A stretch of 64,000 nucleotides of DNA from Candidatus Kapaibacterium sp. Its GTDB lineage: Bacteria; Bacteroidota; Ignavibacteria; Kapaibacteriales; UBA4661. Below are positions 1-64,000 of this stretch, in pieces (position 1 is the stretch's first letter; the number at the start of each line of letters is the position of its first letter). The translations under genes were made by a program, and so were the position numbers. Location of the stretch: contig RDXM01000125.1 in NCBI GenBank assembly GCA_004292595.1, positions 1-64,000 of the forward strand. Reading direction: 5' to 3'. Under the pieces are notes generated by a model, which saw only the letters and a list, made by a program, of their open reading frames with translations, was not told the DNA's origin and made no database searches.

Positions 1-86
1 ACAATGGTATGCCGAAATCCGTTATTCGACAAGCCGCTTAAAGTTGTTGAACAATGAAGTATCGGGGTTCATCTGTTTTTTGATTT

Positions 87-1097
87 ATGCAACAAAGCCA
101 TTTCAAACGCTTATTCAAATGCTTGGGATGTGCTATGGATAGCAATCAAGAAATCCCGTTTAGTTTGCCATTTGACGCGCTTGTCTTGAAAAAAGCGAGA
201 GAATATCCATCCAACGACTCTTCTACAAACCCACAAAGCCCCGTACTAAACCATGAAAAAGAGGCTCAACAAAGCATAACGAATTATTTTAAGAAATACC
301 AAACATCGGATTTTTCCTCTCACAATAAACTTATGGACTTGGCAAGGGAATGTGGAATTAAGCATATTTTCACCACAAATTACGACCATAATTTGGAATG
401 TAGCGTAACAGGGAAGAAAACGACGAAAAAAGCAACAGTTACTCTAAAAAACAAAGAAACAAAATACAGTATGTTTCGATGTAATGCGCTTGACAAGAAT
501 ACTCATGTTTGGCATCCTCATGGCGATATGGCAAACCCCGCCAGTATTTTACTGGGATATGAGCATTATGCGGGGACGCTCCAGAAGATGAGAAATTATC
601 TGACGCAGGGCATCAATGTAACTCAAAGCAACAAAGACGACCAAACGAGACATCAGGGAAAAGTATCTCCATGGATAGTTTCCTCACAAGATAAGACCAC
701 AGGCTTTTCAGATAAGTTTGAAGAAAATGAGTTTTACTCATGGATAGACATTTTTCTGAGAGACACTGTGCATATCATTGGTTTTTCAATGGACTTTGCT
801 GAAATTGATATTTGGTGGCTTCTCATCTGGCGTGCCAAGAATAAAGAAAGAATGGCAAAAATTGGCAAAAACTTTGGTCAGGTGATTTTTCATTCGATAG
901 AAACTGAAAATCATGAAAAAGACCGCCAAACAACGCCTTTGGATTCATGCACAAATTCCAGAGCCAAAAAAATTGCAACAATGCTGAAAGAATTTGATGT
1001 TGTTGTTCGTCAAACGATTGTGGAACAAGGCAACTATGAAGAAGCATATAACAAAATTTTTGAAAACATCAGGCGTGATAGCAGCAAGAAAGCCTGA
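87..1097 (+). CDS. SIR2-like domain protein, possibly N-terminally shortened
   Basis: The middle of the protein carries the block IFTTNYDHNLE followed by WHPHGDMANPASILLGYEHY, and the C-terminal third has HIIGFSMDFAEID. These match the SIR2_2-type fold, whose bacterial members bind or hydrolyse NAD+ and are often part of anti-phage systems. The usual glycine-rich GAG nucleotide loop that precedes the TTNYD block is not visible, so the N-terminus may be truncated or divergent. An in-frame stop lies at 81-83, so the gene cannot extend further left in this frame; ATG 87 or ATG 135 are the options. Two GYF_2 membrane proteins follow on the same strand, 67 bp away. The stretch is AT-richer than the rest of the window, suggesting transfer. 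A defence role is inference only. Confidence 0.7.
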   Translation: MQQSHFKRLFKCLGCAMDSNQEIPFSLPFDALVLKKAREYPSNDSSTNPQSPVLNHEKEAQQSITNYFKKYQTSDFSSHNKLMDLARECGIKHIFTTNYDHNLECSVTGKKTTKKATVTLKNKETKYSMFRCNALDKNTHVWHPHGDMANPASILLGYEHYAGTLQKMRNYLTQGINVTQSNKDDQTRHQGKVSPWIVSSQDKTTGFSDKFEENEFYSWIDIFLRDTVHIIGFSMDFAEIDIWWLLIWRAKNKERMAKIGKNFGQVIFHSIETENHEKDRQTTPLDSCTNSRAKKIATMLKEFDVVVRQTIVEQGNYEEAYNKIFENIRRDSSKKA

Positions 1098-1164
1098 GAC
1101 TTGGCAGAAACAAAAATCGTAAACTATTCAAATCCCATCCAAGAATCTTTTTTTTCACAAATCC

Positions 1165-1842
1165 ATGAATATTTACATCGCTCAAAATGAGCAACAAACT
1201 GGACCATTCACGCTTGAAGACGCGAATAAGAAAATTGCTGCTGGAACTGTCCAGCCAACAGATTTGGCGTGGCATGAAGGCTTGGTTGAATGGCAAGCAC
1301 TTTCCACTATCAACGGGATTCTATTACCGTCGCCTCAACAACGGATTCATCAAGCACCCACAATTCCACGGGGTGAAAATACTTTTGAACATATTGTGCG
1401 CCATTGCGCCCAGCGTTATGCTGTTACCAACAAAGCTGATGAGATTAAAAATAATATGCTGAGGGATGGTATTGCTGAACCTCTGGCAACATTGTGGGCG
1501 GAAAAGCTGTCATCCGTCCAAACACCGAAAGAACTGGTCAAGACGAGCTTTAAGGGCGGTTTTACTCTTTTTGCAGTTGGGATTGTGATGATTCTTATTG
1601 ATACATTCCTCAAAGACACATTCGGAGCCCACTTCAAATGGTGGGCACCGCTTGCTTTGCTTGGAATTCTGGTAGGCTTTCTCATACTTATCTTTGGAAT
1701 AATCAGAGTATTCAAGATAGTACCGAATTCCGTTTATTACAGTACCGAAGAGGGTATCCGAGATGCGGTAGAAACAATTTCAAAAGAGTTGAGCGCGGAA
1801 GATAAACATCGTATGCTTCAAACACCCATAATACTCCGCTAA
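1165..1842 (+). CDS. GYF_2 (DUF4339) domain membrane protein 1
   Basis: Residues 1-50 form a GYF_2 domain, recognisable by IYIAQNEQQTGPFTLED, LAWHEGLVEWQAL and the short length. GYF_2 domains are thought to be small protein-interaction modules placed on bacterial membrane proteins. The second half has two hydrophobic segments, around FTLFAVGIVMILIDTFL and WWAPLALLGILVGFLILIF, so the GYF domain is probably cytoplasmic and tethered to the membrane. It lies between the SIR2-like gene and a second GYF_2 gene (18-bp gap), so the three may form one transcript. The first 56 bases are identical to those of the next gene, which points to duplication or gene conversion of the GYF module. The specific function is unknown. 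Confidence 0.75.
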   Translation: MNIYIAQNEQQTGPFTLEDANKKIAAGTVQPTDLAWHEGLVEWQALSTINGILLPSPQQRIHQAPTIPRGENTFEHIVRHCAQRYAVTNKADEIKNNMLRDGIAEPLATLWAEKLSSVQTPKELVKTSFKGGFTLFAVGIVMILIDTFLKDTFGAHFKWWAPLALLGILVGFLILIFGIIRVFKIVPNSVYYSTEEGIRDAVETISKELSAEDKHRMLQTPIILR

Positions 1843-1860
1843 CGTTGAAAAGAGGACAAT

Positions 1861-2796
1861 ATGAATATTTACATCGCTCAAAATGAGCAACAAACTGGAC
1901 CATTCACGCTTGAAGAAGTAAATGAAAAACTTATGCTCGGAAATGTTCTGCTAACAGATTTAGCCTGGCATGAGGGGATGTCCGATTGGCAGGCACTTTC
2001 CACAATAAAAGGGGTTATCAATGAAGAAATACTTCAAAATTTTAGAAACGTCCAGCAAATGCTTGCTGCAATACCAGTACAGGATGAGGGAGTCGTGCAC
2101 TCGCCTAGCCGCCTATCGTCTGAGTATCCACAGAATGATGGGGGAGTAGGAGTAAAGAAAACCGCTTCAGAGCAAAAGTCCTTAGGTGCTGGAGGGACTT
2201 TAATCAGTCTTTTATTGATAGGTGGATTGATATTTGGCGTATATTGGCTCTACAATTTTGCTCAAGATAGTTTCAATAAGAGCGTCAAAATTTCTAATGA
2301 CCGAGAACTTAGAATCAATGACGGCAGCCTTGAACTTTGGCGCGACGGAAAATATCTTAATACAGTCTATAAGCATCTTCGCGCATCAATTGATGGGGGG
2401 CTAATTTCCGAAAACATAGAAAAAGTTGAACCAATAGGAGATGGAGAAAAATATGCTGTTGTACTGTTAAAAGTAATTGCCTCTGGTTCCCGAAGCAGTT
2501 TTGTCGTCAAGCGCGTTGAGATTTGCGACTTACGAGATGGCTCTCTTCCAACGACACTAGCTATGAGTGCGTCTCTTACAAATGAAAAACCCATAAAAGG
2601 CATAGACGGGGAAAACGATGACATAAGAGCTGCAGTTTTACTACAATCTATCAAGTTTGCTATTGATTTTGACAATGAGACTACACCTGAGGAACGCAAG
2701 AAAAAAATGCCCGAAGACTTTACCGTTCATGGAGAAGATGAGGTGAAAATTAAATTTGCGGATGGAACTGAGACAAAAAAGCGAATAGAAAAATAA
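1861..2796 (+). CDS. GYF_2 (DUF4339) domain membrane protein 2
   Basis: An N-terminal GYF_2 domain (residues 1-50, LAWHEGMSDWQAL) is followed by a polar linker, one transmembrane segment (LISLLLIGGLIFGVYWLY, about residue 118) and a roughly 170-residue C-terminal region rich in charged residues that I do not recognise. The start is supported by a GAGG motif eight bases upstream. The topology suggests a cytoplasmic GYF module and a periplasmic sensor-like tail, but this is inference. The 5' end repeats the previous gene exactly for 56 bases; beyond the GYF domain the two proteins are unrelated. It ends the AT-rich accessory stretch, ahead of the tRNA-Val. Confidence 0.72.
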   Translation: MNIYIAQNEQQTGPFTLEEVNEKLMLGNVLLTDLAWHEGMSDWQALSTIKGVINEEILQNFRNVQQMLAAIPVQDEGVVHSPSRLSSEYPQNDGGVGVKKTASEQKSLGAGGTLISLLLIGGLIFGVYWLYNFAQDSFNKSVKISNDRELRINDGSLELWRDGKYLNTVYKHLRASIDGGLISENIEKVEPIGDGEKYAVVLLKVIASGSRSSFVVKRVEICDLRDGSLPTTLAMSASLTNEKPIKGIDGENDDIRAAVLLQSIKFAIDFDNETTPEERKKKMPEDFTVHGEDEVKIKFADGTETKKRIEK

Positions 2797-2952
2797 GAAA
2801 AAACTAAGTGTGCTGACGCGGCAAATGCTGGTGTCCACTAAATTTTTTAAACTATCGCGTTTGTACAACTTGGCGAGGAGCTTTTGGGAGGATTGCGTGA
2901 TCAAAGGAGTCAAGCCGGGAGAAAGTTTAGGACAGGAAACGGACAAAAAAAG

Positions 2953-2990
2953 AAAAACGGCGTACAACACGAGGTTGTACGCCGTTTTTT
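2953..2990 (-). terminator. Intrinsic terminator downstream of tRNA-Val
   Basis: Perfect 12-bp stem (ACGGCGTACAAC at 2957-2968 with GTTGTACGCCGT at 2974-2985) and a 5-nt loop. Flanking A and T runs on both sides make it potentially bidirectional. Its position directly 3' of the minus-strand tRNA fits termination of that transcript. Confidence 0.75.
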
Positions 2991-2991
2991 G

Positions 2992-3065
2992 TGGACGCTA
3001 CTGGATTCGAACCAGTGACCCTTACCATGTCAAGGTAATACTCTAACCAACTGAGCTAAGCGTCC
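2992..3065 (-). tRNA. tRNA-Val (anticodon GAC)
   Basis: The reverse complement folds as a complete 74-nt cloverleaf. The acceptor stem is GGACGCT with AGCGTCC, the D-arm contains TAGCTCAGTTGGTTAGAG, the anticodon stem TTACC/GGTAA encloses loop TTGACAT giving anticodon GAC (valine), and the T-arm is ACTGG-TTCGAAT-CCAGT. The discriminator base is A and no CCA is encoded, so the 3' end must be added after transcription. The gene stands alone between a GYF_2 gene and the pyrophosphatase gene, transcribed opposite to both. Confidence 0.95.
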
Positions 3066-3281
3066 GCGTTTTGTATTGGAAGGACACAAATATACAATTT
3101 TCTCTCCTGAAGACAAATTTTTTCCGTAAATTAAAAGCTGTTTGCAAAAAACAACCATTGGAGATGTGTGTTCTGTACTCTAGTGCAGCGTCATTGGTAA
3201 TGCCGATGAAATCACGCTTGCAGACAATTACTTGCCTATAATTCCATTTCTTTTCCTTCACTATTCAACATATAATCAGGT

Positions 3282-5423
3282 ATGATGTACCTTGCCATTA
3301 TTATTTTGTTGGGCGTTTTGTCGCTGGTGGTGGCTTTCGTATTCCACCGCCGCGTTACGTCCGTCTCTATCACCGACGGTGCGGCTTCTGCAGCAGAAGT
3401 AGAACGCCTAACGGAAATTTCCACCGCGATTCAAGAAGGCGCAATGGCGTTTCTTGCCCGCGAATACCGCATCCTTGCTATCTTCATGGCTCTTTTTGCT
3501 GTGATTATCGCCTTCACCGTCTCCGACCCCAAAGCACATGCTCCGATGGGTATTCTTTCTGCCGTCAGCTTTATTATTGGCGCAGGAATTAGCGTGGCGG
3601 CTGGGTATATCGGTATGAGCATTGCCACCAAAGGCAACGTGCGCACGGCTGCGGCAGCCCGTATCTCCTTGCAAGCATCGTTCAAAATCGCGTTCAATTC
3701 TGGCGCGGTGATGGGCTTTGGTTTGACAGGACTTGCAGTCTTGGGCATTGTGTTTGTCTATATTGCCCTTCGCAATATGTACCCGACGGAAGAAATTCAT
3801 ATCATCATGGAAATTCTTTCTGGCTTCGCGCTTGGCGGTTCGTCGGTTGCGCTCTTTGGTCGCGTAGGCGGCGGTATCTACACCAAAGCTGCTGACGTAG
3901 GTGCAGACCTTGTTGGTAAAGTAGAAGCGGGCATCCCCGAAGACGACCCACGTAATCCTGCCGTTATCGCCGACAACGTAGGCGACAACGTTGGTGATAT
4001 TGCAGGCATGGGCGCAGACCTTTTCGGCTCGGTAGCAGAATCTACCTGTGCTGCGATGGTGATTGGCGCAACCGCATTTGCTTACGTTCCCGATGAGAAT
4101 TTGCGTATCTCCGCACTGCTTTTTCCTCTCATGGTAAGCGGTGTTGGTATTGTTGCAAGTTTCCTTTCGCTCTTTTTGGTGAATCCAAAAACGGAAGAAA
4201 AAGTAGAATCATCGCTCAAAAACGCGCTTATCGGCTCGACCTTGTTCATGCTTGCGGCGCTCTGGTATCCGACCATGCAATTTATCCCAGCAGACTTCAA
4301 ACTCTCGCCCGAAAGCTCTGTCATTTACCACAACACTGGCGTATTTATCGCTCTTGCTGCTGGCTTGATTTCTGGCTTGCTGATTGGCCTCATTACCGAA
4401 TATTTCACCTCGCACCGCTACACACCTGTTCAAGAAGTGGCAAAAGCCTCGCAAACAGGCGCAGCAACAAACATTATCTACGGTCTCGCGCTTGGCTACA
4501 ACAGCTCGGTGATTCCAATGATTTTGATTGCACTCACCGCCGTTATCGGCTTTACTTCGGCGGGAATGTACGGTATTGCAATGGCGGCAATCGGTATGCT
4601 TGGCACTATTGCGGTTGGTTTGACGATTGATGCGTATGGTCCAGTTTCCGATAACGCGGGCGGTATTGCTGAAATGGCGCATATGGGCAAAGAGATCCGC
4701 AAGCGAACCGACGCTCTGGACGCGGCTGGCAACACCACAGCAGCGATTGGCAAAGGCTTCGCTATTGGTTCGGCGGCTCTTACGAGCTTGGCGCTTACCT
4801 CTGCGTTCTTGACACGCGCAGCGCAGGCAAAACCTGAATTGGCGAATATCAATCTCACCGACCCGTCCGTCCTTGCAGGTTTGATGCTGGGTGCAGCATT
4901 GCCGTTTGCGTTCTCGGCAATGACGATGAAGTCTGTGGGCAAAGCTGCCTTCGACATGATTGAAGAAGTTCGCCGCCAATTCCGCGAGATTCCAGGCTTG
5001 TTGCAAGGCAAAGCACGTCCTGACTACCGCACCTGCGTTGATATTTCCACCAAAGCATCGCTCCGCGAGATGATTGCTCCGGGCTTGCTCGTGATTTTGA
5101 GTCCGCTTGCGATTGGCTTGTTCTTTGGCGTGAAGATGCTTGCAGGCTTGCTGATTGGCTCGCTCATTTCGGGCGTAATGTTGGCAATTTCAATGGCAAA
5201 TTCTGGTGGCGCGTGGGACAATGCGAAAAAGTACATCGAAACAGGTCAAATGGGCGGAAAAGGCTCCGACACGCACAAAGCGGCTGTTGTGGGCGATACC
5301 GTTGGCGACCCGTTCAAAGATACTTCTGGTCCATCGTTGAACATTCTTATCAAACTCATGGCAATTATCAGCCTTGTGTTTGTGCCGTTCTTCGTGAGTA
5401 AAGGCGGAATGTTTTTGAAATAA
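3282..5423 (+). CDS. hppA: Membrane-bound, K+-dependent ion-translocating pyrophosphatase
   Basis: The 713-residue multi-helix protein has all signature blocks of membrane pyrophosphatases, which couple pyrophosphate hydrolysis to pumping of H+ or Na+ out of the cytoplasm. The acidic metal/PPi-binding block with [20 protein letters not shown] is near residues 218-240, [16 protein letters not shown] near 450, and [17 protein letters not shown] near 670. The motif GNTTAA at about 483-488 has alanine where K+-independent enzymes carry lysine, so this belongs to the K+-dependent subfamily. Members of that group pump Na+ or H+, and I cannot tell which from sequence alone. The start MMYLA leaves two adjacent ATG codons. 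A strong terminator follows immediately, so it is probably a single-gene transcript. Confidence 0.95.
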
Positions 5424-5450
5424 TTCGTCAAGAATTTTTGGACTGAAAAA

Positions 5451-5503
5451 CTCAAAAGCCGCTCTCCACACACGATGGAGAGCGGCTTTTGAGTAATTTT
5501 TTC
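5451..5503 (+). terminator. Intrinsic terminator after pyrophosphatase gene
   Basis: Perfect 18-bp stem (5451-5468 with 5476-5493), 7-nt loop, then TAATTTTTT. It lies 28 bp after the hppA stop codon. Confidence 0.9.
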
Positions 5504-5702
5504 AACAAAAATGAGTTTGTACCTTGTTTTTGTACAAATTTTTCATCTTCGACCGCATTTTTACAACTTCCCGCTTGCATTTACGCCGTGAATGCGCTAT
5601 GTTGCGCTTCGTTGTGCATTTGTCCTCAAACCACACTGGTCATAAAGCCGAAACAGGGCATCAGTCCTCTTGTTTTCGTTATTTTCTCATTCCTTCCTCT
5701 CC

Positions 5703-6242
5703 ATGAATACAGACCGCACATACACCAGCAATACGCAGCGCATATCAAGAGGTACATTTTTTCCAAACATCGTTTTCAAGCGGACTCAACGTATGTTGAT
5801 GTTGGGTATTGCAGTAATGGTAATGCTTACTGTGTTTGTCTCATGCGAGGACGGCGGCAGTATTTTCGACCCTCCAGCACAGAACATCCCAACGGGCGAA
5901 TATCGTGGACCGTATATGCTTTCGCGATCTAACCCAAGTGATACCAGCATACGTGGCACTTTATACAACGAAGTTTCAATGGCACTCGTTATCAATTCAA
6001 CAACGCGCAGCTATCGCATCGCACCGTTCGACACAAGTTTTCTTCCCGCAAGCGAAGGCTCGTACACGCTGCGCTACGGACGCATTACCCTTCGAGACCG
6101 CTCGCAGCGCACCTTCCGCGACCCATCGCTTGTGTTGAGCGGCGAATTTACCTACACGTTTGACGGCACGAGTTTGATTTTAAGCCAAAAAGACAGCGTC
6201 CGCCGCCGCGAGTACAGCTTAATTTTGATGCGTGTATTTTGA
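5703..6242 (+). CDS. Putative lipoprotein of unknown function
   Basis: The protein has a hydrophobic segment ending in VFVSC at about residue 40 when read from ATG 5703, or residue 11 from ATG 5793; the cysteine fits a signal peptidase II lipobox. After it comes EDGG and a roughly 135-residue, beta-rich, polar domain that I do not recognise. An earlier in-frame ATG at 5670 exists but gives an unlikely extra leader. The size, lipobox and lone position between a terminator and the enolase gene suggest an exported lipoprotein anchored in the inner or outer membrane. No specific function can be assigned. Confidence 0.6.
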   Translation: MNTDRTYTSNTQRISRGTFFPNIVFKRTQRMLMLGIAVMVMLTVFVSCEDGGSIFDPPAQNIPTGEYRGPYMLSRSNPSDTSIRGTLYNEVSMALVINSTTRSYRIAPFDTSFLPASEGSYTLRYGRITLRDRSQRTFRDPSLVLSGEFTYTFDGTSLILSQKDSVRRREYSLILMRVF

Positions 6243-7598
<1,356 letters not shown>

Positions 7599-7670
7599 TT
7601 ATGCGGTGCTTTAGAGTAGAGAGTGAGAAAATCTCAAGGATACGTGAAAAGTCAATAGAAAAAGTCATAT

Positions 7671-7749
7671 AGTGGCACAGACATTCTTGTCTGTGAATAT
7701 CGCTTGGAAACAGGCACAAAACCTCACAGACAAGAATGTCTGTGCCACT
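7671..7749. repeat. Family-A paired-hairpin repeat, copy 1
   Basis: The 79-bp unit begins AGTGGCACAGACATTCTTGT and ends with its inverted counterpart. Each half is itself a hairpin with stem CACAGACA/TGTCTGTG and loop TTCT or AGAA. Lies between eno and the phosphohexomutase gene. Confidence 0.9.
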
Positions 7750-7874
7750 CAAAACTTACTACTTTTCGCATTTTCCGAGCATTTCTGAAGCATTAAACCA
7801 ACCTCTCCCTTCCCACATTTTTTGTGTGTTCGTGAATTTAATCATCTATGTCTCATCTTTAATTGGTTAGAGCT

Positions 7875-9272
7875 ATGATAGTTTTTGGTACCGACGGCTG
7901 GCGCGGCGTGATTGCCCGCGATTTCACCTTCGACAACGTGCAGATTGTCGCATTAGCAACGGCGCATTATGCCATTAAACTCGACAAAAAAAAGGCGAGT
8001 GTCGTGATTGGCTACGATGCGCGATTTTTATCCAAAGAATTTGCCCAAGAGGCAGCGTGCGTGATGGCTTCAAAGGGAGTCGTAGTGCATATCACCGATA
8101 GCATTGCCTCCACGCCGCAAGTTTCCTTTGCAACCAAACAGAAAAAAGCAAGCGTAGGCGTTGTGATTACGGCGAGCCATAATCCCGCCGAGTACAACGG
8201 CTACAAACTCAAGGCAAATACAGGCGGTCCAGCATTTCCCGAGCAAATTCAGGAATTGGAAGCCGAGCTTGCTGCGATTGAGAAAAAACGTCCTGTCATT
8301 AAATTCAAAACCTACGACGAATACGTTAAAGAGAAGCTCATTCGCCCATTTGGTGCAAAAGAGTCCTATTTACGCTATGTCAAGCGCAAAGTGGATATGC
8401 CCGCCATTCAAAAAGCTGGCTTGAAAGTTCTCTTCGACCCCATGCACGGCGCGGGAATCCACACAATTAAAGACCTTCTGCCAAAAGCAGACGAAATTCA
8501 CGGCGAATACAATCCGTCCTTTGGTGAAATTGACCACCCAGAGCCGATGGCAGAATATCTGCCTGTTCTCATGGAAAAAGTGAAGGAAGGCAAGTACGAT
8601 GTGGGTTTGGCAACCGACGGCGACGCAGACCGCTTGGGTGCTGTGGATGAGCAGGGCAACTTCGTGGATTCGCACCGCGTCTTCATGCTGCTGATGAAGT
8701 ATTTGTACGAAGACAAGAAAAAACGCGGTGCGGTCGCAAAAACGATTGCGCTCACTTCGATGGTGAACAAATACTGCGAAAAGCACGGAATCAAGCTGCA
8801 CGAGCTTCCGATTGGTTTCAAGCACGTGAGCAAGCTCATGGCAACCGATAAAATTTTGATTGGCGGCGAGGAATCAGGCGGCTTGGGAACAATCGTTCAC
8901 ATCCCTGAGCGCGACGGCGTGTTCAATGGAATGCTGCTTCTGGAAATGATGGTAAAGCGCAAGAAAAAACTTAGCCAACTTGTGGACGAGTTAGATACAG
9001 AGTTCGGACCACACCGCTACCGTCGCCGCGACGTTCGCATGACCGAAAAACAAAAGCAGGATATTCTCAAAGCCTGCGCACGAAAACCAAAACAACTTGG
9101 TCGCTTCAAAGTAACCTCCATCGACACCACTGACGGCTACAAATTCTTTGTTGATAAAGGCTGGCTGCTTATTCGCGCATCAGGCACAGAGCCGCTTTTG
9201 CGCTATTACGCCGAAGCAGATTCTTTGACCAAAGTAAATGAATTGCTTGAAGAAGGTTTGAAGATGAAGTAA
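7875..9272 (+). CDS. Phosphoglucomutase/phosphomannomutase family protein
   Basis: The alpha-D-phosphohexomutase fold is clear. FGTDGWRG is at the N-terminus, the phosphoserine loop TASHNP has Ser101, the Mg2+ loop DGDADR is at about 248-253, the sugar-specificity loop GEESGG is near 331, and the phosphate-binding loop RASGTEPLLRYYAE is near 434. Enzymes of this type move phosphate between C6 and C1 of hexoses and feed nucleotide-sugar or glycogen synthesis; the sequence does not separate glucose from mannose or glucosamine specificity. I chose ATG 7875 rather than the in-frame TTG at 7863 because FGTDGWRG normally starts within a few residues of the N-terminus. The gene is bounded by family-A repeats and a terminator, so it is probably monocistronic. 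Confidence 0.92.
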   Translation: MIVFGTDGWRGVIARDFTFDNVQIVALATAHYAIKLDKKKASVVIGYDARFLSKEFAQEAACVMASKGVVVHITDSIASTPQVSFATKQKKASVGVVITASHNPAEYNGYKLKANTGGPAFPEQIQELEAELAAIEKKRPVIKFKTYDEYVKEKLIRPFGAKESYLRYVKRKVDMPAIQKAGLKVLFDPMHGAGIHTIKDLLPKADEIHGEYNPSFGEIDHPEPMAEYLPVLMEKVKEGKYDVGLATDGDADRLGAVDEQGNFVDSHRVFMLLMKYLYEDKKKRGAVAKTIALTSMVNKYCEKHGIKLHELPIGFKHVSKLMATDKILIGGEESGGLGTIVHIPERDGVFNGMLLLEMMVKRKKKLSQLVDELDTEFGPHRYRRRDVRMTEKQKQDILKACARKPKQLGRFKVTSIDTTDGYKFFVDKGWLLIRASGTEPLLRYYAEADSLTKVNELLEEGLKMK

Positions 9273-9296
9273 AAGGTTGCGTGGATAAGGGTCAAT

Positions 9297-9375
9297 AGTG
9301 GCACAGACATTCTTGTCTGTGTTTTTCACGCAAAACCCTTTACCAACACTCACAGACAGGAATGTCTGTGCCACT
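9297..9375. repeat. Family-A paired-hairpin repeat, copy 2
   Basis: Same two-hairpin layout as copy 1, from AGTGGCACAG to GTGCCACT, located 24 bp after the phosphohexomutase stop. One base differs in the right-hand hairpin (CAGACAGG instead of CAGACAAG). Confidence 0.9.
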
Positions 9376-9424
9376 GTGTTTCACGAAAGGCTTGAGAACT
9401 TCTTCGAGAATTGAAAAATCTAAC

Positions 9425-9468
9425 AACCGCGCAAAGCACAGATTTTATCAGGCTTGCGCGGTTTTTTT
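9425..9468 (+). terminator. Intrinsic terminator after phosphohexomutase gene
   Basis: Stem AACCGCGCAA (9425-9434) with TTGCGCGGTT (9454-9463), followed by a seven-T run. Confidence 0.8.
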
Positions 9469-9495
9469 GTGTTGTGAGAGTTTTGTGTATTTTTG
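9466..9495 (+). promoter_or_regulatory. Possible Bacteroidota-type promoter for the DUF971 gene
   Basis: TATTTTTG at 9488-9495 fits the -7 consensus TAnnTTTG. A TTTG at 9466-9469 lies 18 bases upstream, slightly short of the usual 19-21. It overlaps the T run of the preceding terminator and is about 40 bp before ATG 9537. Confidence 0.4.
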
Positions 9496-9536
9496 CCAAA
9501 GATTCTCTTTCACAACACCAATCGAAATCATTTTCT

Positions 9537-9926
9537 ATGACCAGCCTTGCCTCTTTTCCAACACCAACAAAAATCTCCAAACCCGCACCATATCTCATTT
9601 CCTTTGAATGGTCGGACGGACGCACAACCACAATCACGCTCCGCGCCTTCCGCGATGCCTGTCCCTGCGCTTCCTGCAAAGGCGAAACCATTATGGGCAA
9701 AACCTATACCTTCGGAATGCAAGTAATGAAGCCAGGTATGTATGATTTAGCAAACATCCAAGCGGTGGGAAATTACGCTATTCAAGCCGATTGGAAAGAT
9801 GGACACAATACGGGCATTTATTCGTGGGATATTTTGCGTGGCGCGGCAGAAGAATTTGCCCTCTCAGACGAGCAGATACGCGCCCTCGCCGAGCAAGCAG
9901 CAAAAGAAGGCTTGGCAAAGAGTTGA
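9537..9926 (+). CDS. DUF971 (GBBH-like N-terminal) domain protein
   Basis: The 129-residue protein matches the DUF971/gamma-butyrobetaine hydroxylase-like N-terminal family. Visible hallmarks are SFEWSDGRTTTITLRAFRD, the CPCASC cysteine cluster, and the closing DGHNTGIYSWDILR. Standalone members are sometimes linked to Fe-S cluster or cofactor-protein maturation, but the role is not settled. An open frame extends upstream to 9411, but that part overlaps a terminator, so ATG 9537 is the credible start. The C-terminal helix (DEQIRALAEQAAKEGLAK) is an extension. It is followed after about 100 bp by xseA. Confidence 0.82.
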   Translation: MTSLASFPTPTKISKPAPYLISFEWSDGRTTTITLRAFRDACPCASCKGETIMGKTYTFGMQVMKPGMYDLANIQAVGNYAIQADWKDGHNTGIYSWDILRGAAEEFALSDEQIRALAEQAAKEGLAKS

Positions 9927-10028
9927 GTAAAGCAACCACGCTTTTTCATTGAATATATTGCTTCACAACAAGCATTCATGCGGCTCCCAGATTTCATACT
10001 TCATCATTCATATTTCATCCTTTCCCCA

Positions 10029-11234
10029 ATGTCCGACCGCATTCTTTCGATAAGCGATATTACTCGCTCGGTGCAGCATTCGCTGGAAGACCGCTACGGT
10101 GCGGTTGCGGTGCAGGGCGAGATTTCTAATTTCCTGCAACATTCTTCAGGGCATCGGTATTTTACCCTGAAAGATAGCGGAGCGCAGCTCAAAGCCGTGA
10201 TGTGGCGCAGTACGCCGCTTCGTTTCACGCCCACCAACGGTATGAGCGTGGTTGCGCGAGGGAAAATTACGCTCTATCCGCCAAGCGGCGCGATGCAGAT
10301 AGAATGCCGCAGTTTGGAGGCTCTTGGCGAGGGCGATTTACAGCTTGCGTTTGAGGCATTGAAGCGTGATTTGTACGCGCGTGGTTGGTTCGATTCCTTG
10401 CTCAAAAAGCCGCTTCCGCGCTTTCCTACGACGATTGGCGTTGTTACGTCCGCTACGGGCGCGGCGGTGCGGGATATTTGCTCGACGCTCCAACGCCGAA
10501 TGCCGCTTGCCCGCATCATTCTTCGCCCGACGCTCGTGCAGGGCGAAGGTGCGGCAGAGGACATTGCTGCGGCAATTCAGGAACTCCACCAAACCAATGC
10601 CGAAGTGCTGATTGTCGGGCGCGGCGGCGGTTCGATTGAGGATTTATGGGCGTTTAACACGGAAATTGTTGCCGACGCTATATTCCATGCGCGGTTGCCG
10701 ATTATTTCCGCCGTCGGACATGAAATTGATTTTACCATTGCTGATTTTGTTGCCGATGTTCGCGCAGCTACGCCGACGGCTGCTGCCGAACTTGCCAGCC
10801 GCGACCAAACCGAGATTTTATCAGCACTCTACGGCACACGCGAGTATTTGAATCGCTCGCTTGAACAGCACGTGATGTTGTTGAAAGAACAACTTCGCTC
10901 CTTGTCGGAACAATCAGCATTGAAGAGGTTTCCAAGCGAAATTTTGCGCAAGCAGCAAGAACTCGACGACTACACAACGCGCCTTCACAAAGCCACCGAG
11001 CGCACGGTTGCTCAATTCAAACAGCATTTGGAAGCCCGCGTGCGACATTTTTCCTCGCTTCATCCCTTGCAGCCTTTGGAGCGTGGTTTCGCGCTGCTTC
11101 GCCGTGAAAAACCTGAAGGACAACCTGATGGGCGCATTGTTGCTGCATCGGAAGAGCTTCAGCACGGCGAGCGCATTACCATTCAGCGCAAGAAACAAAC
11201 CGTGCAAGCAAGTATTGCTGCGGTTTCAGTGTGA
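10029..11234 (+). CDS. xseA: Exodeoxyribonuclease VII large subunit
   Basis: About 401 residues from ATG 10029. The N-terminal OB-fold is marked by VQGEISNFLQHSSGHRYFTLKD, and the catalytic domain by GVVTSATGAAVRDI, RGGGSIEDLWAFN and SAVGHEIDFTIADFVADVRAATPTAAA. The C-terminal third is a long coiled coil ending in a typical ERGFALLR block. With XseB it degrades single-stranded DNA to oligonucleotides during repair; no xseB is visible nearby. An upstream in-frame start at 9978 would add an atypical leader, so it was not used. Confidence 0.95.
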   Translation: MSDRILSISDITRSVQHSLEDRYGAVAVQGEISNFLQHSSGHRYFTLKDSGAQLKAVMWRSTPLRFTPTNGMSVVARGKITLYPPSGAMQIECRSLEALGEGDLQLAFEALKRDLYARGWFDSLLKKPLPRFPTTIGVVTSATGAAVRDICSTLQRRMPLARIILRPTLVQGEGAAEDIAAAIQELHQTNAEVLIVGRGGGSIEDLWAFNTEIVADAIFHARLPIISAVGHEIDFTIADFVADVRAATPTAAAELASRDQTEILSALYGTREYLNRSLEQHVMLLKEQLRSLSEQSALKRFPSEILRKQQELDDYTTRLHKATERTVAQFKQHLEARVRHFSSLHPLQPLERGFALLRREKPEGQPDGRIVAASEELQHGERITIQRKKQTVQASIAAVSV

Positions 11235-11308
11235 TTTGTGTATCTTAATTTCTCAAATTTCATTTATTGCACAATAAAATCTTGACATGGTCGGCAGAAT
11301 TAGGCTTC

Positions 11309-11386
11309 GGTGGCACAGACATTCTTGTCTGTGTTTTTCGCTTGAAACCCGTGCCAATACTCACAGACAAGAATGTCTGTGCCACT
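11309..11386. repeat. Family-A paired-hairpin repeat, copy 3
   Basis: Two hairpins with stems CACAGACA/TGTCTGTG in inverted orientation, bounded by GTGGCACAG and GTGCCACT. It sits between xseA and the kinase-like gene, ending about 40 bp before the latter's ATG. Confidence 0.9.
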
Positions 11387-11424
11387 ATTGAAAGAATTCT
11401 TTTGTGTCCTTAGCCCTTTCCTAT

Positions 11425-12510
11425 ATGAGCAATCTCGACCAACCCGTTGCCGTGCGTCAAGGCGAAGAGCTTGATGCTACAAAGCTCGGTGAATACTTGC
11501 GTCCGCACATTCAAGGAATGACGGGCAGTGTAGAGGTACAACAATTTCCGAGCGGCTTCTCGAATTTGACGTATATGCTGGCGGCGAATATTGCTGGCGG
11601 AGCGCGGAAAGAGTACGTTTTGCGCCGTCCGCCCTTTGGTGCAAATATCAAATCTGCGCACGACATGGAGCGTGAATACAAGATTCTACGCGCTGTTCGG
11701 CAGTCTTTCCCGCGCGTGCCAGAAACGCTGGTCTATTGCGATGATGCCGCCGTGCTGGGTGCGCCATTTTACGTGATGGAGCGCGTACAAGGCGTGATTT
11801 TGCGCAGCAAACAGCCCGAAGGTCTAGACCTCTCCGCACCAGTAATGAAGAGGCTTTCCACGATGCTCATTGACAATCTTGCCGATATTCACGCCGTTGA
11901 TACAAGCATACCCGACGTGCAGCAACTCGGCAAACCCGTCGGCTATGTCCAACGTCAGGTGGAAGGCTGGATTCAGCGATATGCGAATGCAAAAACGGAT
12001 GAAATTCTGCACATTGAAGAAGTCGAAACATGGCTCCGCAACAACATTCCCGACGAATCCACCAACGCGCCAACGCTTATTCACAACGATTACAAATATG
12101 ACAATGTTGTCTTTACGCATGATTTGACGGGCATTAGCGCGGTGCTGGACTGGGAAATGGCAACGCTCGGCGACCCGCTTATGGATGTGGGAACAACGCT
12201 TGGGTACTGGGCAGAAGATGACGACCCGATTCCGCTCAAGATGTTCGGTTTAACGCCGCTTGCAGGGAATTTGAACCGCGATGAAGTCGTGGCGCGGTAT
12301 CAAGAAAAAACGGGGCGGAACGTCGAAAATATCGTGTTTTACTACGTGTTTGGATTATACAAAATCTGCGTCATTGCGCAGCAAATCTACACTCGCTTCA
12401 AAAAAGGCTTCACCAAAGACCCGCGTTTTGGTGGATTGATTTTCGTGATTCAGTCGGGCGCGGACGTTGCGTACCAAGCCTTGCAAAGTGGGAAATTACG
12501 CGGTTTTTGA
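11425..12510 (+). CDS. APH-family phosphotransferase (ACAD10/11-like kinase domain)
   Basis: The 361-residue protein has the aminoglycoside-phosphotransferase fold. ATP-binding elements include YVLRRPPFG near residue 57. The Brenner motif HNDYKYDN (catalytic Asp) is at about 220, and LDWEMATLGDP, carrying the Mg-binding Asp of the DFG-equivalent, is near 242. The version with RRPPFG, GWIQRY and LGYW is characteristic of the group related to the kinase part of eukaryotic ACAD10/ACAD11, which acts on hydroxylated fatty acids or their CoA esters. It is therefore more likely a metabolic kinase than a resistance gene. I use ATG 11425; a GTG at 11404 is also in frame. Confidence 0.85.
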   Translation: MSNLDQPVAVRQGEELDATKLGEYLRPHIQGMTGSVEVQQFPSGFSNLTYMLAANIAGGARKEYVLRRPPFGANIKSAHDMEREYKILRAVRQSFPRVPETLVYCDDAAVLGAPFYVMERVQGVILRSKQPEGLDLSAPVMKRLSTMLIDNLADIHAVDTSIPDVQQLGKPVGYVQRQVEGWIQRYANAKTDEILHIEEVETWLRNNIPDESTNAPTLIHNDYKYDNVVFTHDLTGISAVLDWEMATLGDPLMDVGTTLGYWAEDDDPIPLKMFGLTPLAGNLNRDEVVARYQEKTGRNVENIVFYYVFGLYKICVIAQQIYTRFKKGFTKDPRFGGLIFVIQSGADVAYQALQSGKLRGF

Positions 12511-12546
12511 GGAATGATGCCATACTACCATACAAAAAAATTTATT

Positions 12547-12622
12547 AGTGGCACAGACATTCTTGTCTGTGAGTGTTGGTGCAGGTTCCAGCAGAAACAC
12601 AGGCAAGAATGCCTGTGCCACT
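12547..12622. repeat. Family-A paired-hairpin repeat, copy 4 (with paired substitutions)
   Basis: Left half is the standard sequence. The right half reads CAGGCAAGAATGCCTGTG, so both arms of that hairpin changed together (GACA to GGCA, TGTC to TGCC) and base pairing is kept. Confidence 0.9.
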
Positions 12623-12701
12623 AAAGCCTGATTTTATGCACCTTATACGAGTTTTGTATGGTACAAGTAGGAATGATGCTGAATTATTCGTGCTGTCGTG
12701 G

Positions 12702-12709
12702 TATATTTG
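12702..12709 (+). promoter_or_regulatory. Possible -7 element for the FIST gene
   Basis: TATATTTG matches the Bacteroidota -7 consensus TAnnTTTG about 100 bp upstream of ATG 12809. No matching TTTG is present at the right distance, so this is only suggestive. Confidence 0.3.
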
Positions 12710-12808
12710 CTTCTCGTCATTCGTGTCTCGTCAAATGGGCTGGACAGCCCTTTGTATCTTGTTTGTAGAAGAATTTACCGTTTTTTTATTCTTACCTCGT
12801 TTATCATT

Positions 12809-13963
12809 ATGAAAATCGAACAAATGCTTTGGACTGCCGAAACTGCCTGGCAAATGCGGGCAAATTCAGATGCCGTTTTCCATCCGCAGTTAGTGTTGTT
12901 TTTTTGTGCATCGCGCTTGGCGGGCGTGGATGAGCGTGTGCAAGAATTGAAAACGCGCTATCCGGGCGCAGATATACTGGGCTGCACGACCGCAGGCGAA
13001 ATTTCTGGTGATGAAGTAACGGATGAATCGGTGTCGGTAACAGCAATAGAATTTGCAGAAGCCAGTATCGTTGTTCATTCGTGCGATATGGCATCCATGA
13101 ACAATTCCTTTACAGCAGGACAAACACTCGGTTCCAGCTTCGACAAACAAGGTTTGCGCCTTGTGATGGTGCTTTCCGACGGACACGTCGTGAATGGCAC
13201 AGAGCTTGTGAACGGCATCACCTCTGCGTTGGGTGCGGGCATACCCGTTACAGGCGGTTTGGCGGGCGATAAAGCACATTTTGAAACGACGCACGTGAGC
13301 GTGAATTCGCCGCTTACTTCTGGAAAAATTGGCGCGATTGGCTTTTATGGCGAGCATCTGCACGTTGGACACGGCTCGGTAGGCGGCTGGACACCCTTTG
13401 GACAAGACCGTCGCATTACCAAATCTTCCGCCAATGTGTTGTATGAAATTGATGGCAAGCCCGCGCTCGGCTTGTACAAAGTGTTGCTTGGCGACCGTGC
13501 GAAAGACCTGCCAGGCTCGTCATTGCTGTTTCCGTTGGCAATTCGTCCCGAAGATAATTCCCGCGAGCAGATTGTCCGCACGGTGCTTTCGATTAACGAA
13601 GACGATGGAAGTATGGTTTTTGCAGGAAATATGCCCGAAGGATACGTCTGCAAGCTCATGGTGGCAAATTTCGACCAACTCGTGGATGGGGCATCAAAAG
13701 CTGCAAACGAGGCTCTTCATATTGCCGACTTGCAAACCTCTAACCACCGCTCGCTTGGTATTTTGGTAAGTTGCGTCGGGCGTAAACTCGTGCTTGGAAG
13801 GCGCATTAGTGATGAAGTCTTGGCTGTACGCAGCATTCTTGGCGCGAAAACTGCGCTGACGGGTTTTTATTCATATGGCGAAATTGCTCCACACGGCGCG
13901 ATGCTCAACTGCGAGCTGCACAATCAAACGATGACCGTTACGACGATTACGGAAGAAGTCTAA
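12809..13963 (+). CDS. FIST domain signal-transduction protein
   Basis: The 384-residue protein consists of FIST_N followed by FIST_C. Diagnostic pieces are LVLFFCASRL, YPGADILGCTTAGEISGDEV, GLRLVMVLSDGHVVNGTELV, VTGGLAGD near the centre, and the C-terminal block GFYSYGEIAPHG with NQTMTV near the end. FIST domains are predicted sensory modules for small ligands, often amino acids, usually attached to kinases or cyclases; here it stands alone as a soluble protein. An earlier in-frame start exists at 12698, but that part is out of family, so ATG 12809 was chosen. A family-C repeat follows. Confidence 0.9.
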   Translation: MKIEQMLWTAETAWQMRANSDAVFHPQLVLFFCASRLAGVDERVQELKTRYPGADILGCTTAGEISGDEVTDESVSVTAIEFAEASIVVHSCDMASMNNSFTAGQTLGSSFDKQGLRLVMVLSDGHVVNGTELVNGITSALGAGIPVTGGLAGDKAHFETTHVSVNSPLTSGKIGAIGFYGEHLHVGHGSVGGWTPFGQDRRITKSSANVLYEIDGKPALGLYKVLLGDRAKDLPGSSLLFPLAIRPEDNSREQIVRTVLSINEDDGSMVFAGNMPEGYVCKLMVANFDQLVDGASKAANEALHIADLQTSNHRSLGILVSCVGRKLVLGRRISDEVLAVRSILGAKTALTGFYSYGEIAPHGAMLNCELHNQTMTVTTITEEV

Positions 13964-14027
13964 ACGTGGATGTATAGCTCCCAGAGGGGTAAAAACAGGA
14001 AATTTGTACTAAAAAAGCTACGATGCT

Positions 14028-14153
14028 CTTCCCGTCCTACGCTTTCCTAAGCGTAGAACGGCTTTCGCGGTAATGGGTTTCGCGGTAGTGGTTTTCCCAG
14101 AATCATAGTACCGTGAAACCCGTTCTACCGTTCAGAAACGGTAGGACGGGAAG
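14028..14153. repeat. Family-C paired-hairpin repeat, full copy
   Basis: Begins CTTCCCGTCCTACGCTTTCC and ends with the inverted counterpart GTAGGACGGGAAG. Each end forms its own hairpin (CTACGCTT/AAGCGTAG and CTACCGTT/AACGGTAG). The middle contains direct repeats of GGTTTCGCGGTA-type sequence. Confidence 0.8.
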
Positions 14154-14183
14154 ACGACCAAGACCTGAGCAGTTGCGTGGTAT

Positions 14184-14864
14184 TCACACTACCGTCCGAA
14201 ACGGCGTAAATCCTTGCGGCGGTGCTGGCATTTCTGCAATGTCATCATCCGTTGTAACGAGGTACAATCCTGCATCGTACACCGCTTGACGTGTGGCGGA
14301 CGAAGGAGCATCCACCGCCGCAATGATGCCGTAGAGCGTCATGCCTTTGTAGCTTGGGTGGAATGTACCGAAGCGGCGTAGCTGCGACAAGGTCTGCTCA
14401 ATCCCGCGCTCATCCAAACGGCTTTTCACCTCCACCACAAAGCCGATATTTTTGTCGCCATTGACAAAGCCAAAGCCGTCGAGTTCCTGCCATTCCGCGC
14501 CTTGGCGAGTTTTCCACCGCATAATAAAATCAGTAACACCGAACTGTTCCATCAATATTCGCTCAACCGAGGGCAAGAGCAAGCCTTCGGTAAAATAACC
14601 GAATTTATTGCCCAGCCCGCCGATTTGTTGTTTGAGTTCTTTGGTGTCGCGGTCGGCTTCGGCAGCGCGGCGGTCGGCTTCGGCAGCGCGGCGGTCGGCG
14701 GCTTCTTGCGAGGCAGCGAGTTGGTTTTTGAAGGCTTCGAGGCTGTGGTCGGCGGCTTCTGCGCGTTTGTCGGCTTGCTCTTGTGAGGAAGCTAATTGTG
14801 CCTTGAATGCCTGCGTGTCAAGTGCGAGCTGCGCAACAAGGTCTTTGAGTTCTTGGTCGGTCAT
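14184..14864 (-). CDS. Coiled-coil protein with PD-(D/E)XK nuclease-like C-terminus
   Basis: Residues 1-80 form a charged coiled coil with heptad-like repeats (RRAAEADRRAAEAD) that correspond to 21-bp DNA repeats. The C-terminal 130 residues contain QELDGFGFVNGDKNIGFVVEVKS, a spacing of acidic residue, D and ExK that fits the PD-(D/E)XK nuclease-like fold seen in DUF3782-type proteins of cyanobacteria and Chlorobi. Whether it cuts DNA is unknown. A possible -7 element (TATTTTTG on the minus strand at 14913-14920) lies about 50 bp upstream. It converges with the FIST gene across the family-C repeat. Confidence 0.72.
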   Translation of the reverse strand: MTDQELKDLVAQLALDTQAFKAQLASSQEQADKRAEAADHSLEAFKNQLAASQEAADRRAAEADRRAAEADRDTKELKQQIGGLGNKFGYFTEGLLLPSVERILMEQFGVTDFIMRWKTRQGAEWQELDGFGFVNGDKNIGFVVEVKSRLDERGIEQTLSQLRRFGTFHPSYKGMTLYGIIAAVDAPSSATRQAVYDAGLYLVTTDDDIAEMPAPPQGFTPFRTVV

Positions 14865-15037
14865 GGTTATACTCTTGGAAGTGAAGAACGTATTTTCTAC
14901 AAAACTCTGCTACAAAAATACGAAATATTACCCCAAAAATCACCCCAAAACGCCTTTTTTCACCAAAACAAAGAAAATCAAAAAATATTTTCAGCCCAAA
15001 AACGACAAAAAACGCCCGAAAAATGCCCTATTTTCAA

Positions 15038-15060
15038 ATGTAACGGAAAAACCGTTACAT
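15038..15060. repeat. Perfect short palindrome (possible operator or stem-loop)
   Basis: ATGTAACGG and CCGTTACAT separated by AAAAA, 9-bp perfect arms. Could be an operator or an RNA hairpin in the NHL leader. Confidence 0.5.
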
Positions 15061-15160
15061 ATGTCACTGTTTTCGTGGTTTCTTTTTGTGTAGGTTTGCA
15101 GCAAATATTCGCAGAACAGAGCCGTACCCGTGTAGAGCTTCATATCGTGTAGAGAGCTTC

Positions 15161-15193
15161 AGATGTAGTCCACCTCGAAGGTGGACTACATCT
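15161..15193. repeat. Perfect 15-bp-arm palindrome in the NHL gene leader
   Basis: AGATGTAGTCCACCT and AGGTGGACTACATCT separated by CGA. There is no T run, so a REP-like or regulatory hairpin is likelier than a terminator. It ends 75 bp before the start codon. Confidence 0.7.
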
Positions 15194-15268
15194 CACACAC
15201 CACCACTCTTGGTGCATGCAGCTTTGGTCTCTGTCCTTTATTCACTTTTTATGTGTAGGAAGGTTTGT

Positions 15269-18121
15269 ATGAAAATACACCAAATACCCCCCCCCGTAAC
15301 TCTTTGCAAGCAATTACAAAACAATGACTTACACCGCAAGTTGCTAACCGCCCTCGTGGCGTGTGTGCTGCTACTCACGCTGGCACTGCCCCGCACCGCC
15401 CACGCCCAAGTAGTAACGACGCTGGCGGGCGATGGCACTGCTGCTTTTCTTGATGGCACAGGCACTGGTGCGCGGCTTAATGGACCTCTTGGCGTGTGTA
15501 GTGACGGGGCGGGCAATCTTTTTGTGGCAGACCAACTCAATCACCGCATCCGTCGCATTGTCATCGCTACGGGCGTGGTAACGACGCTGGCGGGTGATGG
15601 CACAGCTAACTTTCTTGATGGTACGGGCACCGCAGCGCGGTTTAATAGTCCTTGGGGTATATGCAGCGACGGCGCAGGTAATCTTTTTGTTGCAGAACAA
15701 GCTAATCATCGTATTCGTCGCATTGTCATCGCCACGGGCGTGGTAACGACGCTGGCGGGAAATGGTACTGCTACCTTTCTTGATGGTACGGGCACAGGGG
15801 CGCGGTTTAATGGACCTCTTGGCGTGTGTAGCGACGGGGCGGGCAATCTTTTTGTGGCGGATCATGGTAATAACCGCATCCGTCGCATTGTCATCGCCAC
15901 AGGTGTGGTAACGACGCTGGCGGGAAATGGCACTGCTGGTTTTCTTGATGGTACGGGCACCGCAACGCAGTTTGCTGGACCGCCTGGCATATGCAGCGAC
16001 GGGGCGGGCAATCTTTTTGTGGCGGACTGGACCAATCACCGCATTCGTCAAATAGTCATTGCCACAGGTGTGGTAACGACACTGGCGGGCGATGGCACTA
16101 CTGGTTTTCTTGATGGTACAGGCACTGGTGCGCGATTTAATTCGCCATATGGAGTATGCACTGACGGCGCGGGTAATCTCATTGTGGCAGACTGGGGTAA
16201 TGGCAGCATTCGTCGCATCGCCATCGCTACGGGCGTGGTAACGACGGTAGCTGGCAACGGCACCTCTGCTTTTCTTGATGGTACGGGTAGCGGTGCGCAG
16301 TTTAATCAGCCGACGAGCCTGTGCATTGACGGTACGAACACGTTTGTGGCGGACTATGCCAATAATCGTATCCGCCGCATTAGCCCACTGCCACCGCCAC
16401 CGCCGCCAGTACCACCGCCGCCACCAGCCCCACCAACACTTGCGGGCGGCACATTTTCTGCCTCCATCGGCATTCCCTTTGGCAACACCTTGAGCCTCGG
16501 CGGTAACCCCGCGCCCAGCCTCAGCGTTACCACTGGTGCGCTGCCGCCTGGCATCATCCTTGATGGAAATAGGCTCACGGGCATTCCGACGGTGCTTGGC
16601 ATCTTCACCTTCACCCTTACCGCCACCAACAGCGAAGGCACCGTAACGGCGAATGTGACCATCACCGTTGGGCAGGCAATCCCACAAATAACGGCTGTTT
16701 TGCCGCCAAATGGCTCCTTTGGTTCGACCGTTACCATCACGGGCTTCAATCTTGATGGCGCGACCGCAGTAACGGTGGGCGGCGTTCCCGTGCAGAGTTT
16801 CACCGCCTCTGGTACGACGATTATCGCCGTTTTGGGTGCGCCCGGCAATAGCGGCACACTGTCAGTTTCTACGCCGCTCGGCAATACTGCCATTGGTGGC
16901 TTTAGCTATGAGCCGCCGCCTGTGCCGGTGCTGGGGTTTGTGGGTGCTTCTGGCGGAAGCGGCGGCGGCACTACGCCGTCATCAAGTGGCGCATTCGCAG
17001 GGCTGATTCCGCCTATTCCAACGGGCGACAGCAACGTAACGTTCTTCCTGCCCGGTCAAAATATTCCTTCGTTTGCCAACATTAGCATTACGCCCATTTC
17101 TAGTTCTGGTGCGACTACCAGCTTTTCAACATTTTTACCGATTGTTGCAGTCAGCGCAACAGGCGCGACAGTGCTGATTCCGTCCTACGCGCTTCTGCCC
17201 AGCGCACAACGCCTGAGCGTGCGCGTGGGCGACGTAACGGTTTCGACAACCTTTGCGATTGTCCGCACTTCTGCACTGCCCGCCATTACTGGGCTTTCGG
17301 TCGGTTCGACCACCGCAAGCGGCGCAGGCTTTGCAACGATTGTGAGCGGCACAGGTTTCTTCCGCAATGGCTTGGCAAAGATATTTGTGAATGATGAGGA
17401 AAGTTATTTCAGCCAAGTTCTTTCCTCGACGCAAGCGCAGGTGCATATTCCCGCGCATCTGAACGTGCGGCGTGGCACGGTGCGCTTCCGCATCCAGAAT
17501 CTTGACGGACAAAGCACGAGCGGAACGGTAGAGATTATTGGACGCGCTGCGCCTCTGATTTTGAGCGCAACGCCCAAGCGGACGAGTGCAGGTTTATCGT
17601 TTATTGTGCGTGGTGTGGCGTTCAGCCCGCGTCTGACGGCAATTTTGGGTCGGCGGAGTGTGCAGGTTGTGAACGCGAGCGATATTGAATGCGAAGTGCT
17701 TGTTCCGAGCGATTTCGCGCTGGGTGGCTCGGCAACGGTGCTGCTGACCGTGAGCAATCCCGACGGACAACGCCACGGCTTACTGATTTCTGGCGAAGCG
17801 TTCTCGCAAGGAACAGCAAGCAAGGAACAGGGAACAGAGACCAGCACCGAAGCGGCATTGAAGGAAGAAGGCGCAGAGAGCGCATCATTACTACGTTCCT
17901 ACCCGAACCCAGCAACGGAGACGGTTTCGGTGGAAGTGCCAGCGAGCTTGAAAGCGCGTCGGTACTCGGTTGTGAATGCGTTGGGCGAAGAAGTAGTAAG
18001 CGGCACAGTACAAGGCAATGAAGCATTGGTGCTGGATGTACGGCGTTTGGTAAAGGGGTTGTACACGGTGCGCGTCGTGGGCGCGTCGCGGGTGCGAGCA
18101 GCGCAGGTGATTGTGCGGTAA
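15269..18121 (+). CDS. Secreted NHL-repeat / IPT-TIG protein with T9SS sorting domain
   Basis: ATG 15269 follows a good ribosome site (AGGAAGG). Residues 1-47 are a signal peptide ending TAHAQ. Six units of 55 residues, each with VVTTLAG, FLDGTG, GVCSDGAGNLFVAD and RIRRI, run from about residue 48 to 375 and should fold as a six-bladed NHL beta-propeller. A proline-rich linker follows, then a putative-Ig (He_PIG) domain with LPPGIILDGNRLTGIPT, an IPT/TIG domain (PNGSFGSTVTITG), further beta-rich repeats, and a C-terminal sorting domain beginning LLRSYPNPATETVSVE and ending QVIVR. It is therefore exported by the Sec system and then T9SS to the cell surface. A run of nine C residues lies in codons 7-9, a possible slippage site. 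Confidence 0.88.
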   Translation: MKIHQIPPPVTLCKQLQNNDLHRKLLTALVACVLLLTLALPRTAHAQVVTTLAGDGTAAFLDGTGTGARLNGPLGVCSDGAGNLFVADQLNHRIRRIVIATGVVTTLAGDGTANFLDGTGTAARFNSPWGICSDGAGNLFVAEQANHRIRRIVIATGVVTTLAGNGTATFLDGTGTGARFNGPLGVCSDGAGNLFVADHGNNRIRRIVIATGVVTTLAGNGTAGFLDGTGTATQFAGPPGICSDGAGNLFVADWTNHRIRQIVIATGVVTTLAGDGTTGFLDGTGTGARFNSPYGVCTDGAGNLIVADWGNGSIRRIAIATGVVTTVAGNGTSAFLDGTGSGAQFNQPTSLCIDGTNTFVADYANNRIRRISPLPPPPPPVPPPPPAPPTLAGGTFSASIGIPFGNTLSLGGNPAPSLSVTTGALPPGIILDGNRLTGIPTVLGIFTFTLTATNSEGTVTANVTITVGQAIPQITAVLPPNGSFGSTVTITGFNLDGATAVTVGGVPVQSFTASGTTIIAVLGAPGNSGTLSVSTPLGNTAIGGFSYEPPPVPVLGFVGASGGSGGGTTPSSSGAFAGLIPPIPTGDSNVTFFLPGQNIPSFANISITPISSSGATTSFSTFLPIVAVSATGATVLIPSYALLPSAQRLSVRVGDVTVSTTFAIVRTSALPAITGLSVGSTTASGAGFATIVSGTGFFRNGLAKIFVNDEESYFSQVLSSTQAQVHIPAHLNVRRGTVRFRIQNLDGQSTSGTVEIIGRAAPLILSATPKRTSAGLSFIVRGVAFSPRLTAILGRRSVQVVNASDIECEVLVPSDFALGGSATVLLTVSNPDGQRHGLLISGEAFSQGTASKEQGTETSTEAALKEEGAESASLLRSYPNPATETVSVEVPASLKARRYSVVNALGEEVVSGTVQGNEALVLDVRRLVKGLYTVRVVGASRVRAAQVIVR
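15410..16390 (+). repeat. Six tandem 165-bp repeats encoding NHL blades
   Basis: Unit starts fall at 15410, 15575, 15740, 15905, 16070 and 16235, exactly 165 bp apart, and the copies are close to identical at DNA level apart from the last. Such arrays can change copy number by recombination. Confidence 0.9.
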
Positions 18122-18142
18122 AGTAAACAAGCATCTACCGCT

Positions 18143-18185
18143 CTTCCCGTCCTACGCTTTCGGAAGCGTAGAACGGGTTTCGCGG
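18143..18185. repeat. Family-C repeat, half copy
   Basis: CTTCCCGTCCTACGCTTTCG continuing to AACGGGTTTCGCGG. This is the left half of the 14028-14153 element, with hairpin CTACGCTT/AAGCGTAG, without the inverted partner. Confidence 0.75.
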
Positions 18186-18190
18186 AAAAG

Positions 18191-18243
18191 AAACCGCCTT
18201 GAAAGCAGCAGAAATGCTTGGTTTCAAGGCGGTTTTTGTTTTT
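18191..18243 (+). terminator. Intrinsic terminator after the NHL gene
   Basis: Perfect 14-bp stem, AAACCGCCTTGAAA (18191-18204) with TTTCAAGGCGGTTT (18222-18235), followed by TTTTTGTTTTT. Confidence 0.85.
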
Positions 18244-18298
18244 ACAACGGAGGAAAAAAGACAAAAAACGATAGGACATCCACTAGTTTTGACGGATG

Positions 18299-18628
18299 CT
18301 AGATATGAAGCGTGTCTGGCACATCTACTTCCATGAGCAGCATTGCCGAAGCGATTGCTTTTCCTTGTGCGTCGAGCTTCAGAGAAACGGTGCCGCCGCC
18401 GCCCAGCGTATTGTTCAGCACGAAATTTAATGCCCAGATATTTGGCAATTCGTAGCGTTCTACTTCGCCCAAGCATACACCTTGAAAGTGCTGCTGGACG
18501 CGCTCTTTGGTCAAAATATCGCGCAAAATCGGGTACCACTCTTCTTTGTACGCGATTACGCCGCAGTTTGCAGCATCGCCTTTGTCGCCACTGCGGGCAT
18601 GGGCAAGTTTGGAAAGGGGAATTCGCAT
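18299..18628 (-). CDS. AtuA-like C-terminal (ferredoxin-fold) domain protein
   Basis: The 109-residue protein from ATG 18628 begins IPLSKLAHARSGDKGDAANCGVIA, the hallmark of the C-terminal domain of the AtuA/DUF1446 family involved in acyclic terpene utilisation. It continues with LPNIWALNFVLNNTLGGGG. Standalone versions of this domain occur next to AtuA N-terminal or acyl-CoA genes; no such partner is present here. An upstream in-frame ATG at 18712 would add a leader not seen in the family. The gene is divergent from fabG with about 200 bp between starts. Confidence 0.8.
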   Translation of the reverse strand: MRIPLSKLAHARSGDKGDAANCGVIAYKEEWYPILRDILTKERVQQHFQGVCLGEVERYELPNIWALNFVLNNTLGGGGTVSLKLDAQGKAIASAMLLMEVDVPDTLHI

Positions 18629-18680
18629 AATTCGTTCTGAATAAAGGAGAAAAAAGGTGGGAAAACGTTCAGAGAAACTG

Positions 18681-18688
18681 TATTTTTG
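18681..18688 (+). promoter_or_regulatory. Possible -7 element upstream of fabG
   Basis: TATTTTTG fits TAnnTTTG and faces fabG with a leader of about 140 nt. No clear TTTG partner at the -33 position. Confidence 0.25.
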
Positions 18689-18831
18689 CGGACAAAATTT
18701 GTGTTGTTGCAAAGAATCGTTGTATTCTTGATGGCATCATTTCCATCAGCATAAAAATACTGAAATTTCCCAACAAACCTCGTTCTTCTGCGAGATTTGT
18801 TCCATTTTTATCGTTTTTTTTCTCCTCAATT

Positions 18832-19575
18832 ATGTCTAAACTTTCTGGTAAAATTGCCCTTGTAACGGGCGGTTCGCGTGGCATTGGCGAAGCGATTGTA
18901 CGCCGCCTGGCGGCAGATGGCGCAACGGTATTTTTTACCTTCAATTCCAGTCCCGATAAGGCAAATGCTGTCGCCACAGAAATCGGCGCAACCGCGATTC
19001 AAGCCGATGTTGCGAATGCTGATTCTGTTACAAACCTCGTAAAAACGGTGCTGGAGCATCCCGCAAACACGACTAAGCGCGTGGATATTCTCGTGAACAA
19101 TGCTGGTATCACCAAAGATACGTTGGTCTTGCGCATGAGCGAGAACGATTGGGATAGCGTGATTGATACGAATTTGAAAGGCGCATTTTTGATGAGCAAG
19201 GCTGTTTGCAAGCCGATGATGAGCCAACGCGCAGGAAAAATTATCAATATCGGTTCGATTGTCGGCATTACGGGCAATGCAGGGCAGGTCAATTACTCTG
19301 CGTCCAAAGCTGGACTTATCGGCTTAACAAAATCCTTTGCGAAGGAATTGGCATCTCGAAATATTTTAGTAAATTGCGTTGCTCCGGGCTACATTGATAC
19401 CGACATGACGGCGAAAATTACCGACGAGCAGAAAAAAGCTCTCCAAGGAAATATCCCGCTCGGTAGAACGGCGCAGCCGACGGAAATCGCATCGGTAGTG
19501 AGCTTTCTCGCTTCGGACGATGCCTCGTACATCACCGCGCAGACGATTGTTGTGGATGGCGGTTTAGCAGCGTAA
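18832..19575 (+). CDS. fabG: 3-oxoacyl-ACP reductase
   Basis: Classical short-chain dehydrogenase of 247 residues. The NADPH-binding motif TGGSRGIGEA is at residues 12-21, NNAGI near 91, the catalytic serine in NIGSIVG near 142, and YSASK with Tyr155 and Lys159. The closing TIVVDGG block is typical. FabG reduces 3-oxoacyl-ACP in each cycle of fatty-acid synthesis. acpP lies about 470 bp downstream on the same strand, separated by a family-A repeat and a small gene, which supports the fatty-acid assignment over other SDR roles. Confidence 0.92.
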   Translation: MSKLSGKIALVTGGSRGIGEAIVRRLAADGATVFFTFNSSPDKANAVATEIGATAIQADVANADSVTNLVKTVLEHPANTTKRVDILVNNAGITKDTLVLRMSENDWDSVIDTNLKGAFLMSKAVCKPMMSQRAGKIINIGSIVGITGNAGQVNYSASKAGLIGLTKSFAKELASRNILVNCVAPGYIDTDMTAKITDEQKKALQGNIPLGRTAQPTEIASVVSFLASDDASYITAQTIVVDGGLAA

Positions 19576-19609
19576 TTAAGACAAAGTTTTTTATACAAAA
19601 ATACCAAGT

Positions 19610-19686
19610 AGTGGCACAGACATTCTTGTCTGTGAGCGTTAGTGCGGGATGTAGGCGAAAGCACAGACAAGAATGTCTGTGCCACT
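19610..19686. repeat. Family-A paired-hairpin repeat, copy 5
   Basis: AGTGGCACAGACATTCTTGT to the inverted GTGCCACT, two perfect CACAGACA/TGTCTGTG hairpins, 35 bp downstream of fabG. Confidence 0.9.
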
Positions 19687-19756
19687 GAAGCCTGATTTTT
19701 CCTGCTTCTTGGAGATTGTGCTGTTTGGTAAATCGTTCTTTATCTGAAAACGCCCG

Positions 19757-19996
19757 ATGAGTTCGATTACTGTTCATATACCCGATGCTTTATTTTCGCA
19801 GGTGCGACTTTTGGCATCGAACAACAACGATGCGATTGAGCAATTTGCTCTCTTAGCTATTGCCGAAAAGGTCTCAAGCCTTGCCACTGCTGATTATATC
19901 GCCGAGCGGGCTTCCCGCGCGAACATTGAGCGATTTGGCGAATTGCTTGCCAAAGTACCAGACGTTGAACCAGAATTGTACGACAAAATGTTGTAA
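19757..19996 (+). CDS. Small antitoxin-like protein (possible ribbon-helix-helix)
   Basis: The 79-residue protein opens with ITVHIPDALFSQVRLLA, a pattern of one beta strand followed by helices that resembles small DNA-binding antitoxins of the ribbon-helix-helix class. It ends KVPDVEPELYDKML, the style seen in antitoxin C-termini. No toxin gene is adjacent, since acpP follows directly, so it is either an orphan or has another role. A short conserved hypothetical protein is the safe reading. Confidence 0.55.
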   Translation: MSSITVHIPDALFSQVRLLASNNNDAIEQFALLAIAEKVSSLATADYIAERASRANIERFGELLAKVPDVEPELYDKML

Positions 19997-20047
19997 ATCA
20001 ATTACTTTTTTTAATCACTGTATTGTTCACCTTTTGAAGGTTTTACT

Positions 20048-20281
20048 ATGTCTATCGCAGAACGCGTTACGAAAATTATTGTAGATAAATTGGGCGTTGA
20101 AGATTCCCAGATTACCAATGACGCTTCCTTTACCAACGATTTAGGGGCTGATTCGCTTGATACCGTTGAGCTTATCATGGAATTTGAAAAAGAATTCAAT
20201 GTAACTATCGAAGACAGCGACGCAGAGAAAATCCAAACCGTTGGCGACGCGGTAAAATATCTCGAAGCTAAAGCAAAATAA
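20048..20281 (+). CDS. acpP: Acyl carrier protein
   Basis: 77 residues, normal for ACP. The phosphopantetheine attachment motif [10 protein letters not shown] has Ser36, and the surrounding helices ([25 protein letters not shown]) are classical and acidic. It carries the growing acyl chain in fatty-acid synthesis in the cytoplasm. An AAGG-type ribosome site lies just before the ATG. A terminator follows about 25 bp after the stop codon. A fabG gene is upstream on the same strand. Confidence 0.97.
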
Positions 20282-20305
20282 AAACTCAGCTTTCACGATT
20301 ATTTC

Positions 20306-20366
20306 AACTTTCCAAGTTGCGGATGTGCTTACGAACAAGCATTCATCGGGCTTGGAAAGTTTTTTT
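20306..20366 (+). terminator. Intrinsic terminator after acpP
   Basis: AACTTTCCAAG (20306-20316) pairs with CTTGGAAAGTT (20351-20361), followed by a T run. The loop is long and may itself fold. Confidence 0.7.
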
Positions 20367-20413
20367 ATGTGTAGAATAATTTTTTGAAAATAACGCTCTT
20401 TTTCGTATTCGCT

Positions 20414-21862
20414 ATGCAATCTCAATCGCTCCAACACAAGATTTTACACGCTTTTTGCGCCATTCTTTTCATCACCGTCTGCCTTTCTGCGCTGAGTGCG
20501 TGTAGCTCAGGCGTGAATTTAGGCGCGTACCTGAAAACGCTGCCCGAATCCAGCACTGCCGAGCGCATTACCACAACAAAAATCCCCTATCCGATAGTAT
20601 TGCTGCATGGTTTGGGTCAAAAAGCAACGGTCTGGGATGCCTTTGCGGTGCGCTATTACGAAGAGGAAATCGGGCTGAATCACGGCGGTATTTTGCGCAA
20701 AGTAAATGGCAAAGCAATGCTCGACACCAAGCTAGATGCGCGTTCCACGACAAATCTTCCCGTTACGGGCAAGGACGCAAAAACGCGCACCGCCGATTTT
20801 TTCACGGTTGCTTTTTCTAATCCCGCAGACTCCATTGGCGCGTGGGAGCGGGAGTTGGAAGAGTTCTTACCGCTTGTTTTTCAGCGCACGAAGGCTGACA
20901 AAGTGATTTTGATTGGATACAGCATGGGCGGCGTAACGGCGCGATATTACCTCACCCAACACCTGAACGACCACCGCACAGAGCGCATTGTTTCGATTGG
21001 TTCGCCGCACCAAGGCTCGCCCTACGCGCAAGTGTTTAAGTGGAAAACCTCCATTCAGGAAAAGCTGAAAGATGCGAATTTTATTATGAAGCCGATTCTG
21101 GAAAAAGGCTTGGATATGTTCAACGGTATGGAAGAAGGCGTACCAGCCGACGCGCCCGCCGTGCGAGATTTGATGCGCCCTGAAGACGGTGGAGCGTTTA
21201 TGTCGCGGACGGTCTTGATGGCGCATCCGTTGGATGTGGATTACGTGAGTGTGGTTGGGAAGGTCGATTTATTCAAGGAAGGTGCGTGGTCGAAGGCGGG
21301 CGCGATGGATATTTTGCGGCGCGTGCTGGCTGCTATCGGCTATGGTGGCGTGGAGTCATTGTTTGAATCAGGCGATGGCGTTGTGAGCGCGAAAAGCCAG
21401 ACCATGAGCGAGCTTCCTTGGTTTCAGGTGGATAAACGCCGGCAGAAAATTTCTCGCACCATTGCGCTGCCAACCGTTCATGCCGACCACTTGAAGCAAA
21501 GCAACGAGATTCAACGCCTGTCGCTGGAAGACAAACCAGAATTTAAGGGCGCGGATTTTTATCGCAACACCGACGGCACGCAAGCCCGCTTAGTTGTTGA
21601 GTTCGTGGATTATTTGCCGCCCTCAAAATGCGGCGTGGATGTGGTGATTGACCCAGACAAAGGCGAAAAACAGCGCGTGATGATTCCCCAAAGTGATATT
21701 TCGCTCGTGCGCAAAAAGAACGGAAGTATCGTCGCGCAAGCAGTGATGCCGCTTCCGCAAAGTGTAGATTGGTCGCGTCCAGCAGATTTGGAAATTATTA
21801 TTCGCAATACCTTTGGCAATACCACCGTAACGAGCAAAAGCTGGTCGCCGCGTAATCCCTGA
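20414..21862 (+). CDS. Alpha/beta-hydrolase lipase-like lipoprotein
   Basis: 482 residues from ATG 20414. A hydrophobic signal ends at LSALSAC, a lipobox, so the protein is probably a membrane-anchored lipoprotein. The fold is a serine hydrolase: IVLLHGLGQKATVW supplies the oxyanion region, and GYSMGGVTARYY holds the nucleophile Ser near residue 171, followed by SIGSPHQGSPYA, as in triacylglycerol lipases and PGAP1-like esterases. A likely catalytic His is in TVHADHLKQS. The last 100 residues are an extra beta-rich domain. Lipase or esterase activity is likely; the substrate is unknown. Confidence 0.82.
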   Translation: MQSQSLQHKILHAFCAILFITVCLSALSACSSGVNLGAYLKTLPESSTAERITTTKIPYPIVLLHGLGQKATVWDAFAVRYYEEEIGLNHGGILRKVNGKAMLDTKLDARSTTNLPVTGKDAKTRTADFFTVAFSNPADSIGAWERELEEFLPLVFQRTKADKVILIGYSMGGVTARYYLTQHLNDHRTERIVSIGSPHQGSPYAQVFKWKTSIQEKLKDANFIMKPILEKGLDMFNGMEEGVPADAPAVRDLMRPEDGGAFMSRTVLMAHPLDVDYVSVVGKVDLFKEGAWSKAGAMDILRRVLAAIGYGGVESLFESGDGVVSAKSQTMSELPWFQVDKRRQKISRTIALPTVHADHLKQSNEIQRLSLEDKPEFKGADFYRNTDGTQARLVVEFVDYLPPSKCGVDVVIDPDKGEKQRVMIPQSDISLVRKKNGSIVAQAVMPLPQSVDWSRPADLEIIIRNTFGNTTVTSKSWSPRNP

Positions 21863-21903
21863 TGTTTTTTCGTTTTTACAACTGGTTAGGTTTGATTTTT
21901 TTT

Positions 21904-22018
21904 GGACGCAGATGAAGATGATTGAATGGATGAAGATGATGAAAGAGCAGAAAACATCAAGGGTAAATGCAGATGCACTCTATCATCTTTATCAATTCAA
22001 TCATCTTCATCTGCGTCC
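21904..22018. repeat. Long imperfect inverted repeat (family D)
   Basis: GGACGCAGATGAAGATGATT and its inverted copy close a hairpin whose arms stay paired with a few mismatches for roughly 40 bp. It lies between the lipase gene and a family-B element and has no T run. Confidence 0.75.
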
Positions 22019-22050
22019 CCTCTATTATTGCCGAGACACCTGACTAGTTA

Positions 22051-22145
22051 TACCGTTTTGACTGTATTTTGAATACTTTGATTTGAGCAAGGCAGCATGC
22101 TGCCTTGTTTCGGAGAATTGAAACTATTCATTTTACGAAACGGTA
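22051..22145 (+). mobile_element. Family-B MITE-like element, copy 1
   Basis: 95 bp from TACCGTTTTGACTGTATTTT to CGAAACGGTA, terminal inverted repeats of TACCGTTT. The central 20-bp perfect palindrome is CAAGGCAGCATGCTGCCTTG. TTA occurs on both sides (22048-22050 and 22146-22148), consistent with a 3-bp target duplication. No transposase is encoded. Confidence 0.8.
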
Positions 22146-22215
22146 TTACTTTTGCTTTTTTATGAAGTACCAAACAAGCTCAGAAGCTCACCAATACAAG
22201 TGTGGAGGCAATTTT

Positions 22216-23619
22216 ATGCAAAACATCGTTGCCTCGCCCGCAACGATGTTTTTTGTTTGCAGCCTGTATGTATGCGGCTTTGCGGTGTATTCTTTTGTGC
22301 TGGAGCCAGTGCGCACGGTGAGTACAAGCGTGTTTCTCAAATTTACGGCGTTCCATAGTCTATGCGGGCTTTGCTGTTACTGGATATTGTGCAGAAGAAA
22401 TTATCGAAAAACCCAGATTCTATGCGGTGTTTGTGTGTTTATTGTGCCGCGCCTATTGCTTCTCCCGATGCAGCCATGGCTTTCCGACGACGCACCGCGC
22501 TATCTCTGGGATGCGCACGTGCTGTTGCAGGGCATGAATCCATATTTGCTTGCACCAAACGCGCCAGAGCTTTTGCCTCTGCGCGGCATGGAATCTGCTT
22601 TGTACGCCGTTTTGGACTACCGCGATATTTCCAGCATTTACCCACCGCTTGCGGAAATGAGTTTTGTCTGTGCGGTGTGGTGTGGAAAGCTCGTGAATCC
22701 TGCGTGGTGGGCGGGGTTTGTTGTTTGGAAAATGCTTTTGGTGATTTCGGAAGGAATTGGGATTGCGTGTGTATATGCGGTGTGTAGGCGGCTAGGCTTT
22801 TCACCGAGCGGTATTGTGTTGTATTGCTGCTTGCCGCTTCCTGCGCTAGAACTGGCAGGGCAGGGGCATTTGGACGGCCTACTTGCTGCACCGCTTGGGA
22901 TTGTGCTGTATTTGTTCGCGCTTTTTCAAAAGCAAGAAAAGCCCGTATTCATGCTCTCGTGCGGGATTGGTCTCGGCGTAGCGATGTGCGGTGCAATCAA
23001 AATTTTGCCGCTTGTGATGGTATTGCCAATTATGCGTTATCTTGCTCAAAAGCGTGATGTTGTCGCCTTTGCAGGCTTTTTGACTGCGTGTTGTTTCGGA
23101 CTAATTGTCCTCTGTTTTCCGCTTCTTCACGATGCCGCAATACTTCAGCAATTCCTCCTCAGAGCAAGGAACAATGCGCTTTCGTGGCAATTCAACGGCG
23201 GAGCGTATTACGCGCTCTGCTATGTGGCGGCGGCTCTGCACCTGCGCGAATACTGGTTGTGGATGCCGTCGGCTTTTGCTGCTCTTCGCCTTGGTGTGAT
23301 TGGTGTGGTGAGTATTTTTCAAAAAACAAGCAATGAAGCGGTCTTTACGGCAATACTGACGAGCCTTTCCCTCGTGCTTCTTTTTGCTGCCAAAGTGCAT
23401 ACATGGTATTTCGTTCCGCTCCTGCTTGTGAATACGCTTGTCGGCTGGGTATGGCTTCCCGTCTTGGCTTCGGGCTCTTTGCTCAGTTATGCGTATTACA
23501 GCGTTCAGCCTCCTCGTGAGCAGTATGGCGTGGAGATGTTGGTTTGGGGCGCGTCAGTGTTGGTGATGGTTTGGGAGTTGTGGAAGCGTATGAAAAATGT
23601 ACCGAAAACAGCAGGATAA
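22216..23619 (+). CDS. GT-C type glycosyltransferase-like integral membrane protein
   Basis: 467 residues with about ten transmembrane segments. The first loop contains WLSDDAPRYLWDAHVLLQG, then MNPYLLAP and SSIYPPLAE. This D-D...RYxWD / NPY / YPP pattern is typical of polyprenol-phosphate-dependent GT-C mannosyltransferase-like proteins (the GT87/DUF2029 neighbourhood), which transfer sugars on the outer face of the inner membrane. ATG 22216 is chosen because GGAGG precedes it by eight bases. An in-frame ATG at 22105 lies inside the family-B element and an ATG at 22162 lacks a ribosome site. Donor and acceptor are unknown. Confidence 0.8.
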   Translation: MQNIVASPATMFFVCSLYVCGFAVYSFVLEPVRTVSTSVFLKFTAFHSLCGLCCYWILCRRNYRKTQILCGVCVFIVPRLLLLPMQPWLSDDAPRYLWDAHVLLQGMNPYLLAPNAPELLPLRGMESALYAVLDYRDISSIYPPLAEMSFVCAVWCGKLVNPAWWAGFVVWKMLLVISEGIGIACVYAVCRRLGFSPSGIVLYCCLPLPALELAGQGHLDGLLAAPLGIVLYLFALFQKQEKPVFMLSCGIGLGVAMCGAIKILPLVMVLPIMRYLAQKRDVVAFAGFLTACCFGLIVLCFPLLHDAAILQQFLLRARNNALSWQFNGGAYYALCYVAAALHLREYWLWMPSAFAALRLGVIGVVSIFQKTSNEAVFTAILTSLSLVLLFAAKVHTWYFVPLLLVNTLVGWVWLPVLASGSLLSYAYYSVQPPREQYGVEMLVWGASVLVMVWELWKRMKNVPKTAG

Positions 23620-23694
23620 AAAAATGAAGAAAAATGAAGAAAAACTTGATTTATTATGGGATTTTTATTTGACCACGTTTCGTGAAAAAAACAC

Positions 23695-23725
23695 TTGACA
23701 AACGCAGTTCCGTTCCGTAATTTCG
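23695..23725 (+). promoter_or_regulatory. Promoter-like sequence for a possible RNA
   Basis: TTGACA (23695-23700), 17-base spacer, TAATTTCG (23718-23725), close to both the sigma70 spacing and the Bacteroidota -7 motif TAnnTTTG. Confidence 0.45.
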
Positions 23726-23734
23726 ACCCTGTGT

Positions 23735-23893
23735 TTTAAGATACGTTCCGCTTAGATGTTTTTACGTCTATCATTTTGGATAGAGTGCGGAACGCCTTGT
23801 CAAAAAGGCTTCCAGAAGGTTTGTGTTTTCAGAGAGCGCAGCTACCATGCTGCAAATAGTTGTGAGCAAGATTTGAACACCCTACGTTCAAAT
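23735..23893 (+). ncRNA. Candidate structured RNA upstream of susC
   Basis: Downstream of the promoter-like pair the sequence can fold into a run of stems. GTTCCGC (23745) with GCGGAAC (23787) encloses two small hairpins. They are followed by GCCTT/AAGGC (23794-23809), GCAGC/GCTGC (23838-23853) and an 8-bp perfect stem ATTTGAAC/GTTCAAAT (23871-23893). No terminator T run follows, so it may be part of the susC leader rather than a separate RNA. I recognise no known RNA family. Confidence 0.4.
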
Positions 23894-24424
23894 GTTTCGG
23901 TGAAGAGTTATTGTGAATGAGAATACTGACAGTGTCGAATAAATGTATTGTACACCACGCCAAAGGATGTAAACGAATGCACCAGCAATTACCACAATAC
24001 TGCCGTTATACCTCTTCTCTTCAAACTGTTTCCCTGTTGAATAAAGCCATTCCTTACTATAAAGCATCGCGCACGAGTGTGTGTGGCGCGTGTTGTCGAA
24101 TGTGATGCTGTCTATCATTACGTTCAGGCAAGTGCAAATGTTTGTACCGAATGCGTACAAACCGAAGCAATGACAAAACCTCAACCAAAATACGACTCCA
24201 AAATTTCGTTAATAACACTGCCTTGCGCATAAGATTTTTCTACAATCTTGTCGTAATGTCGTGTGGTGTGTGTTCGACAAATTGTGTATGGAGGAAAGTG
24301 TGATGTATCGCTAGAAATGAAGTATTGACGCGGCTTTCGAGTTTTATCCCTCATTGTTCATAGCTCATCCTTTCCGTGTTTGTGTGTCTTTCAATTCTTT
24401 TTTTTCACTCATTCAAAAATCGTT

Positions 24425-27400
24425 ATGCAACGACTATTTACCGTGTCTCGGTATAGCGCGTTTTCACGCGCACTGGTATTTGCCGCGATGTTCACCTTCA
24501 GTGCTGTATATGCACTGGCAGCAGGGCGCATCGTTGGTAAAGTAACCGACGATGATACCAAAGCCCCCTTAGGCGGCGTGAGTATCAAAGTAAAAGTTGG
24601 CTCCAAAGTAATGGGAGCGTTTTCGGGTAAAGATGGTAGCTATGAAATTCGTAATGTTCCTGCTGGGAATTATGAGATTGCAGCTTCCTATATTGGTTTT
24701 AAATCCCAAACAAAAAAAATTACCGTTACCGATGAAGGCGAAGTATCGGCTAATTTCAATATGCAACTTGACTTGCTTCTTTTGGAAGAGGCAGTAGTTG
24801 TTGGCTATGGTACGAAGCAGCGTCGTGATTTGACGGGCGCAGTAACCTCAGTGAAGGCAGAAGAAATTGTGAGTCAGTCGGTGCAGAACGTGGGTCAAGC
24901 ACTCCAAGGTCGTACCTCTGGTGTTCAAATCACACAGTCTAATGGTATGGCTGGCTCTGGAATGACTTTTCGTGTGCGTGGCGTAGGTTCGATTGGTGCG
25001 AGCAGTGAACCGCTTATTGTGGTGGATGGTATTCCGATTGCCAGAACGCAACTTGGTGCTGCAAGCGGCAATGTTTCTGCCAGCAACACCGACCCTTTGG
25101 CGGATATTAACCCTAACGACATTGAATCCATTGATGTCTTGAAAGACGCTGCTGCTGCTGCTATTTACGGTGCACAAGGCTCGAATGGTGTCGTGATAAT
25201 TACGACGAAGCGCGGCAAAACAGGTACAACCAAAGTTTCGGCAAACTATTTTCAGGGTATTGCCGAGATGACACGCCGTTTGCCGCTTCTCAATGGCAAT
25301 GAATGGGTTGATATGTTCCGCGAGGCGCATCGCAACGATAGTCTGTTTCGTGTTGCCCAGAACGACCCTGTACGCTTTCCCACGTTAAGAACTTCGCTCC
25401 CAGAAGGCATTTCTGATAGCCTTGCGCGGACACGTAACACCGATTGGGTGAGTTTAGTAACGCGCCCTGCGAATGTGCGTGAGGCAAATTTGTCTGTTAC
25501 AGGCGGCAGTGATAAAACACAGTTTTTTGTTGGTGCAACCTATCGTAATGAAGAAGGCTACGTTATTACAAATTCCTTTGAGCGTTTGAGCGGTAGAATA
25601 GCGGTGGACCATGCTATTTCCGATAGAGTGAAATTACAAGGCTCGGTGAGTGTGAATTACAACACGGATAATCGTGTACCAGTCTCATTTAATGGCGGTT
25701 TAGGTTCGGCAATTAGTAGCTCCTTGCCAATTTATCCTGTCTTTAACGATGATGGAACGTATGCCAATGCACGACGCTCACAAGGACTTCAGTTGAATCC
25801 TGTGGCAGCACTCATGAATCGTTCTTTCACTGGCACAACGCTGCGTACATTAGGCGCAGTGTCAGTAAGCGCAGAAATTTTGGAAGGTCTTAGTTGGCGT
25901 TCATCGGTGAATATTGACCTCACTAATTTGCGGGAACGCTCATTCACAAACAATATCATTCAGCCAGAATCACGTGGCGAAGACCGCCGTGTGGAAGCAA
26001 CAAACTGGTCCACCGACCATTACTTGACGTTTGATAGAAAAATTGCTGATGACCATTCCTTGAATATCGTTGGAGGTATGAGTGTCCAAAGCCTGTATCG
26101 TCGGGATGTAGGCGTATTTGCGACGCAATTCCCAAATGACCTTGTAACAAATCCAGGTGCTGGTTTGGGACCACGCGGATATGCTGATGAGGGTGGAAGC
26201 GGCTTTGTGTCGTACTTCTCTCGTGCTAACTACAAATTCCTCGACCGCTATATTCTTGGTGCGAGTGTGCGTTGGGACGGTTCTTCGCGTTTTGGTCCTC
26301 TTAATCGCTTTGGCTTCTTCCCATCTGCTTCGGCAGCATGGATTGTCAGCAGCGAAGACTTCCTGAAAGGGTCAGAAGCACTCACGTTCTTGAAACTTCG
26401 TGCCAGCTATGGCATCACTGGTAACGCTGCCATTGGCGATTTTGCATGGCGTGGCGATTACAGCTTTAATGCACCATACTCTGGACAGATTGGTTCTTAT
26501 CCAAACAATTTACAGAATTCTTCTTTGACATGGGAACGCTCGACAATGTTAGACATTGCCGCAGATTACGGTTTATTTAATGACCGCCTTTCTGGTTCTA
26601 TCGGCTTTTTTAGCCGCGTAAGTTCGGATTTGCTCATGCCAGTTTCTATTCCTGCATCGTCTGGATTTCGTAGTGTTTTGCAAAATGTTGGTTCGGTCTT
26701 GAATCAAGGTGTTGAGTTTAGCCTTCGTTCCTTCAATATTTCCAGTGATGCGTTCACATGGACAACCGACTTTAATATCACGTTTATCCGTAACGAAGTG
26801 CTTGATGCTGCGGGCTTGGCACCAGACTCCTTCGACCCTGGTCCTGGTGAGAATCGCATTATTGTTGGGCAGCCTATTGGTGTTATCTACACGAACAAAT
26901 CTGCTGGTGTCGATCCTGCAACAGGCGACCCACTCTGGTTTGCGAAAAGCTCAAGCGGCAAGTTTGACACTGTTGTTACCGAACGCTACTACACTGGTGG
27001 TCGGCAATTCTTTGCTGACCGTCAGGCTGTTGGTAGCCCTTACCCGCTTTTCTACGGTGGTTTGACCAATACACTCAATTTCAAAGGTTTTGATTTGACC
27101 GTGCTTTTAAGCTATTCCTATGGCAATAAAGTGTATGACGATGCTGGTAAGTTGTTGGTTGGTAATATGAATCAACGCTGGAATCAAATGCGCCAAACCC
27201 TCAATCGTTGGCAAAAACCAGGCGATATTACCAATGTCCCACGCCTGACGCTTAATAGCAATTCCCGTCCAGAAGATACACGTGGTCGCAACAGCGATTT
27301 GTATGTGTACGACGCTTCCTTTCTCCGTGTACGGAACGTGGTTTTGGGCTATTCCTTCCCGAAAGAATTGCTTGATTCATGGGGTATTGGTCTGACACGC

Positions 27401-27577
27401 TTGCGCTTGTATGTGAGCGGTACAAATCTCTTCGTCTTTACGCCCTATCCAGGCTGGGATCCAGAAGTTACTCGTGATAATTCCAACCCACGTGAGCAGA
27501 ACTTGCGTCAAGGGTCCACCTTCTTGCACCCACCACAAGCACGGACATTCTTGGTTGGCGTAAACATTGACTTCTAA
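24425..27577 (+). CDS. SusC/RagA-family TonB-linked outer-membrane protein
   Basis: 1050 residues from ATG 24425. A signal peptide (residues 1-36) is followed by a carboxypeptidase-like regulatory domain (GRIVGKVTDDDTKAPLGGVS, residues 37-120). The plug domain has VVVGYGTKQRRDLTGAVTSV, GVQITQSNGMAGSGMTFRVRG and DVLKDAAAAAIYGAQGSNGV. The beta-barrel that follows ends ARTFLVGVNIDF. SusC proteins form the energy-dependent outer-membrane pore that imports glycans or peptides bound by a SusD lid. susD begins 45 bp downstream in the same direction. The preceding 805-bp leader is unusually long. The substrate is not identifiable. Confidence 0.95.
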   Translation: MQRLFTVSRYSAFSRALVFAAMFTFSAVYALAAGRIVGKVTDDDTKAPLGGVSIKVKVGSKVMGAFSGKDGSYEIRNVPAGNYEIAASYIGFKSQTKKITVTDEGEVSANFNMQLDLLLLEEAVVVGYGTKQRRDLTGAVTSVKAEEIVSQSVQNVGQALQGRTSGVQITQSNGMAGSGMTFRVRGVGSIGASSEPLIVVDGIPIARTQLGAASGNVSASNTDPLADINPNDIESIDVLKDAAAAAIYGAQGSNGVVIITTKRGKTGTTKVSANYFQGIAEMTRRLPLLNGNEWVDMFREAHRNDSLFRVAQNDPVRFPTLRTSLPEGISDSLARTRNTDWVSLVTRPANVREANLSVTGGSDKTQFFVGATYRNEEGYVITNSFERLSGRIAVDHAISDRVKLQGSVSVNYNTDNRVPVSFNGGLGSAISSSLPIYPVFNDDGTYANARRSQGLQLNPVAALMNRSFTGTTLRTLGAVSVSAEILEGLSWRSSVNIDLTNLRERSFTNNIIQPESRGEDRRVEATNWSTDHYLTFDRKIADDHSLNIVGGMSVQSLYRRDVGVFATQFPNDLVTNPGAGLGPRGYADEGGSGFVSYFSRANYKFLDRYILGASVRWDGSSRFGPLNRFGFFPSASAAWIVSSEDFLKGSEALTFLKLRASYGITGNAAIGDFAWRGDYSFNAPYSGQIGSYPNNLQNSSLTWERSTMLDIAADYGLFNDRLSGSIGFFSRVSSDLLMPVSIPASSGFRSVLQNVGSVLNQGVEFSLRSFNISSDAFTWTTDFNITFIRNEVLDAAGLAPDSFDPGPGENRIIVGQPIGVIYTNKSAGVDPATGDPLWFAKSSSGKFDTVVTERYYTGGRQFFADRQAVGSPYPLFYGGLTNTLNFKGFDLTVLLSYSYGNKVYDDAGKLLVGNMNQRWNQMRQTLNRWQKPGDITNVPRLTLNSNSRPEDTRGRNSDLYVYDASFLRVRNVVLGYSFPKELLDSWGIGLTRLRLYVSGTNLFVFTPYPGWDPEVTRDNSNPREQNLRQGSTFLHPPQARTFLVGVNIDF

Positions 27578-27621
27578 TAGAGATGCAATCCTTACCACTT
27601 ACATTCTGAAAGATTATTATT

Positions 27622-29001
27622 ATGAAACGAATCTTATCTTTAACAGCAACTCTCTGCCTGTCGGTGTACATCATCGCTTGTAATTCTATTTTAGATGTGC
27701 AACCACAACTGACCGCTTCCTACGACCAAGCACTCAATTCTACACGCGGGCTGAATAACGCCGTCAATGGCGCATATTCACTGTTTATTGATGGTAGTTT
27801 TGCTGGAGGCAATTCTGGGATGATTGGCGAAGTCCTTGCCGACCACGCAAATTTTCAAGGGAGCGATGCTTTTGGCTTCGGACAAATGGTTGTTCGTCAA
27901 ATGGAACTTGTGAACACTGTTGGGCGTTCTACATGGGAGAATGGTTACAGCGTTATTAACCGTGCTAATCTTGTGATAGATGCTATTGATGCAGGAAAAA
28001 TCCAAGATATAACTTTCGCCGCAAACCGTGATAGAATCAGAGGCGAGGCACTTTTTGTTCGCGCCTTTTCGCACTTCGACCTTGTTCGTCTCTTTGCTGC
28101 TCCATGGGGCTTCACCGCAGACAATTCGCACCCAGGAATCCCGTATCGCACTGTTGGTACGCAGGGTCCACAAAATGCAAAAACCGTTCGTGGTCCATTA
28201 GCACAGGTCTATACTCGTATTGTGGAAGATTTGCAAGCGGCAGTGCCGCTTTTGCCAGAAGTGGCACCCAAGGGCAAACCTTCGCGTTGGGCGGCTCGCG
28301 CTTTGCTCGCACGAGTCTATCTCCAACAAGAGCGTTATGCAGAAGCATTCACTGAAGCCGATGCAGTTATTCGAGGACCATTTAGCTTGACAGATAGTGT
28401 TCGTAGTGTTTGGTTTACGCCAAATACGAATGAGGCAATTTATGAATTGCCAAGCGAGCGCGATTTGCAAGACGGTGCAGGTGGCTATCGTGGTCTTTTG
28501 AGTGCCGAACTTGGTGGTGGTGCAGCAGCAATTGCTATTTCTACTGATTTGCAGCGACTCTTTGAAGCCTCTCAAAATGATCGCCGTCGGACATCACTCT
28601 TTGCAGTATCCATCGGCAGAATCTACACCACACGCTTCGATGAACTCTGGACAAACTTCCCTATTCTTCGCGTTGCTGAAATGTATCTCATTCGCGCAGA
28701 AGCAGGTTTTCGTACCAATCGCCCAGTAGAACAAATTCGCGCTGACATCAACCAAACACGTGTTCGTGCTGGTTTGAGTGCTGCCGCCCTTCAAAGTCTA
28801 AGTGGTGATGCGCTGTTCAGAGCATTGCAAACTGAGCGTGCATTGGAATTGGCATTACAAGGACATCGCCTCCACGATTTACGTCGCTGGAGATTACCAG
28901 TGGCAAATGGCTCGTTGCCAGGGGCAACGGTTTTGCCTTGGAACGATGGACGACTTGTTGTTCCTCGTCCAGATCGCGAAGTGAGTGTTAATCCTGAGTA
29001 A
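27622..29001 (+). CDS. SusD/RagB-family nutrient-binding outer-membrane lipoprotein
   Basis: 459 residues. The signal peptide ends in YIIAC, a lipobox cysteine near residue 20, followed by NSILDVQPQ typical of SusD proteins. The TPR-like helical core (GEALFVRAFSHFDLVRLFA, ARALLARVYLQQERYAEAF) and the C-terminal block PILRVAEMYLIRAEA with ERALELALQGHRLHDLRRW are diagnostic. It sits on the outer face of the outer membrane and delivers ligand to the SusC pore encoded immediately upstream. No glycoside hydrolase or peptidase gene is adjacent, so this is a minimal utilisation locus. Confidence 0.95.
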   Translation: MKRILSLTATLCLSVYIIACNSILDVQPQLTASYDQALNSTRGLNNAVNGAYSLFIDGSFAGGNSGMIGEVLADHANFQGSDAFGFGQMVVRQMELVNTVGRSTWENGYSVINRANLVIDAIDAGKIQDITFAANRDRIRGEALFVRAFSHFDLVRLFAAPWGFTADNSHPGIPYRTVGTQGPQNAKTVRGPLAQVYTRIVEDLQAAVPLLPEVAPKGKPSRWAARALLARVYLQQERYAEAFTEADAVIRGPFSLTDSVRSVWFTPNTNEAIYELPSERDLQDGAGGYRGLLSAELGGGAAAIAISTDLQRLFEASQNDRRRTSLFAVSIGRIYTTRFDELWTNFPILRVAEMYLIRAEAGFRTNRPVEQIRADINQTRVRAGLSAAALQSLSGDALFRALQTERALELALQGHRLHDLRRWRLPVANGSLPGATVLPWNDGRLVVPRPDREVSVNPE

Positions 29002-29057
29002 ATCAAGCGTAAGGAAACACTCTAGCGTAATTATTTGGTACTACACAAAAGAATTTG

Positions 29058-29104
29058 CAGGATTGATGTAAAAATACCATATTATTCAACCTACATCAAT
29101 CCTG
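29058..29104. repeat. Inverted repeat between susD and the T9SS protein gene
   Basis: CAGGATTGATGTA (29058-29070) and TACATCAATCCTG (29092-29104), perfect 13-bp arms, followed by TACTTTTCTT. It could terminate or stabilise the susCD transcript. Confidence 0.65.
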
Positions 29105-29180
29105 TACTTTTCTTCACAATGCAAAATTTCAACGGCTATTTGCCGAAATATTTTTCACTATTTCTCATTGGAGATTTTCT

Positions 29181-30128
29181 ATGAAACGTTTTCTTCTTAG
29201 TGCTGCATTGACAATTGTTTCTGTCAATAGTGCATTTGCACAATTCAATGCCGACGACCGTTCGACTGTTACAAGCTCACCGGCTCCTGCCTTTGGTGTT
29301 GCAAGCGAAAACGAAGGTGTTTACACCGATGTGCGGAATCAACCCTCTCCCGCGCTCTTCACTGCAACAAATGTTTTGCACCAAGGCACAAGTTCCATTA
29401 CCATCACGTACACACCAGCCGCTCGGGCATCGTGGGGTCCAAACCCACTTTTTAACGAGCCTGCACCAATGATTTTTTTAGGTATGCGTGTGTATAAAGA
29501 CGGCGCAAATCTTGCCAATGCGACTGCAGGCACCGTGCAAGCACCAGCAAACGGTAATCTTGATTGGGGTGGCAACAATGATCACAAAGCACCAAATGCT
29601 GCACTCGCGCTTACAAGAGTTGGAACCTCCTCGTCCTTTAGAACACCAGCTTTTAACCCTCGTACGATTATGGGTGTGAATTTGACTGGTAAGACGATTG
29701 CACGAATGATGATCATCGTAAAAATGCCTGGTGACTGGCCAGAGCTTCGTCCTTGCAGCAATTCAATGGGTTGCCAACAAACTGACAACCGCGAGTTTAC
29801 CTTTGCTCCGACGGTCATCACAGGCACGAGCGTCCGCGATGCAGCAGAATACGTTGAAAGTGCATCATCTACCCCGAACCCGATGTCGGACATGATGCTC
29901 ATTAACTTTACCCTGAAAAAACCAACACCCGTAACAGCACGTATTTTCGACGCAATGGGTCGTGAAGTTCGCACCATCATGCGTGGTCAAACCTTCGGTT
30001 CAGGTGCTTGTGCTATTCAGTGGGATGGCGTATCAAATGAAGGCGTTGAAGTAGCAGCAGGTATGTATTTCTTCCGCTTAGAGGTTGATGGCGGTATTCG
30101 CACAGGTAAATTTACTGTTGTTCGCTAA
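29181..30128 (+). CDS. Secreted protein with T9SS C-terminal sorting domain
   Basis: 315 residues. The signal peptide ends NSAFAQ at about residue 21; GGAG lies ten bases before the ATG. The central 190 residues (MIFLGMRVYKDGANL, ALALTRVGTSSSFRTP, NREFTFAPTVI) are not a family I can name. The last 85 residues form a type A sorting domain with STPNPMSDMMLINFTLKKP, IFDAMGREVR, WDGVSNEGVEVAAGMYFFRL and ending GKFTVVR. It is therefore probably a cell-surface or released protein. Its position after susC/susD, 180 bp downstream, suggests co-regulation with nutrient uptake; that is inference. Confidence 0.8.
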   Translation: MKRFLLSAALTIVSVNSAFAQFNADDRSTVTSSPAPAFGVASENEGVYTDVRNQPSPALFTATNVLHQGTSSITITYTPAARASWGPNPLFNEPAPMIFLGMRVYKDGANLANATAGTVQAPANGNLDWGGNNDHKAPNAALALTRVGTSSSFRTPAFNPRTIMGVNLTGKTIARMMIIVKMPGDWPELRPCSNSMGCQQTDNREFTFAPTVITGTSVRDAAEYVESASSTPNPMSDMMLINFTLKKPTPVTARIFDAMGREVRTIMRGQTFGSGACAIQWDGVSNEGVEVAAGMYFFRLEVDGGIRTGKFTVVR

Positions 30129-30150
30129 AACTTGACTTATTTTCGTCCTC

Positions 30151-30192
30151 AACGCCCCTTCGTGGTTATCACGAAGGGGCGTTTGTTGTTTT
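30151..30192 (+). terminator. Intrinsic terminator after the T9SS protein gene
   Basis: Perfect 14-bp stem AACGCCCCTTCGTG / CACGAAGGGGCGTT with a 5-nt loop, then TTGTTGTTTT. Confidence 0.85.
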
Positions 30193-30213
30193 GGGGGAAT
30201 TTGAGTATATTCA
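30182..30213 (+). promoter_or_regulatory. Possible promoter for the small membrane-protein cluster
   Basis: TTTG (30182-30185), 20-base spacer, TATATTCA (30206-30213; two mismatches to TAnnTTTG), about 70 bp before ATG 30284. It overlaps the preceding terminator. Confidence 0.3.
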
Positions 30214-30283
30214 TCATTGTTAGTTGGCATACCTTCACCCTTTAGGCGTACACATTTTTCACATTTGTTTCCGATAAACTTGT

Positions 30284-30553
30284 ATGAGCGATATTGAGCA
30301 AAGCAATCAGTTGCCTTCTCTTCCCGAACAACCTTCAAGTTCGCCAACAGAGGCGAGTAAAAAAGAAGCGTATCAGGATAAGGTCGGGACGGTAAGCAGA
30401 GTTGCAGCATTGGGAACAGGTGCGGCGTGTATCGCAAGTGGTTTGGTACTCTCCTTTCAAGGCGCAGACCCGTCTGTATTGCACACAGTGTTTATTGCTG
30501 GAACGACACTGTTTGGGTTAGCAATTTCTGGCAAACTTTTTTCCAAAGAATAG
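30284..30553 (+). CDS. Small membrane protein, hypothetical
   Basis: 89 residues: a polar, proline- and serine-rich N-terminal 40 residues followed by two hydrophobic segments (RVAALGTGAACIASGLVLSF and TVFIAGTTLFGLAISGKLF). Presumably an inner-membrane hairpin. I recognise no family. A second small membrane gene starts two bases after its stop codon, so the two are probably translated from one message. Confidence 0.55.
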   Translation: MSDIEQSNQLPSLPEQPSSSPTEASKKEAYQDKVGTVSRVAALGTGAACIASGLVLSFQGADPSVLHTVFIAGTTLFGLAISGKLFSKE

Positions 30554-30555
30554 TC

Positions 30556-30717
30556 ATGAACATTTCCGCATCCTCGAATAAACTCTTATTCGCCGCTGCT
30601 GTGCTGCTTTCTTGTACAGCATTGCTGGTCGTCGCTCTCTGGGGCAACAAATATGCAGGCTACTACGTTGCATGGATATTGCTTATTACCTTTTTTGCAT
30701 GGCAGGCACGGCGGTAG
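30556..30717 (+). CDS. Very small two-helix membrane protein, hypothetical
   Basis: 53 residues, almost entirely two hydrophobic helices (LLFAAAVLLSCTALLVVALW and YYVAWILLITFFAW) with a basic C-terminus ARR. It begins two bases after the stop of the previous small membrane gene, which supports translation. A longer in-frame extension exists but overlaps that gene. Function unknown; a two-gene membrane unit is the most that can be said. Confidence 0.45.
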   Translation: MNISASSNKLLFAAAVLLSCTALLVVALWGNKYAGYYVAWILLITFFAWQARR

Positions 30718-30738
30718 AGCAGTTTGGAGACCAAAATC

Positions 30739-30969
30739 ATGAAAAAAATTATGACGCATGATGTAGCTTCAATACTCCCCAGCGCAGAAGAGTCATTTCG
30801 CCTCGGCTGGCAAGAAGCAATGCGTGGCGAGACAAGACCAATATCTGAGCTGTGGGACGAACTCTTTGCCACACCTGAATCAGAAGTATTTCTGACGCAG
30901 ATGATAACTGAGGTGCGCCGAGAAGAAGACGCTGGAAAGCTGATAGAAGGCGGCTGGGATAAAATCTAA
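30739..30969 (+). CDS. Small soluble hypothetical protein
   Basis: 76 residues from ATG 30739, acidic and helical (FRLGWQEAMRGETRPISELWDEL, ITEVRREEDAGKLIEGGWDKI). The ISELWDEL style resembles short antitoxin-like proteins of Chlorobi and cyanobacteria, but no partner toxin is adjacent. It follows the small membrane genes by 21 bp and precedes a terminator, so it probably ends that transcript. Confidence 0.45.
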   Translation: MKKIMTHDVASILPSAEESFRLGWQEAMRGETRPISELWDELFATPESEVFLTQMITEVRREEDAGKLIEGGWDKI

Positions 30970-31000
30970 AAAAAACTCGCTTTCCAAAGAGCAAAAATAC

Positions 31001-31046
31001 AAAACGCCTCTTCGCGCTTACACGCGGCGGGGCGTTTTATTGTTTT
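31001..31046 (+). terminator. Intrinsic terminator after small-gene cluster
   Basis: AAAACGCC (31001-31008) pairs with GGCGTTTT (31031-31038), with an inner CGCG/CGCG pair, followed by ATTGTTTTT. Confidence 0.65.
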
Positions 31047-31124
31047 TGGGAATTTCTCAGGGATATTGCATTTGGTTGAAATTTTCTGTAAGATTGCCGT
31101 TATACTCACTTCCACACTATTTCT

Positions 31125-31451
31125 ATGATGCCACCTTTCAGCGAAGATGCGTTTCGCCAAGCAATACAAAGTTCTCGAATAATTTGGCGAAAGCACGTTA
31201 CTATAAGGCTTTTAGAGCGCAATATCGCGCGGCAAGATGTATTGCGATGTCTTCTTGAAGGTGAGTGCATTCATTCCTATCCCGAAGATACGCCATTTCC
31301 CAGTGCGTTGTTTTTCATAATGATGCAGGAGCAACCTTTACACGTTGTGGCTGCCTTTGATGCAGCTCAAGAAGAAGCGTTTATCATCACTGCTTATATT
31401 CCTTCATCGAGCATTTTTGAATTAGATTACAAAACAAGGAAAACCTCATGA
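31125..31451 (+). CDS. DUF4258 protein, probable toxin of a toxin-antitoxin pair
   Basis: 108 residues. WRKHVTIRLLERNIARQDVLRCLLEGECIHSYPED and HVVAAFDAAQEEAFIITAYIP match DUF4258, a small RelE-like fold found in mRNA-interferase-type toxins. The stop codon overlaps the start of the following YgiT-type gene (ATGA), the coupling expected of a toxin-first pair as in MqsRA. A free catalytic residue cannot be confirmed from sequence alone. Function by analogy: inhibits growth when its antitoxin is lost. Confidence 0.75.
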   Translation: MMPPFSEDAFRQAIQSSRIIWRKHVTIRLLERNIARQDVLRCLLEGECIHSYPEDTPFPSALFFIMMQEQPLHVVAAFDAAQEEAFIITAYIPSSSIFELDYKTRKTS

Positions 31452-31702
31452 CCATGAACAAAGCCACCTCTATCCCCGTGAACGTCTGTCCAATGTGCAA
31501 CGGCACTCTTGCCGAAGGCTTTACCACGTTCAGCGCAGATATTCAAGGGCGACTCTTTGTCGCACGACGTGTTCCAGCGAGGATTTGCGAGCAGTGTGGT
31601 GAAGAGTGGCTAGAAAACGCTATTACGATAGAATTGGAGCAACGCGCAATGGCGGCATTTGAAGCACGAAGCGAGGTAGAAATTATCTCGTTTGCAGCCT
31701 AA
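31448..31702 (+). CDS. YgiT-type zinc-finger protein, probable antitoxin
   Basis: 84 residues with two zinc knuckles, VCPMCNG near residue 13 and ICEQCGE near 43, as in the N-terminal half of MqsA/YgiT. The C-terminal DNA-binding HTH found in full-length MqsA is missing, as is common for partners of DUF4258 proteins. The overlap of four bases with the upstream gene implies translational coupling. It probably binds and neutralises the DUF4258 protein; whether it represses the operon is open. Confidence 0.75.
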   Translation: MTMNKATSIPVNVCPMCNGTLAEGFTTFSADIQGRLFVARRVPARICEQCGEEWLENAITIELEQRAMAAFEARSEVEIISFAA

Positions 31703-31800
31703 AGCCGGTCGGAACAGTAAAAGAACTAACGAAAATAGTACCTGTTCTGAAGTTTGCAACATAAAGCTACGACTATTTCAGCCTTATCAAAGCCCCCTCA

Positions 31801-32448
31801 ATGCCCACACAAACCTTTGAACTCCACGCCACCACACCCGAAACACACAAAGTCCGCAAAATTGTGGAAATGCTTCGGGATGGCGCAGTGATGCTCTATC
31901 CAACCGATTCAGGCTTCGCGCTGGGCTGTTGCTTGTCGAAAAAAAATGCAATTGAGCGCGTGCGCCAGATACGCCGCTTGCCAGAACACAAGCATTTGAG
32001 CTTTCTTTGCGATTCCCTGACGAATATTTCCGAGTTTGCCAAAGTAAGCAATCATGCCTACAAAATTATTCGTCGCTTAATTCCTGGTCCCTTTACGTTC
32101 ATTCTGCCCGCAACCAAAGCCGTACCGAACTACGCCCTCGACCCGAAGCGCAAAACCACGGGCATTCGTGTGCCAGAAAGCCCCATTGCGATTGCGATTC
32201 TCAAAGAACTCGACAACCCACTTATTTCCATCACCGCCAAGCGCGACGACCAAGAATTTGAGACCGTCGAGGATTTGCTCAATGCCTTATCGCCGCTTGT
32301 GGATATTGTCGTTACGCCGAGCGAATACGCCTTTGTGGGCGAATCCACTGTGATTGACATGACCCAAGAAGAGTTCCATTTGGTGCGGCGTGGCGCAGGC
32401 ATGGCAGAGGTGCGAGAGCATATTCCGGAAATTATTGAAGGCGAATAG
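31801..32448 (+). CDS. Sua5/YciO/YrdC-family protein (threonylcarbamoyl-AMP synthase-like)
   Basis: 215 residues. DGAVMLYPTDSGFALGC near the N-terminus, RQIRRLPEHKHLSFLCDSL, the LIPGPFTFILPAT block and GIRVPESPIA are hallmarks of the YrdC-like fold. YrdC makes threonylcarbamoyl-AMP for the t6A modification of tRNA. This version, with SFLCDSLTNISEFA and the DFP-free C-terminus SEYAFVGESTVIDM, is closer to YciO, whose exact role is less clear. No TsaB, TsaD or TsaE gene is nearby. The gene is isolated between the toxin-antitoxin pair and the VWA gene. Confidence 0.85.
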   Translation: MPTQTFELHATTPETHKVRKIVEMLRDGAVMLYPTDSGFALGCCLSKKNAIERVRQIRRLPEHKHLSFLCDSLTNISEFAKVSNHAYKIIRRLIPGPFTFILPATKAVPNYALDPKRKTTGIRVPESPIAIAILKELDNPLISITAKRDDQEFETVEDLLNALSPLVDIVVTPSEYAFVGESTVIDMTQEEFHLVRRGAGMAEVREHIPEIIEGE

Positions 32449-32561
32449 GCTTGCTCTATTTCTGCATTCTGGCGTGTCATCACCGCAGGTCTGCAAAACT
32501 TGTAATTACCTAACTTTTTTCTACCTTTTTCTTTTCTCTACTTTCCCTACGAGGCGCATCA

Positions 32562-33665
32562 ATGCTAGGATATCGCTTTTCTGAATACGTTCCGAATCCC
32601 GATGGCGACAAGTCCACCTTTGAGAATTTGCTGAACGTTCTCATGCAACTGCTTGTCTATACGTCGGGCAATTTTTCTGAGGCAATGGATTGGCTGAATC
32701 AGTTGGACAGGCAATACGGCTTGACCAACGACGACTACGGCATGGGTAATTTTATCGACGACCTGAAAGAGCGCGGCTATATTGACGAAAACGAACAGGA
32801 AAAAGGCTCCTTCACCATCACGCCGAAATCCGAGCAAAGCATCCGCCGCCGTTCGCTGGAAGAGATTTTCGGCAAGCTGAAAAAATCCAAACCCGGCAAC
32901 CACCAAACCCCGCTTTCCGGCATGGGCGATGAGAAAACCACCGACAAGCGCGATTTCCAATTCGGTGATTCGATTGAGCAAATTTCCATGACCGAATCGC
33001 TGCGCAACGCACAAATCAATCACGGTATTGGCGATTTTCGCTTAACCGAAAATGATTTGGAAGTGGTCGAAAATGAGTACAAATCGCAGACTTCGACGGT
33101 GCTGATGATTGATATTTCACACTCTATGATTCTCTACGGCGAAGACCGCATCACGCCTGCAAAGAAAGTGGCAATGGCAATGGCGGAAATGATAACCACG
33201 CGCTATCCAAAAGACACGCTCGATATTTTGGTCTTCGGCAATGATGCCTGGCAAATTGAAATCAAGGATTTGCCGTACTTGCAGGTCGGTCCCTACCACA
33301 CAAACACCGTTGCGGGCTTGGAGCTAGCAATGGACTTGCTGCGCCGTCGCAAAACCAGCAACAAGCAAATTTTTATGATAACCGACGGCAAGCCAACGTG
33401 CTTGAAAGAAGGCATAAAGTATTACAAAAACAGCTTCGGTCTCGACCGCAAAATCGTGAACAAAACGCTCAATCTCGCCACACAATGCCGCCGCTTGAAT
33501 GTTGGCATTACGACCTTCATGGTCGCCAAAGACCCGTATTTGCAGGAGTTTGTCCGCGAATTCACCAAAGCCAACAACGGACGCGCTTTTTACAGCAGCT
33601 TGCAAGGCTTAGGCGATTATGTGTTCGAGGACTATGTGCGCAATCGCCGCAAGAATGTGCGGTGA
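32562..33665 (+). CDS. VWA-domain protein
   Basis: 367 residues; GAGG precedes ATG 32562. The N-terminal 170 residues are helical and charged (FENLLNVLMQLLVYTSGNFS, RRRSLEEIFGKLKKS). The C-terminal half is a von Willebrand A domain: VLMIDISHSM carries the DxSxS metal-ion site at about residue 184, FGNDAW and FMITDGKPTC follow. There is no signal peptide or membrane segment, so it is cytoplasmic. Similar VWA proteins often work with a MoxR or magnesium-chelatase-type AAA+ ATPase, but none is encoded beside it. Confidence 0.85.
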   Translation: MLGYRFSEYVPNPDGDKSTFENLLNVLMQLLVYTSGNFSEAMDWLNQLDRQYGLTNDDYGMGNFIDDLKERGYIDENEQEKGSFTITPKSEQSIRRRSLEEIFGKLKKSKPGNHQTPLSGMGDEKTTDKRDFQFGDSIEQISMTESLRNAQINHGIGDFRLTENDLEVVENEYKSQTSTVLMIDISHSMILYGEDRITPAKKVAMAMAEMITTRYPKDTLDILVFGNDAWQIEIKDLPYLQVGPYHTNTVAGLELAMDLLRRRKTSNKQIFMITDGKPTCLKEGIKYYKNSFGLDRKIVNKTLNLATQCRRLNVGITTFMVAKDPYLQEFVREFTKANNGRAFYSSLQGLGDYVFEDYVRNRRKNVR

Positions 33666-33846
33666 AAACTGTTCAGTTCTTCCCGCCCAAGCGGCTGAGG
33701 AGTGCAGATACGCTGCCGTCCGGCGGGTGGGTCGCTTGCACAGCACTCGCTGGACGGCTACTGAGCTTGTGATAACAGCCGCCCGACGAGAAGATGGCTA
33801 TAACAAATCATTATCTCCCACACCATTGTAAGCAAGAGCAAACGCT

Positions 33847-36423
33847 ATGGCACAAGCTACAAAACAACGTCTTTACACGCTTTTGGCGGCAGTATTGCTG
33901 GGCGGCATTGTCTATGCTACCTCACAGCCGCTTGGAAAACTGCCCGTTCTTTCGCTGTTTCTCGACCCTTGGAATGGTGCGTACCGAACTGCCCGCAATG
34001 CGCATGAAAGCTCACCCGTGAAGGAATTATCCATTCCTGGATTGCGTGGCGAAGTACGCATTTACCGCGATGCTCGCAACGTTCCGCATATTATCGCCGA
34101 AAACGATATTGATGCTGTTGCTGCGCTGGGCTATTTGACCGCCCGCGACCGCTTATTCCAAATTGACTTCCAAACCCGCGTGGCGGCTGGGCGTTTGTCG
34201 GAAATATTCGGTGCAGAGCGCATTAAAGCTGACCAATTCCTCCGCAGAACAGGAATGATGCTGGGTGCAGAGCGGACCTGGGAAAACATTCAGCGCGAAA
34301 ATTCGGATGTGAAAAATGTGCTAGAAGCATTCACAAGCGGCGCAAATGCGTACATTTCCACGCTCTCGCCGAATGATTATCCGTTTGAATGCCGTTTGCT
34401 TGGCTACGCGCCAGAAGCGTGGTCGCCGCTCAAGTGCATTCTGGTCAATCAACTCATGGCGTATGATTTGACCTTTCCCATGACCGATATTGTGATGGAA
34501 GAAACACGCAAAAAGCTAGGCGACAGCGCGTTTGCGGCATTGTACCCGAACCATGCCGTGATAAGCGTTCCGCAAAGCCCCGAAGAACGAGGCGTGGTGC
34601 GCCCTGCAAGCAATCCGCTTTCACCGCAATATCAAGCACAACAGCAACAATCAAATGTATCAAAAAACTCCACAAGCCTTGCCATTACGCAGCTGTTGGC
34701 AATGCACCGCGACGTTTCCACGCTGTTCGGCGAAGCAGCCGAAGGCAAAGGCAGCAATAACTGGGTCGTAAGCGGCACAAAAACACGCTCCCAAAAGCCG
34801 CTTCTCGCTGGAGACCCGCATCTTTCCTTGTCGCTGCCAGCAATTTGGTACGAAGTGCAGATGATTACACCGACGATGAATATGTACGGCGCGACGATTC
34901 CGGGCGCACCGCTCATCATTGTTGGCGCGAATGAGCATCTTGCGTGGTCGCCGACGAATACGGGCGCGGATGTGGTTGATTTTTACACCGTGCAGTTTCA
35001 AAATGCGCAGCAGGAAAATTATTGGCACAATGGCGCGTGGAAGAAGGTAGAGAGCCGCATTCAGCCAATTCGCGTAAAAGGGCAGGCGGATGTGCAAGAC
35101 ACGATGCGCCTCACGCACTGGGGTCCCGTTATGACCGTTGATGCCGAAACCCCGCGCGAACAGAGTCTTTCGGTGCGCTGGACGGCGCATGAAGCCTCAA
35201 CTATTTTGAGTGCGATTTGGGGAATGAATCATGCAAAAAATCTGGCAGAGTTTGCTACGGCGCATAAAAACTGGGATGTTCCCGCGCAAAACATTGTTTA
35301 TGCTGACAAGCAAGGAAATATCGCCCTTCGCAGCTTCGGGCATTATCCTGTGCGCAAATGTGGGCATGGGCGCGGCATCCACGACGGCAGCACCGATGCG
35401 GGCGCGTGGATTGGGCGTGTGCCGCTCGATTCCGTGCCAGGCAGCATCAATCCTGCCGCCGCATTTTTGGAATCCGCAAACCAAGACCCCGTGCCGTCCA
35501 CATACCCATATTACCTCAACTACAACTGGGGCGATCTCTGGCGCGGTGCGCGTATTGCCGAATACCTACAAAGCGCACAAAGTCTTACGCCAGAGGACTT
35601 CGAGCATTTTCAAACCGATGTAAAGGTGATGCAATGGGCGTTTATCAAGGAAAGCATTCAAAAATTAAAATGCGAGGAAGAATGCACGGGCGCGAAAAAG
35701 CAAGCAGTGGAGCGGCTTCTGGCGTGGAACGGCGTTGCCGATACGACCAACCAAGCTGCCTTGCTTTTTCACACCTTCACGCGCCTTCTGCGCCGCGCCG
35801 TGTGGGATGAAATGATGGTGGAGAATATCGACGTACAAAAAAATGTGGCAAAAGGCACAAGCGATACGGTGAGAAGCAAGGATTTACGCGGCAATCCGAG
35901 TGACCCAATGATGTGGCATTTGCTGAAAAACGAACCCAATTCCGAATGGTTGGACAATCGCACAACGCCGCAGCGAGAGAATGCAGACATGGTGCTAAAA
36001 ACCGCACTGTTGCAGGCGTTGGACACGCTCGTTGCCGATTATGGCTCAAATCCTGAAGGCTGGACGTGGGGACGCAATCACAAACTCATCATTCGCCATC
36101 TCACCCGCGCCGAGCCGCTTAAATCCTTGTGGCGCGGACCATTTCCTTTCGTCGGCGCACAAGCAACGGTGCTGCCTGCGGGGTCGTTGCTGACGACACA
36201 TAGCGCGAGTTGGCGTATGGTGGTAGATTTCGCAAGCGGCAAACCACGTGTTTCTGCGGTGTATCCAGGCGGTCCGTCGGGAAATCCTTTTAGCAAATGG
36301 TACGATTCGCAAATTTCTACGTGGCTGAATGGCAAGCTCTACGCCACTGAACAAGCGACATCAGAAGAAGGTTGCAAGCAAGGAAATATGAGATTTTCAG
36401 AGAATTTGCGTCCTCAAAAATAG
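33847..36423 (+). CDS. Penicillin acylase-family (Ntn-hydrolase) protein
   Basis: 858 residues. An N-terminal hydrophobic segment (LLAAVLLGGIVYA) suggests export. EVRIYRDARNVPHIIAEN and YLTARDRLFQIDFQTRVAAGRLSE define the alpha chain. GKGSNNWVVSGTKTRSQKPLLAGDPHL contains the GSNNW site where these precursors self-cleave to expose the N-terminal nucleophile serine (Ser of SNNW near residue 300). ILSAIWGMNHAKNLAEF and GNIALRSFGHYP belong to the beta chain. Members hydrolyse amides such as beta-lactams or acyl-homoserine lactones; which one is used here is unknown. It lies between the VWA gene and rpsA. Confidence 0.92.
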   Translation: MAQATKQRLYTLLAAVLLGGIVYATSQPLGKLPVLSLFLDPWNGAYRTARNAHESSPVKELSIPGLRGEVRIYRDARNVPHIIAENDIDAVAALGYLTARDRLFQIDFQTRVAAGRLSEIFGAERIKADQFLRRTGMMLGAERTWENIQRENSDVKNVLEAFTSGANAYISTLSPNDYPFECRLLGYAPEAWSPLKCILVNQLMAYDLTFPMTDIVMEETRKKLGDSAFAALYPNHAVISVPQSPEERGVVRPASNPLSPQYQAQQQQSNVSKNSTSLAITQLLAMHRDVSTLFGEAAEGKGSNNWVVSGTKTRSQKPLLAGDPHLSLSLPAIWYEVQMITPTMNMYGATIPGAPLIIVGANEHLAWSPTNTGADVVDFYTVQFQNAQQENYWHNGAWKKVESRIQPIRVKGQADVQDTMRLTHWGPVMTVDAETPREQSLSVRWTAHEASTILSAIWGMNHAKNLAEFATAHKNWDVPAQNIVYADKQGNIALRSFGHYPVRKCGHGRGIHDGSTDAGAWIGRVPLDSVPGSINPAAAFLESANQDPVPSTYPYYLNYNWGDLWRGARIAEYLQSAQSLTPEDFEHFQTDVKVMQWAFIKESIQKLKCEEECTGAKKQAVERLLAWNGVADTTNQAALLFHTFTRLLRRAVWDEMMVENIDVQKNVAKGTSDTVRSKDLRGNPSDPMMWHLLKNEPNSEWLDNRTTPQRENADMVLKTALLQALDTLVADYGSNPEGWTWGRNHKLIIRHLTRAEPLKSLWRGPFPFVGAQATVLPAGSLLTTHSASWRMVVDFASGKPRVSAVYPGGPSGNPFSKWYDSQISTWLNGKLYATEQATSEEGCKQGNMRFSENLRPQK

Positions 36424-36541
36424 GCAGTGCTTGATGTGGTGCATCGTTGCTGTGAAATTTTCATGGAATTTTCATGGAATTTCATTGCTCTATTGAAATA
36501 ATATCTACGAAAATAATATCTCCTCGTTACAAAAGTTCACG

Positions 36542-36573
36542 TTTGGACATCTCCTTAAAAAGCCGTATATTTG
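36542..36573 (+). promoter_or_regulatory. Bacteroidota-type promoter for rpsA
   Basis: TTTG at 36542-36545, a 20-base spacer and TATATTTG at 36566-36573, an excellent match to the TTTG/TAnnTTTG promoter of Bacteroidota. Transcription would begin near 36580, giving a leader of about 115 nt before ATG 36697. The leader contains a small stem (GGG with CCC around GTATG at 36641-36653). Confidence 0.7.
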
Positions 36574-36696
36574 TCCTCTTTACCAATTCACAATTTTACC
36601 CACTAATTTTTGTACAAAAGCCGCATAAAACCTACCTTGCTGGGGTATGCCCAACAAAAAAATGGTAAACAATTATGCGACTTTCGGAGGCTTTTA

Positions 36697-38490
36697 ATGT
36701 CTGAGCAAGTTATGTCTTCTGACGAGCAGATGGAAGCTGCGGCGGGAAAAAAACCGACCGCGATGCACAAGAAATATTCAGTTACATCCATTATGGATGA
36801 TGACTTTACCTACGATATGCTTGATGCCGACATACTGACAAGTATGTTCGAGAAAACTCTTTCGACGATTTCGGAAAATGAAATCATTAAAGGGCGCATC
36901 GTTGCTATCAGCAATAACGAAGTAGCGATTGATATCGGCTTCAAATCTGAAGGCATTGTTCCGCTTTCAGAATTTACCAACCGCGATGAACTCAAAATCG
37001 GCGATGAAGTAGAAGTTTTCTTGGAAAACATCGAAGATAGCGACGGTAAAATGGTGTTGTCGCGCCGCCGCGCTGATTTCATGCGCATTTGGGAGCGTAT
37101 TAACTCTGCTCACGATACTCAAGCCATTGTTCAGGCGAAAATCCTCCGCCGTATCAAAGGTGGTATGGTTGTGGACCTTATGGGCATTGATGCCTTCCTT
37201 CCGGGTTCGCAAATTGACGTAAAACCCGTCCGCGACTTCGATGCGTGGATTGGTCGCAATCTCGATGTTCGCGTTGTGAAAATTAACCACCCGAACGAAA
37301 ACGTTGTCGTTAGCCACAAAGTTCTTTTGGAAGAGCAAATCGCAGGTGTGCGCCAAGAAGTCTTGGAACGCCTCGAAAAAGGTCTCGTCTTGGAAGGACA
37401 CGTCAAAGCTATCGCCGACTTCGGTGTATTCATTGACTTGGGCGGCGTGGACGGTCTTGTTCACATTACCGACTTGTCGTGGGGTCGCGTTACGCATCCG
37501 TCAGAAATCGTCCAGCTTGACGAAAAAGTTAAAGTTGTTGTTCTTGATTTCGATGGCGACAAACGCCGTATCTCGCTCGGTATGAAACAACTTACTGCAC
37601 ATCCTTGGAACACGATTGGCGAGAAATACGAGCCACAATCCAGCGTTCAGGGCAAAGTCGTCAGCCTTACCGATTACGGTGCGTTTATCGAAATCGAAAA
37701 AGGTATCGAAGGTTTGATTCACATCAGCGAAATGTCATGGACAGAGCATATCAAGCATCCGTCGCAATTCGTGTCGATGGGACAAATGGTGGAAGCCGTT
37801 GTCCTCAACATTGACCGCGATGGCAAAAAATTGTCGCTCGGTATGAAACAACTCACCCCTGACCCGTGGCAGCAACTTCTCCAAAAATATCCAGTGGATT
37901 CCGCACACAAAGGCGTTGTCCGCAACATCACCAACTTCGGTGTGTTTGTTGAATTGGAGCCAGGTGTGGATGGTCTTGTTCACATCAGCGACCTCTCATG
38001 GACGAAGAAAATCCGCCACCCTGGCGAGTTTGTGAAAAAAGGCGAAGAAATTGACGTTGTTATCTTGGGCATCGACCTCGACCAGCGCCGTATTTCGCTT
38101 GGACACAAGCAAGTACGCGATAATCCATGGGATGCCTTCCAGCGCGATTACGAAGTAGGCACACAAACACAAGGTCACATTGTTCGTATCATCGAAAAAG
38201 GTGTGATTGTGGAATTGCCACACGGCGTGGATGGCTTCGTTCCGACCTCGCAGCTTTCGTTTGCTCCTGTGCGCAATATCGCTGACTTCTTCCGCGTGGA
38301 TGAAAACTTGCCGCTTAAAGTGATTGAATTCGATAAAGAAGCGAAGAAAATCGTTCTTTCGGCGGTAGAATTTTTGAAATCGCAAGAACAAGGCGTGATT
38401 GACAGCTACAATGCAAATCACCCCGTTCCAGGCGCGTCGAATTACGTTGCAGAGTTTTCGATGAACAGCCTGAACGACGACGCAGCGTAA
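36697..38490 (+). CDS. rpsA: 30S ribosomal protein S1
   Basis: 597 residues from ATG 36697, with GGAGG eight bases upstream. Six S1 RNA-binding domains can be counted by their recurring GFIDLGG/GVFVELEPGVDGLVHISDLSW-type cores and SLGMKQL or SLGHKQV ends. S1 holds mRNA on the small subunit during initiation. An in-frame start at 36610 lies in the leader and lacks family resemblance. A strong promoter precedes it and a strong terminator follows, so it is monocistronic. Confidence 0.95.
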   Translation: MSEQVMSSDEQMEAAAGKKPTAMHKKYSVTSIMDDDFTYDMLDADILTSMFEKTLSTISENEIIKGRIVAISNNEVAIDIGFKSEGIVPLSEFTNRDELKIGDEVEVFLENIEDSDGKMVLSRRRADFMRIWERINSAHDTQAIVQAKILRRIKGGMVVDLMGIDAFLPGSQIDVKPVRDFDAWIGRNLDVRVVKINHPNENVVVSHKVLLEEQIAGVRQEVLERLEKGLVLEGHVKAIADFGVFIDLGGVDGLVHITDLSWGRVTHPSEIVQLDEKVKVVVLDFDGDKRRISLGMKQLTAHPWNTIGEKYEPQSSVQGKVVSLTDYGAFIEIEKGIEGLIHISEMSWTEHIKHPSQFVSMGQMVEAVVLNIDRDGKKLSLGMKQLTPDPWQQLLQKYPVDSAHKGVVRNITNFGVFVELEPGVDGLVHISDLSWTKKIRHPGEFVKKGEEIDVVILGIDLDQRRISLGHKQVRDNPWDAFQRDYEVGTQTQGHIVRIIEKGVIVELPHGVDGFVPTSQLSFAPVRNIADFFRVDENLPLKVIEFDKEAKKIVLSAVEFLKSQEQGVIDSYNANHPVPGASNYVAEFSMNSLNDDAA

Positions 38491-38541
38491 GACAGCGTAA
38501 TGTAAGACGTTGTTTGCGTCCGCCAGAGTTTGTATATTTAT

Positions 38542-38598
38542 CGCTCATTTTGTTGCAGAAATACATAATTGTATCTGCCAAAATGAGCGATTTTTTTT
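38542..38598 (+). terminator. Intrinsic terminator after rpsA
   Basis: CGCTCATTTTG (38542-38552) with CAAAATGAGCG (38579-38589), an inner GCAGA/TCTGC pair, then TTTTTTTT. Confidence 0.85.
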
Positions 38599-38648
38599 GC
38601 TTTCTCAATACCAATCAAGCCCTTGCAAGCCTCATCAAATCAGGCTTC

Positions 38649-38808
38649 AGTGGCACAGACATTCTTGTCTGTGTTTCCCACTTGAATCCAGCACTAATAC
38701 CGTTTCGATTGTAAAATGAATAGTTTCAATTCTCCGAAACAAGGCAGCATGCTGCCTTGCTCAAATCAAAGTATTCAAAATACAGTCAACAGAAATGTCT
38801 GTGCCACT
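38649..38808. repeat. Family-A repeat copy 6, split by a family-B element
   Basis: The left arm AGTGGCACAGACATTCTTGT is intact. The right arm survives only as CAGAAATGTCTGTGCCACT. Between them lies a family-B element (38698-38789), so the B copy entered an existing A copy. Confidence 0.9.
38698..38789 (-). mobile_element. Family-B MITE-like element, copy 2, right end deleted
   Basis: Starts TACCGTTTCGATTGTAAAAT after TAA and carries the same central palindrome as the other copies in reverse orientation. The other end stops at ACAGTCAA instead of running on to AACGGTA. The deletion also removed part of the surrounding family-A arm. Confidence 0.8.
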
Positions 38809-38876
38809 ACTGATGTTGAAATGATTGGCTAGTATCATGTCTTCCTCAAGAGAAGTTTTAATCATCTCCAGCATCT

Positions 38877-40334
38877 ATGCTTGCTCACACCAATACTTCC
38901 TTCCCATTCCCCTTCGCAAACGCCCTGCCCGCGAAAAGCGACATCCGCACGATTGCCTTTATCTCGCTTGCGGCGGCAGTGCTTGTTGCCATCGGGCTGC
39001 TCGTGAATCCGATTCTCGCTTTTGCGCCGCTTGCGCTTGGTGCGGGCGGCTTGCTGGTGGCATTTTTTGTGCGCTATCCGCGTGTGTGGCTGTGTTTGGG
39101 TGCATTGCTGAATTATTGGTGGATTTCGCAGGGCGGCGGCGATGAGGAAATCACGCTGAAAGAATACGCGCTTGTGCTGTTCTATTTTGGCGGCTTGGCA
39201 ATTTGGTTTTTTGGAATGTGCGTTATTCAAAAGCGGCGTGTGGTGCGGCATTGGGCGGATAAAATTCTACTTCTGGCAATCGCCGTTTCGCTGACCAATG
39301 CGGGACTTGCTGTGCTGAACGGCACACCCATTCTCACGTGGGTGCGCGAGTGGCTTTTATTTTGGATGATACTGTATTACTTCCCTTGGCGCGAACATTT
39401 CACTGAAAAGCGGCATATTCAGGCTCTTCTGGCGTGCCATGCGGTGGTGTTTTTGGCGATTGGCGGACAGAATTTGTATAATTACCTGAAAGCCTCTACA
39501 AACATGGTGTATGCTTATCAGATTTGGGCATCGCGCAAAACCTTGAACACGCATATTTTTATGAGCGCGACGGTCTGGACGGTCTTAGGCGGTCTGTATG
39601 CGGCAAAGAGGAAATCGCAAGTATTGATGATGCTTCTGGCAGGATTTTACGGTGTGGTGGTGGTGGCAAGTTTTTCGCGGGGATTTTGGCTCTCTGGCAT
39701 TCTTGCTCTGGTTGTTTGCCTTGCCGTACTCGACCCTAAAAAGCTCGTTCTTTTCAGCGTCTATGGCATTATTGCGGCGGTGGGTTTTACCCTGCTTGTG
39801 CAACTCATTTTTCCCGATAAGGCTACCTTTATTTTTAATGTTTTGAAAGCGCGTTTGCTTTCGTCCTCACGCGGAACAAGCGATGTTTCCTTGCTTGCAC
39901 GGTATTACGAAACCATGTCCATTTTGAATCAACTACAACAATATTTTCTGGGTGGAAACGGTTTAGGTTCGTCATTTTACGCCTACGACCCCATTCAAAA
40001 GCACTTCTTCACAGCAACTTTTATTCATAACGGCTATATTTTTGTTTGGCTGAAACTGGGCTTTTTCTTTTTCGTGTCGTTTTACAGCTTTTGGTTTGCC
40101 ACGATGATTCGTGCCTACCAAGTGGCACGCCAAGCGGCACATTTGCCAATGGCAAAAATTCTTGCAGCTGCCTGTGCTGCTTGCTTTACGGGCTATCTTT
40201 TTTTGAATATCACAAGTTCTATGGCAGAAGGACGCGACGGATTTTATTGCCTTTCGATGTGCTGCGCGGCATTGGGCTGTGCGGAGAATCTATTGCAGCA
40301 AAAAAATAGTGCAGCAGGACGAGACGATTTTTGA
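38877..40334 (+). CDS. O-antigen ligase/polymerase-like integral membrane protein
   Basis: 485 residues with about eleven hydrophobic segments. The C-terminal half has the Wzy_C-like region: SSRGTSDVSLLARYYETMSI, QYFLGGNGLGSSFYAYDP and FIHNGYIFVWLKLGFFFFVS, where a large periplasmic loop between helices carries conserved Arg and His. Proteins of this family ligate or polymerise surface polysaccharide on the periplasmic side of the inner membrane. No other polysaccharide genes are adjacent; a GT-C-like protein is 15 kb upstream. The start lies 69 bp after the nested repeat. Confidence 0.82.
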   Translation: MLAHTNTSFPFPFANALPAKSDIRTIAFISLAAAVLVAIGLLVNPILAFAPLALGAGGLLVAFFVRYPRVWLCLGALLNYWWISQGGGDEEITLKEYALVLFYFGGLAIWFFGMCVIQKRRVVRHWADKILLLAIAVSLTNAGLAVLNGTPILTWVREWLLFWMILYYFPWREHFTEKRHIQALLACHAVVFLAIGGQNLYNYLKASTNMVYAYQIWASRKTLNTHIFMSATVWTVLGGLYAAKRKSQVLMMLLAGFYGVVVVASFSRGFWLSGILALVVCLAVLDPKKLVLFSVYGIIAAVGFTLLVQLIFPDKATFIFNVLKARLLSSSRGTSDVSLLARYYETMSILNQLQQYFLGGNGLGSSFYAYDPIQKHFFTATFIHNGYIFVWLKLGFFFFVSFYSFWFATMIRAYQVARQAAHLPMAKILAAACAACFTGYLFLNITSSMAEGRDGFYCLSMCCAALGCAENLLQQKNSAAGRDDF

Positions 40335-40369
40335 TAACGTTTGCCTTTTCTCATATGAACAGGTCAATG

Positions 40370-42553
40370 TTATCCCGCGCTTTCCTCGACCGCTCGCCGT
40401 GCAATGAGCATTTCCGCGACTGCCGCCAGCACCGCACCAAGCAGAAAAATACGCCAAAGCTCCGTGCCTGAGCTGCCTGCACGAAGCGCATCCATGCTAC
40501 TTTTGCGGTAATCGTCTATCACGCGGATCTGCTCCTGCGATGGCACAAAACGCTCCAGCGACGCGCTCAGTTCTTGCGCTGAAAAATTTGCCATCACCGA
40601 TTCCGATGCGGGAGCATTCACGGCAAGCGTGGAAAGAATTGTCCCAAAGCCCGCACTATTGCTGGGCTTGTAGGAAATTGCGTACACGCCTGGCTGCCGA
40701 AGCGTTTCCAGCGACAGCAGTGCGCCGCTCGGCGTTGGTGCGGCTTGGCGTGTGGATTGTGTGTTGGAGGGGTCGGTAATGGTCAAAGCCGCGCCGCTTG
40801 GCACTTTTCCAGCAATCGGAATCGTGAGCGATTGCCCAACCACTGCCGAAAACGATTCTTGCGAGCGCGAGGTCAGATACGATGCAGCGCGGAAGACAAT
40901 CGGCACAAATACGCCCGTTACAGGAAAACTGCTCCATTCGGCAGACGGTGGAACGGCGATGTACAAGGCTTTGCCCGTGCCGCGCTTGGATTCGGCAAGA
41001 AAAATACCGTCGGCAAGCTCAATAATTGCTTGCGCCGTGAGCGATTCCCGCACAAGCGGCATTGCGCGGCTGATGCGCGGCGACTCCACAATGCGGTTTG
41101 CGCCTTCGGTTTCGCTTCGCTTGAACACGCCTTGAAACAACGGGTGCGCTGCATCAACGCTGGTAAATTCTGCTGGAGTAGCTGGTGGATACTCGCTTTC
41201 GGCTACTTTGCCAAATTGCAAGGCAGGTAAAATAGTCGTGTTGTAATTTTGTAAATCTGCTGACGCGCCCGCAAAGATGAACACGCCGCCACCTTCCTGC
41301 ACAAATGCCTGTAAGCGTCCCGCGTCGCTGGCGGAAAAGCGCGGAATGCCAACCAAAAACAGCGCGTCAAATTCATTCAGCGCAATCGAAGAAAGCGCGT
41401 CGGCGGGGAGTTCTGTGAGATTTTGCGTGGATTTGTCTGCCCTCAGAGCCACACTCAAAAATGCACACTCATCCCGCGAACCAATGAGCGCGAGGCGTGG
41501 TGCGGGTGGCAAGACAAAGCCCACGTGCCGCCGATTGTCCGCATCCAACACATCGCCTTCTACTTCGACCGTACAGCGCACCAATCCTCCTGTTTCGGAG
41601 TTTGCACTACGCTCTGGTGCGGCTGCGGCAATAGGAATCATGCGGGATTCACCCTTCGGAATCGTTACGGTGCGTTGTGCAACACGCTCGCCGTTCATTT
41701 GCAAACTCACAATTACGTCGCGCAGGTCGTCGCCACTGCTATTGCGCACCCGCGCTTCGATTTCGACAGGCTTGCCGCTTTCAAAAATCCGCGATACGAG
41801 ATGCAGCGAATCCACCGACAAATTGCGTTCGCCCGCTTTGGAATCCGCGCCAATCGGCACACAATACACGGCGGTTGCTTTGGAAAAGAGTTTGAGCGAA
41901 TCGTTATTGCTCGCAACGCCAGTACTCGCGCCATCGTCCAGCACAATATTTTTTTGTGCATCGGTGATAATAAATACTTCACGGTTCAAATTTTGCGCAT
42001 CGGTGAGAATGGACGAAGCAAGACGCAGTGCGCCTTCCAGCTTGCCCGTAGCAAAAGCAGTCGGCACGTTTTGGATTGCCTCGCGCATTGCGCCCAAATC
42101 CCGCGTAAATGCTGCCGTGCGGCGGTCGCTGAGGTCTGCCATCTGCACAAGCGCAACCTCATCGCCATCGCCGAGCGAGCGCACCACGCTGAGAGCGGCT
42201 TCCTTTGCCTGTTTCAGGCGCACACCGCGCTCGTCGGCGAGTTCCATGCTAAAGGAATTATCTAGCACAATTACTACGGAGCTTTTTGCTTTTGTTCCCA
42301 AGCCCGGAAACGAAGTCGGAATAGTCGGACGCGCAAACGCCAGCACCGCACAAACGACAATCAGCACCCGTAAAAGCAGCAAAATCAGTTGCGTGATTTT
42401 AAGTTTACGAATGCGCGTTTTCTGAAGTTCTTTGAGAAAGGTGAGTGTACTGAAATCAATGGTTTGGAGCTTGCGCAGATTGAAAAAATGCAGCAAAATC
42501 GGAATTGCGGCGGCTGCCAAACCCAGTAAAATGGCGGGATTGAGAAAGGTCAT
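40370..42553 (-). CDS. BatA/VWA-domain membrane protein
   Basis: 727 residues. The N-terminus (FLNPAILLGLAAAAIPILLHFFNLRKLQTIDFSTLTFLKEL) is the BatA domain with two membrane segments (second around LILLLLRVLIVVCAVLAF). A VWA domain follows (VVIVLDNSFSMEL, MIDAS DxSxS near residue 96; ELVR-type later block FIITDAQKN). The rest is a large periplasmic beta-rich region with a GATase-like FLVGIP/FIFAGASADL stretch, and a final membrane helix (IFLLGAVLAAVAEMLIA). This layout is common in Bacteroidota and linked to envelope stress. The gene stands at the end of the minus-strand block, 100 bp from the tonB-like gene across a terminator. Confidence 0.85.
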   Translation of the reverse strand: MTFLNPAILLGLAAAAIPILLHFFNLRKLQTIDFSTLTFLKELQKTRIRKLKITQLILLLLRVLIVVCAVLAFARPTIPTSFPGLGTKAKSSVVIVLDNSFSMELADERGVRLKQAKEAALSVVRSLGDGDEVALVQMADLSDRRTAAFTRDLGAMREAIQNVPTAFATGKLEGALRLASSILTDAQNLNREVFIITDAQKNIVLDDGASTGVASNNDSLKLFSKATAVYCVPIGADSKAGERNLSVDSLHLVSRIFESGKPVEIEARVRNSSGDDLRDVIVSLQMNGERVAQRTVTIPKGESRMIPIAAAAPERSANSETGGLVRCTVEVEGDVLDADNRRHVGFVLPPAPRLALIGSRDECAFLSVALRADKSTQNLTELPADALSSIALNEFDALFLVGIPRFSASDAGRLQAFVQEGGGVFIFAGASADLQNYNTTILPALQFGKVAESEYPPATPAEFTSVDAAHPLFQGVFKRSETEGANRIVESPRISRAMPLVRESLTAQAIIELADGIFLAESKRGTGKALYIAVPPSAEWSSFPVTGVFVPIVFRAASYLTSRSQESFSAVVGQSLTIPIAGKVPSGAALTITDPSNTQSTRQAAPTPSGALLSLETLRQPGVYAISYKPSNSAGFGTILSTLAVNAPASESVMANFSAQELSASLERFVPSQEQIRVIDDYRKSSMDALRAGSSGTELWRIFLLGAVLAAVAEMLIARRAVEESAG

Positions 42554-42579
42554 AGTGCAAAAATTGGGGAATAAACGTC

Positions 42580-42629
42580 AAAAAGAGGCTCTCACTCTGG
42601 TAATTATCTTACGGCAAAGTGAGAGCCTC
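42580..42629 (-). terminator. Intrinsic terminator after the TonB-like gene
   Basis: GAGGCTCTCAC (42585-42595) pairs with GTGAGAGCCTC (42619-42629). The AAAAA at 42580-42584 reads as a T run on the minus strand. Confidence 0.8.
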
Positions 42630-42656
42630 GCTACGAAATGTTTGTATATTCAGCAG

Positions 42657-43286
42657 TTACGAAACAAGCCGATAAGTAATCGGTACTGTTACCCAACGCG
42701 GGATTCTTTTCCCTTTACGAGTTGCGGGAGTAAATGTTGTTTTTTTGACCGCCGACTGTGCAGGTTCATTGAAAATAGGATGAGTAGAATTTTCAATGAA
42801 AGACTTAACAACGCGACCATTCACGCCAATCAAAGCGCGAACCTGCACTTTGCCTTCGATATTTTTCGCTTTCGCCTCTTTCGGATATTCTATCGCCTTG
42901 CGAAGTGCTGCCATGTCTGTTTCTGGCTCTTTATCCACAGGAGTAGTATCGTACGCGCTCGGGTATTTTTTCCTTGTTTCCTCAGAGGCTTCTTCAACTT
43001 TGTCGTCGAGTTTGCTCTGTTTTGCCGTTGCAGCAGCAAGAGAGTCTGCCGTCGCCTTTGCTGTTTGTGCCGCTTTGAGTGAATCTGCTGCGGCAGCTGC
43101 TGTTGCTTCTGCGGTGCTGCTTGCTGCGCCAGTGCCGCTTGCGCCGTCGGATGTTCCCTTGCCTCCAGCAGTACCTTGCGCTGTTTGGGAAGAATCTTTT
43201 TGTTGGGCGGGTTCATTTTTTGAATCACACGATGCTAGACTCAGGACGGCGACGCTTGTTATCGCTAGTACTTTCAGTGTATTCAT
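42657..43286 (-). CDS. TonB C-terminal domain lipoprotein
   Basis: 209 residues. The signal peptide ends in LSLASC, a lipobox. An alanine/threonine/serine-rich linker of about 90 residues with charged heptads (KATADSLAAATAKQSKLDDK) follows. The C-terminal 80 residues form a TonB-C domain: YPKEAKAKNIEGKVQVRALIGVNGRV, ending RKGKRIPRWVTVPITYRL. TonB proteins energise outer-membrane receptors such as SusC, but those are anchored by a membrane helix; a lipoprotein version more likely has a structural or partner role. It follows ispG by 38 bp. Confidence 0.8.
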   Translation of the reverse strand: MNTLKVLAITSVAVLSLASCDSKNEPAQQKDSSQTAQGTAGGKGTSDGASGTGAASSTAEATAAAAADSLKAAQTAKATADSLAAATAKQSKLDDKVEEASEETRKKYPSAYDTTPVDKEPETDMAALRKAIEYPKEAKAKNIEGKVQVRALIGVNGRVVKSFIENSTHPIFNEPAQSAVKKTTFTPATRKGKRIPRWVTVPITYRLVS

Positions 43287-43324
43287 AACTGCTCCAGTTG
43301 TAAGAAAAACGTAAAATAAAAGAT

Positions 43325-44485
43325 TTAAGCGTGTGCCGCTTCTTCTTGCGGCACAAACGCCTGAATTTCTTCCAAGAGCGCGGAAACAATTTCTTCTTCT
43401 TTGATTTTTCGCACCACTTCGCCTTTGCGGTACAAAATCGCCACGCCTTTTCCTGCGGCAATGCCGATGTCTGCTTCGCTTGCTTCGCCAGGACCATTCA
43501 CCACGCAGCCCAAAAGTGCGACTTTGACAGGCTTTTTGATGCCCTTTACTGCTTCTTCAAGCTGGGCTGTAATGCTGAATAAATCTACTTCCAAGCGTCC
43601 GCAGGTGGGGCAAGCAATGATTTCCACGCTGCGTTGCGCCATGCCGAGCGAGCGCAAAATTTCTTTGCCAACTTCCACTTCTTTTTCTGGCTCATCGGTG
43701 AGGGAAACGCGAATCGTATCGCCAATTCCTTCTGCCAACAATGTACCAATGCCGACTGCCGATTTAATCGTTCCAACCCGCGTCGTTCCTGCTTCGGTAA
43801 CGCCTAAGTGCAGGGGAAAGTCTGTTCGCTCGGCAAGCATTCGATATGCTTCAATCATCAGGCGCACGTCGGTGGATTTTACCGAAATAATCACGTCATC
43901 GAAGCCGAAATCTGCCGCAATTCCTGCGTGGCGCATCGCGCTTTCAAACAAGGCTTCAGGCGTTGGATAGCCGTGTTTTTCCAAAATATCTTCTTCGAGC
44001 GAACCAGAATTTACGCCAATGCGAATCGGGATTTGGCGTTCTTTTGCTTTCGAGAGAACCTCGTGAATACGCTCTCTCGAGCCGATATTTCCTGGATTGA
44101 TGCGCACTTTCGCAACACCTGCTTCAATCGCTTTCAATGCAAAAATATGATTGAAGTGAATATCGGAAACAATCGGCACAGGCGACTGGCGCACAATCTC
44201 AGCCATTGCGTCGGCAGCGTGTTTGTCATTGACCGTAACCCGCACAATATCTACACCCGCTTCATGGCAACGGCGAATCTGCTCGACGGTTGCTTTCACA
44301 TCGGCGGTTTTCGTTTTGGTCATGGTTTGGACGCTCACAGGCGCATTCCCGCCTACTTGGACGTTTCCGACCATGACGGTACGAGTTTTTCTGCGGCGAA
44401 AGGGCAAAGTTGCCATGGGTTGTTCGTGAGTACCGTTTTTCCCGTTTTTACCATTTACAACGGGTAAGTCAAAGGTGGTGGACAT
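43325..44485 (-). CDS. ispG: 4-hydroxy-3-methylbut-2-enyl-diphosphate synthase
   Basis: 386 residues. The TIM barrel shows RRKTRTVMVGNVQVGGNAPVSVQTM, DIVRVTVN, VPIVSDIHFN and RINPGNIG. The C-terminal Fe-S domain carries ACPTCGR near residue 288 and LGCVVNGPGEA, which hold the three cysteines binding the [4Fe-4S] cluster. It performs the next-to-last step of the MEP pathway, making HMBPP for isoprenoids. Only the single-module bacterial form is present, without the large insert of plant and Chlamydia enzymes. It is in the minus-strand run rhomboid, hicB, membrane genes, ispG, tonB-like. Confidence 0.95.
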   Translation of the reverse strand: MSTTFDLPVVNGKNGKNGTHEQPMATLPFRRRKTRTVMVGNVQVGGNAPVSVQTMTKTKTADVKATVEQIRRCHEAGVDIVRVTVNDKHAADAMAEIVRQSPVPIVSDIHFNHIFALKAIEAGVAKVRINPGNIGSRERIHEVLSKAKERQIPIRIGVNSGSLEEDILEKHGYPTPEALFESAMRHAGIAADFGFDDVIISVKSTDVRLMIEAYRMLAERTDFPLHLGVTEAGTTRVGTIKSAVGIGTLLAEGIGDTIRVSLTDEPEKEVEVGKEILRSLGMAQRSVEIIACPTCGRLEVDLFSITAQLEEAVKGIKKPVKVALLGCVVNGPGEASEADIGIAAGKGVAILYRKGEVVRKIKEEEIVSALLEEIQAFVPQEEAAHA

Positions 44486-44520
44486 ATTGAAAGGAATTGG
44501 TGAAAAGATGTAGATTGTAT

Positions 44521-44841
44521 TTAGCTATTTCCAGAGGTAGTTGCTGACATTTGCTTTAATCCCCAATATAGTAGTAATGCTCCGCCAATGCCTAGGATTG
44601 CACCGAGTACAGCACCTTCAACCACAAAACGTTGTTCTGGGGTTTGCGCAACTTGACGTTGAGTATAATATTGCTCAAGAGAGCTAAAACCATTTTGTCG
44701 AAGAATCCTGACAAATTGCTCATGGCTAATGCCATTTCGAGCAAGAATATCTTCGTACCGCGAATAGTCTCCTGATGTAGCCGTATTACCACGAATTTTT
44801 CCGTGCAATACTTGTAATTCATTATATTCTTTGCTATTCAT
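44521..44841 (-). CDS. Small single-helix membrane protein, hypothetical
   Basis: 106 residues. The first 70 are polar and helical (YNELQVLHGKIRGNTATSGDYSRYEDILARNG), then one membrane segment (VEGAVLGAILGIGGALLLYWGL) near the C-terminus. I do not recognise a family. Its ATG overlaps, in the form ATGAATAG, a stop codon that ends the open remnant of the MITE-interrupted gene upstream, suggesting original translational coupling. It precedes ispG by 35 bp. Confidence 0.6.
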   Translation of the reverse strand: MNSKEYNELQVLHGKIRGNTATSGDYSRYEDILARNGISHEQFVRILRQNGFSSLEQYYTQRQVAQTPEQRFVVEGAVLGAILGIGGALLLYWGLKQMSATTSGNS

Positions 44842-45371
44842 TGTTTGGTAAGGATTCAGATGATGTCTGTTGTTGAAGCTGTGATAAAACCTGTGACTGA
44901 AGTGCCATTTCGTTGGTAGAAGAACTCAACTGTGTAATACCGTTTTGATTGTATTTTGAATACTTTGATTTGAGCAAGGCAGCATGCTGCCTTGTTTCGG
45001 AGAATTGAAACTATTCATTTTACAATCGAAACATTCATTTTACAATCGAAACGGTATAACTCTTCAATTGCCTGTTTACGAGCCACATTATTTGCACTGA
45101 TGATACTCAAACTTACTCCAATAGCTGTACCAACGCCCATGACTGTTAAGATGATAGTCAACCACTTCGTAAAGTCATCAAAACGTTTATCGTAGAGTTT
45201 ATCAATGTACTCAAGTTTTGTGCGGAAATCACGGTTTTCTTGTTCGAGTTTTTGGATGCGTTGGTGCAAGGAATCAACACTCTTCTCACCAAGCGCGTAA
45301 AGACTGGGCGAGTGCGCCAGAAGCGATACAAATGCGGTGAGCAAAACAGTAATAACTTTAACAGAAAGCAT
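44834..45371 (-). pseudogene. Small membrane coiled-coil gene interrupted by a family-B element
   Basis: The intact part encodes a signal or membrane segment (VKVITVLLTAFVSLLAHS), a coiled coil (LHQRIQKLEQENRDFRTKLEY) and a second helix (LTIILTVMGVGTAIGVSLSII), reading up to RKQAIEEL at the element boundary. In the present sequence the frame then runs 13 residues into the element (YRFDCKMNVSIVK) and stops at 45015. On the far side of the element a frame reads TQLSSSTNEMALQSQVLSQL and ends at 44834, overlapping the next start codon, which looks like the lost C-terminus. With a TTA duplication removed the frames are off by one, so an extra indel must be assumed. Broken rather than fully absent. 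Confidence 0.6.
44938..45056 (+). mobile_element. Family-B MITE-like element, copy 3, with internal 20-bp duplication
   Basis: 119 bp from TACCGTTTTGATTGTATTTT to AATCGAAACGGTA with the shared central palindrome. TAA flanks it at 44935-44937 and 45057-45059. The block ATTCATTTTACAATCGAAAC occurs twice in tandem near the right end, which explains most of the extra length over copy 1. Confidence 0.8.
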
Positions 45372-45376
45372 AGATT

Positions 45377-45618
45377 TTATGCGGCTTGTAGGTCATTCAA
45401 CGAAAAGAGTTGTGGGCGTGGCAAAGGTTTTTGTTCGTCGTTGTAGAAATCAATGAGCGATTCTATCATTTCCTGACCATGCTTCACAGCTTCTTGATAC
45501 GAGTCGCCATGCGTCTTGCAATGTGGAAAGTCAGGCAAAGAAACGACAAACGTATTGTCTTCGTCCGACCACTGTCCGACCACTGGATAATCATGCTGTA
45601 TTTTGGAAAAAAGTGCAT
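45377..45618 (-). pseudogene. hicB: hicB-type antitoxin gene frameshifted by an 11-bp tandem duplication
   Basis: The reverse strand opens with ATG 45618 as MHFFPKYSMIIQWSD, the classic HicB start. The 11-mer AGTGGTCGGAC then occurs twice (45567-45588), throwing the frame. Deleting one copy restores EDNTFVVSLPDF, CKTHGDSYQEAVKHG and the rest, giving a normal HicB of about 76 residues. A shorter product could begin at GTG 45583, but it lacks the first strand. The ATG overlaps the rhomboid stop (TAATG). No hicA is adjacent. HicB normally neutralises the mRNA-cleaving HicA and binds DNA through its C-terminus. Confidence 0.75.
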
Positions 45619-46589
45619 TACAATTTCTTACTCGCTTCCATCAATACCCGCTTTTCCTCGTCCGAAAGGCTATTGTAGCCGCTTTTGGCAATTTTATCCA
45701 ACAACCCATCAATCTCTTCCTGAGTAATGGTGCGGCTTCCGTCAATTTTCGATTGCGCCCGAAACCACGAACCAACCGTGCCAGAAATGCTTTCTTTCTC
45801 TGAAGTGCTGTACGAATCTGCCTCTCGAATATCATAAATTTTTCGCCGCGAACCCGTGATTTTACGACCGTTTTCACCACGTAGCATATCGCTTACTTTA
45901 TCGAAAAAGCCGAAAATACCTGCTTGGTCGCCGAAGCGGAGCAGCAAGTAGCCCGTGAGTGCGCCGCCAAGGTGCGCGAAGTGTGCAACGCCGTCATTGC
46001 CTGTCAAGCCTGAGATGAGGTCAATACCAATCCAGACAAGTACGAAAATTTTCGCTGGAATCGGGAAAAATATCGGAAACATGAGGATTGGTCGGTCAGG
46101 GAACATGAAGCCAAATGCAATCATCACGCCTTGAATGGAGCCAGACGCGCCCACTGTCGGACCACCCATACCAAAAAGTGAACCGACGGCTAATTGCGCC
46201 AATCCCGCACCAATACCTGCAAGCACGTAAAAAATCGTAAACCGCCGCGAACCCCAGAGCGATTCAAGCTCCGAGCCAAACATCCACAGCGCGAACATAT
46301 TCATGAGCAAGTGCCACACGCCACCGTGCATGAATTGGTAGGTTACGAGCTGCCAAGGCATGAAGTGTCCAGATTCTATCGGCTGCAGCGCGAACCAGTT
46401 CATCACGTAATAGCGCATCGGTGCGCCGCCGACGGTCAGCAAATCCAGAAAAATACTTTGGAAAATGAAAATGACAACGTTGGTAATCAGCAAGGTTTTG
46501 ATGACGGGCGTAAAGAAGGAAAATCCCCCGCCGCCGCCATAGTAGCTGCCGCCGCCGTTGTTGTAGGTTGTGAAGGAAAAACGTGCCAT
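45618..46589 (-). CDS. Rhomboid-family intramembrane serine protease
   Basis: 323 residues. HGGVWHLLMNMFALWMFG provides the HxxxN region in an early helix, GASGSIQGVMIAFGFMFP the catalytic Ser in GASG, and FAHLGGALTGYLLLR the catalytic His. Six to seven membrane helices are expected. The N-terminus is glycine/tyrosine-rich (NNGGGSYYGGGGGF) and the C-terminal 100 residues are a soluble tail ending in TQEEIDGLLDKIAKSGYNSLSDEEK, a motif found in Bacteroidota rhomboids. Rhomboids cut membrane proteins inside the bilayer. Translation of the broken hicB gene starts at its stop codon. Confidence 0.93.
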   Translation of the reverse strand: MARFSFTTYNNGGGSYYGGGGGFSFFTPVIKTLLITNVVIFIFQSIFLDLLTVGGAPMRYYVMNWFALQPIESGHFMPWQLVTYQFMHGGVWHLLMNMFALWMFGSELESLWGSRRFTIFYVLAGIGAGLAQLAVGSLFGMGGPTVGASGSIQGVMIAFGFMFPDRPILMFPIFFPIPAKIFVLVWIGIDLISGLTGNDGVAHFAHLGGALTGYLLLRFGDQAGIFGFFDKVSDMLRGENGRKITGSRRKIYDIREADSYSTSEKESISGTVGSWFRAQSKIDGSRTITQEEIDGLLDKIAKSGYNSLSDEEKRVLMEASKKL

Positions 46590-46675
46590 TGATGAAAGTC
46601 GAAAATGAAATGATTTTTATCTTCTTGCTTGATGTACCATGAAAAAATCTTGAAAGCCGCTTGGTGTCAGGTTTT

Positions 46676-46750
46676 AGTGGCACAGACATTCTTGTCTGTG
46701 TTCTTCTTAAACTCGCACCAATACTCACAGACAAGAATGTCTGTGCCACT
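46676..46750. repeat. Family-A paired-hairpin repeat, copy 7
   Basis: AGTGGCACAGACATTCTTGT to the inverted GTGCCACT, between the rhomboid and metG genes, both on the minus strand. Confidence 0.9.
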
Positions 46751-46850
46751 TAATGATGTTTTTGGTAAAGTACAAAGCCTTTTGCCCCAAAAGACGTGCG
46801 ATGGAACAATGAATTGTGCGCTGCAGAATCAAGACCGCAAACAGCAGATA

Positions 46851-49112
46851 TTACCGCACTTCCGCGCCCGCTTCAACACCAGCTTTTTCGGGCGTTACCA
46901 GCGACAACGAGCCATCGGGCATATTTGCCGCAAGCAACATTCCTTGCGATTCCTGTCCCATCAATTTTGCAGCTTTTAAGTTCACCAGCACCGTCACCAC
47001 TTTGCCGACAAGTTCTTCTGGCGTGTAGAATTTACCAATTCCCGCAAGGATTTGCCGCGTCTCCGTGCCACTACCAATATCCACTTGCAATTTCACCAAC
47101 TTCTCTGACTTCGGAACACGCTCCGCCACAAGGATTTTCCCCGTGCGAAGCTGAATATTTTTGAAATCATCAATAGAAATGAGGGCGTGGTCGTTGGTTG
47201 GTTGCGGCTTGGTTGCTTGGTTCGTCGGGGCTTGGTCATTTGTCGAAGGTGCTGTTTTTGCTTCATCATTCGTCATTCCAGTATTATCCTTTCTTCCAAG
47301 TTTTGCAATTTCTCGCGCAACAATTTCATCTTCAACTTTGCTGAAAAGAATTGTAGGAGCGAGTGTTTGTGCGCCTTCTGGCAAAAGCGGGTGTGCGAGT
47401 GTTTGCCATGATTGCGTGAGATTTTTAGCTTCTGCGCCAAGCATTTGGAGAATAGCCGCGCTGGTGTTCGGCAAAATAGGCTGAAAAGCAATCGCCAACG
47501 AGCGAAGAAGCTGCGAGCAGATGTAGAGAGCCTTTGCAGCATCGTCGCGGTTTTCCTTGATGCTCTTCCAAGGCGCGGTATCGTTGAAATATTTGTTTGC
47601 AGCGCGGGCAATGTTCATCGTTTCGGTGACGGCATCGCGGAAGCGGAAATTGGTGTAGTTCTCTGCCGCACGCTTGGCGTGGAGCGTGAGCGAGGCGAGC
47701 AGCCGCACGTCATCTTGGGAAAAATAGTGCAGATATTTCGGATGCAAATGCTCAATCGCTTCATCGGGCGTGAAAACGTTGTAGGCAACAATATCACCAA
47801 CAAGCAGTTTCCATGCCTCTGGCAGCTTTTTTGCGGCTTCGGGCAAATGCGGAACACGTCCGTCGAAATTTTTATGCAAAAACTGCGCAGAGCGGTTTAC
47901 GAAATTACCTAAAATTGCCGCCAGCTCATTATTCACGCGGGCTTGGAAGTCGCGCCAGGTAAAGTCGGAATCTTTATTTTCGGGCATATTCATCGCAAGC
48001 GTGTAGCGGAGAGCGTCGGCGTGCTGTGCTTCAGGAAAATCCTTGAAATAATCGCGCAAGTCAATCGCCCAGTTGCGGGATTTGGAGAACTTTTCACCTT
48101 CCAAATTCAAAAATTCATTCGCAGGAACATTCGTCGGAAGAACGTAGTTACCGCGTCCGTAGAGCATTGCAGGAAACATAATTGCATGAAAAACGATATT
48201 GTCCTTGCCCAAAAACGCAATGTAGCGCATCTCAGCTTCTTCCTGCGTTTTTCCGTTTGGAAGTGTCCACCAGTCGCGCCATTCCTCAGGTTTGCCGTTT
48301 TGTGCCGCCCATTCCTTTGTTGCAGAAATATAGCCCAAGACCGCATCAAACCACACATATATGACTTTCCCTTTTGCCCGCTCAAGCGGTACAGGTACGC
48401 CCCAGGTGAGGTCGCGCGTGATGGCGCGGTCGCTCAAGCCTTGATTCAGCCACGAGCGGGATTGCTGCACGACGTTATCCTTCCACGTAGCGGCATTCCG
48501 CGTGATAAATTCTTCCAACATTTGCTGAAAATCACCCAGTTTGAAGTACCAATGCGTCGTATTTTTCACAACGGGCGTTTTACCAGAGACGAGACTGCGC
48601 GGGTTTTTCAGGTCGAGTTGGTTGTAATACGCGCCGCATTTGTCGCATTGGTCGCCGCGAGCTTTGTCGTAGCCGCAATTTGGACACGTTCCCTCGACGT
48701 AGCGGTCTGGGAGGAACATATTTGCGTCCGCGTCGTAAAATTGCGCTTCTTCTTTTTCCGCCAAATAGCCTTTTGCCAGCAAATCGGTGAAAAATTCCTG
48801 CGTGGTCTCGACGTGGCGCGGAATGGACGTGCGCGAGTAAATGTCATAGCTCATGCCAAAGCTAGAGAGCGCATCGCTATTGGCGTTGTGGTATTTGTCA
48901 ATGATGTCTTTTGGGGTAACGCCTTCTTTTTCTGCGGCAATCGATATCGCAACGCCGTATTCATCCGAGCCGCAGACGTACAGCACCTTTTCGCCTGAGA
49001 GGCGCATAAAACGGGCATACAAGTCGGCGGGTAAAAAAGAACCTGCGACGTGTCCCAAGTGAAGATAGCCGTTTGCGTAGGGGAGTGCGGATGTGATGAG
49101 TGTTCGTTTCAT
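46851..49112 (-). CDS. metG: Methionyl-tRNA synthetase
   Basis: 753 residues from ATG 49112. TSALPYANGYLHLGHVAG holds the HIGH-type motif (HLGH), GEKFSKSRNW the KMSKS loop, and CPNCGYDKARGDQCDKCG the zinc knuckle of the type with four cysteines. A Gln/Asn/Thr/Pro-rich linker (TNDEAKTAPSTNDQAPTNQA) joins a C-terminal EMAP/Trbp111-type tRNA-binding domain (ISIDDFKNIQLRTGKILVAE ... NLKAAKLMGQESQGMLLAA). It charges tRNA-Met in the cytoplasm. An in-frame ATG at 49205 would add 31 residues upstream of TSALPYANG and is not needed. Confidence 0.96.
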   Translation of the reverse strand: MKRTLITSALPYANGYLHLGHVAGSFLPADLYARFMRLSGEKVLYVCGSDEYGVAISIAAEKEGVTPKDIIDKYHNANSDALSSFGMSYDIYSRTSIPRHVETTQEFFTDLLAKGYLAEKEEAQFYDADANMFLPDRYVEGTCPNCGYDKARGDQCDKCGAYYNQLDLKNPRSLVSGKTPVVKNTTHWYFKLGDFQQMLEEFITRNAATWKDNVVQQSRSWLNQGLSDRAITRDLTWGVPVPLERAKGKVIYVWFDAVLGYISATKEWAAQNGKPEEWRDWWTLPNGKTQEEAEMRYIAFLGKDNIVFHAIMFPAMLYGRGNYVLPTNVPANEFLNLEGEKFSKSRNWAIDLRDYFKDFPEAQHADALRYTLAMNMPENKDSDFTWRDFQARVNNELAAILGNFVNRSAQFLHKNFDGRVPHLPEAAKKLPEAWKLLVGDIVAYNVFTPDEAIEHLHPKYLHYFSQDDVRLLASLTLHAKRAAENYTNFRFRDAVTETMNIARAANKYFNDTAPWKSIKENRDDAAKALYICSQLLRSLAIAFQPILPNTSAAILQMLGAEAKNLTQSWQTLAHPLLPEGAQTLAPTILFSKVEDEIVAREIAKLGRKDNTGMTNDEAKTAPSTNDQAPTNQATKPQPTNDHALISIDDFKNIQLRTGKILVAERVPKSEKLVKLQVDIGSGTETRQILAGIGKFYTPEELVGKVVTVLVNLKAAKLMGQESQGMLLAANMPDGSLSLVTPEKAGVEAGAEVR

Positions 49113-49223
49113 TGCGGTATGTGTTGCTGAAATTTTTGCTAAAGGAGGTTTGGTCTTGAGAGATTCCGCAGGAAAATAGTTGTCGTGATGTCCATTTTTT
49201 TTCAACTAAATCTACGAAGAATC

Positions 49224-49282
49224 AAAAAAAATGCGGCTTTTTGTACACAATATTCTTGCGAAATATCCGTACAAAACCGCAT
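49224..49282 (-). terminator. Terminator-like hairpin after the sensor-cyclase gene
   Basis: ATGCGG...TTTTGTAC (49231-49246) pairs with GTACAAAACCGCAT (49269-49282), one bulged base. The A run at 49224-49230 is a T run on the minus strand. It lies about 95 bp after the cyclase stop. Confidence 0.65.
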
Positions 49283-49377
49283 AGAATGTGCAAAGTTACA
49301 AAATTAGCCGTGAACTTTTTGCGTAATTATGGGAAAAAAATTTGATGAGAAATGTGCTGTTGAACGCGGCATGGATG

Positions 49378-52300
49378 CTAGTGTTTAGGCTTTTCGCCAA
49401 GCACAAAGTAGGTTTTCATTTGTCCTTTGCCTTTTACGTCAATCAGTCCACGTTCTTCAAAATCAAATTCATTTCGCAAAAGCAAATACACGTCTTCGGT
49501 GCAGTGGACACGCCGTGCCTCGCCCGTTGCTTCCATGCGGCTTGCGGTATTGACGGCATCGCCCCAGAGGTCGTAGGCAAATTTCCGCATACCAATCACA
49601 CCTGCCACGACCGGACCAGTCTGAATGCCGATACGGATAGAAATTTTTTCATCTAATTCTTCGGTTAATACTTCTATTTCATGGCACGCATCCAACGCCA
49701 TGCGCACGACCTGTGCCGCGTGGTTCGGCGTTGGCTCTGGCAAGCCGCCCACAAGCATATACGCATCGCCGATGGTCTTGATTTTTTCGAGTTTGTATTT
49801 TGCCGCGAGGAGGTCGAATGTAGTAAAAATCATACTCAGATTTTCGACCAAATGCTCTGGCGACACCCGCGCCGACATATTCGTAAAGCCAACAATATCA
49901 GCAAAGAGAACCGTTACGCTCTCGAATTTATCGGCAATAATTTTCTCGCCTTTTTTGAGGCGTTCTGCAATTTTCGGCGGCAAGATATTCAGCAACAGCA
50001 TTTCCGACTTTTGGCGTTCTTCTTCGATGAGCAAATTCTTTTCCTGAAGCTGGCTGTTGCGCAATTCAATTTCTGTGGCTTGTTCGTCCAAAATATGTAT
50101 TTGGCGTTGAATTTCTGCCGTGCGGTCGTCCACGAGTTTTGCCAGAACCCGCTCCCGCTCTTGCAACAAGCGCACACGCCATTGCAACAAGCCCCAAACA
50201 CCGCCCACAATTGCCAGCACACAAAGGCAATAAAACCACCACGTCCGATAAAATCTGGGCTTGACGATAAAATGTAAATGTGCGCCTACGTCATTCCACA
50301 CGCCGTCGTTGTTTCGTGCTTGGACGCGAAAGGTGTATTCGCTTGGCGGAAGATTGGTGTAATAGGCTTCGCGGCGTTGTCCTACATCAATCCAGTCCTC
50401 ATCCAAGCCGTCTAAGCGATACCGAAACACAACGTTATCGGGAAAAAGCAAACTCAGCGCGGTGTAGCGAATCGTGATGCGTTCTGTTCTTGGAGGCAAT
50501 TTGGGAATTTCTCCCAGCGTGAGCGGTGTTTTTTTCTCATTAGCAATCAAATCTTCAATCGCTACGGGCGGCGGAATGGTGTTCAGCACAACTCGGCGTG
50601 TATGGAAGCTGACCATGCCTTTCATGGTGGGAAACCACAGTGCGCCATCGCGCGTAGTGCAGGCAGCAGGCTGCCCACCGCCATTGCATTCGACACTGCG
50701 CATACCGTCGCTTTTGCCGTAGCGCCGCACCTCGACGGCGGAGCGCGTTCCTGAGAGAAGCTCGCGGATATGCTCTTTCGGAATCATGGTAATTCCGCCT
50801 AAGCCGCTCAGATAGTGGTCTCCACGCGAATCGTGTATCATCCAGCGCGAAACATCTTCTGCAAGACCGTTTTTGCGAGAAAGCGTAGAAAGCATGATAT
50901 TCTGTATGCCAGAAGAGTGAGTATTGATGCTGGTTTCGGGGCAGAGCGCGACGCCAAATTGTGTGCCAATCCACATCACGCCGTCGTTGTCGCGGGCAAC
51001 GTAGAGAACGGTATTGCTCGGCAGCCCGTTTTTCTGTGTGAGCGTCGTCATTGAAGTTTGATGTTGTGCAGCATATGGCGCGAGAATGCACACGCCACCG
51101 TCGCGCGTGGCGAGCCAAAGCCGTTCTTGCTTATCTTCGGTGATTGCCACAATGAAATCACTGCTGAGTCCGTTGGCGGTGGAAAAGGCAGGAACAAGAT
51201 TTTTTCCTTCTAAATGATATAAACCCGCCCCAAATGTACCGACCCAGATTGTTCCTTTGCTGTCTTCGTAGATTGCTCTGACGGTATTTTGTGCAATGCC
51301 CTCCTTGCACAAAATATGGGAAAACACACCGTTGTCGTAGCGAATAATTCCCAAGCCTGTTGTGCCGAAGAGCATTGTACCAGAGCGAGTTTCGGCGATT
51401 GCTCGCACGAATGCTCCCTCTGGAATACCAGAAGTGCTGCCACGCTTGCCGTCGTTGTCGAAGTGTTCTGCTTTTCCGTCCGAAAGCCGTGTAATACCTG
51501 TGTTATAGAAACTTCCTAGCCAGAGTGCGCCAGAGCGGTCTTGGAGCGCGGTCGAATAAATATCATCATGCAAGCCTTCTTTTTTGCCCCATACCGTAAA
51601 TTTGGGATCTTTGATGCGGTCAATGCCACTGCCGCCCGCAGCCATCCACATACTGCCCTCGTAGTCTTCAGCAAGAGAAAGAATGGTGTTGCTCGAAAGC
51701 TCGGAGTTACTGGTGTTCAGCGTGGTAATGCCGTTATTTGCCAAGCCACCCGTGTAGCGATTTAAGCCATTGCTTGTGCCAATCCACAACACGCCTAAGC
51801 GATTGACCATCAGGCAGGAAACCGCATTGCTGCTTAGTCCGCTTGCTGTGGAAAGCCGCGTAGAAAATGCGCCATGAGCAAAATACTGTACGCCTTGGCT
51901 TGCCGTGCCAATCCACACGCCATGCACACTATCGGCTGCAAGCGCGGTGATGACTTCATCGGTAAGACCTTGCGCTTTGGTGAAATGGGTGAGATTGCTT
52001 GGCGAGAGTGCTTCTGCTGCGTTGTTAATGCGAAAAACACCATCCTGCTGTGTGCCAATCCAAATAGAATGGTCGCGGTCTTCAGTAATGGCGGAAATTT
52101 CGAGGGCAGGAAAATCGCGGACAAATTCAGGCGTGGAAACCTCGCCAGAAGCGGATTCCTGCAAGCGCACCAGCCCATTGACCGTGCCAACCCACACCAT
52201 GCCGCGCACATCCTGATACACCGAGCGCACAAAGCTAAACTGTTCGCTGGTTTCGGAAATGATTTGCGTAAATGCGCCTTGCCAATAGCGAATCAAGCCA

Positions 52301-52881
52301 TTTCCGCCCGTGCCAATCCACAACGCGCCATCTGGTGCGGCATACAGAGCTTTTATGTCGTTCCCGCGCAAGGTCGGTGTGTTGGACGTGTCCAAGAGGA
52401 CAAACCGCGCACCATCGAAGCGCAACAGCCCTGATGCCGTCGCAATCCATATATACCCGTCCCGTGTTTGGGCAATGCTAACAGGCGAAATGTCTGGCGG
52501 CAAGGTGGGTGTGCCAGATTCGCTTGTCCAGGTATCATACAAATACTGGCTTGGGAGCTTATGCGGATGCAAGCTCGGCAGAACGCTCTGTTTGCTGAGA
52601 ATATTCGCTGAATGTGTCTTGGAAACTTGTGCCGAGAGCCTTTGAGCAAAAGGTAATAAGGTGAGAACTGATAAGGTGAGAACTGATGCGACAAGAAGAA
52701 AATGTACGAAGAACAACCGTCCAAAGAAGCCCGAAAATGAGTGGGTTCTACGGTGCAACAGATGGGCAAATAATGAGCGTTGTACAATCAAACGTACAAG
52801 AGGAAGAATGTGCATGAAAAATATAACCGACAAAAGAAACAAAGCACTGTGCGATGCAAATAAGCCCTTGCATTGCGGCAT
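49378..52881 (-). CDS. Periplasmic propeller/Y_Y_Y sensor fused to a class III adenylate cyclase
   Basis: About 1167 residues from ATG 52881. An N-terminal membrane segment is followed by two propeller-like regions with reg_prop repeats (DGYIWIATASGLLRFDG, DGALWIGTGGNGLIRYW, and many DGVMWIGTQFG-type units). A Y_Y_Y domain near residue 770-840 (FRYRLDGLDEDWIDVG, ARNNDGVWND) precedes a membrane helix (WWFYCLCVLAIVGGVWGLL). A coiled coil leads to a cyclase domain: VLFADIVGF and KTIGDAYML (metal Asp residues near 992 and 1036), YDLWGDAVNTASRME. The Lys in EKIKTIGDAY and Asp in LWGDAVN indicate ATP, hence cAMP. The signal sensed is unknown. The usual histidine kinase output of this sensor type is replaced. 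Confidence 0.88.
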   Translation of the reverse strand: MPQCKGLFASHSALFLLSVIFFMHILPLVRLIVQRSLFAHLLHRRTHSFSGFFGRLFFVHFLLVASVLTLSVLTLLPFAQRLSAQVSKTHSANILSKQSVLPSLHPHKLPSQYLYDTWTSESGTPTLPPDISPVSIAQTRDGYIWIATASGLLRFDGARFVLLDTSNTPTLRGNDIKALYAAPDGALWIGTGGNGLIRYWQGAFTQIISETSEQFSFVRSVYQDVRGMVWVGTVNGLVRLQESASGEVSTPEFVRDFPALEISAITEDRDHSIWIGTQQDGVFRINNAAEALSPSNLTHFTKAQGLTDEVITALAADSVHGVWIGTASQGVQYFAHGAFSTRLSTASGLSSNAVSCLMVNRLGVLWIGTSNGLNRYTGGLANNGITTLNTSNSELSSNTILSLAEDYEGSMWMAAGGSGIDRIKDPKFTVWGKKEGLHDDIYSTALQDRSGALWLGSFYNTGITRLSDGKAEHFDNDGKRGSTSGIPEGAFVRAIAETRSGTMLFGTTGLGIIRYDNGVFSHILCKEGIAQNTVRAIYEDSKGTIWVGTFGAGLYHLEGKNLVPAFSTANGLSSDFIVAITEDKQERLWLATRDGGVCILAPYAAQHQTSMTTLTQKNGLPSNTVLYVARDNDGVMWIGTQFGVALCPETSINTHSSGIQNIMLSTLSRKNGLAEDVSRWMIHDSRGDHYLSGLGGITMIPKEHIRELLSGTRSAVEVRRYGKSDGMRSVECNGGGQPAACTTRDGALWFPTMKGMVSFHTRRVVLNTIPPPVAIEDLIANEKKTPLTLGEIPKLPPRTERITIRYTALSLLFPDNVVFRYRLDGLDEDWIDVGQRREAYYTNLPPSEYTFRVQARNNDGVWNDVGAHLHFIVKPRFYRTWWFYCLCVLAIVGGVWGLLQWRVRLLQERERVLAKLVDDRTAEIQRQIHILDEQATEIELRNSQLQEKNLLIEEERQKSEMLLLNILPPKIAERLKKGEKIIADKFESVTVLFADIVGFTNMSARVSPEHLVENLSMIFTTFDLLAAKYKLEKIKTIGDAYMLVGGLPEPTPNHAAQVVRMALDACHEIEVLTEELDEKISIRIGIQTGPVVAGVIGMRKFAYDLWGDAVNTASRMEATGEARRVHCTEDVYLLLRNEFDFEERGLIDVKGKGQMKTYFVLGEKPKH

Positions 52882-52884
52882 CAA

Positions 52885-53293
52885 ATCATTGAAGCATCAA
52901 CGTGCCTCTGCCGCATAATTTACGTTTTGTTTGTCTTTTCGCCAAGTGGTGTTTTCTTGACGAGAGAAGGGCGTGAAGTTCAGAGCAATGTTCCCTTATT
53001 CTCTCGAATGTTCTCTCGAAGAGTATCGAAATCTACATCGGATGCCAAAGTCAGCACTCGTGCTTGCCTCGTTGATACACATTCTGTTCGGGATGCAATC
53101 CATAGAAAAAAATTCTCTTTGCAATATATCTCCTTGTTTAATCGCTGATTTAATGCTACATTACGAACTCTGTTTGTCGCAAAATCATCACATTGTGTGA
53201 AGAATTATCTCCTTCTCAAGGTTCTGTTTGCGCAAACGTTGTTGTGTGATTGGTTTTCTTGAATGATTTTTTGAGTGGTAAGGATTACGGATT
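52885..53293. other. 410-bp intergenic gap between divergent signalling genes
   Basis: Lies between the start of the sensor-cyclase gene (minus) and the histidine kinase gene (plus), so both promoters should be here. A CTCTCGAATGTTCTCTCGAA direct repeat is near 53000-53020. No protein gene or RNA structure is evident. Confidence 0.5.
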
Positions 53294-55117
53294 ATGTCTT
53301 CTTTAGCTTCTGCACACATTGTCGGCGGGTTATCACACGAAGCGCAGCAACAACGGATTGCTGTGCTGGAGGCGCAGTTGCATGATGAAATTAATCGCCG
53401 CATTGTTGCCGAAGATAAACTAAAAAGCACAACGGTGGAATTTGAGCAATCGCTCTCGCAACGCACCGAACTTCTCCAGGAGCTGGTCATGCAGCTCCAA
53501 GCCGAAGTCGCCCACCGCGACGACGTAGAAGCCCAACTGCGCAAGCGCACCGATGTGATGCACGACTTTATCAAGCAACTAGAGCAAGAAATGGAAGAAC
53601 GGCGCATTGCCGAATCCAGTTTGCGTTTTAGCGAAGAGCGTTTTCGCAATGTTATTGAAAAATCGCCCGTTGGTATTTGTATTTCCAATGAACACGGCGT
53701 GTTTGAATATACCAATCCTGCCTACTGCACTCTGTTTGGCTATGATGCGCAGGAACTGAAGGGAAAGCGTGTTGTTACGCTCTTTCCCGTAGATGAGCGT
53801 CCGATTTTTGAGGATTTCTACAAGCGGGTCTTTGCTGGGCGTATGGATATTAAAGGCGAGCGCTCACTTCTGACCAAAGACGGGCAACGCATCACGGTTT
53901 TGACTGATTCGGTGCGCCTGACAAGCGAAGCGGCTGCCGACGATACCTCTCCAAGAAAAGACCGCGACCGGCTGATTATTTTTACGCTCGACATCACACG
54001 GCGCAAGCAAGCAGAAGATATGCTCAAACGCGCCAAAGCAATTATTGAGCGGTCTCCAGCAGTGATTTACCAATTTAGTCTGCTTGATGGCTACCCGCTT
54101 GAATTTGTAAGCGAAAACATCAATCAATTTGGCTTTACCCCACAAGAATTTACCAGTGGCAACACAGCATTTATTCGCAAGGTTCATGCCGATGACCGCG
54201 AAAAAGTGATGAGTTCCTTCAAGCATTTGTCGCGCACACAGGCAGACCATTTGCGCCGCGAATATCGCTTAATTACCGCAAGTGGGCGCACACGCTGGGT
54301 AGAAGATAATCTTATGGCAGTGAAAAACATTGCCGATGAAGTTATTGGCTATCAAGGTGTGCTGTTCGATATTAATGAGCGTAAATACGCTGAAGACGAG
54401 ATGAGCAAGGCACTTACCAAAGAAAAAGAATTGATTGAGCTCAAATCTCGCTTTGTTACGATTGCCTCGCATGAATTCCGCACACCGCTTACGTCGATTT
54501 TGCTTTCGGTTGGTATTTTGAAAGATTTTTTTCATCTGTTGGGCGACGACGAAAAGCAAGAAAATTTCACGCGCATCACAAGTAGCGTGAACCATATGAC
54601 GGGGCTTCTGGAAGATTTGCTTATTTTCGGAAGAGCAGAAAACGGTTCGGTACAAGCAAAGAACGCAACTATCAATTTTTGCGCATGGTGCGAGGATTTT
54701 CTGGCTCAAGTGCGCGACCGCTTTGGCGATAGGCATCATTTGCAATATACTCTTCCAAGCGAAGAATTTGAATATGCCGCCGATGCCGATATGATGCGGC
54801 AAATTCTCGACCACCTCTGCTCTAATGCTGAAAAATATTCACCCGAAGGCTCGGTCGTAGAGTTTTCTGTATCTCTTGAGCATGGCAGTATCATCATCAC
54901 GATTCGTGATGTTGGTATTGGCATTCCGAAAGAAGATTTAGTGCGTATTTTTGAGCCGTTCCATCGCGGAAGCAACATTGGCAATATTGGTGGTACGGGC
55001 ATGGGACTAGCGGTTGTGGAGAAACTCGTCGGCATTTTGCAAGGCACAATCTCGGTAGATAGCGATGTGGGAAGAGGAACGACCGTGACCCTAATGCTGC
55101 CCGCAAATATCCATTAA
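53294..55117 (+). CDS. PAS-domain sensor histidine kinase
   Basis: 607 residues, soluble. A coiled coil (residues 15-110) is followed by a PAS domain (RFRNVIEKSPVGICISNEHGVFEY, YCTLFGYDAQELKG), a second PAS/PAC block (YPLEFVSENINQFGFTPQEF, GRTRWVEDNLMAVKN), then HisKA with FVTIASHEFRTPLTSIL, phosphoacceptor His393, and an HATPase_c domain (DHLCSNAEKYSPEGS, IRDVGIGIPKED, GGTGMGLAVVEKLV). It phosphorylates a response regulator in reply to an intracellular cue. The receiver protein 170 bp downstream on the same strand is the natural partner. Confidence 0.93.
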   Translation: MSSLASAHIVGGLSHEAQQQRIAVLEAQLHDEINRRIVAEDKLKSTTVEFEQSLSQRTELLQELVMQLQAEVAHRDDVEAQLRKRTDVMHDFIKQLEQEMEERRIAESSLRFSEERFRNVIEKSPVGICISNEHGVFEYTNPAYCTLFGYDAQELKGKRVVTLFPVDERPIFEDFYKRVFAGRMDIKGERSLLTKDGQRITVLTDSVRLTSEAAADDTSPRKDRDRLIIFTLDITRRKQAEDMLKRAKAIIERSPAVIYQFSLLDGYPLEFVSENINQFGFTPQEFTSGNTAFIRKVHADDREKVMSSFKHLSRTQADHLRREYRLITASGRTRWVEDNLMAVKNIADEVIGYQGVLFDINERKYAEDEMSKALTKEKELIELKSRFVTIASHEFRTPLTSILLSVGILKDFFHLLGDDEKQENFTRITSSVNHMTGLLEDLLIFGRAENGSVQAKNATINFCAWCEDFLAQVRDRFGDRHHLQYTLPSEEFEYAADADMMRQILDHLCSNAEKYSPEGSVVEFSVSLEHGSIIITIRDVGIGIPKEDLVRIFEPFHRGSNIGNIGGTGMGLAVVEKLVGILQGTISVDSDVGRGTTVTLMLPANIH

Positions 55118-55289
55118 AACCTCGTTGGGGTGTCTCAAGGCTGAAAACCCCATCAAAACAGCATACTTGCTTCGTCTTGCAAGAATTCTGCAAAAAACTT
55201 TCAAAAATTGTGAAGATTATTTGGTCAGGTAGAAAAGGACTATTAACTTTACGTGTTTATTTACACTTTCATTGTTTGAGAACTGAAGT

Positions 55290-55661
55290 ATGAAAAAAAT
55301 TCTTGTCATTGAGGACGACGAATCAATCCGCCGCAGCGTTGGTATGATGCTGCGCATTTCGGGTTTTGAAGCGTTTTATGCGGAAAATGGCTCTATCGGT
55401 TTGCAAATGGCAACCCAGAGTATGCCTGATGTGATTATCTGCGATATTGCTATGCCCGTCATGGATGGATATAGCTTTATTACTGAACTTCGCAAAAATC
55501 CCGCCACATCAAAGATTCCCGTGATTTTCCTTACCGCAAAGGCATCCGATGAAGACCAAGCAAAAGGTAAAGCCATGGGCGCAAATGCGTATCTCACCAA
55601 GCCCATCTGGCCCGCAGACTTGATGAAAACTGTGCAAGAGCAATTGGGCAGCGCGGTGTAA
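55290..55661 (+). CDS. Single-domain response regulator (CheY-like receiver)
   Basis: 123 residues, a receiver domain and nothing else. The acidic pair is in VIEDDESIRR, the phosphoacceptor Asp52 in VIICDIAMPVMDG, the switch Thr in IFLTAKASD and the conserved Lys in AYLTKPIWP. There is no DNA-binding or enzymatic output, so it must act by protein contact or phosphotransfer. It lies 170 bp after the histidine kinase gene in the same direction and is the likely partner. Confidence 0.94.
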   Translation: MKKILVIEDDESIRRSVGMMLRISGFEAFYAENGSIGLQMATQSMPDVIICDIAMPVMDGYSFITELRKNPATSKIPVIFLTAKASDEDQAKGKAMGANAYLTKPIWPADLMKTVQEQLGSAV

Positions 55662-55809
55662 TTTTTACAACATACGCACGTCTTGAAGAAAATAAAATTA
55701 CCGCTCACACGTGTAAAACATCGGTACTATATTCCCGATTGTTTTGCACGTGTTTTCGTTAGAAGAAATTTAGTTGATGTATCAACGGTTGTGCTATCAA
55801 AGAATGCAA

Positions 55810-55839
55810 TGGAGAGACAAGAGCTATGTCTTGTCTCCA
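55810..55839. repeat. Palindromic hairpin upstream of the fadN-type gene
   Basis: TGGAGAGACAAGAGCTATGT continuing to CTTGTCTCCA; GACAAGA pairs perfectly with TCTTGTC, with mostly matched outer arms. Resembles REP-like short palindromes, or could be regulatory. Confidence 0.5.
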
Positions 55840-55912
55840 CAACGATAGATTCTATCATAAGAACGCAATTAACGACCTTTCATAAATAAACCCTACAATT
55901 TACGAGGTGTTC

Positions 55913-58213
55913 ATGTCTCAAACAATCCGCCGTGCTGCGGTTATTGGCTCCGGTACAATGGGAGCAGCTATTTCCGCACACATCGCCAATGCTGGTATTC
56001 CCGTCCTCATGCTTGATATTCCAGCAAAAGAAGGTGCTGACCGCAATGCATATGCAAAAGCAGGCTTGGAACGCGCATCGAAGGCAAAACCCGCTTCCTT
56101 TATGAGCAAAGACCGCGCACGACTTATCACGATTGGCAATACGGAAGATGACATTGCAAAACTTGGCGAAGTAGATTGGATTGTCGAGGCTGTCTTGGAA
56201 GACCTCACCATTAAACGCCAGCTCTGGGAAAAAGTTGAAAAATACGCCGCACCGCACGCTATCATCAGCTCGAACTCAAGCGGTATTCCGATGCACTTGC
56301 AAATCGAAGGGCGTTCACCTGAGTTCCGCAAACGCTTTATCGGTGCGCACTTTTTCACGCCGCCGCGCTACTTGCACCTCTTGGAACTGATTCCAACCAA
56401 AGAAACAGGTGCGGAATACATCAAAACGCTGTCTGAATTTGGCGACCACCAGCTTGGAAAAGGCATCGTTCTTGCGAACGACGTGCCGGGCTTTGTGGCG
56501 AACCGTATCGGCGTGTTTTCGATGGTGAAAGCAATGAACATTATGATGGAAATGGGCTTAACGCAAGACGTGGTGGACGTTCTGACGGGTCCGATTTTGG
56601 GTCGTGCAAGCTCCGCAACCTTCCGCACGGCGGATTTGAGCGGTCTTGACATCATTTTCCACGTAACAAAGGGCTTGAAAGATGCGACGGGCGAAGACTT
56701 TGTGATTCCCGAAATCATTACCAAAATGATGGAGAAAAACTTGCTTGGCGAAAAGACCAAACAAGGCTTCTACAAAGCCACGCGCGACGAAAAAGGCAAG
56801 CGCAAAATCCTCGTGCTGAACTTCAACACCTTCGAGTACGAAGACAAAGGCAAAACGAAAATTCCCGCGCTCGAAGCCATCAAAGAAAAACCGCTTGAAG
56901 AGCGCGTAAAAGCTGCCTTCGCGCTGCAAGATGCGCACGGCGAGTATATTCGCCGCACGACCTACGAACTCATTCATTACGCAGCAAGCAAATTGGGCGT
57001 TGTTGCAGATTCCTACATCGAAATTGACAATGGCTTAAAATGGGGCTTCGGCTGGGAAACGGGTCCGTTTGAAATGGTGGATATGCTCGGCATAAACACG
57101 GTTGTTGATGCCTTGAAAGCAATGGGCAAAGACGTTCCAGCAATTCTTGCCGACAAAGCCGCAAAAGGCGAACGCTTCTACGATGCCGACAAACCCGTGC
57201 CGCGTCCAGTAGGTACCGTGTTCTTGACGGATGTCCGCCGCGATAAAAAGAACGTCCTGAAGGGCAGAGAACACGCAAGCCTTGTGGATATTGGCGATGG
57301 CGTTGTGGCATTGGAATTCCATACCAAAATGAACGTGCTGACCGAAGACGTTGCCGTGCTGATGGAAGAAGCATTGAACGTCATTCCCAAAGGCGGCTAC
57401 GCTGGCTTGGTGATTGGCAATCAGGGCGAACACTTCTGCGCAGGCGCGAATATCTTGGGCGTGGCAATGGCAGCGCAAGCAGGAATGCTTGACCAGCTTT
57501 CTGCTGAAATGCGCAAGATTCAGCGCGGTGTGCGTGGTTTGCGTTACGCGCCATTCCCGGTCGTTACTGGTGTTCACGGCATGACCTTAGGCGGCGGCGT
57601 AGAAGTAGCAATGCTTTCCGACGATGCAACCGCAAGCGCGGAAACCTACATGGGCTTGGTTGAAGCAGGCGTGGGTCTCATTCCATCAGGCGGCGGCTGT
57701 ACAGAATTGCTCTGGCGATTCAACCAGCAACTCCACCCCGACGCAGAGCCGTTTGAAGCCGTCAAACGCGCATTCCAGCTTATTTCAATGGCAAAAGTTT
57801 CCACCTCCGCGCACGAAGCAAAAGAGCTTGGTCTCTTGCGCCCAACGGACTGGATTTCGATGAACCGTGAGCGCGTTCTTGCTGATGCAAAGCGTCGCGT
57901 TCTCGAACTCGCGCCAGAGTACGTTGCGCCGATGCCGCGTGTGATTCGCGTTTTGGGCGAAGCGGCATACGCAAACCTCGCGCTGGCAATCTGGGGTATG
58001 CACGAAGCGAAGTATATCAGCGAATACGATATGCACCTCGCAAAGTCGCTTGCTCGCGTCCTTTCAGGCGGTACGCTGAACTTTGCTACCGACGTAACCG
58101 AAGAATATATGCACGAACTCGAAGTAGAAACCTTTATGTCGCTTTGCGCCGAGAAAAAGACGCAAGAGCGCATTATGGCTATGCTCACGACGGGTAAGCC
58201 GCTTCGGAACTAA
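55913..58213 (+). CDS. fadN: 3-hydroxyacyl-CoA dehydrogenase / enoyl-CoA hydratase, FadN-type
   Basis: 766 residues from ATG 55913; a GTG at 55907 is also in frame. The NAD-binding site is AAVIGSGTMGAAISAHIANAG. SSNSSGIPM, FIGAHFFTPPRYLHLLE and the C-terminal 3HCDH block follow. Unlike FadB/FadJ, the enoyl-CoA hydratase (crotonase) domain is C-terminal (GLVIGNQGEHFCAGANI near residue 500, GMTLGGGVEVAMLSD), as in FadN of Bacillus. It catalyses two consecutive beta-oxidation steps. Thiolase and acyl-CoA dehydrogenase partners are not in this window. Confidence 0.93.
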   Translation: MSQTIRRAAVIGSGTMGAAISAHIANAGIPVLMLDIPAKEGADRNAYAKAGLERASKAKPASFMSKDRARLITIGNTEDDIAKLGEVDWIVEAVLEDLTIKRQLWEKVEKYAAPHAIISSNSSGIPMHLQIEGRSPEFRKRFIGAHFFTPPRYLHLLELIPTKETGAEYIKTLSEFGDHQLGKGIVLANDVPGFVANRIGVFSMVKAMNIMMEMGLTQDVVDVLTGPILGRASSATFRTADLSGLDIIFHVTKGLKDATGEDFVIPEIITKMMEKNLLGEKTKQGFYKATRDEKGKRKILVLNFNTFEYEDKGKTKIPALEAIKEKPLEERVKAAFALQDAHGEYIRRTTYELIHYAASKLGVVADSYIEIDNGLKWGFGWETGPFEMVDMLGINTVVDALKAMGKDVPAILADKAAKGERFYDADKPVPRPVGTVFLTDVRRDKKNVLKGREHASLVDIGDGVVALEFHTKMNVLTEDVAVLMEEALNVIPKGGYAGLVIGNQGEHFCAGANILGVAMAAQAGMLDQLSAEMRKIQRGVRGLRYAPFPVVTGVHGMTLGGGVEVAMLSDDATASAETYMGLVEAGVGLIPSGGGCTELLWRFNQQLHPDAEPFEAVKRAFQLISMAKVSTSAHEAKELGLLRPTDWISMNRERVLADAKRRVLELAPEYVAPMPRVIRVLGEAAYANLALAIWGMHEAKYISEYDMHLAKSLARVLSGGTLNFATDVTEEYMHELEVETFMSLCAEKKTQERIMAMLTTGKPLRN

Positions 58214-58254
58214 GACAGTAAACTGTTAGTAAATGTCCTAAGAATTTCAGATAT

Positions 58255-58310
58255 TGAGCCGCTTTTGCGAGAGTGTTTTGCGCACCTCCGAAAGCGGCTC
58301 AGTTATTTTC
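58255..58310 (+). terminator. Intrinsic terminator after the fadN-type gene
   Basis: TGAGCCGCTTT (58255-58265) with AAAGCGGCTCA (58291-58301), followed by GTTATTTTC. A weak T run but a stable 11-bp stem. Confidence 0.65.
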
Positions 58311-58412
58311 GACCTTATTGAAAGCGCATCAATGCTGCATCAATACGTTTTCTCTTGCCAATTTTGTTAAATCTTTCACAACACATTCCCCACAACACCA
58401 TTCCCCACAACA

Positions 58413-59708
58413 ATGATTGAACGGTACACACGCCCGCAAATGGGCGCAATCTGGAGCGACCACAATAAATTCCGCATTTGGCTAGACATCGAAATTGCTG
58501 CAAGCGAGGCACAGTCTGAGCTTGGCGTTGTTCCCAAAGAAGCGGTTGAAATTATCAAAGCAAAAGCAAACTTCGATGTGAAGCGCGTTTTGGAAATCGA
58601 AGAAACCACCAAGCACGATGTTATCGCCTTTCTGACCAATGTTGCCGAATACGTTGGCGAGCCATCGCGCTACATTCACTTGGGCATGACCTCCAGCGAC
58701 GTGCTGGATACGTGTCTCTCAGTGCAATTAAAGCAAGCGGGAGAGCTTCTCCTTGCAGCAATGGAGCGGCTTCTGGCGGTCTTGGAACGCCGCGCAGTGG
58801 AATCAAAATACACGCTCTGCATCGGGCGCACACACGGCATCCATGCTGAACCCACGACCTTTGGCTTGAAATTTTTACTTTGGCGCGAAGAATGCAAACG
58901 CAATATCGAACGCCTCAAAAGCGGCATCAGTACTATCTCCGTCGGCATGATTAGCGGAGCCGTTGGCACATATGAACACATTTCACCGAAAGTGGAAGAA
59001 TACGTTTCGCAGAAACTCGGTCTGCAGCCCGCGCCCGTTTCGACGCAAGTGATTCAGCGCGACCGCCATGCGGAATATCTATCTACGCTCGCAATTATTG
59101 GCGCGTCGTTGGAGAAAATTGCGGTGGAAATACGCCACTTGCAGCGCACCGAAGTCCTTGAAGCAGAAGAGTTTTTCAGCAAAGGACAGAAAGGAAGTTC
59201 TGCAATGCCGCACAAGCGCAATCCGATTGTTTCCGAGCGCGTTTGCGGTTTGGCGCGACTTTTGCGGGCAAATGCTATGGCAGCAATGGAAAACGTCGCT
59301 CTCTGGCACGAGCGCGATATTTCTCATAGCAGCGTTGAACGGGTGATTTGCCCCGATTCGACCATCACGCTGGATTATATGCTCCATCTGATGACGAATT
59401 TGCTGGATAATCTGCTCATCTACCCCGAAACCATGCGGAAAAACCTTGATTTGACATGTGGTTTGACCTTTTCGCAAACCGTTTTGCTCGAACTCGCCCA
59501 ACGCGGCGTTTCCCGCGAAAATGCCTACGCAATGGTTCAGCGCAATGCCATGAAAACATGGGAACAACGCACACCCTTTCTGGAGTTTCTGAAAAACGAC
59601 CCCGAAATTATGCAGCATTTCACCCCGCAAGAATTGGATGAAATCTGCGCTCCCGAAAAATCCCTCAAAAATGTTGATGCCATTTTTGCGCGGTGTGGTC
59701 TTGCATGA
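58413..59708 (+). CDS. purB: Adenylosuccinate lyase
   Basis: 431 residues. [20 protein letters not shown] opens the protein. [14 protein letters not shown] and [16 protein letters not shown] hold the catalytic His region, and the fumarase-superfamily signature [16 protein letters not shown] (serine near 263) is intact. It removes fumarate from SAICAR and adenylosuccinate in purine synthesis. Length and N-terminus are normal for the family. It is unlinked to other purine genes here. Confidence 0.96.
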
Positions 59709-59790
59709 TGCCTCTTCCACTCACTTTTAACGTTTGATGCCGTGAAGTACCGTACTCTCTCCTTTGCTCGCCAATGTACCACCCAAGATG

Positions 59791-59860
59791 TAGCGCAGAC
59801 AAGAGTGTCTGCGCTACCAGCAAGAACAGGCTTCGGTAGAACAGACACTCTTGTCTGTTC
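59791..59860. repeat. Diverged paired-hairpin repeat related to family A
   Basis: GTAGCGCAGACA-AGAG-TGTCTGCGCTAC is a perfect hairpin, followed by GAACAGACA-CTCT-TGTCTGTTC. The paired-hairpin design and the CAGACA/TGTCTG core match family A, while outer bases changed in matched pairs. It ends 16 bp before the start codon of the next gene. Confidence 0.75.
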
Positions 59861-59876
59861 CATCCGAAAAGCAGCC

Positions 59877-62800
59877 ATGTTTTGCTGCGCCATTCTCTTC
59901 CTCTTCCAAGCCGCACAAATACTCCTTCCGGCGCAAGTTCGCATTCTCCAACCAATGCAAAACACGCCCATCTTCGGCGGCAGTGATGTAGAAATTCGCT
60001 GGTCGAATGCGCCCAACGACGGGCTGACATCCATCGCCGACAGTGTGCGCATTGAGTACAGCATCAACGACGGCACAAGCTGGGATTTCCTCGCCAATGC
60101 TCGCGGCGGACGCTACATCTGGCGCAATCTGCCGAACTTTCCCACGCAACGCTTTCGTCTACGCATCACGGAGCTTGGTGCAAAAATTTCCACGCAGGGA
60201 ATTACGCAGCAAATGACCATTCCAAGCGCGACGGGCGGCACCACAACAACCGCACCAGTGCTTGTTCCGCACACGGTTCTACGTTTTACTCCCGCGACGA
60301 ATGCTTCTGCAAATTGTCCGAATTTTCCTTTGAATGCGCAGCCGATTATCTTCTGGAAGCCAGACGGCAAGCAGGTTGCAGTCGTAAATGCGGCGTGGAA
60401 TAATGCGCAAAATTGTACCTTTGTTTCCACCGCAACGATTGCCGTTACTATCTACAACGCCGATAACGGTGCGGTTGTGCGGCAATTTTCCTACCAGCGC
60501 ACGATTCAATTGAACAACATTCGCTATTCTAGTTCGATTGCCTACGGAATGGATATGCTCGGCGTTCAGCAAAACTTCTGGACACCTGATGGACGCTTGT
60601 TTGCGTGGTGGAAAGACGAGCGCACGATTGGCGTTTGGGACGCTTCCACGTGGGGCGAACTCGCGGCGTTGCAAGTGCCACGCACCGAAGGCAACAACAT
60701 TTTGTACGAATACAACACCGCATGGCGACCCGATGGCAGCACACTTTTCCTCTATCGCTTGCAAACACAGGTAGAGCCAGCAACGGCAAGTTCCCCAAGC
60801 GGCGTGGCATTGCAGGGCTTGAACCCTATTTTTATGCTGCGCAGCATCATGGAATGGCAGCTCGGAACTGCTATACCCCGCACCATTATTGAAAGTGTGC
60901 CGAATAATCAGTTTAGCTGTTTGGGGCAAATTTCGACGAGCCAGCGCGACCTTTTCCGCGACCTTGGCACAAGCGTTCACTTCAGCAATAATCGGCAAAT
61001 GGCAGCACTGAGCTGTATTCGCGGCGGTATTGAAATTGTGAGCTTGCAGCCGCTTCCAACGCTTCCACCGAATGTGCTGGAAAATATTTTCACGCTCACC
61101 CGCGACGACCTCGCGCCTGTCGCGCCCGATAATCTCGAACCGTTTCCGGGCGTTTCTTTTGCCCGCAACGTGGCGTGGTCGCCGACGGATAATCTTCTGG
61201 CAATTTGGGGCATGACGGGCAACAACAACGACCCGAGTTTGCTGCGCGATTGTAATTGCTTCGTAAACCGCATTCTCCTTGTCAATCCGCGTCTCGGCAC
61301 AACGAGAGTTATTCAAATTCCGTTTCCCGCGCAGTATTGGACAAACGTGTCCTGGAGCCGCGACGGACGCTCACTCATCGTTACGGGCGATGTTGCTCGT
61401 GCGTTGCGTTTTGACGATGGCGATGCCGTCATCATCAACATTCCTGCCAATGGCGATATTCAGCAAGCACAAGTGCAGACGCGGCTTCAGAGCTATGAAC
61501 AGCTCGCAACAGGCACACAATACGGACGCTGGAACAATCCCGACCACCTCTGGAATCCAGATAACACGCGCTTTGCAGGCGGAAACTATCGCCGCTTGGA
61601 TGTGTGGGATGCGCAGCGCGGCGACCTCTTGCACACGCTTGAATTTCCCACAACACTTGATTTGAACAACGTTGTAGCCTGGAGTCCCGACGGTACAAAA
61701 CTTATTTCCACACGCCGCTTTCCGCGTCCGAATTTCCCGCAAAGCGCAGGAAATCTTGCAATGCTCCAAGATACAGCCGCCGTTTTGTTCAATATTCCGA
61801 CCGCAAACCTCGCCGTTTCAGAAAACTTCAGCCTTGCTGCCGCGCCTATTTTGACGGTAACGAGCGGCGCGGTGATTGCGCACGTTCTCTGCGAAGAGCA
61901 AGGCGTGGCGCGGGTTCTCTTGAATAATATCGGTGCGGCGGAATTGCGCATCAGTGAAGCCATGCTGAACATTCCGCGTGTCAATCCAAATGCTCCCGTG
62001 CAAGCGGGCTTGCTGTCCGAGTTTAGCGTGATTCGTTTTCCGCAAAGCATAGCCGCAGGGCGTACCGATACTGCGCTTGTGGCGTTTCGTTCTACGCGCT
62101 TCGGCAGATTCGCAGGAGAAATTCTTTTCCGCTCAAATGCGCTCAACAGCAACCTTGTCGCCGTGCAGCTCGAAGGGCGCAGAGACACGACGGGCATTGT
62201 GTTTCCGAATCCGATGGTAGATGTGCCAGACTACGACCCGCTTAATTTCCAGCGTTCTATTCGCATTACCAATGCTGGTACAATTCCGCTTGATTTTCGC
62301 GGCAGCGAACCCATTGTACGCGGCACAAATGCTCGCATTGAGGGTGTTTTGCCGCCCGTTCTGGCACCGAATCAAACGGGCTTTGTGCTGATTTCCCTCA
62401 CGCCTCCGGTGCCGCTTCGCACCAGAGTTCGTGAGGAATTGCGCCTGCGCGACGCTTGCGGACGTGCTTCGGTAATTTCCGTTTCCATTGGTCGCTCGGC
62501 GGTCTTGGAAGCACCTGATGTGGTCAATCTCGGTTCTATCGTCTGTTCCACTGCGCCAACGATTGCGATTCCGCTTCAAAACACGGGCAATCAACGCATT
62601 TTCATCAACGGCATCGCGGCTATTGCGGGCGAAGCATCGGAATTTCCGTTGCGCAATTTGCCAAGCGACATTGCACCGAATACCACCGCCACGATAGATT
62701 TCGGTTTTACGCCCTTTTCTGCTGGTTTGAAGACCTTTACGATTGAACTTCTCACCAATTCTGCGACGGGAATGAGCAAACGTATCACCATCACTGCTCG

Positions 62801-64000
62801 CAAAGATTCCATCGGATTTTTGCTGCCGCTCGCACCAATTCTCATGTCTGGCGAGCAAGAAAACACGCCGCTTCGCCAAACATTCCGTATCGTAAACACA
62901 GGTACGCTGCCGCTTCGCTGGCAAACGCCGATTGCACTGGGCGACAAACTCATGATTACCAGCATCGAACCTCAAGAAATCTCACCAAATGGCGGTTCTG
63001 CTGAAGCGCGATTGGAGTTTCGCGGCGCGGCGGCGGGCTTTCAATTCGATACCACCTTCACACTTCGCCAAGCTCTCTGCGATGTAAGTGCTAGCGCACG
63101 AGTATCGGTGCGGATTTTGCTGGTGCCGCGTCTTGCTGTTGAGGTTCCGCCCTTGAATCTCATCTGCGAATCCACCACGCTCGCAACCGTGCGCCTTCGG
63201 AACGATGGTTCGGGCGATACGCGCATTGAGCGCGTAACGCTCACGGGCGCGAATGCGGGCGAGTTTCGTGTGGAGTCCGTCCCATCGGTGATTCCACGCG
63301 GGCAGTCCGATGTGCTGCGCCTCCGCTTCACGCCGACATCCCAAGGCACAAAACAAGCCGCGCTGAACATTCTTACCAATGCGTTTGAAAATACCTCGAA
63401 TATCGCTATCTCTGCACGCAAGGATTCATCGGGCTTGCAGATTTTGGAGCGCGTGTTGGATTTTGGCTCGGTTGGTACGCAGCAAGAAGTGGTGCGGAGT
63501 TTCAGCATTCAGAATCGCGGAACATTGGTCGAACCGTTGAATTTTCCCAGCGAAGCAAACAGCCCGTTTACGATTTTGTCCGTGCAGCCGAATCCGCTTC
63601 CGCCCAACAGCACGGCGCAAGTGCGGGTGCGCTTTTTCACGGGGACAGGCGGAAATTTTGTGCGGCGGCTTACGCTGCGTGATGCCTGTGCGCGAGAGAT
63701 TCCGCTTGAGTGGGTGGCACGAGCCGTAGGTGGCATTGTGACGCTGCAAAGCAGTATTGAAGCGGCTCCTGGGCGAGAGGTAGAAGTGCCGATATTCTTG
63801 CGCAATCGCTCTGGCGTAAGCGTGGGAACGCGCATTGGTCTGGAAATGACGGTGAGCAATGCCTCCGTGCTTGAAGCAGCAGAATCCATGCCGCCTCCAG
63901 CGAGCAATAGCGTTCAAAACGGCATCCGCACCCTCAGCTACACTACTGCGCTTGCCTCCGATAACGAAGCCGAGCCAGTTCTGCGCTTAAAATTACGCGG
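59877..64000 (+). CDS. Giant secreted protein, 5' part (propeller plus choice-of-anchor-D domains)
   Basis: Open from ATG 59877 to the right edge in one frame (about 1374 residues seen, end missing). A signal peptide (FCCAILFLFQAAQILLPAQ) is followed by a region with WD40-like features (FWTPDGRLFAWW, VAWSPTDNLLAIWG, VSWSRDGRSLIV, VAWSPDGTKLIS). From about residue 640 there are repeated Ig-like choice-of-anchor-D/ASH domains (PLQNTGNQRIFINGI, VRLRNDGSGDTRIERVTL, FTPTSQGTKQAALNILTN). Such proteins in this phylum are usually cell-surface and end in a T9SS sorting domain, which would lie beyond the window. The GTG at 59742 is in frame but falls before the repeat and is less likely. Confidence 0.85.
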   Translation, partial: MFCCAILFLFQAAQILLPAQVRILQPMQNTPIFGGSDVEIRWSNAPNDGLTSIADSVRIEYSINDGTSWDFLANARGGRYIWRNLPNFPTQRFRLRITELGAKISTQGITQQMTIPSATGGTTTTAPVLVPHTVLRFTPATNASANCPNFPLNAQPIIFWKPDGKQVAVVNAAWNNAQNCTFVSTATIAVTIYNADNGAVVRQFSYQRTIQLNNIRYSSSIAYGMDMLGVQQNFWTPDGRLFAWWKDERTIGVWDASTWGELAALQVPRTEGNNILYEYNTAWRPDGSTLFLYRLQTQVEPATASSPSGVALQGLNPIFMLRSIMEWQLGTAIPRTIIESVPNNQFSCLGQISTSQRDLFRDLGTSVHFSNNRQMAALSCIRGGIEIVSLQPLPTLPPNVLENIFTLTRDDLAPVAPDNLEPFPGVSFARNVAWSPTDNLLAIWGMTGNNNDPSLLRDCNCFVNRILLVNPRLGTTRVIQIPFPAQYWTNVSWSRDGRSLIVTGDVARALRFDDGDAVIINIPANGDIQQAQVQTRLQSYEQLATGTQYGRWNNPDHLWNPDNTRFAGGNYRRLDVWDAQRGDLLHTLEFPTTLDLNNVVAWSPDGTKLISTRRFPRPNFPQSAGNLAMLQDTAAVLFNIPTANLAVSENFSLAAAPILTVTSGAVIAHVLCEEQGVARVLLNNIGAAELRISEAMLNIPRVNPNAPVQAGLLSEFSVIRFPQSIAAGRTDTALVAFRSTRFGRFAGEILFRSNALNSNLVAVQLEGRRDTTGIVFPNPMVDVPDYDPLNFQRSIRITNAGTIPLDFRGSEPIVRGTNARIEGVLPPVLAPNQTGFVLISLTPPVPLRTRVREELRLRDACGRASVISVSIGRSAVLEAPDVVNLGSIVCSTAPTIAIPLQNTGNQRIFINGIAAIAGEASEFPLRNLPSDIAPNTTATIDFGFTPFSAGLKTFTIELLTNSATGMSKRITITARKDSIGFLLPLAPILMSGEQENTPLRQTFRIVNTGTLPLRWQTPIALGDKLMITSIEPQEISPNGGSAEARLEFRGAAAGFQFDTTFTLRQALCDVSASARVSVRILLVPRLAVEVPPLNLICESTTLATVRLRNDGSGDTRIERVTLTGANAGEFRVESVPSVIPRGQSDVLRLRFTPTSQGTKQAALNILTNAFENTSNIAISARKDSSGLQILERVLDFGSVGTQQEVVRSFSIQNRGTLVEPLNFPSEANSPFTILSVQPNPLPPNSTAQVRVRFFTGTGGNFVRRLTLRDACAREIPLEWVARAVGGIVTLQSSIEAAPGREVEVPIFLRNRSGVSVGTRIGLEMTVSNASVLEAAESMPPPASNSVQNGIRTLSYTTALASDNEAEPVLRLKLR

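What the first reader, a model, noticed from the sequence alone, without database searches (positions are those of the whole stretch)
7671..7749. Family A: a recurrent paired-hairpin repeat with compensatory changes
At least seven copies (7671, 9297, 11309, 12547, 19610, 38649, 46676) plus a rewritten one at 59791 lie strictly between genes. Each has two inverted hairpins CACAGACA-nnnn-TGTCTGTG. The copy at 12547 changed both arms together (GGCA/TGCC), and 59791 changed GTGCC to GTAGCG on both sides. That points to selection on structure, the pattern of REP doublets mobilised by RAYT (IS200-like) transposases. No RAYT gene is in this window.
Basis: partly seen in the sequence, partly recalled or inferred. 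Interest (0 to 1): 0.6.

Follow-up and report, generated by a model that had tools for sequence, protein, structure and literature searches.

The report
Hairpin repeats and transposase inside RecG
The hairpin pairs are the core of a short parasitic DNA element moved by an ordinary insertion-sequence enzyme, and the only hairpin-flanked 'REP' transposase found in this genome sits, without its own start or stop codon, as an extra domain inside the DNA-repair protein RecG, an arrangement that recurs in other proteins of other bacteria.

Summary
The hairpin pairs are real: 740 GTGG-hairpins genome-wide, control 0. It is a ~151-nt miniature transposon (MITE) with 17-nt terminal inverted repeats CTYTGTACACGACAAAA (variant CTRAGTACCATACAAAA). 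Thirteen of 16 complete copies have 9-bp target duplications (mispaired control 2/240). The copy at 12547 has a clean empty site in a close relative. An IS4-family insertion sequence with the same ends and a 9-bp duplication lies in that relative, and the start of one with the same ends lies in this genome. So the doublets were most likely spread by an IS4-type transposase, not by RAYT.

The RAYT idea is still partly right. The two hairpins diverge 0.02 per site against 0.17-0.18 for the spacer between them, so the hairpin itself is maintained. The genome holds one RAYT, flanked by the same hairpins: in frame inside recG, with HUH and Tyr residues and no start or stop codon of its own. Two congeners share this. 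In-frame RAYTs also split HsdR, three kinds of DNA methylase and a verrucomicrobial MetH, with dN/dS 0.10-0.20 in HsdR. I found no description of this; one survey discarded such long fusions.

The parts
7672..7748 (.). family A hairpin pair (decayed MITE core, 29-nt spacer, no outer ends left)
9298..9374 (.). family A hairpin pair (decayed MITE core)
11310..11385 (.). family A hairpin pair with partial MITE arms on both sides; absent from the orthologous gap of relative G005
12520..12669 (+). the one near-complete MITE of the window: outer inverted repeat TACCATACAAAA (12526-12537) / TTTTGTATGGTA (12652-12663) around the hairpin pair 12548-12621; second hairpin is the GGCA/TGCC variant
12511..12519 (.). 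left copy of the target duplication GGAATGATG
   Evidence: single copy at the empty site in G005
12670..12678 (.). right copy of the target duplication GGAATGATG
19611..19685 (.). family A hairpin pair with MITE arm TGAAGCCTGATTTT on the right
38650..38673 (+). single family A hairpin; unit broken off in the spacer, followed by another repeat (TAATACCGTTTCGATTG...)
46677..46749 (.). family A hairpin pair with partial MITE arms
59790..59817 (.). double-foot REP GTAGCGCAGACAAGAGTGTCTGCGCTAC (a different REP class, not a family A MITE)
59836..59863 (.). second REP GTAGAACAGACACTCTTGTCTGTTCCAT beside it

Best explanation
Family A is a MITE: a ~151-nt non-autonomous derivative of an IS4-family insertion sequence. 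The IS4 transposase acts in trans on its 17-nt ends (CTYTGTACACGACAAAA, variant CTRAGTACCATACAAAA), cuts and pastes it, and leaves 9-bp target duplications. Inside the ends lie two inverted arms that in most copies have become RAYT-type REP hairpins (GTGG + 8-bp stem + 4-nt loop). The arms seem to have changed stepwise in master copies from GTGGCTTGAGACTTC... to GTGGCACAGACATTC.... After insertion the ends, arms and spacer decay while the hairpins stay almost invariant, so a second force acts on the hairpin alone. The candidate is the genome's only hairpin-flanked Y1 transposase (RAYT), which is encoded as an in-frame internal domain of RecG and is flanked by the same hairpins. Shown: MITE anatomy, target duplications, an empty site, an IS with the same ends, hairpin conservation, and the in-frame RAYT with intact catalytic residues. 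Inferred: that the IS4 enzyme moves the MITE, that RAYT acts on the hairpins, and that the fusion protein is made and active.
For: Ends and duplications: 13/16 TIR-complete copies have >=8/9 matching 9-bp duplications (two more match with a 1-nt shift) against 2/240 mispaired controls. Outer inverted repeat >=10 in 19/78 units against 12/229 mispaired. Complete type-A copies are nearly all 149-150 nt between TIRs. 72/78 doublets share the 28-nt spacer to >=0.6 similarity and 45/78 the right arm. Copy 12548 lies between GGAATGATG repeats with the empty site in G005. Mobiliser: G005:C14:80600-81780 is a 1181-bp IS with CCTATGTACACGACAAAA...TTTTGTCGTGTACAAAGG ends, a 351-aa DDE/IS4 transposase (NF033591, 203 bits, cut-off 152) and duplication GGTACAGAC. 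In this genome a TIR followed by a related transposase C-terminus runs off contig C19 (sequence, read by eye). Hairpin maintenance: 0.016-0.027 per site against 0.17-0.18 spacer and 0.25-0.29 right arm. RAYT: PF01797 hit in a >900-aa recG frame with REPs on both sides; same in G006 and G007.
Against: No complete IS4 copy was found in this assembly itself; only TIR counts and a contig-end fragment. Many doublets no longer show ends or duplications, so their route is inferred from the shared spacer. Spacer divergence includes subfamily differences, so the hairpin/spacer contrast is partly inflated; the hairpin could also be kept by selection as a terminator or mRNA stabiliser, not by RAYT. A second, different TIR type (GGTGCTAAATGATTT, 183-184 nt, two copies in G005) also carries the hairpin pair, which the simple MITE story does not explain. 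RAYT presence does not track hairpin number: G005 (1044 hits) has no close relative of this RAYT.
Confidence: 0.75

Rival explanations
1. Family A is a REPIN population copied by RAYT: the RAYT domain in RecG recognises the GTGG hairpin pair on single-stranded DNA and copies it to new intergenic sites.
For: GTGG/GTAG foot, inverted doublets, hundreds of intergenic copies; RAYT flanked by the same hairpins in three species; hairpins far better kept than the spacer. In PMC8266576 a RAYT from Marinomonas tolerates GTGG with a shifted cleavage dinucleotide.
Against: 9-bp target duplications and terminal inverted repeats outside the hairpins; identical ends on an IS4-family IS; no close relative of this RAYT in hairpin-rich G005.
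Confidence: 0.12
2. The hairpins are kept because they work in RNA or DNA for the host (transcription termination, mRNA 3' protection, gyrase or IHF sites), and mobility is incidental.
For: Intergenic placement, perfect stems, invariant hairpins in decayed copies.
Against: No enrichment between convergent genes relative to all gaps (++ 19, -- 8, -+ 6, +- 2 against 94, 60, 29, 22); the loop and the GTGG foot are conserved too; no Rfam family matches.
Confidence: 0.25
3. The RAYT in recG is a chance or assembly artefact, or dead sequence merely tolerated in an open frame.
For: Assembly in 199 contigs; the G007 copy is split over two contigs that end in the repeat.
Against: Same site in three species, two of them on a single contig; catalytic H, H and Y invariant among six aligned homologues; RAYTs embedded in HsdR have dN/dS 0.10-0.20; independent host genes in other lineages.
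Confidence: 0.05

Closest known systems
REP / REPIN elements with RAYT (TnpA-REP) transposases (PMC3116915, PMC2817692, PMC6006769)
   Same: GTGG/GTAG foot at a hairpin, inverted pairs, hundreds of intergenic copies, a Y1 transposase flanked by the same hairpins; 'double-foot' REPs also occur here.
   Different: The doublets here are inside an IS4-type MITE with TIRs and 9-bp duplications. The RAYT is not a free-standing gene but an internal domain of RecG.
MITEs of IS4-family insertion sequences
   Same: Same 17-nt ends as an IS4 element, 9-bp duplications, ~151 nt, no coding capacity.
   Different: Its inner arms have turned into RAYT-type REP hairpins and are kept longer than the ends.
IS elements that target REPs, e.g. 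IS4-family ISRm22 in Sinorhizobium (PMC1525189)
   Same: The IS4 copy in G005 and 4 of 16 MITEs are inserted inside REP hairpins at a similar point.
   Different: Here the same element family also carries REPs.
Intragenic REPs and Rickettsia palindromic elements (PMC3733652)
   Same: Palindromic repeats read in frame inside housekeeping genes, often DNA-repair genes.
   Different: Here the whole transposase, not only the repeat, is read in frame as part of the host protein.
Long TnpA-REP 'fusions' noted and discarded in PMC6006769
   Same: Unexpectedly long RAYT proteins were noticed there and attributed to gene fusions or annotation errors.
   Different: Here the fusions are shown to be insertions within defined host proteins, conserved across species and under purifying selection in one host gene.

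Membership tests
REP/REPIN mobilised by RAYT | GTAG/GTGG tetranucleotide at the foot of a hairpin | tested here: met
   75/80 GTGG in the sample; genome-wide exact GTGG 502, GTAG 12
REP/REPIN mobilised by RAYT | RAYT gene flanked by the same REPs in the genome | tested here: met
   G000:C139, inside recG
REP/REPIN mobilised by RAYT | element ends at the REPs; no TIR and no target duplication outside them | tested here: not met
   outer TIRs at fixed distance and 9-bp duplications
REP/REPIN mobilised by RAYT | RAYT binds and cleaves this hairpin | not testable with these tools
   needs biochemistry
MITE of an IS4-family element | terminal inverted repeats shared with an autonomous IS | tested here: met
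   17-nt match to the IS at G005:C14:80600-81780
MITE of an IS4-family element | target duplications of the same length as the IS | tested here: met
   9 bp in MITEs; 9 bp GGTACAGAC at the IS
MITE of an IS4-family element | transposase of the IS4 family | tested here: met
   NF033591 203 bits, cut-off 152; PF01609
MITE of an IS4-family element | mobilisation in trans | not testable with these tools
   needs an excision assay
MITE of an IS4-family element | intact autonomous copy in the same genome | tested here: inconclusive
   only a transposase 3' end next to the TIR at the end of contig C19
RAYT (REP-associated tyrosine transposase) | Y1_Tnp fold with HUH and catalytic Tyr | tested here: met
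   PF01797 39 bits, cut-off 23; H, H, Y invariant in the alignment
RAYT (REP-associated tyrosine transposase) | NCBIfam REP_Tyr_transpos NF047646 over its cut-off | tested here: inconclusive
   79.1 bits, cut-off 80; relative L036 scores 86.6
RAYT (REP-associated tyrosine transposase) | free-standing gene with own start and stop | tested here: not met
   nearest in-frame Met 150 aa upstream, 342 aa of RecG downstream

The most novel reading that the evidence does not exclude
RAYTs can persist as start-less and stop-less domains inside host proteins (RecG, HsdR, DNA methylases, MetH), with their REPs read in frame: an intein-like hiding place without splicing. There the transposase is expressed by the host gene, cannot be lost by a simple deletion, and can travel horizontally with restriction-modification genes. 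This would answer how a transposase said not to copy itself (PMC8049555) persists and spreads.
Probability: 0.55. Interest if true: 0.82.

Novelty: new variant of a known kind. Interest (0 to 1): 0.66.

Why it matters
RAYTs are regarded as single-copy, vertically inherited, domesticated transposases (PMC8049555), and how they persist is open. A RAYT built into RecG, the helicase that remodels replication forks where single-stranded DNA is exposed, joins the transposase to a place where its substrate forms. Recurrence in HsdR, DNA methylases and MetH argues that embedding is a strategy rather than an accident. The MITE part shows that doublets that look like REPINs can be spread by a DDE transposase, so target duplications should be checked before doublets are counted as RAYT products.

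Tried and rejected
RAYT as the disperser of the doublets: rejected on the 9-bp duplications and shared IS4 ends. The Y1_Tnp hit on contig C19 as the cognate RAYT: it is a truncated IS200-type TnpA at a contig end. The hairpins as a terminator system between convergent genes: no enrichment in convergent gaps. Covariation as proof of structure: paired changes exist, but subfamily inheritance may explain most. Tight match between REP foot and RAYT-flanking foot across species: suggestive in G000 (502 GTGG: 12 GTAG) but mixed in G007 (132: 93), which has GTAG beside its RAYT, so not claimed. One-step conversion of MITE arms by template switching: the register is off by one base, so left open. Most other empty-site comparisons with G005 were uninformative because whole intergenic stretches differ. 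Rfam: only a tRNA. Structure prediction was not run, because its stated rule limits it to loci from other tools than the one that gave the RecG fusion.

Full report
1. What is in the window. Six units at the stated places (7672, 9298, 11310, 12548, 19611, 46677) each hold two GTGG-CACAGACA-nnnn-TGTCTGTG hairpins facing each other with GTGG outside, a spacer of 25-29 nt between, all between ORFs. The unit at 38649 has only one hairpin. The one at 59791 is another class: a double-foot REP, GTAGCGCAGACAAGAGTGTCTGCGCTAC, beside a second REP. The genome (4.6 Mb, 199 contigs) has 740 such hairpins with up to 3 mismatches; the reversed pattern has none. In a 449-kb sample I counted 80 hairpins, 75 with GTGG, and 29 inverted doublets, 18 with a spacer of exactly 28 nt. 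The sample was drawn mainly from contigs on which hairpins were already listed, so its density should not be extrapolated.

2. The unit is larger than described. Oriented by the spacer, most doublets share arms (TTCTTCAATA on the left, TGAAGCCTGATTTT... on the right), and a subset has an outer inverted repeat 10-13 nt to the left and 29-31 nt to the right. Pairs of CTYTGTACACGACAAAA ends lie almost always 149-150 nt apart between the TIRs used for the search. Of 16 complete copies, 13 have 9-bp target duplications matching at 8 or 9 positions, and two more match with a 1-nt shift; mispaired flanks give 2/240. The window copy at 12548 lies between two GGAATGATG repeats, and the relative G005 has a single copy at the empty site. 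In all, 72/78 doublets share the spacer, so the decayed ones are the same element.

3. Who moves it. In G005, contig 14, a 1181-bp insertion sequence has the same ends, encodes a 351-aa IS4-family transposase (NF033591, 203 bits against a cut-off of 152) and has a 9-bp duplication GGTACAGAC; it sits inside a REP hairpin of a family A unit. Four complete MITEs lie inside double-foot REPs at a similar point (flanks). In the window's own genome the end CTAAGTACACGACAAAA on contig 19 is followed by sequence whose reverse strand reads ...FKILSCT-stop, like the ...FLGLLSCT-stop end of the G005 transposase; this is my reading of the sequence printed, and the contig ends there. REP targeting by IS elements, IS4 family included, is known (PMC1525189).

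4. How the hairpins arose and why they stay. Complete copies come in three main arm states: GTGGCTTGAGACTTCTTGTCTGTG on both sides, the REP hairpin on the left only, and REP on both; the reverse state is rare (2 in G005). That fits stepwise change in master copies. The two hairpins together diverge 0.016 (G000) and 0.027 (G005) per site, while the spacer between them diverges 0.18 and 0.17 and the adjacent right arm 0.25 and 0.29; in copies with at least 5 of 28 spacer changes, 21 of 28 hairpins in G000 are perfect. Subfamily differences inflate the spacer value, but hairpins are unchanged across subfamilies. Something keeps the hairpin itself: RAYT activity or host selection; I cannot separate these here.

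5. The RAYT. The genome has two Y1_Tnp hits. One is a truncated IS200-type gene at a contig end. The other lies in frame inside recG, between the DEQH and SATPIPRT motifs, flanked by two in-frame hairpins on the left (VAQTFLSV), one on the right (SQTRMSVPL) and one more arm of the older type. It is the only RecG found. In the 449-kb sample, the only good hairpins inside a protein gene are these. Two congeners, G006 and G007, have a RAYT at the same RecG site with the same kind of hairpins. Close relatives lack it: G001 (RecG 98% identical to G006) has a short loop, and G005 (95-98% identical to G000) has a different repeat pair there. The three RecG RAYTs are 48-54% identical and group together (98/81), one long-branch row aside, which suggests one ancestral insertion with losses, or exchange at this site.

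6. It is not unique. A profile search of 395 genomes of the phylum, and one named genome, found RAYTs in long open frames whose two flanks belong to one host protein: HsdR (G300, G335, G198; the G300 frame stops soon after the RAYT), DUF1156-type methylase (G012, G389, G288), another DNA methylase (G353), and MetH of a Verrucomicrobia bacterium (QHNH01000010), where the RAYT with 58-nt inverted REP ends lies between the homocysteine and pterin domains. In G001 a RAYT, broken by one stop, splits an Eco57I-type methylase between profile positions 69 and 64. Embedded RAYTs mostly have no Met within 30-150 residues upstream and have hundreds of host residues downstream, whereas the close free-standing relatives start 1-5 residues and stop 0-3 residues away (in the HsdR cases a Met lies nearer). 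In HsdR the RAYT part has dN/dS 0.10-0.20. So the transposase is made, if at all, as part of the host protein, and in HsdR it is under purifying selection there.

7. Known and new. RAYTs are described as single-copy, vertically inherited and not copying themselves (PMC8049555). REPs inside genes, often repair genes, are known (PMC3733652). REPs inserted in frame within RAYT genes are known, and long RAYT fusions were discarded as fusions or annotation errors (PMC6006769). I found no description of RAYTs as in-frame domains of host proteins in the held papers, which do not include most subscription journals. The family A element itself is a new member of a known kind (IS4 MITE) with an unusual feature (RAYT-type hairpins); the embedded RAYT is a new variant.

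8. Limits. The cut-off for the RAYT family model was missed by 0.9 bits, though a relative passes. No activity was tested.

Noticed in passing
L152:10828-11011 and L194:5041-5223 (relative G005): A second, different terminal repeat type (GGTGCTAAATGATTT, 183-184 nt between ends; one copy with an 8-bp direct repeat AAAAATAG) also contains the family A hairpin pair.
   Followed up: partly
L058:7325-7449 (Verrucomicrobia metH): The same metH gene that hosts a RAYT carries a second in-frame REP pair further downstream.
   Followed up: partly
L066 (G005 recG): At the recG loop where G000 has the RAYT, G005 has an in-frame pair of another palindromic repeat (LPEGEGQ...PSPSGRGLGEG): the loop looks like an insertion hot spot.
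   Followed up: partly
15410-16369: Five tandem copies of a 165-nt repeat inside the ORF 15086-18121 (1011 aa).
   Followed up: no
22047-22136 and 44934-45023: A 90-nt repeat (98% identical) with hairpin GCAAGGCAGC-ATGCTGCCTTG; its start resembles the sequence that cuts off the single-hairpin unit at 38695.
   Followed up: no
14025-14073 and 18140-18188: Another hairpin family, TCCCGTCCTACGCTTTCGGAAGCGTAGAACGG; a copy also lies just left of the family A unit at L132:8645.
   Followed up: no
L001:31-315 (own genome, contig C19): Degenerate IS200-type tnpA with two in-frame TAG codons in the matched stretch, at the contig end; the other end of the same contig runs into an IS4-like transposase.
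   Followed up: partly
L084 (relative G001): A RAYT broken by a stop splits an Eco57I-type methylase exactly within its Pfam domain.
   Followed up: partly
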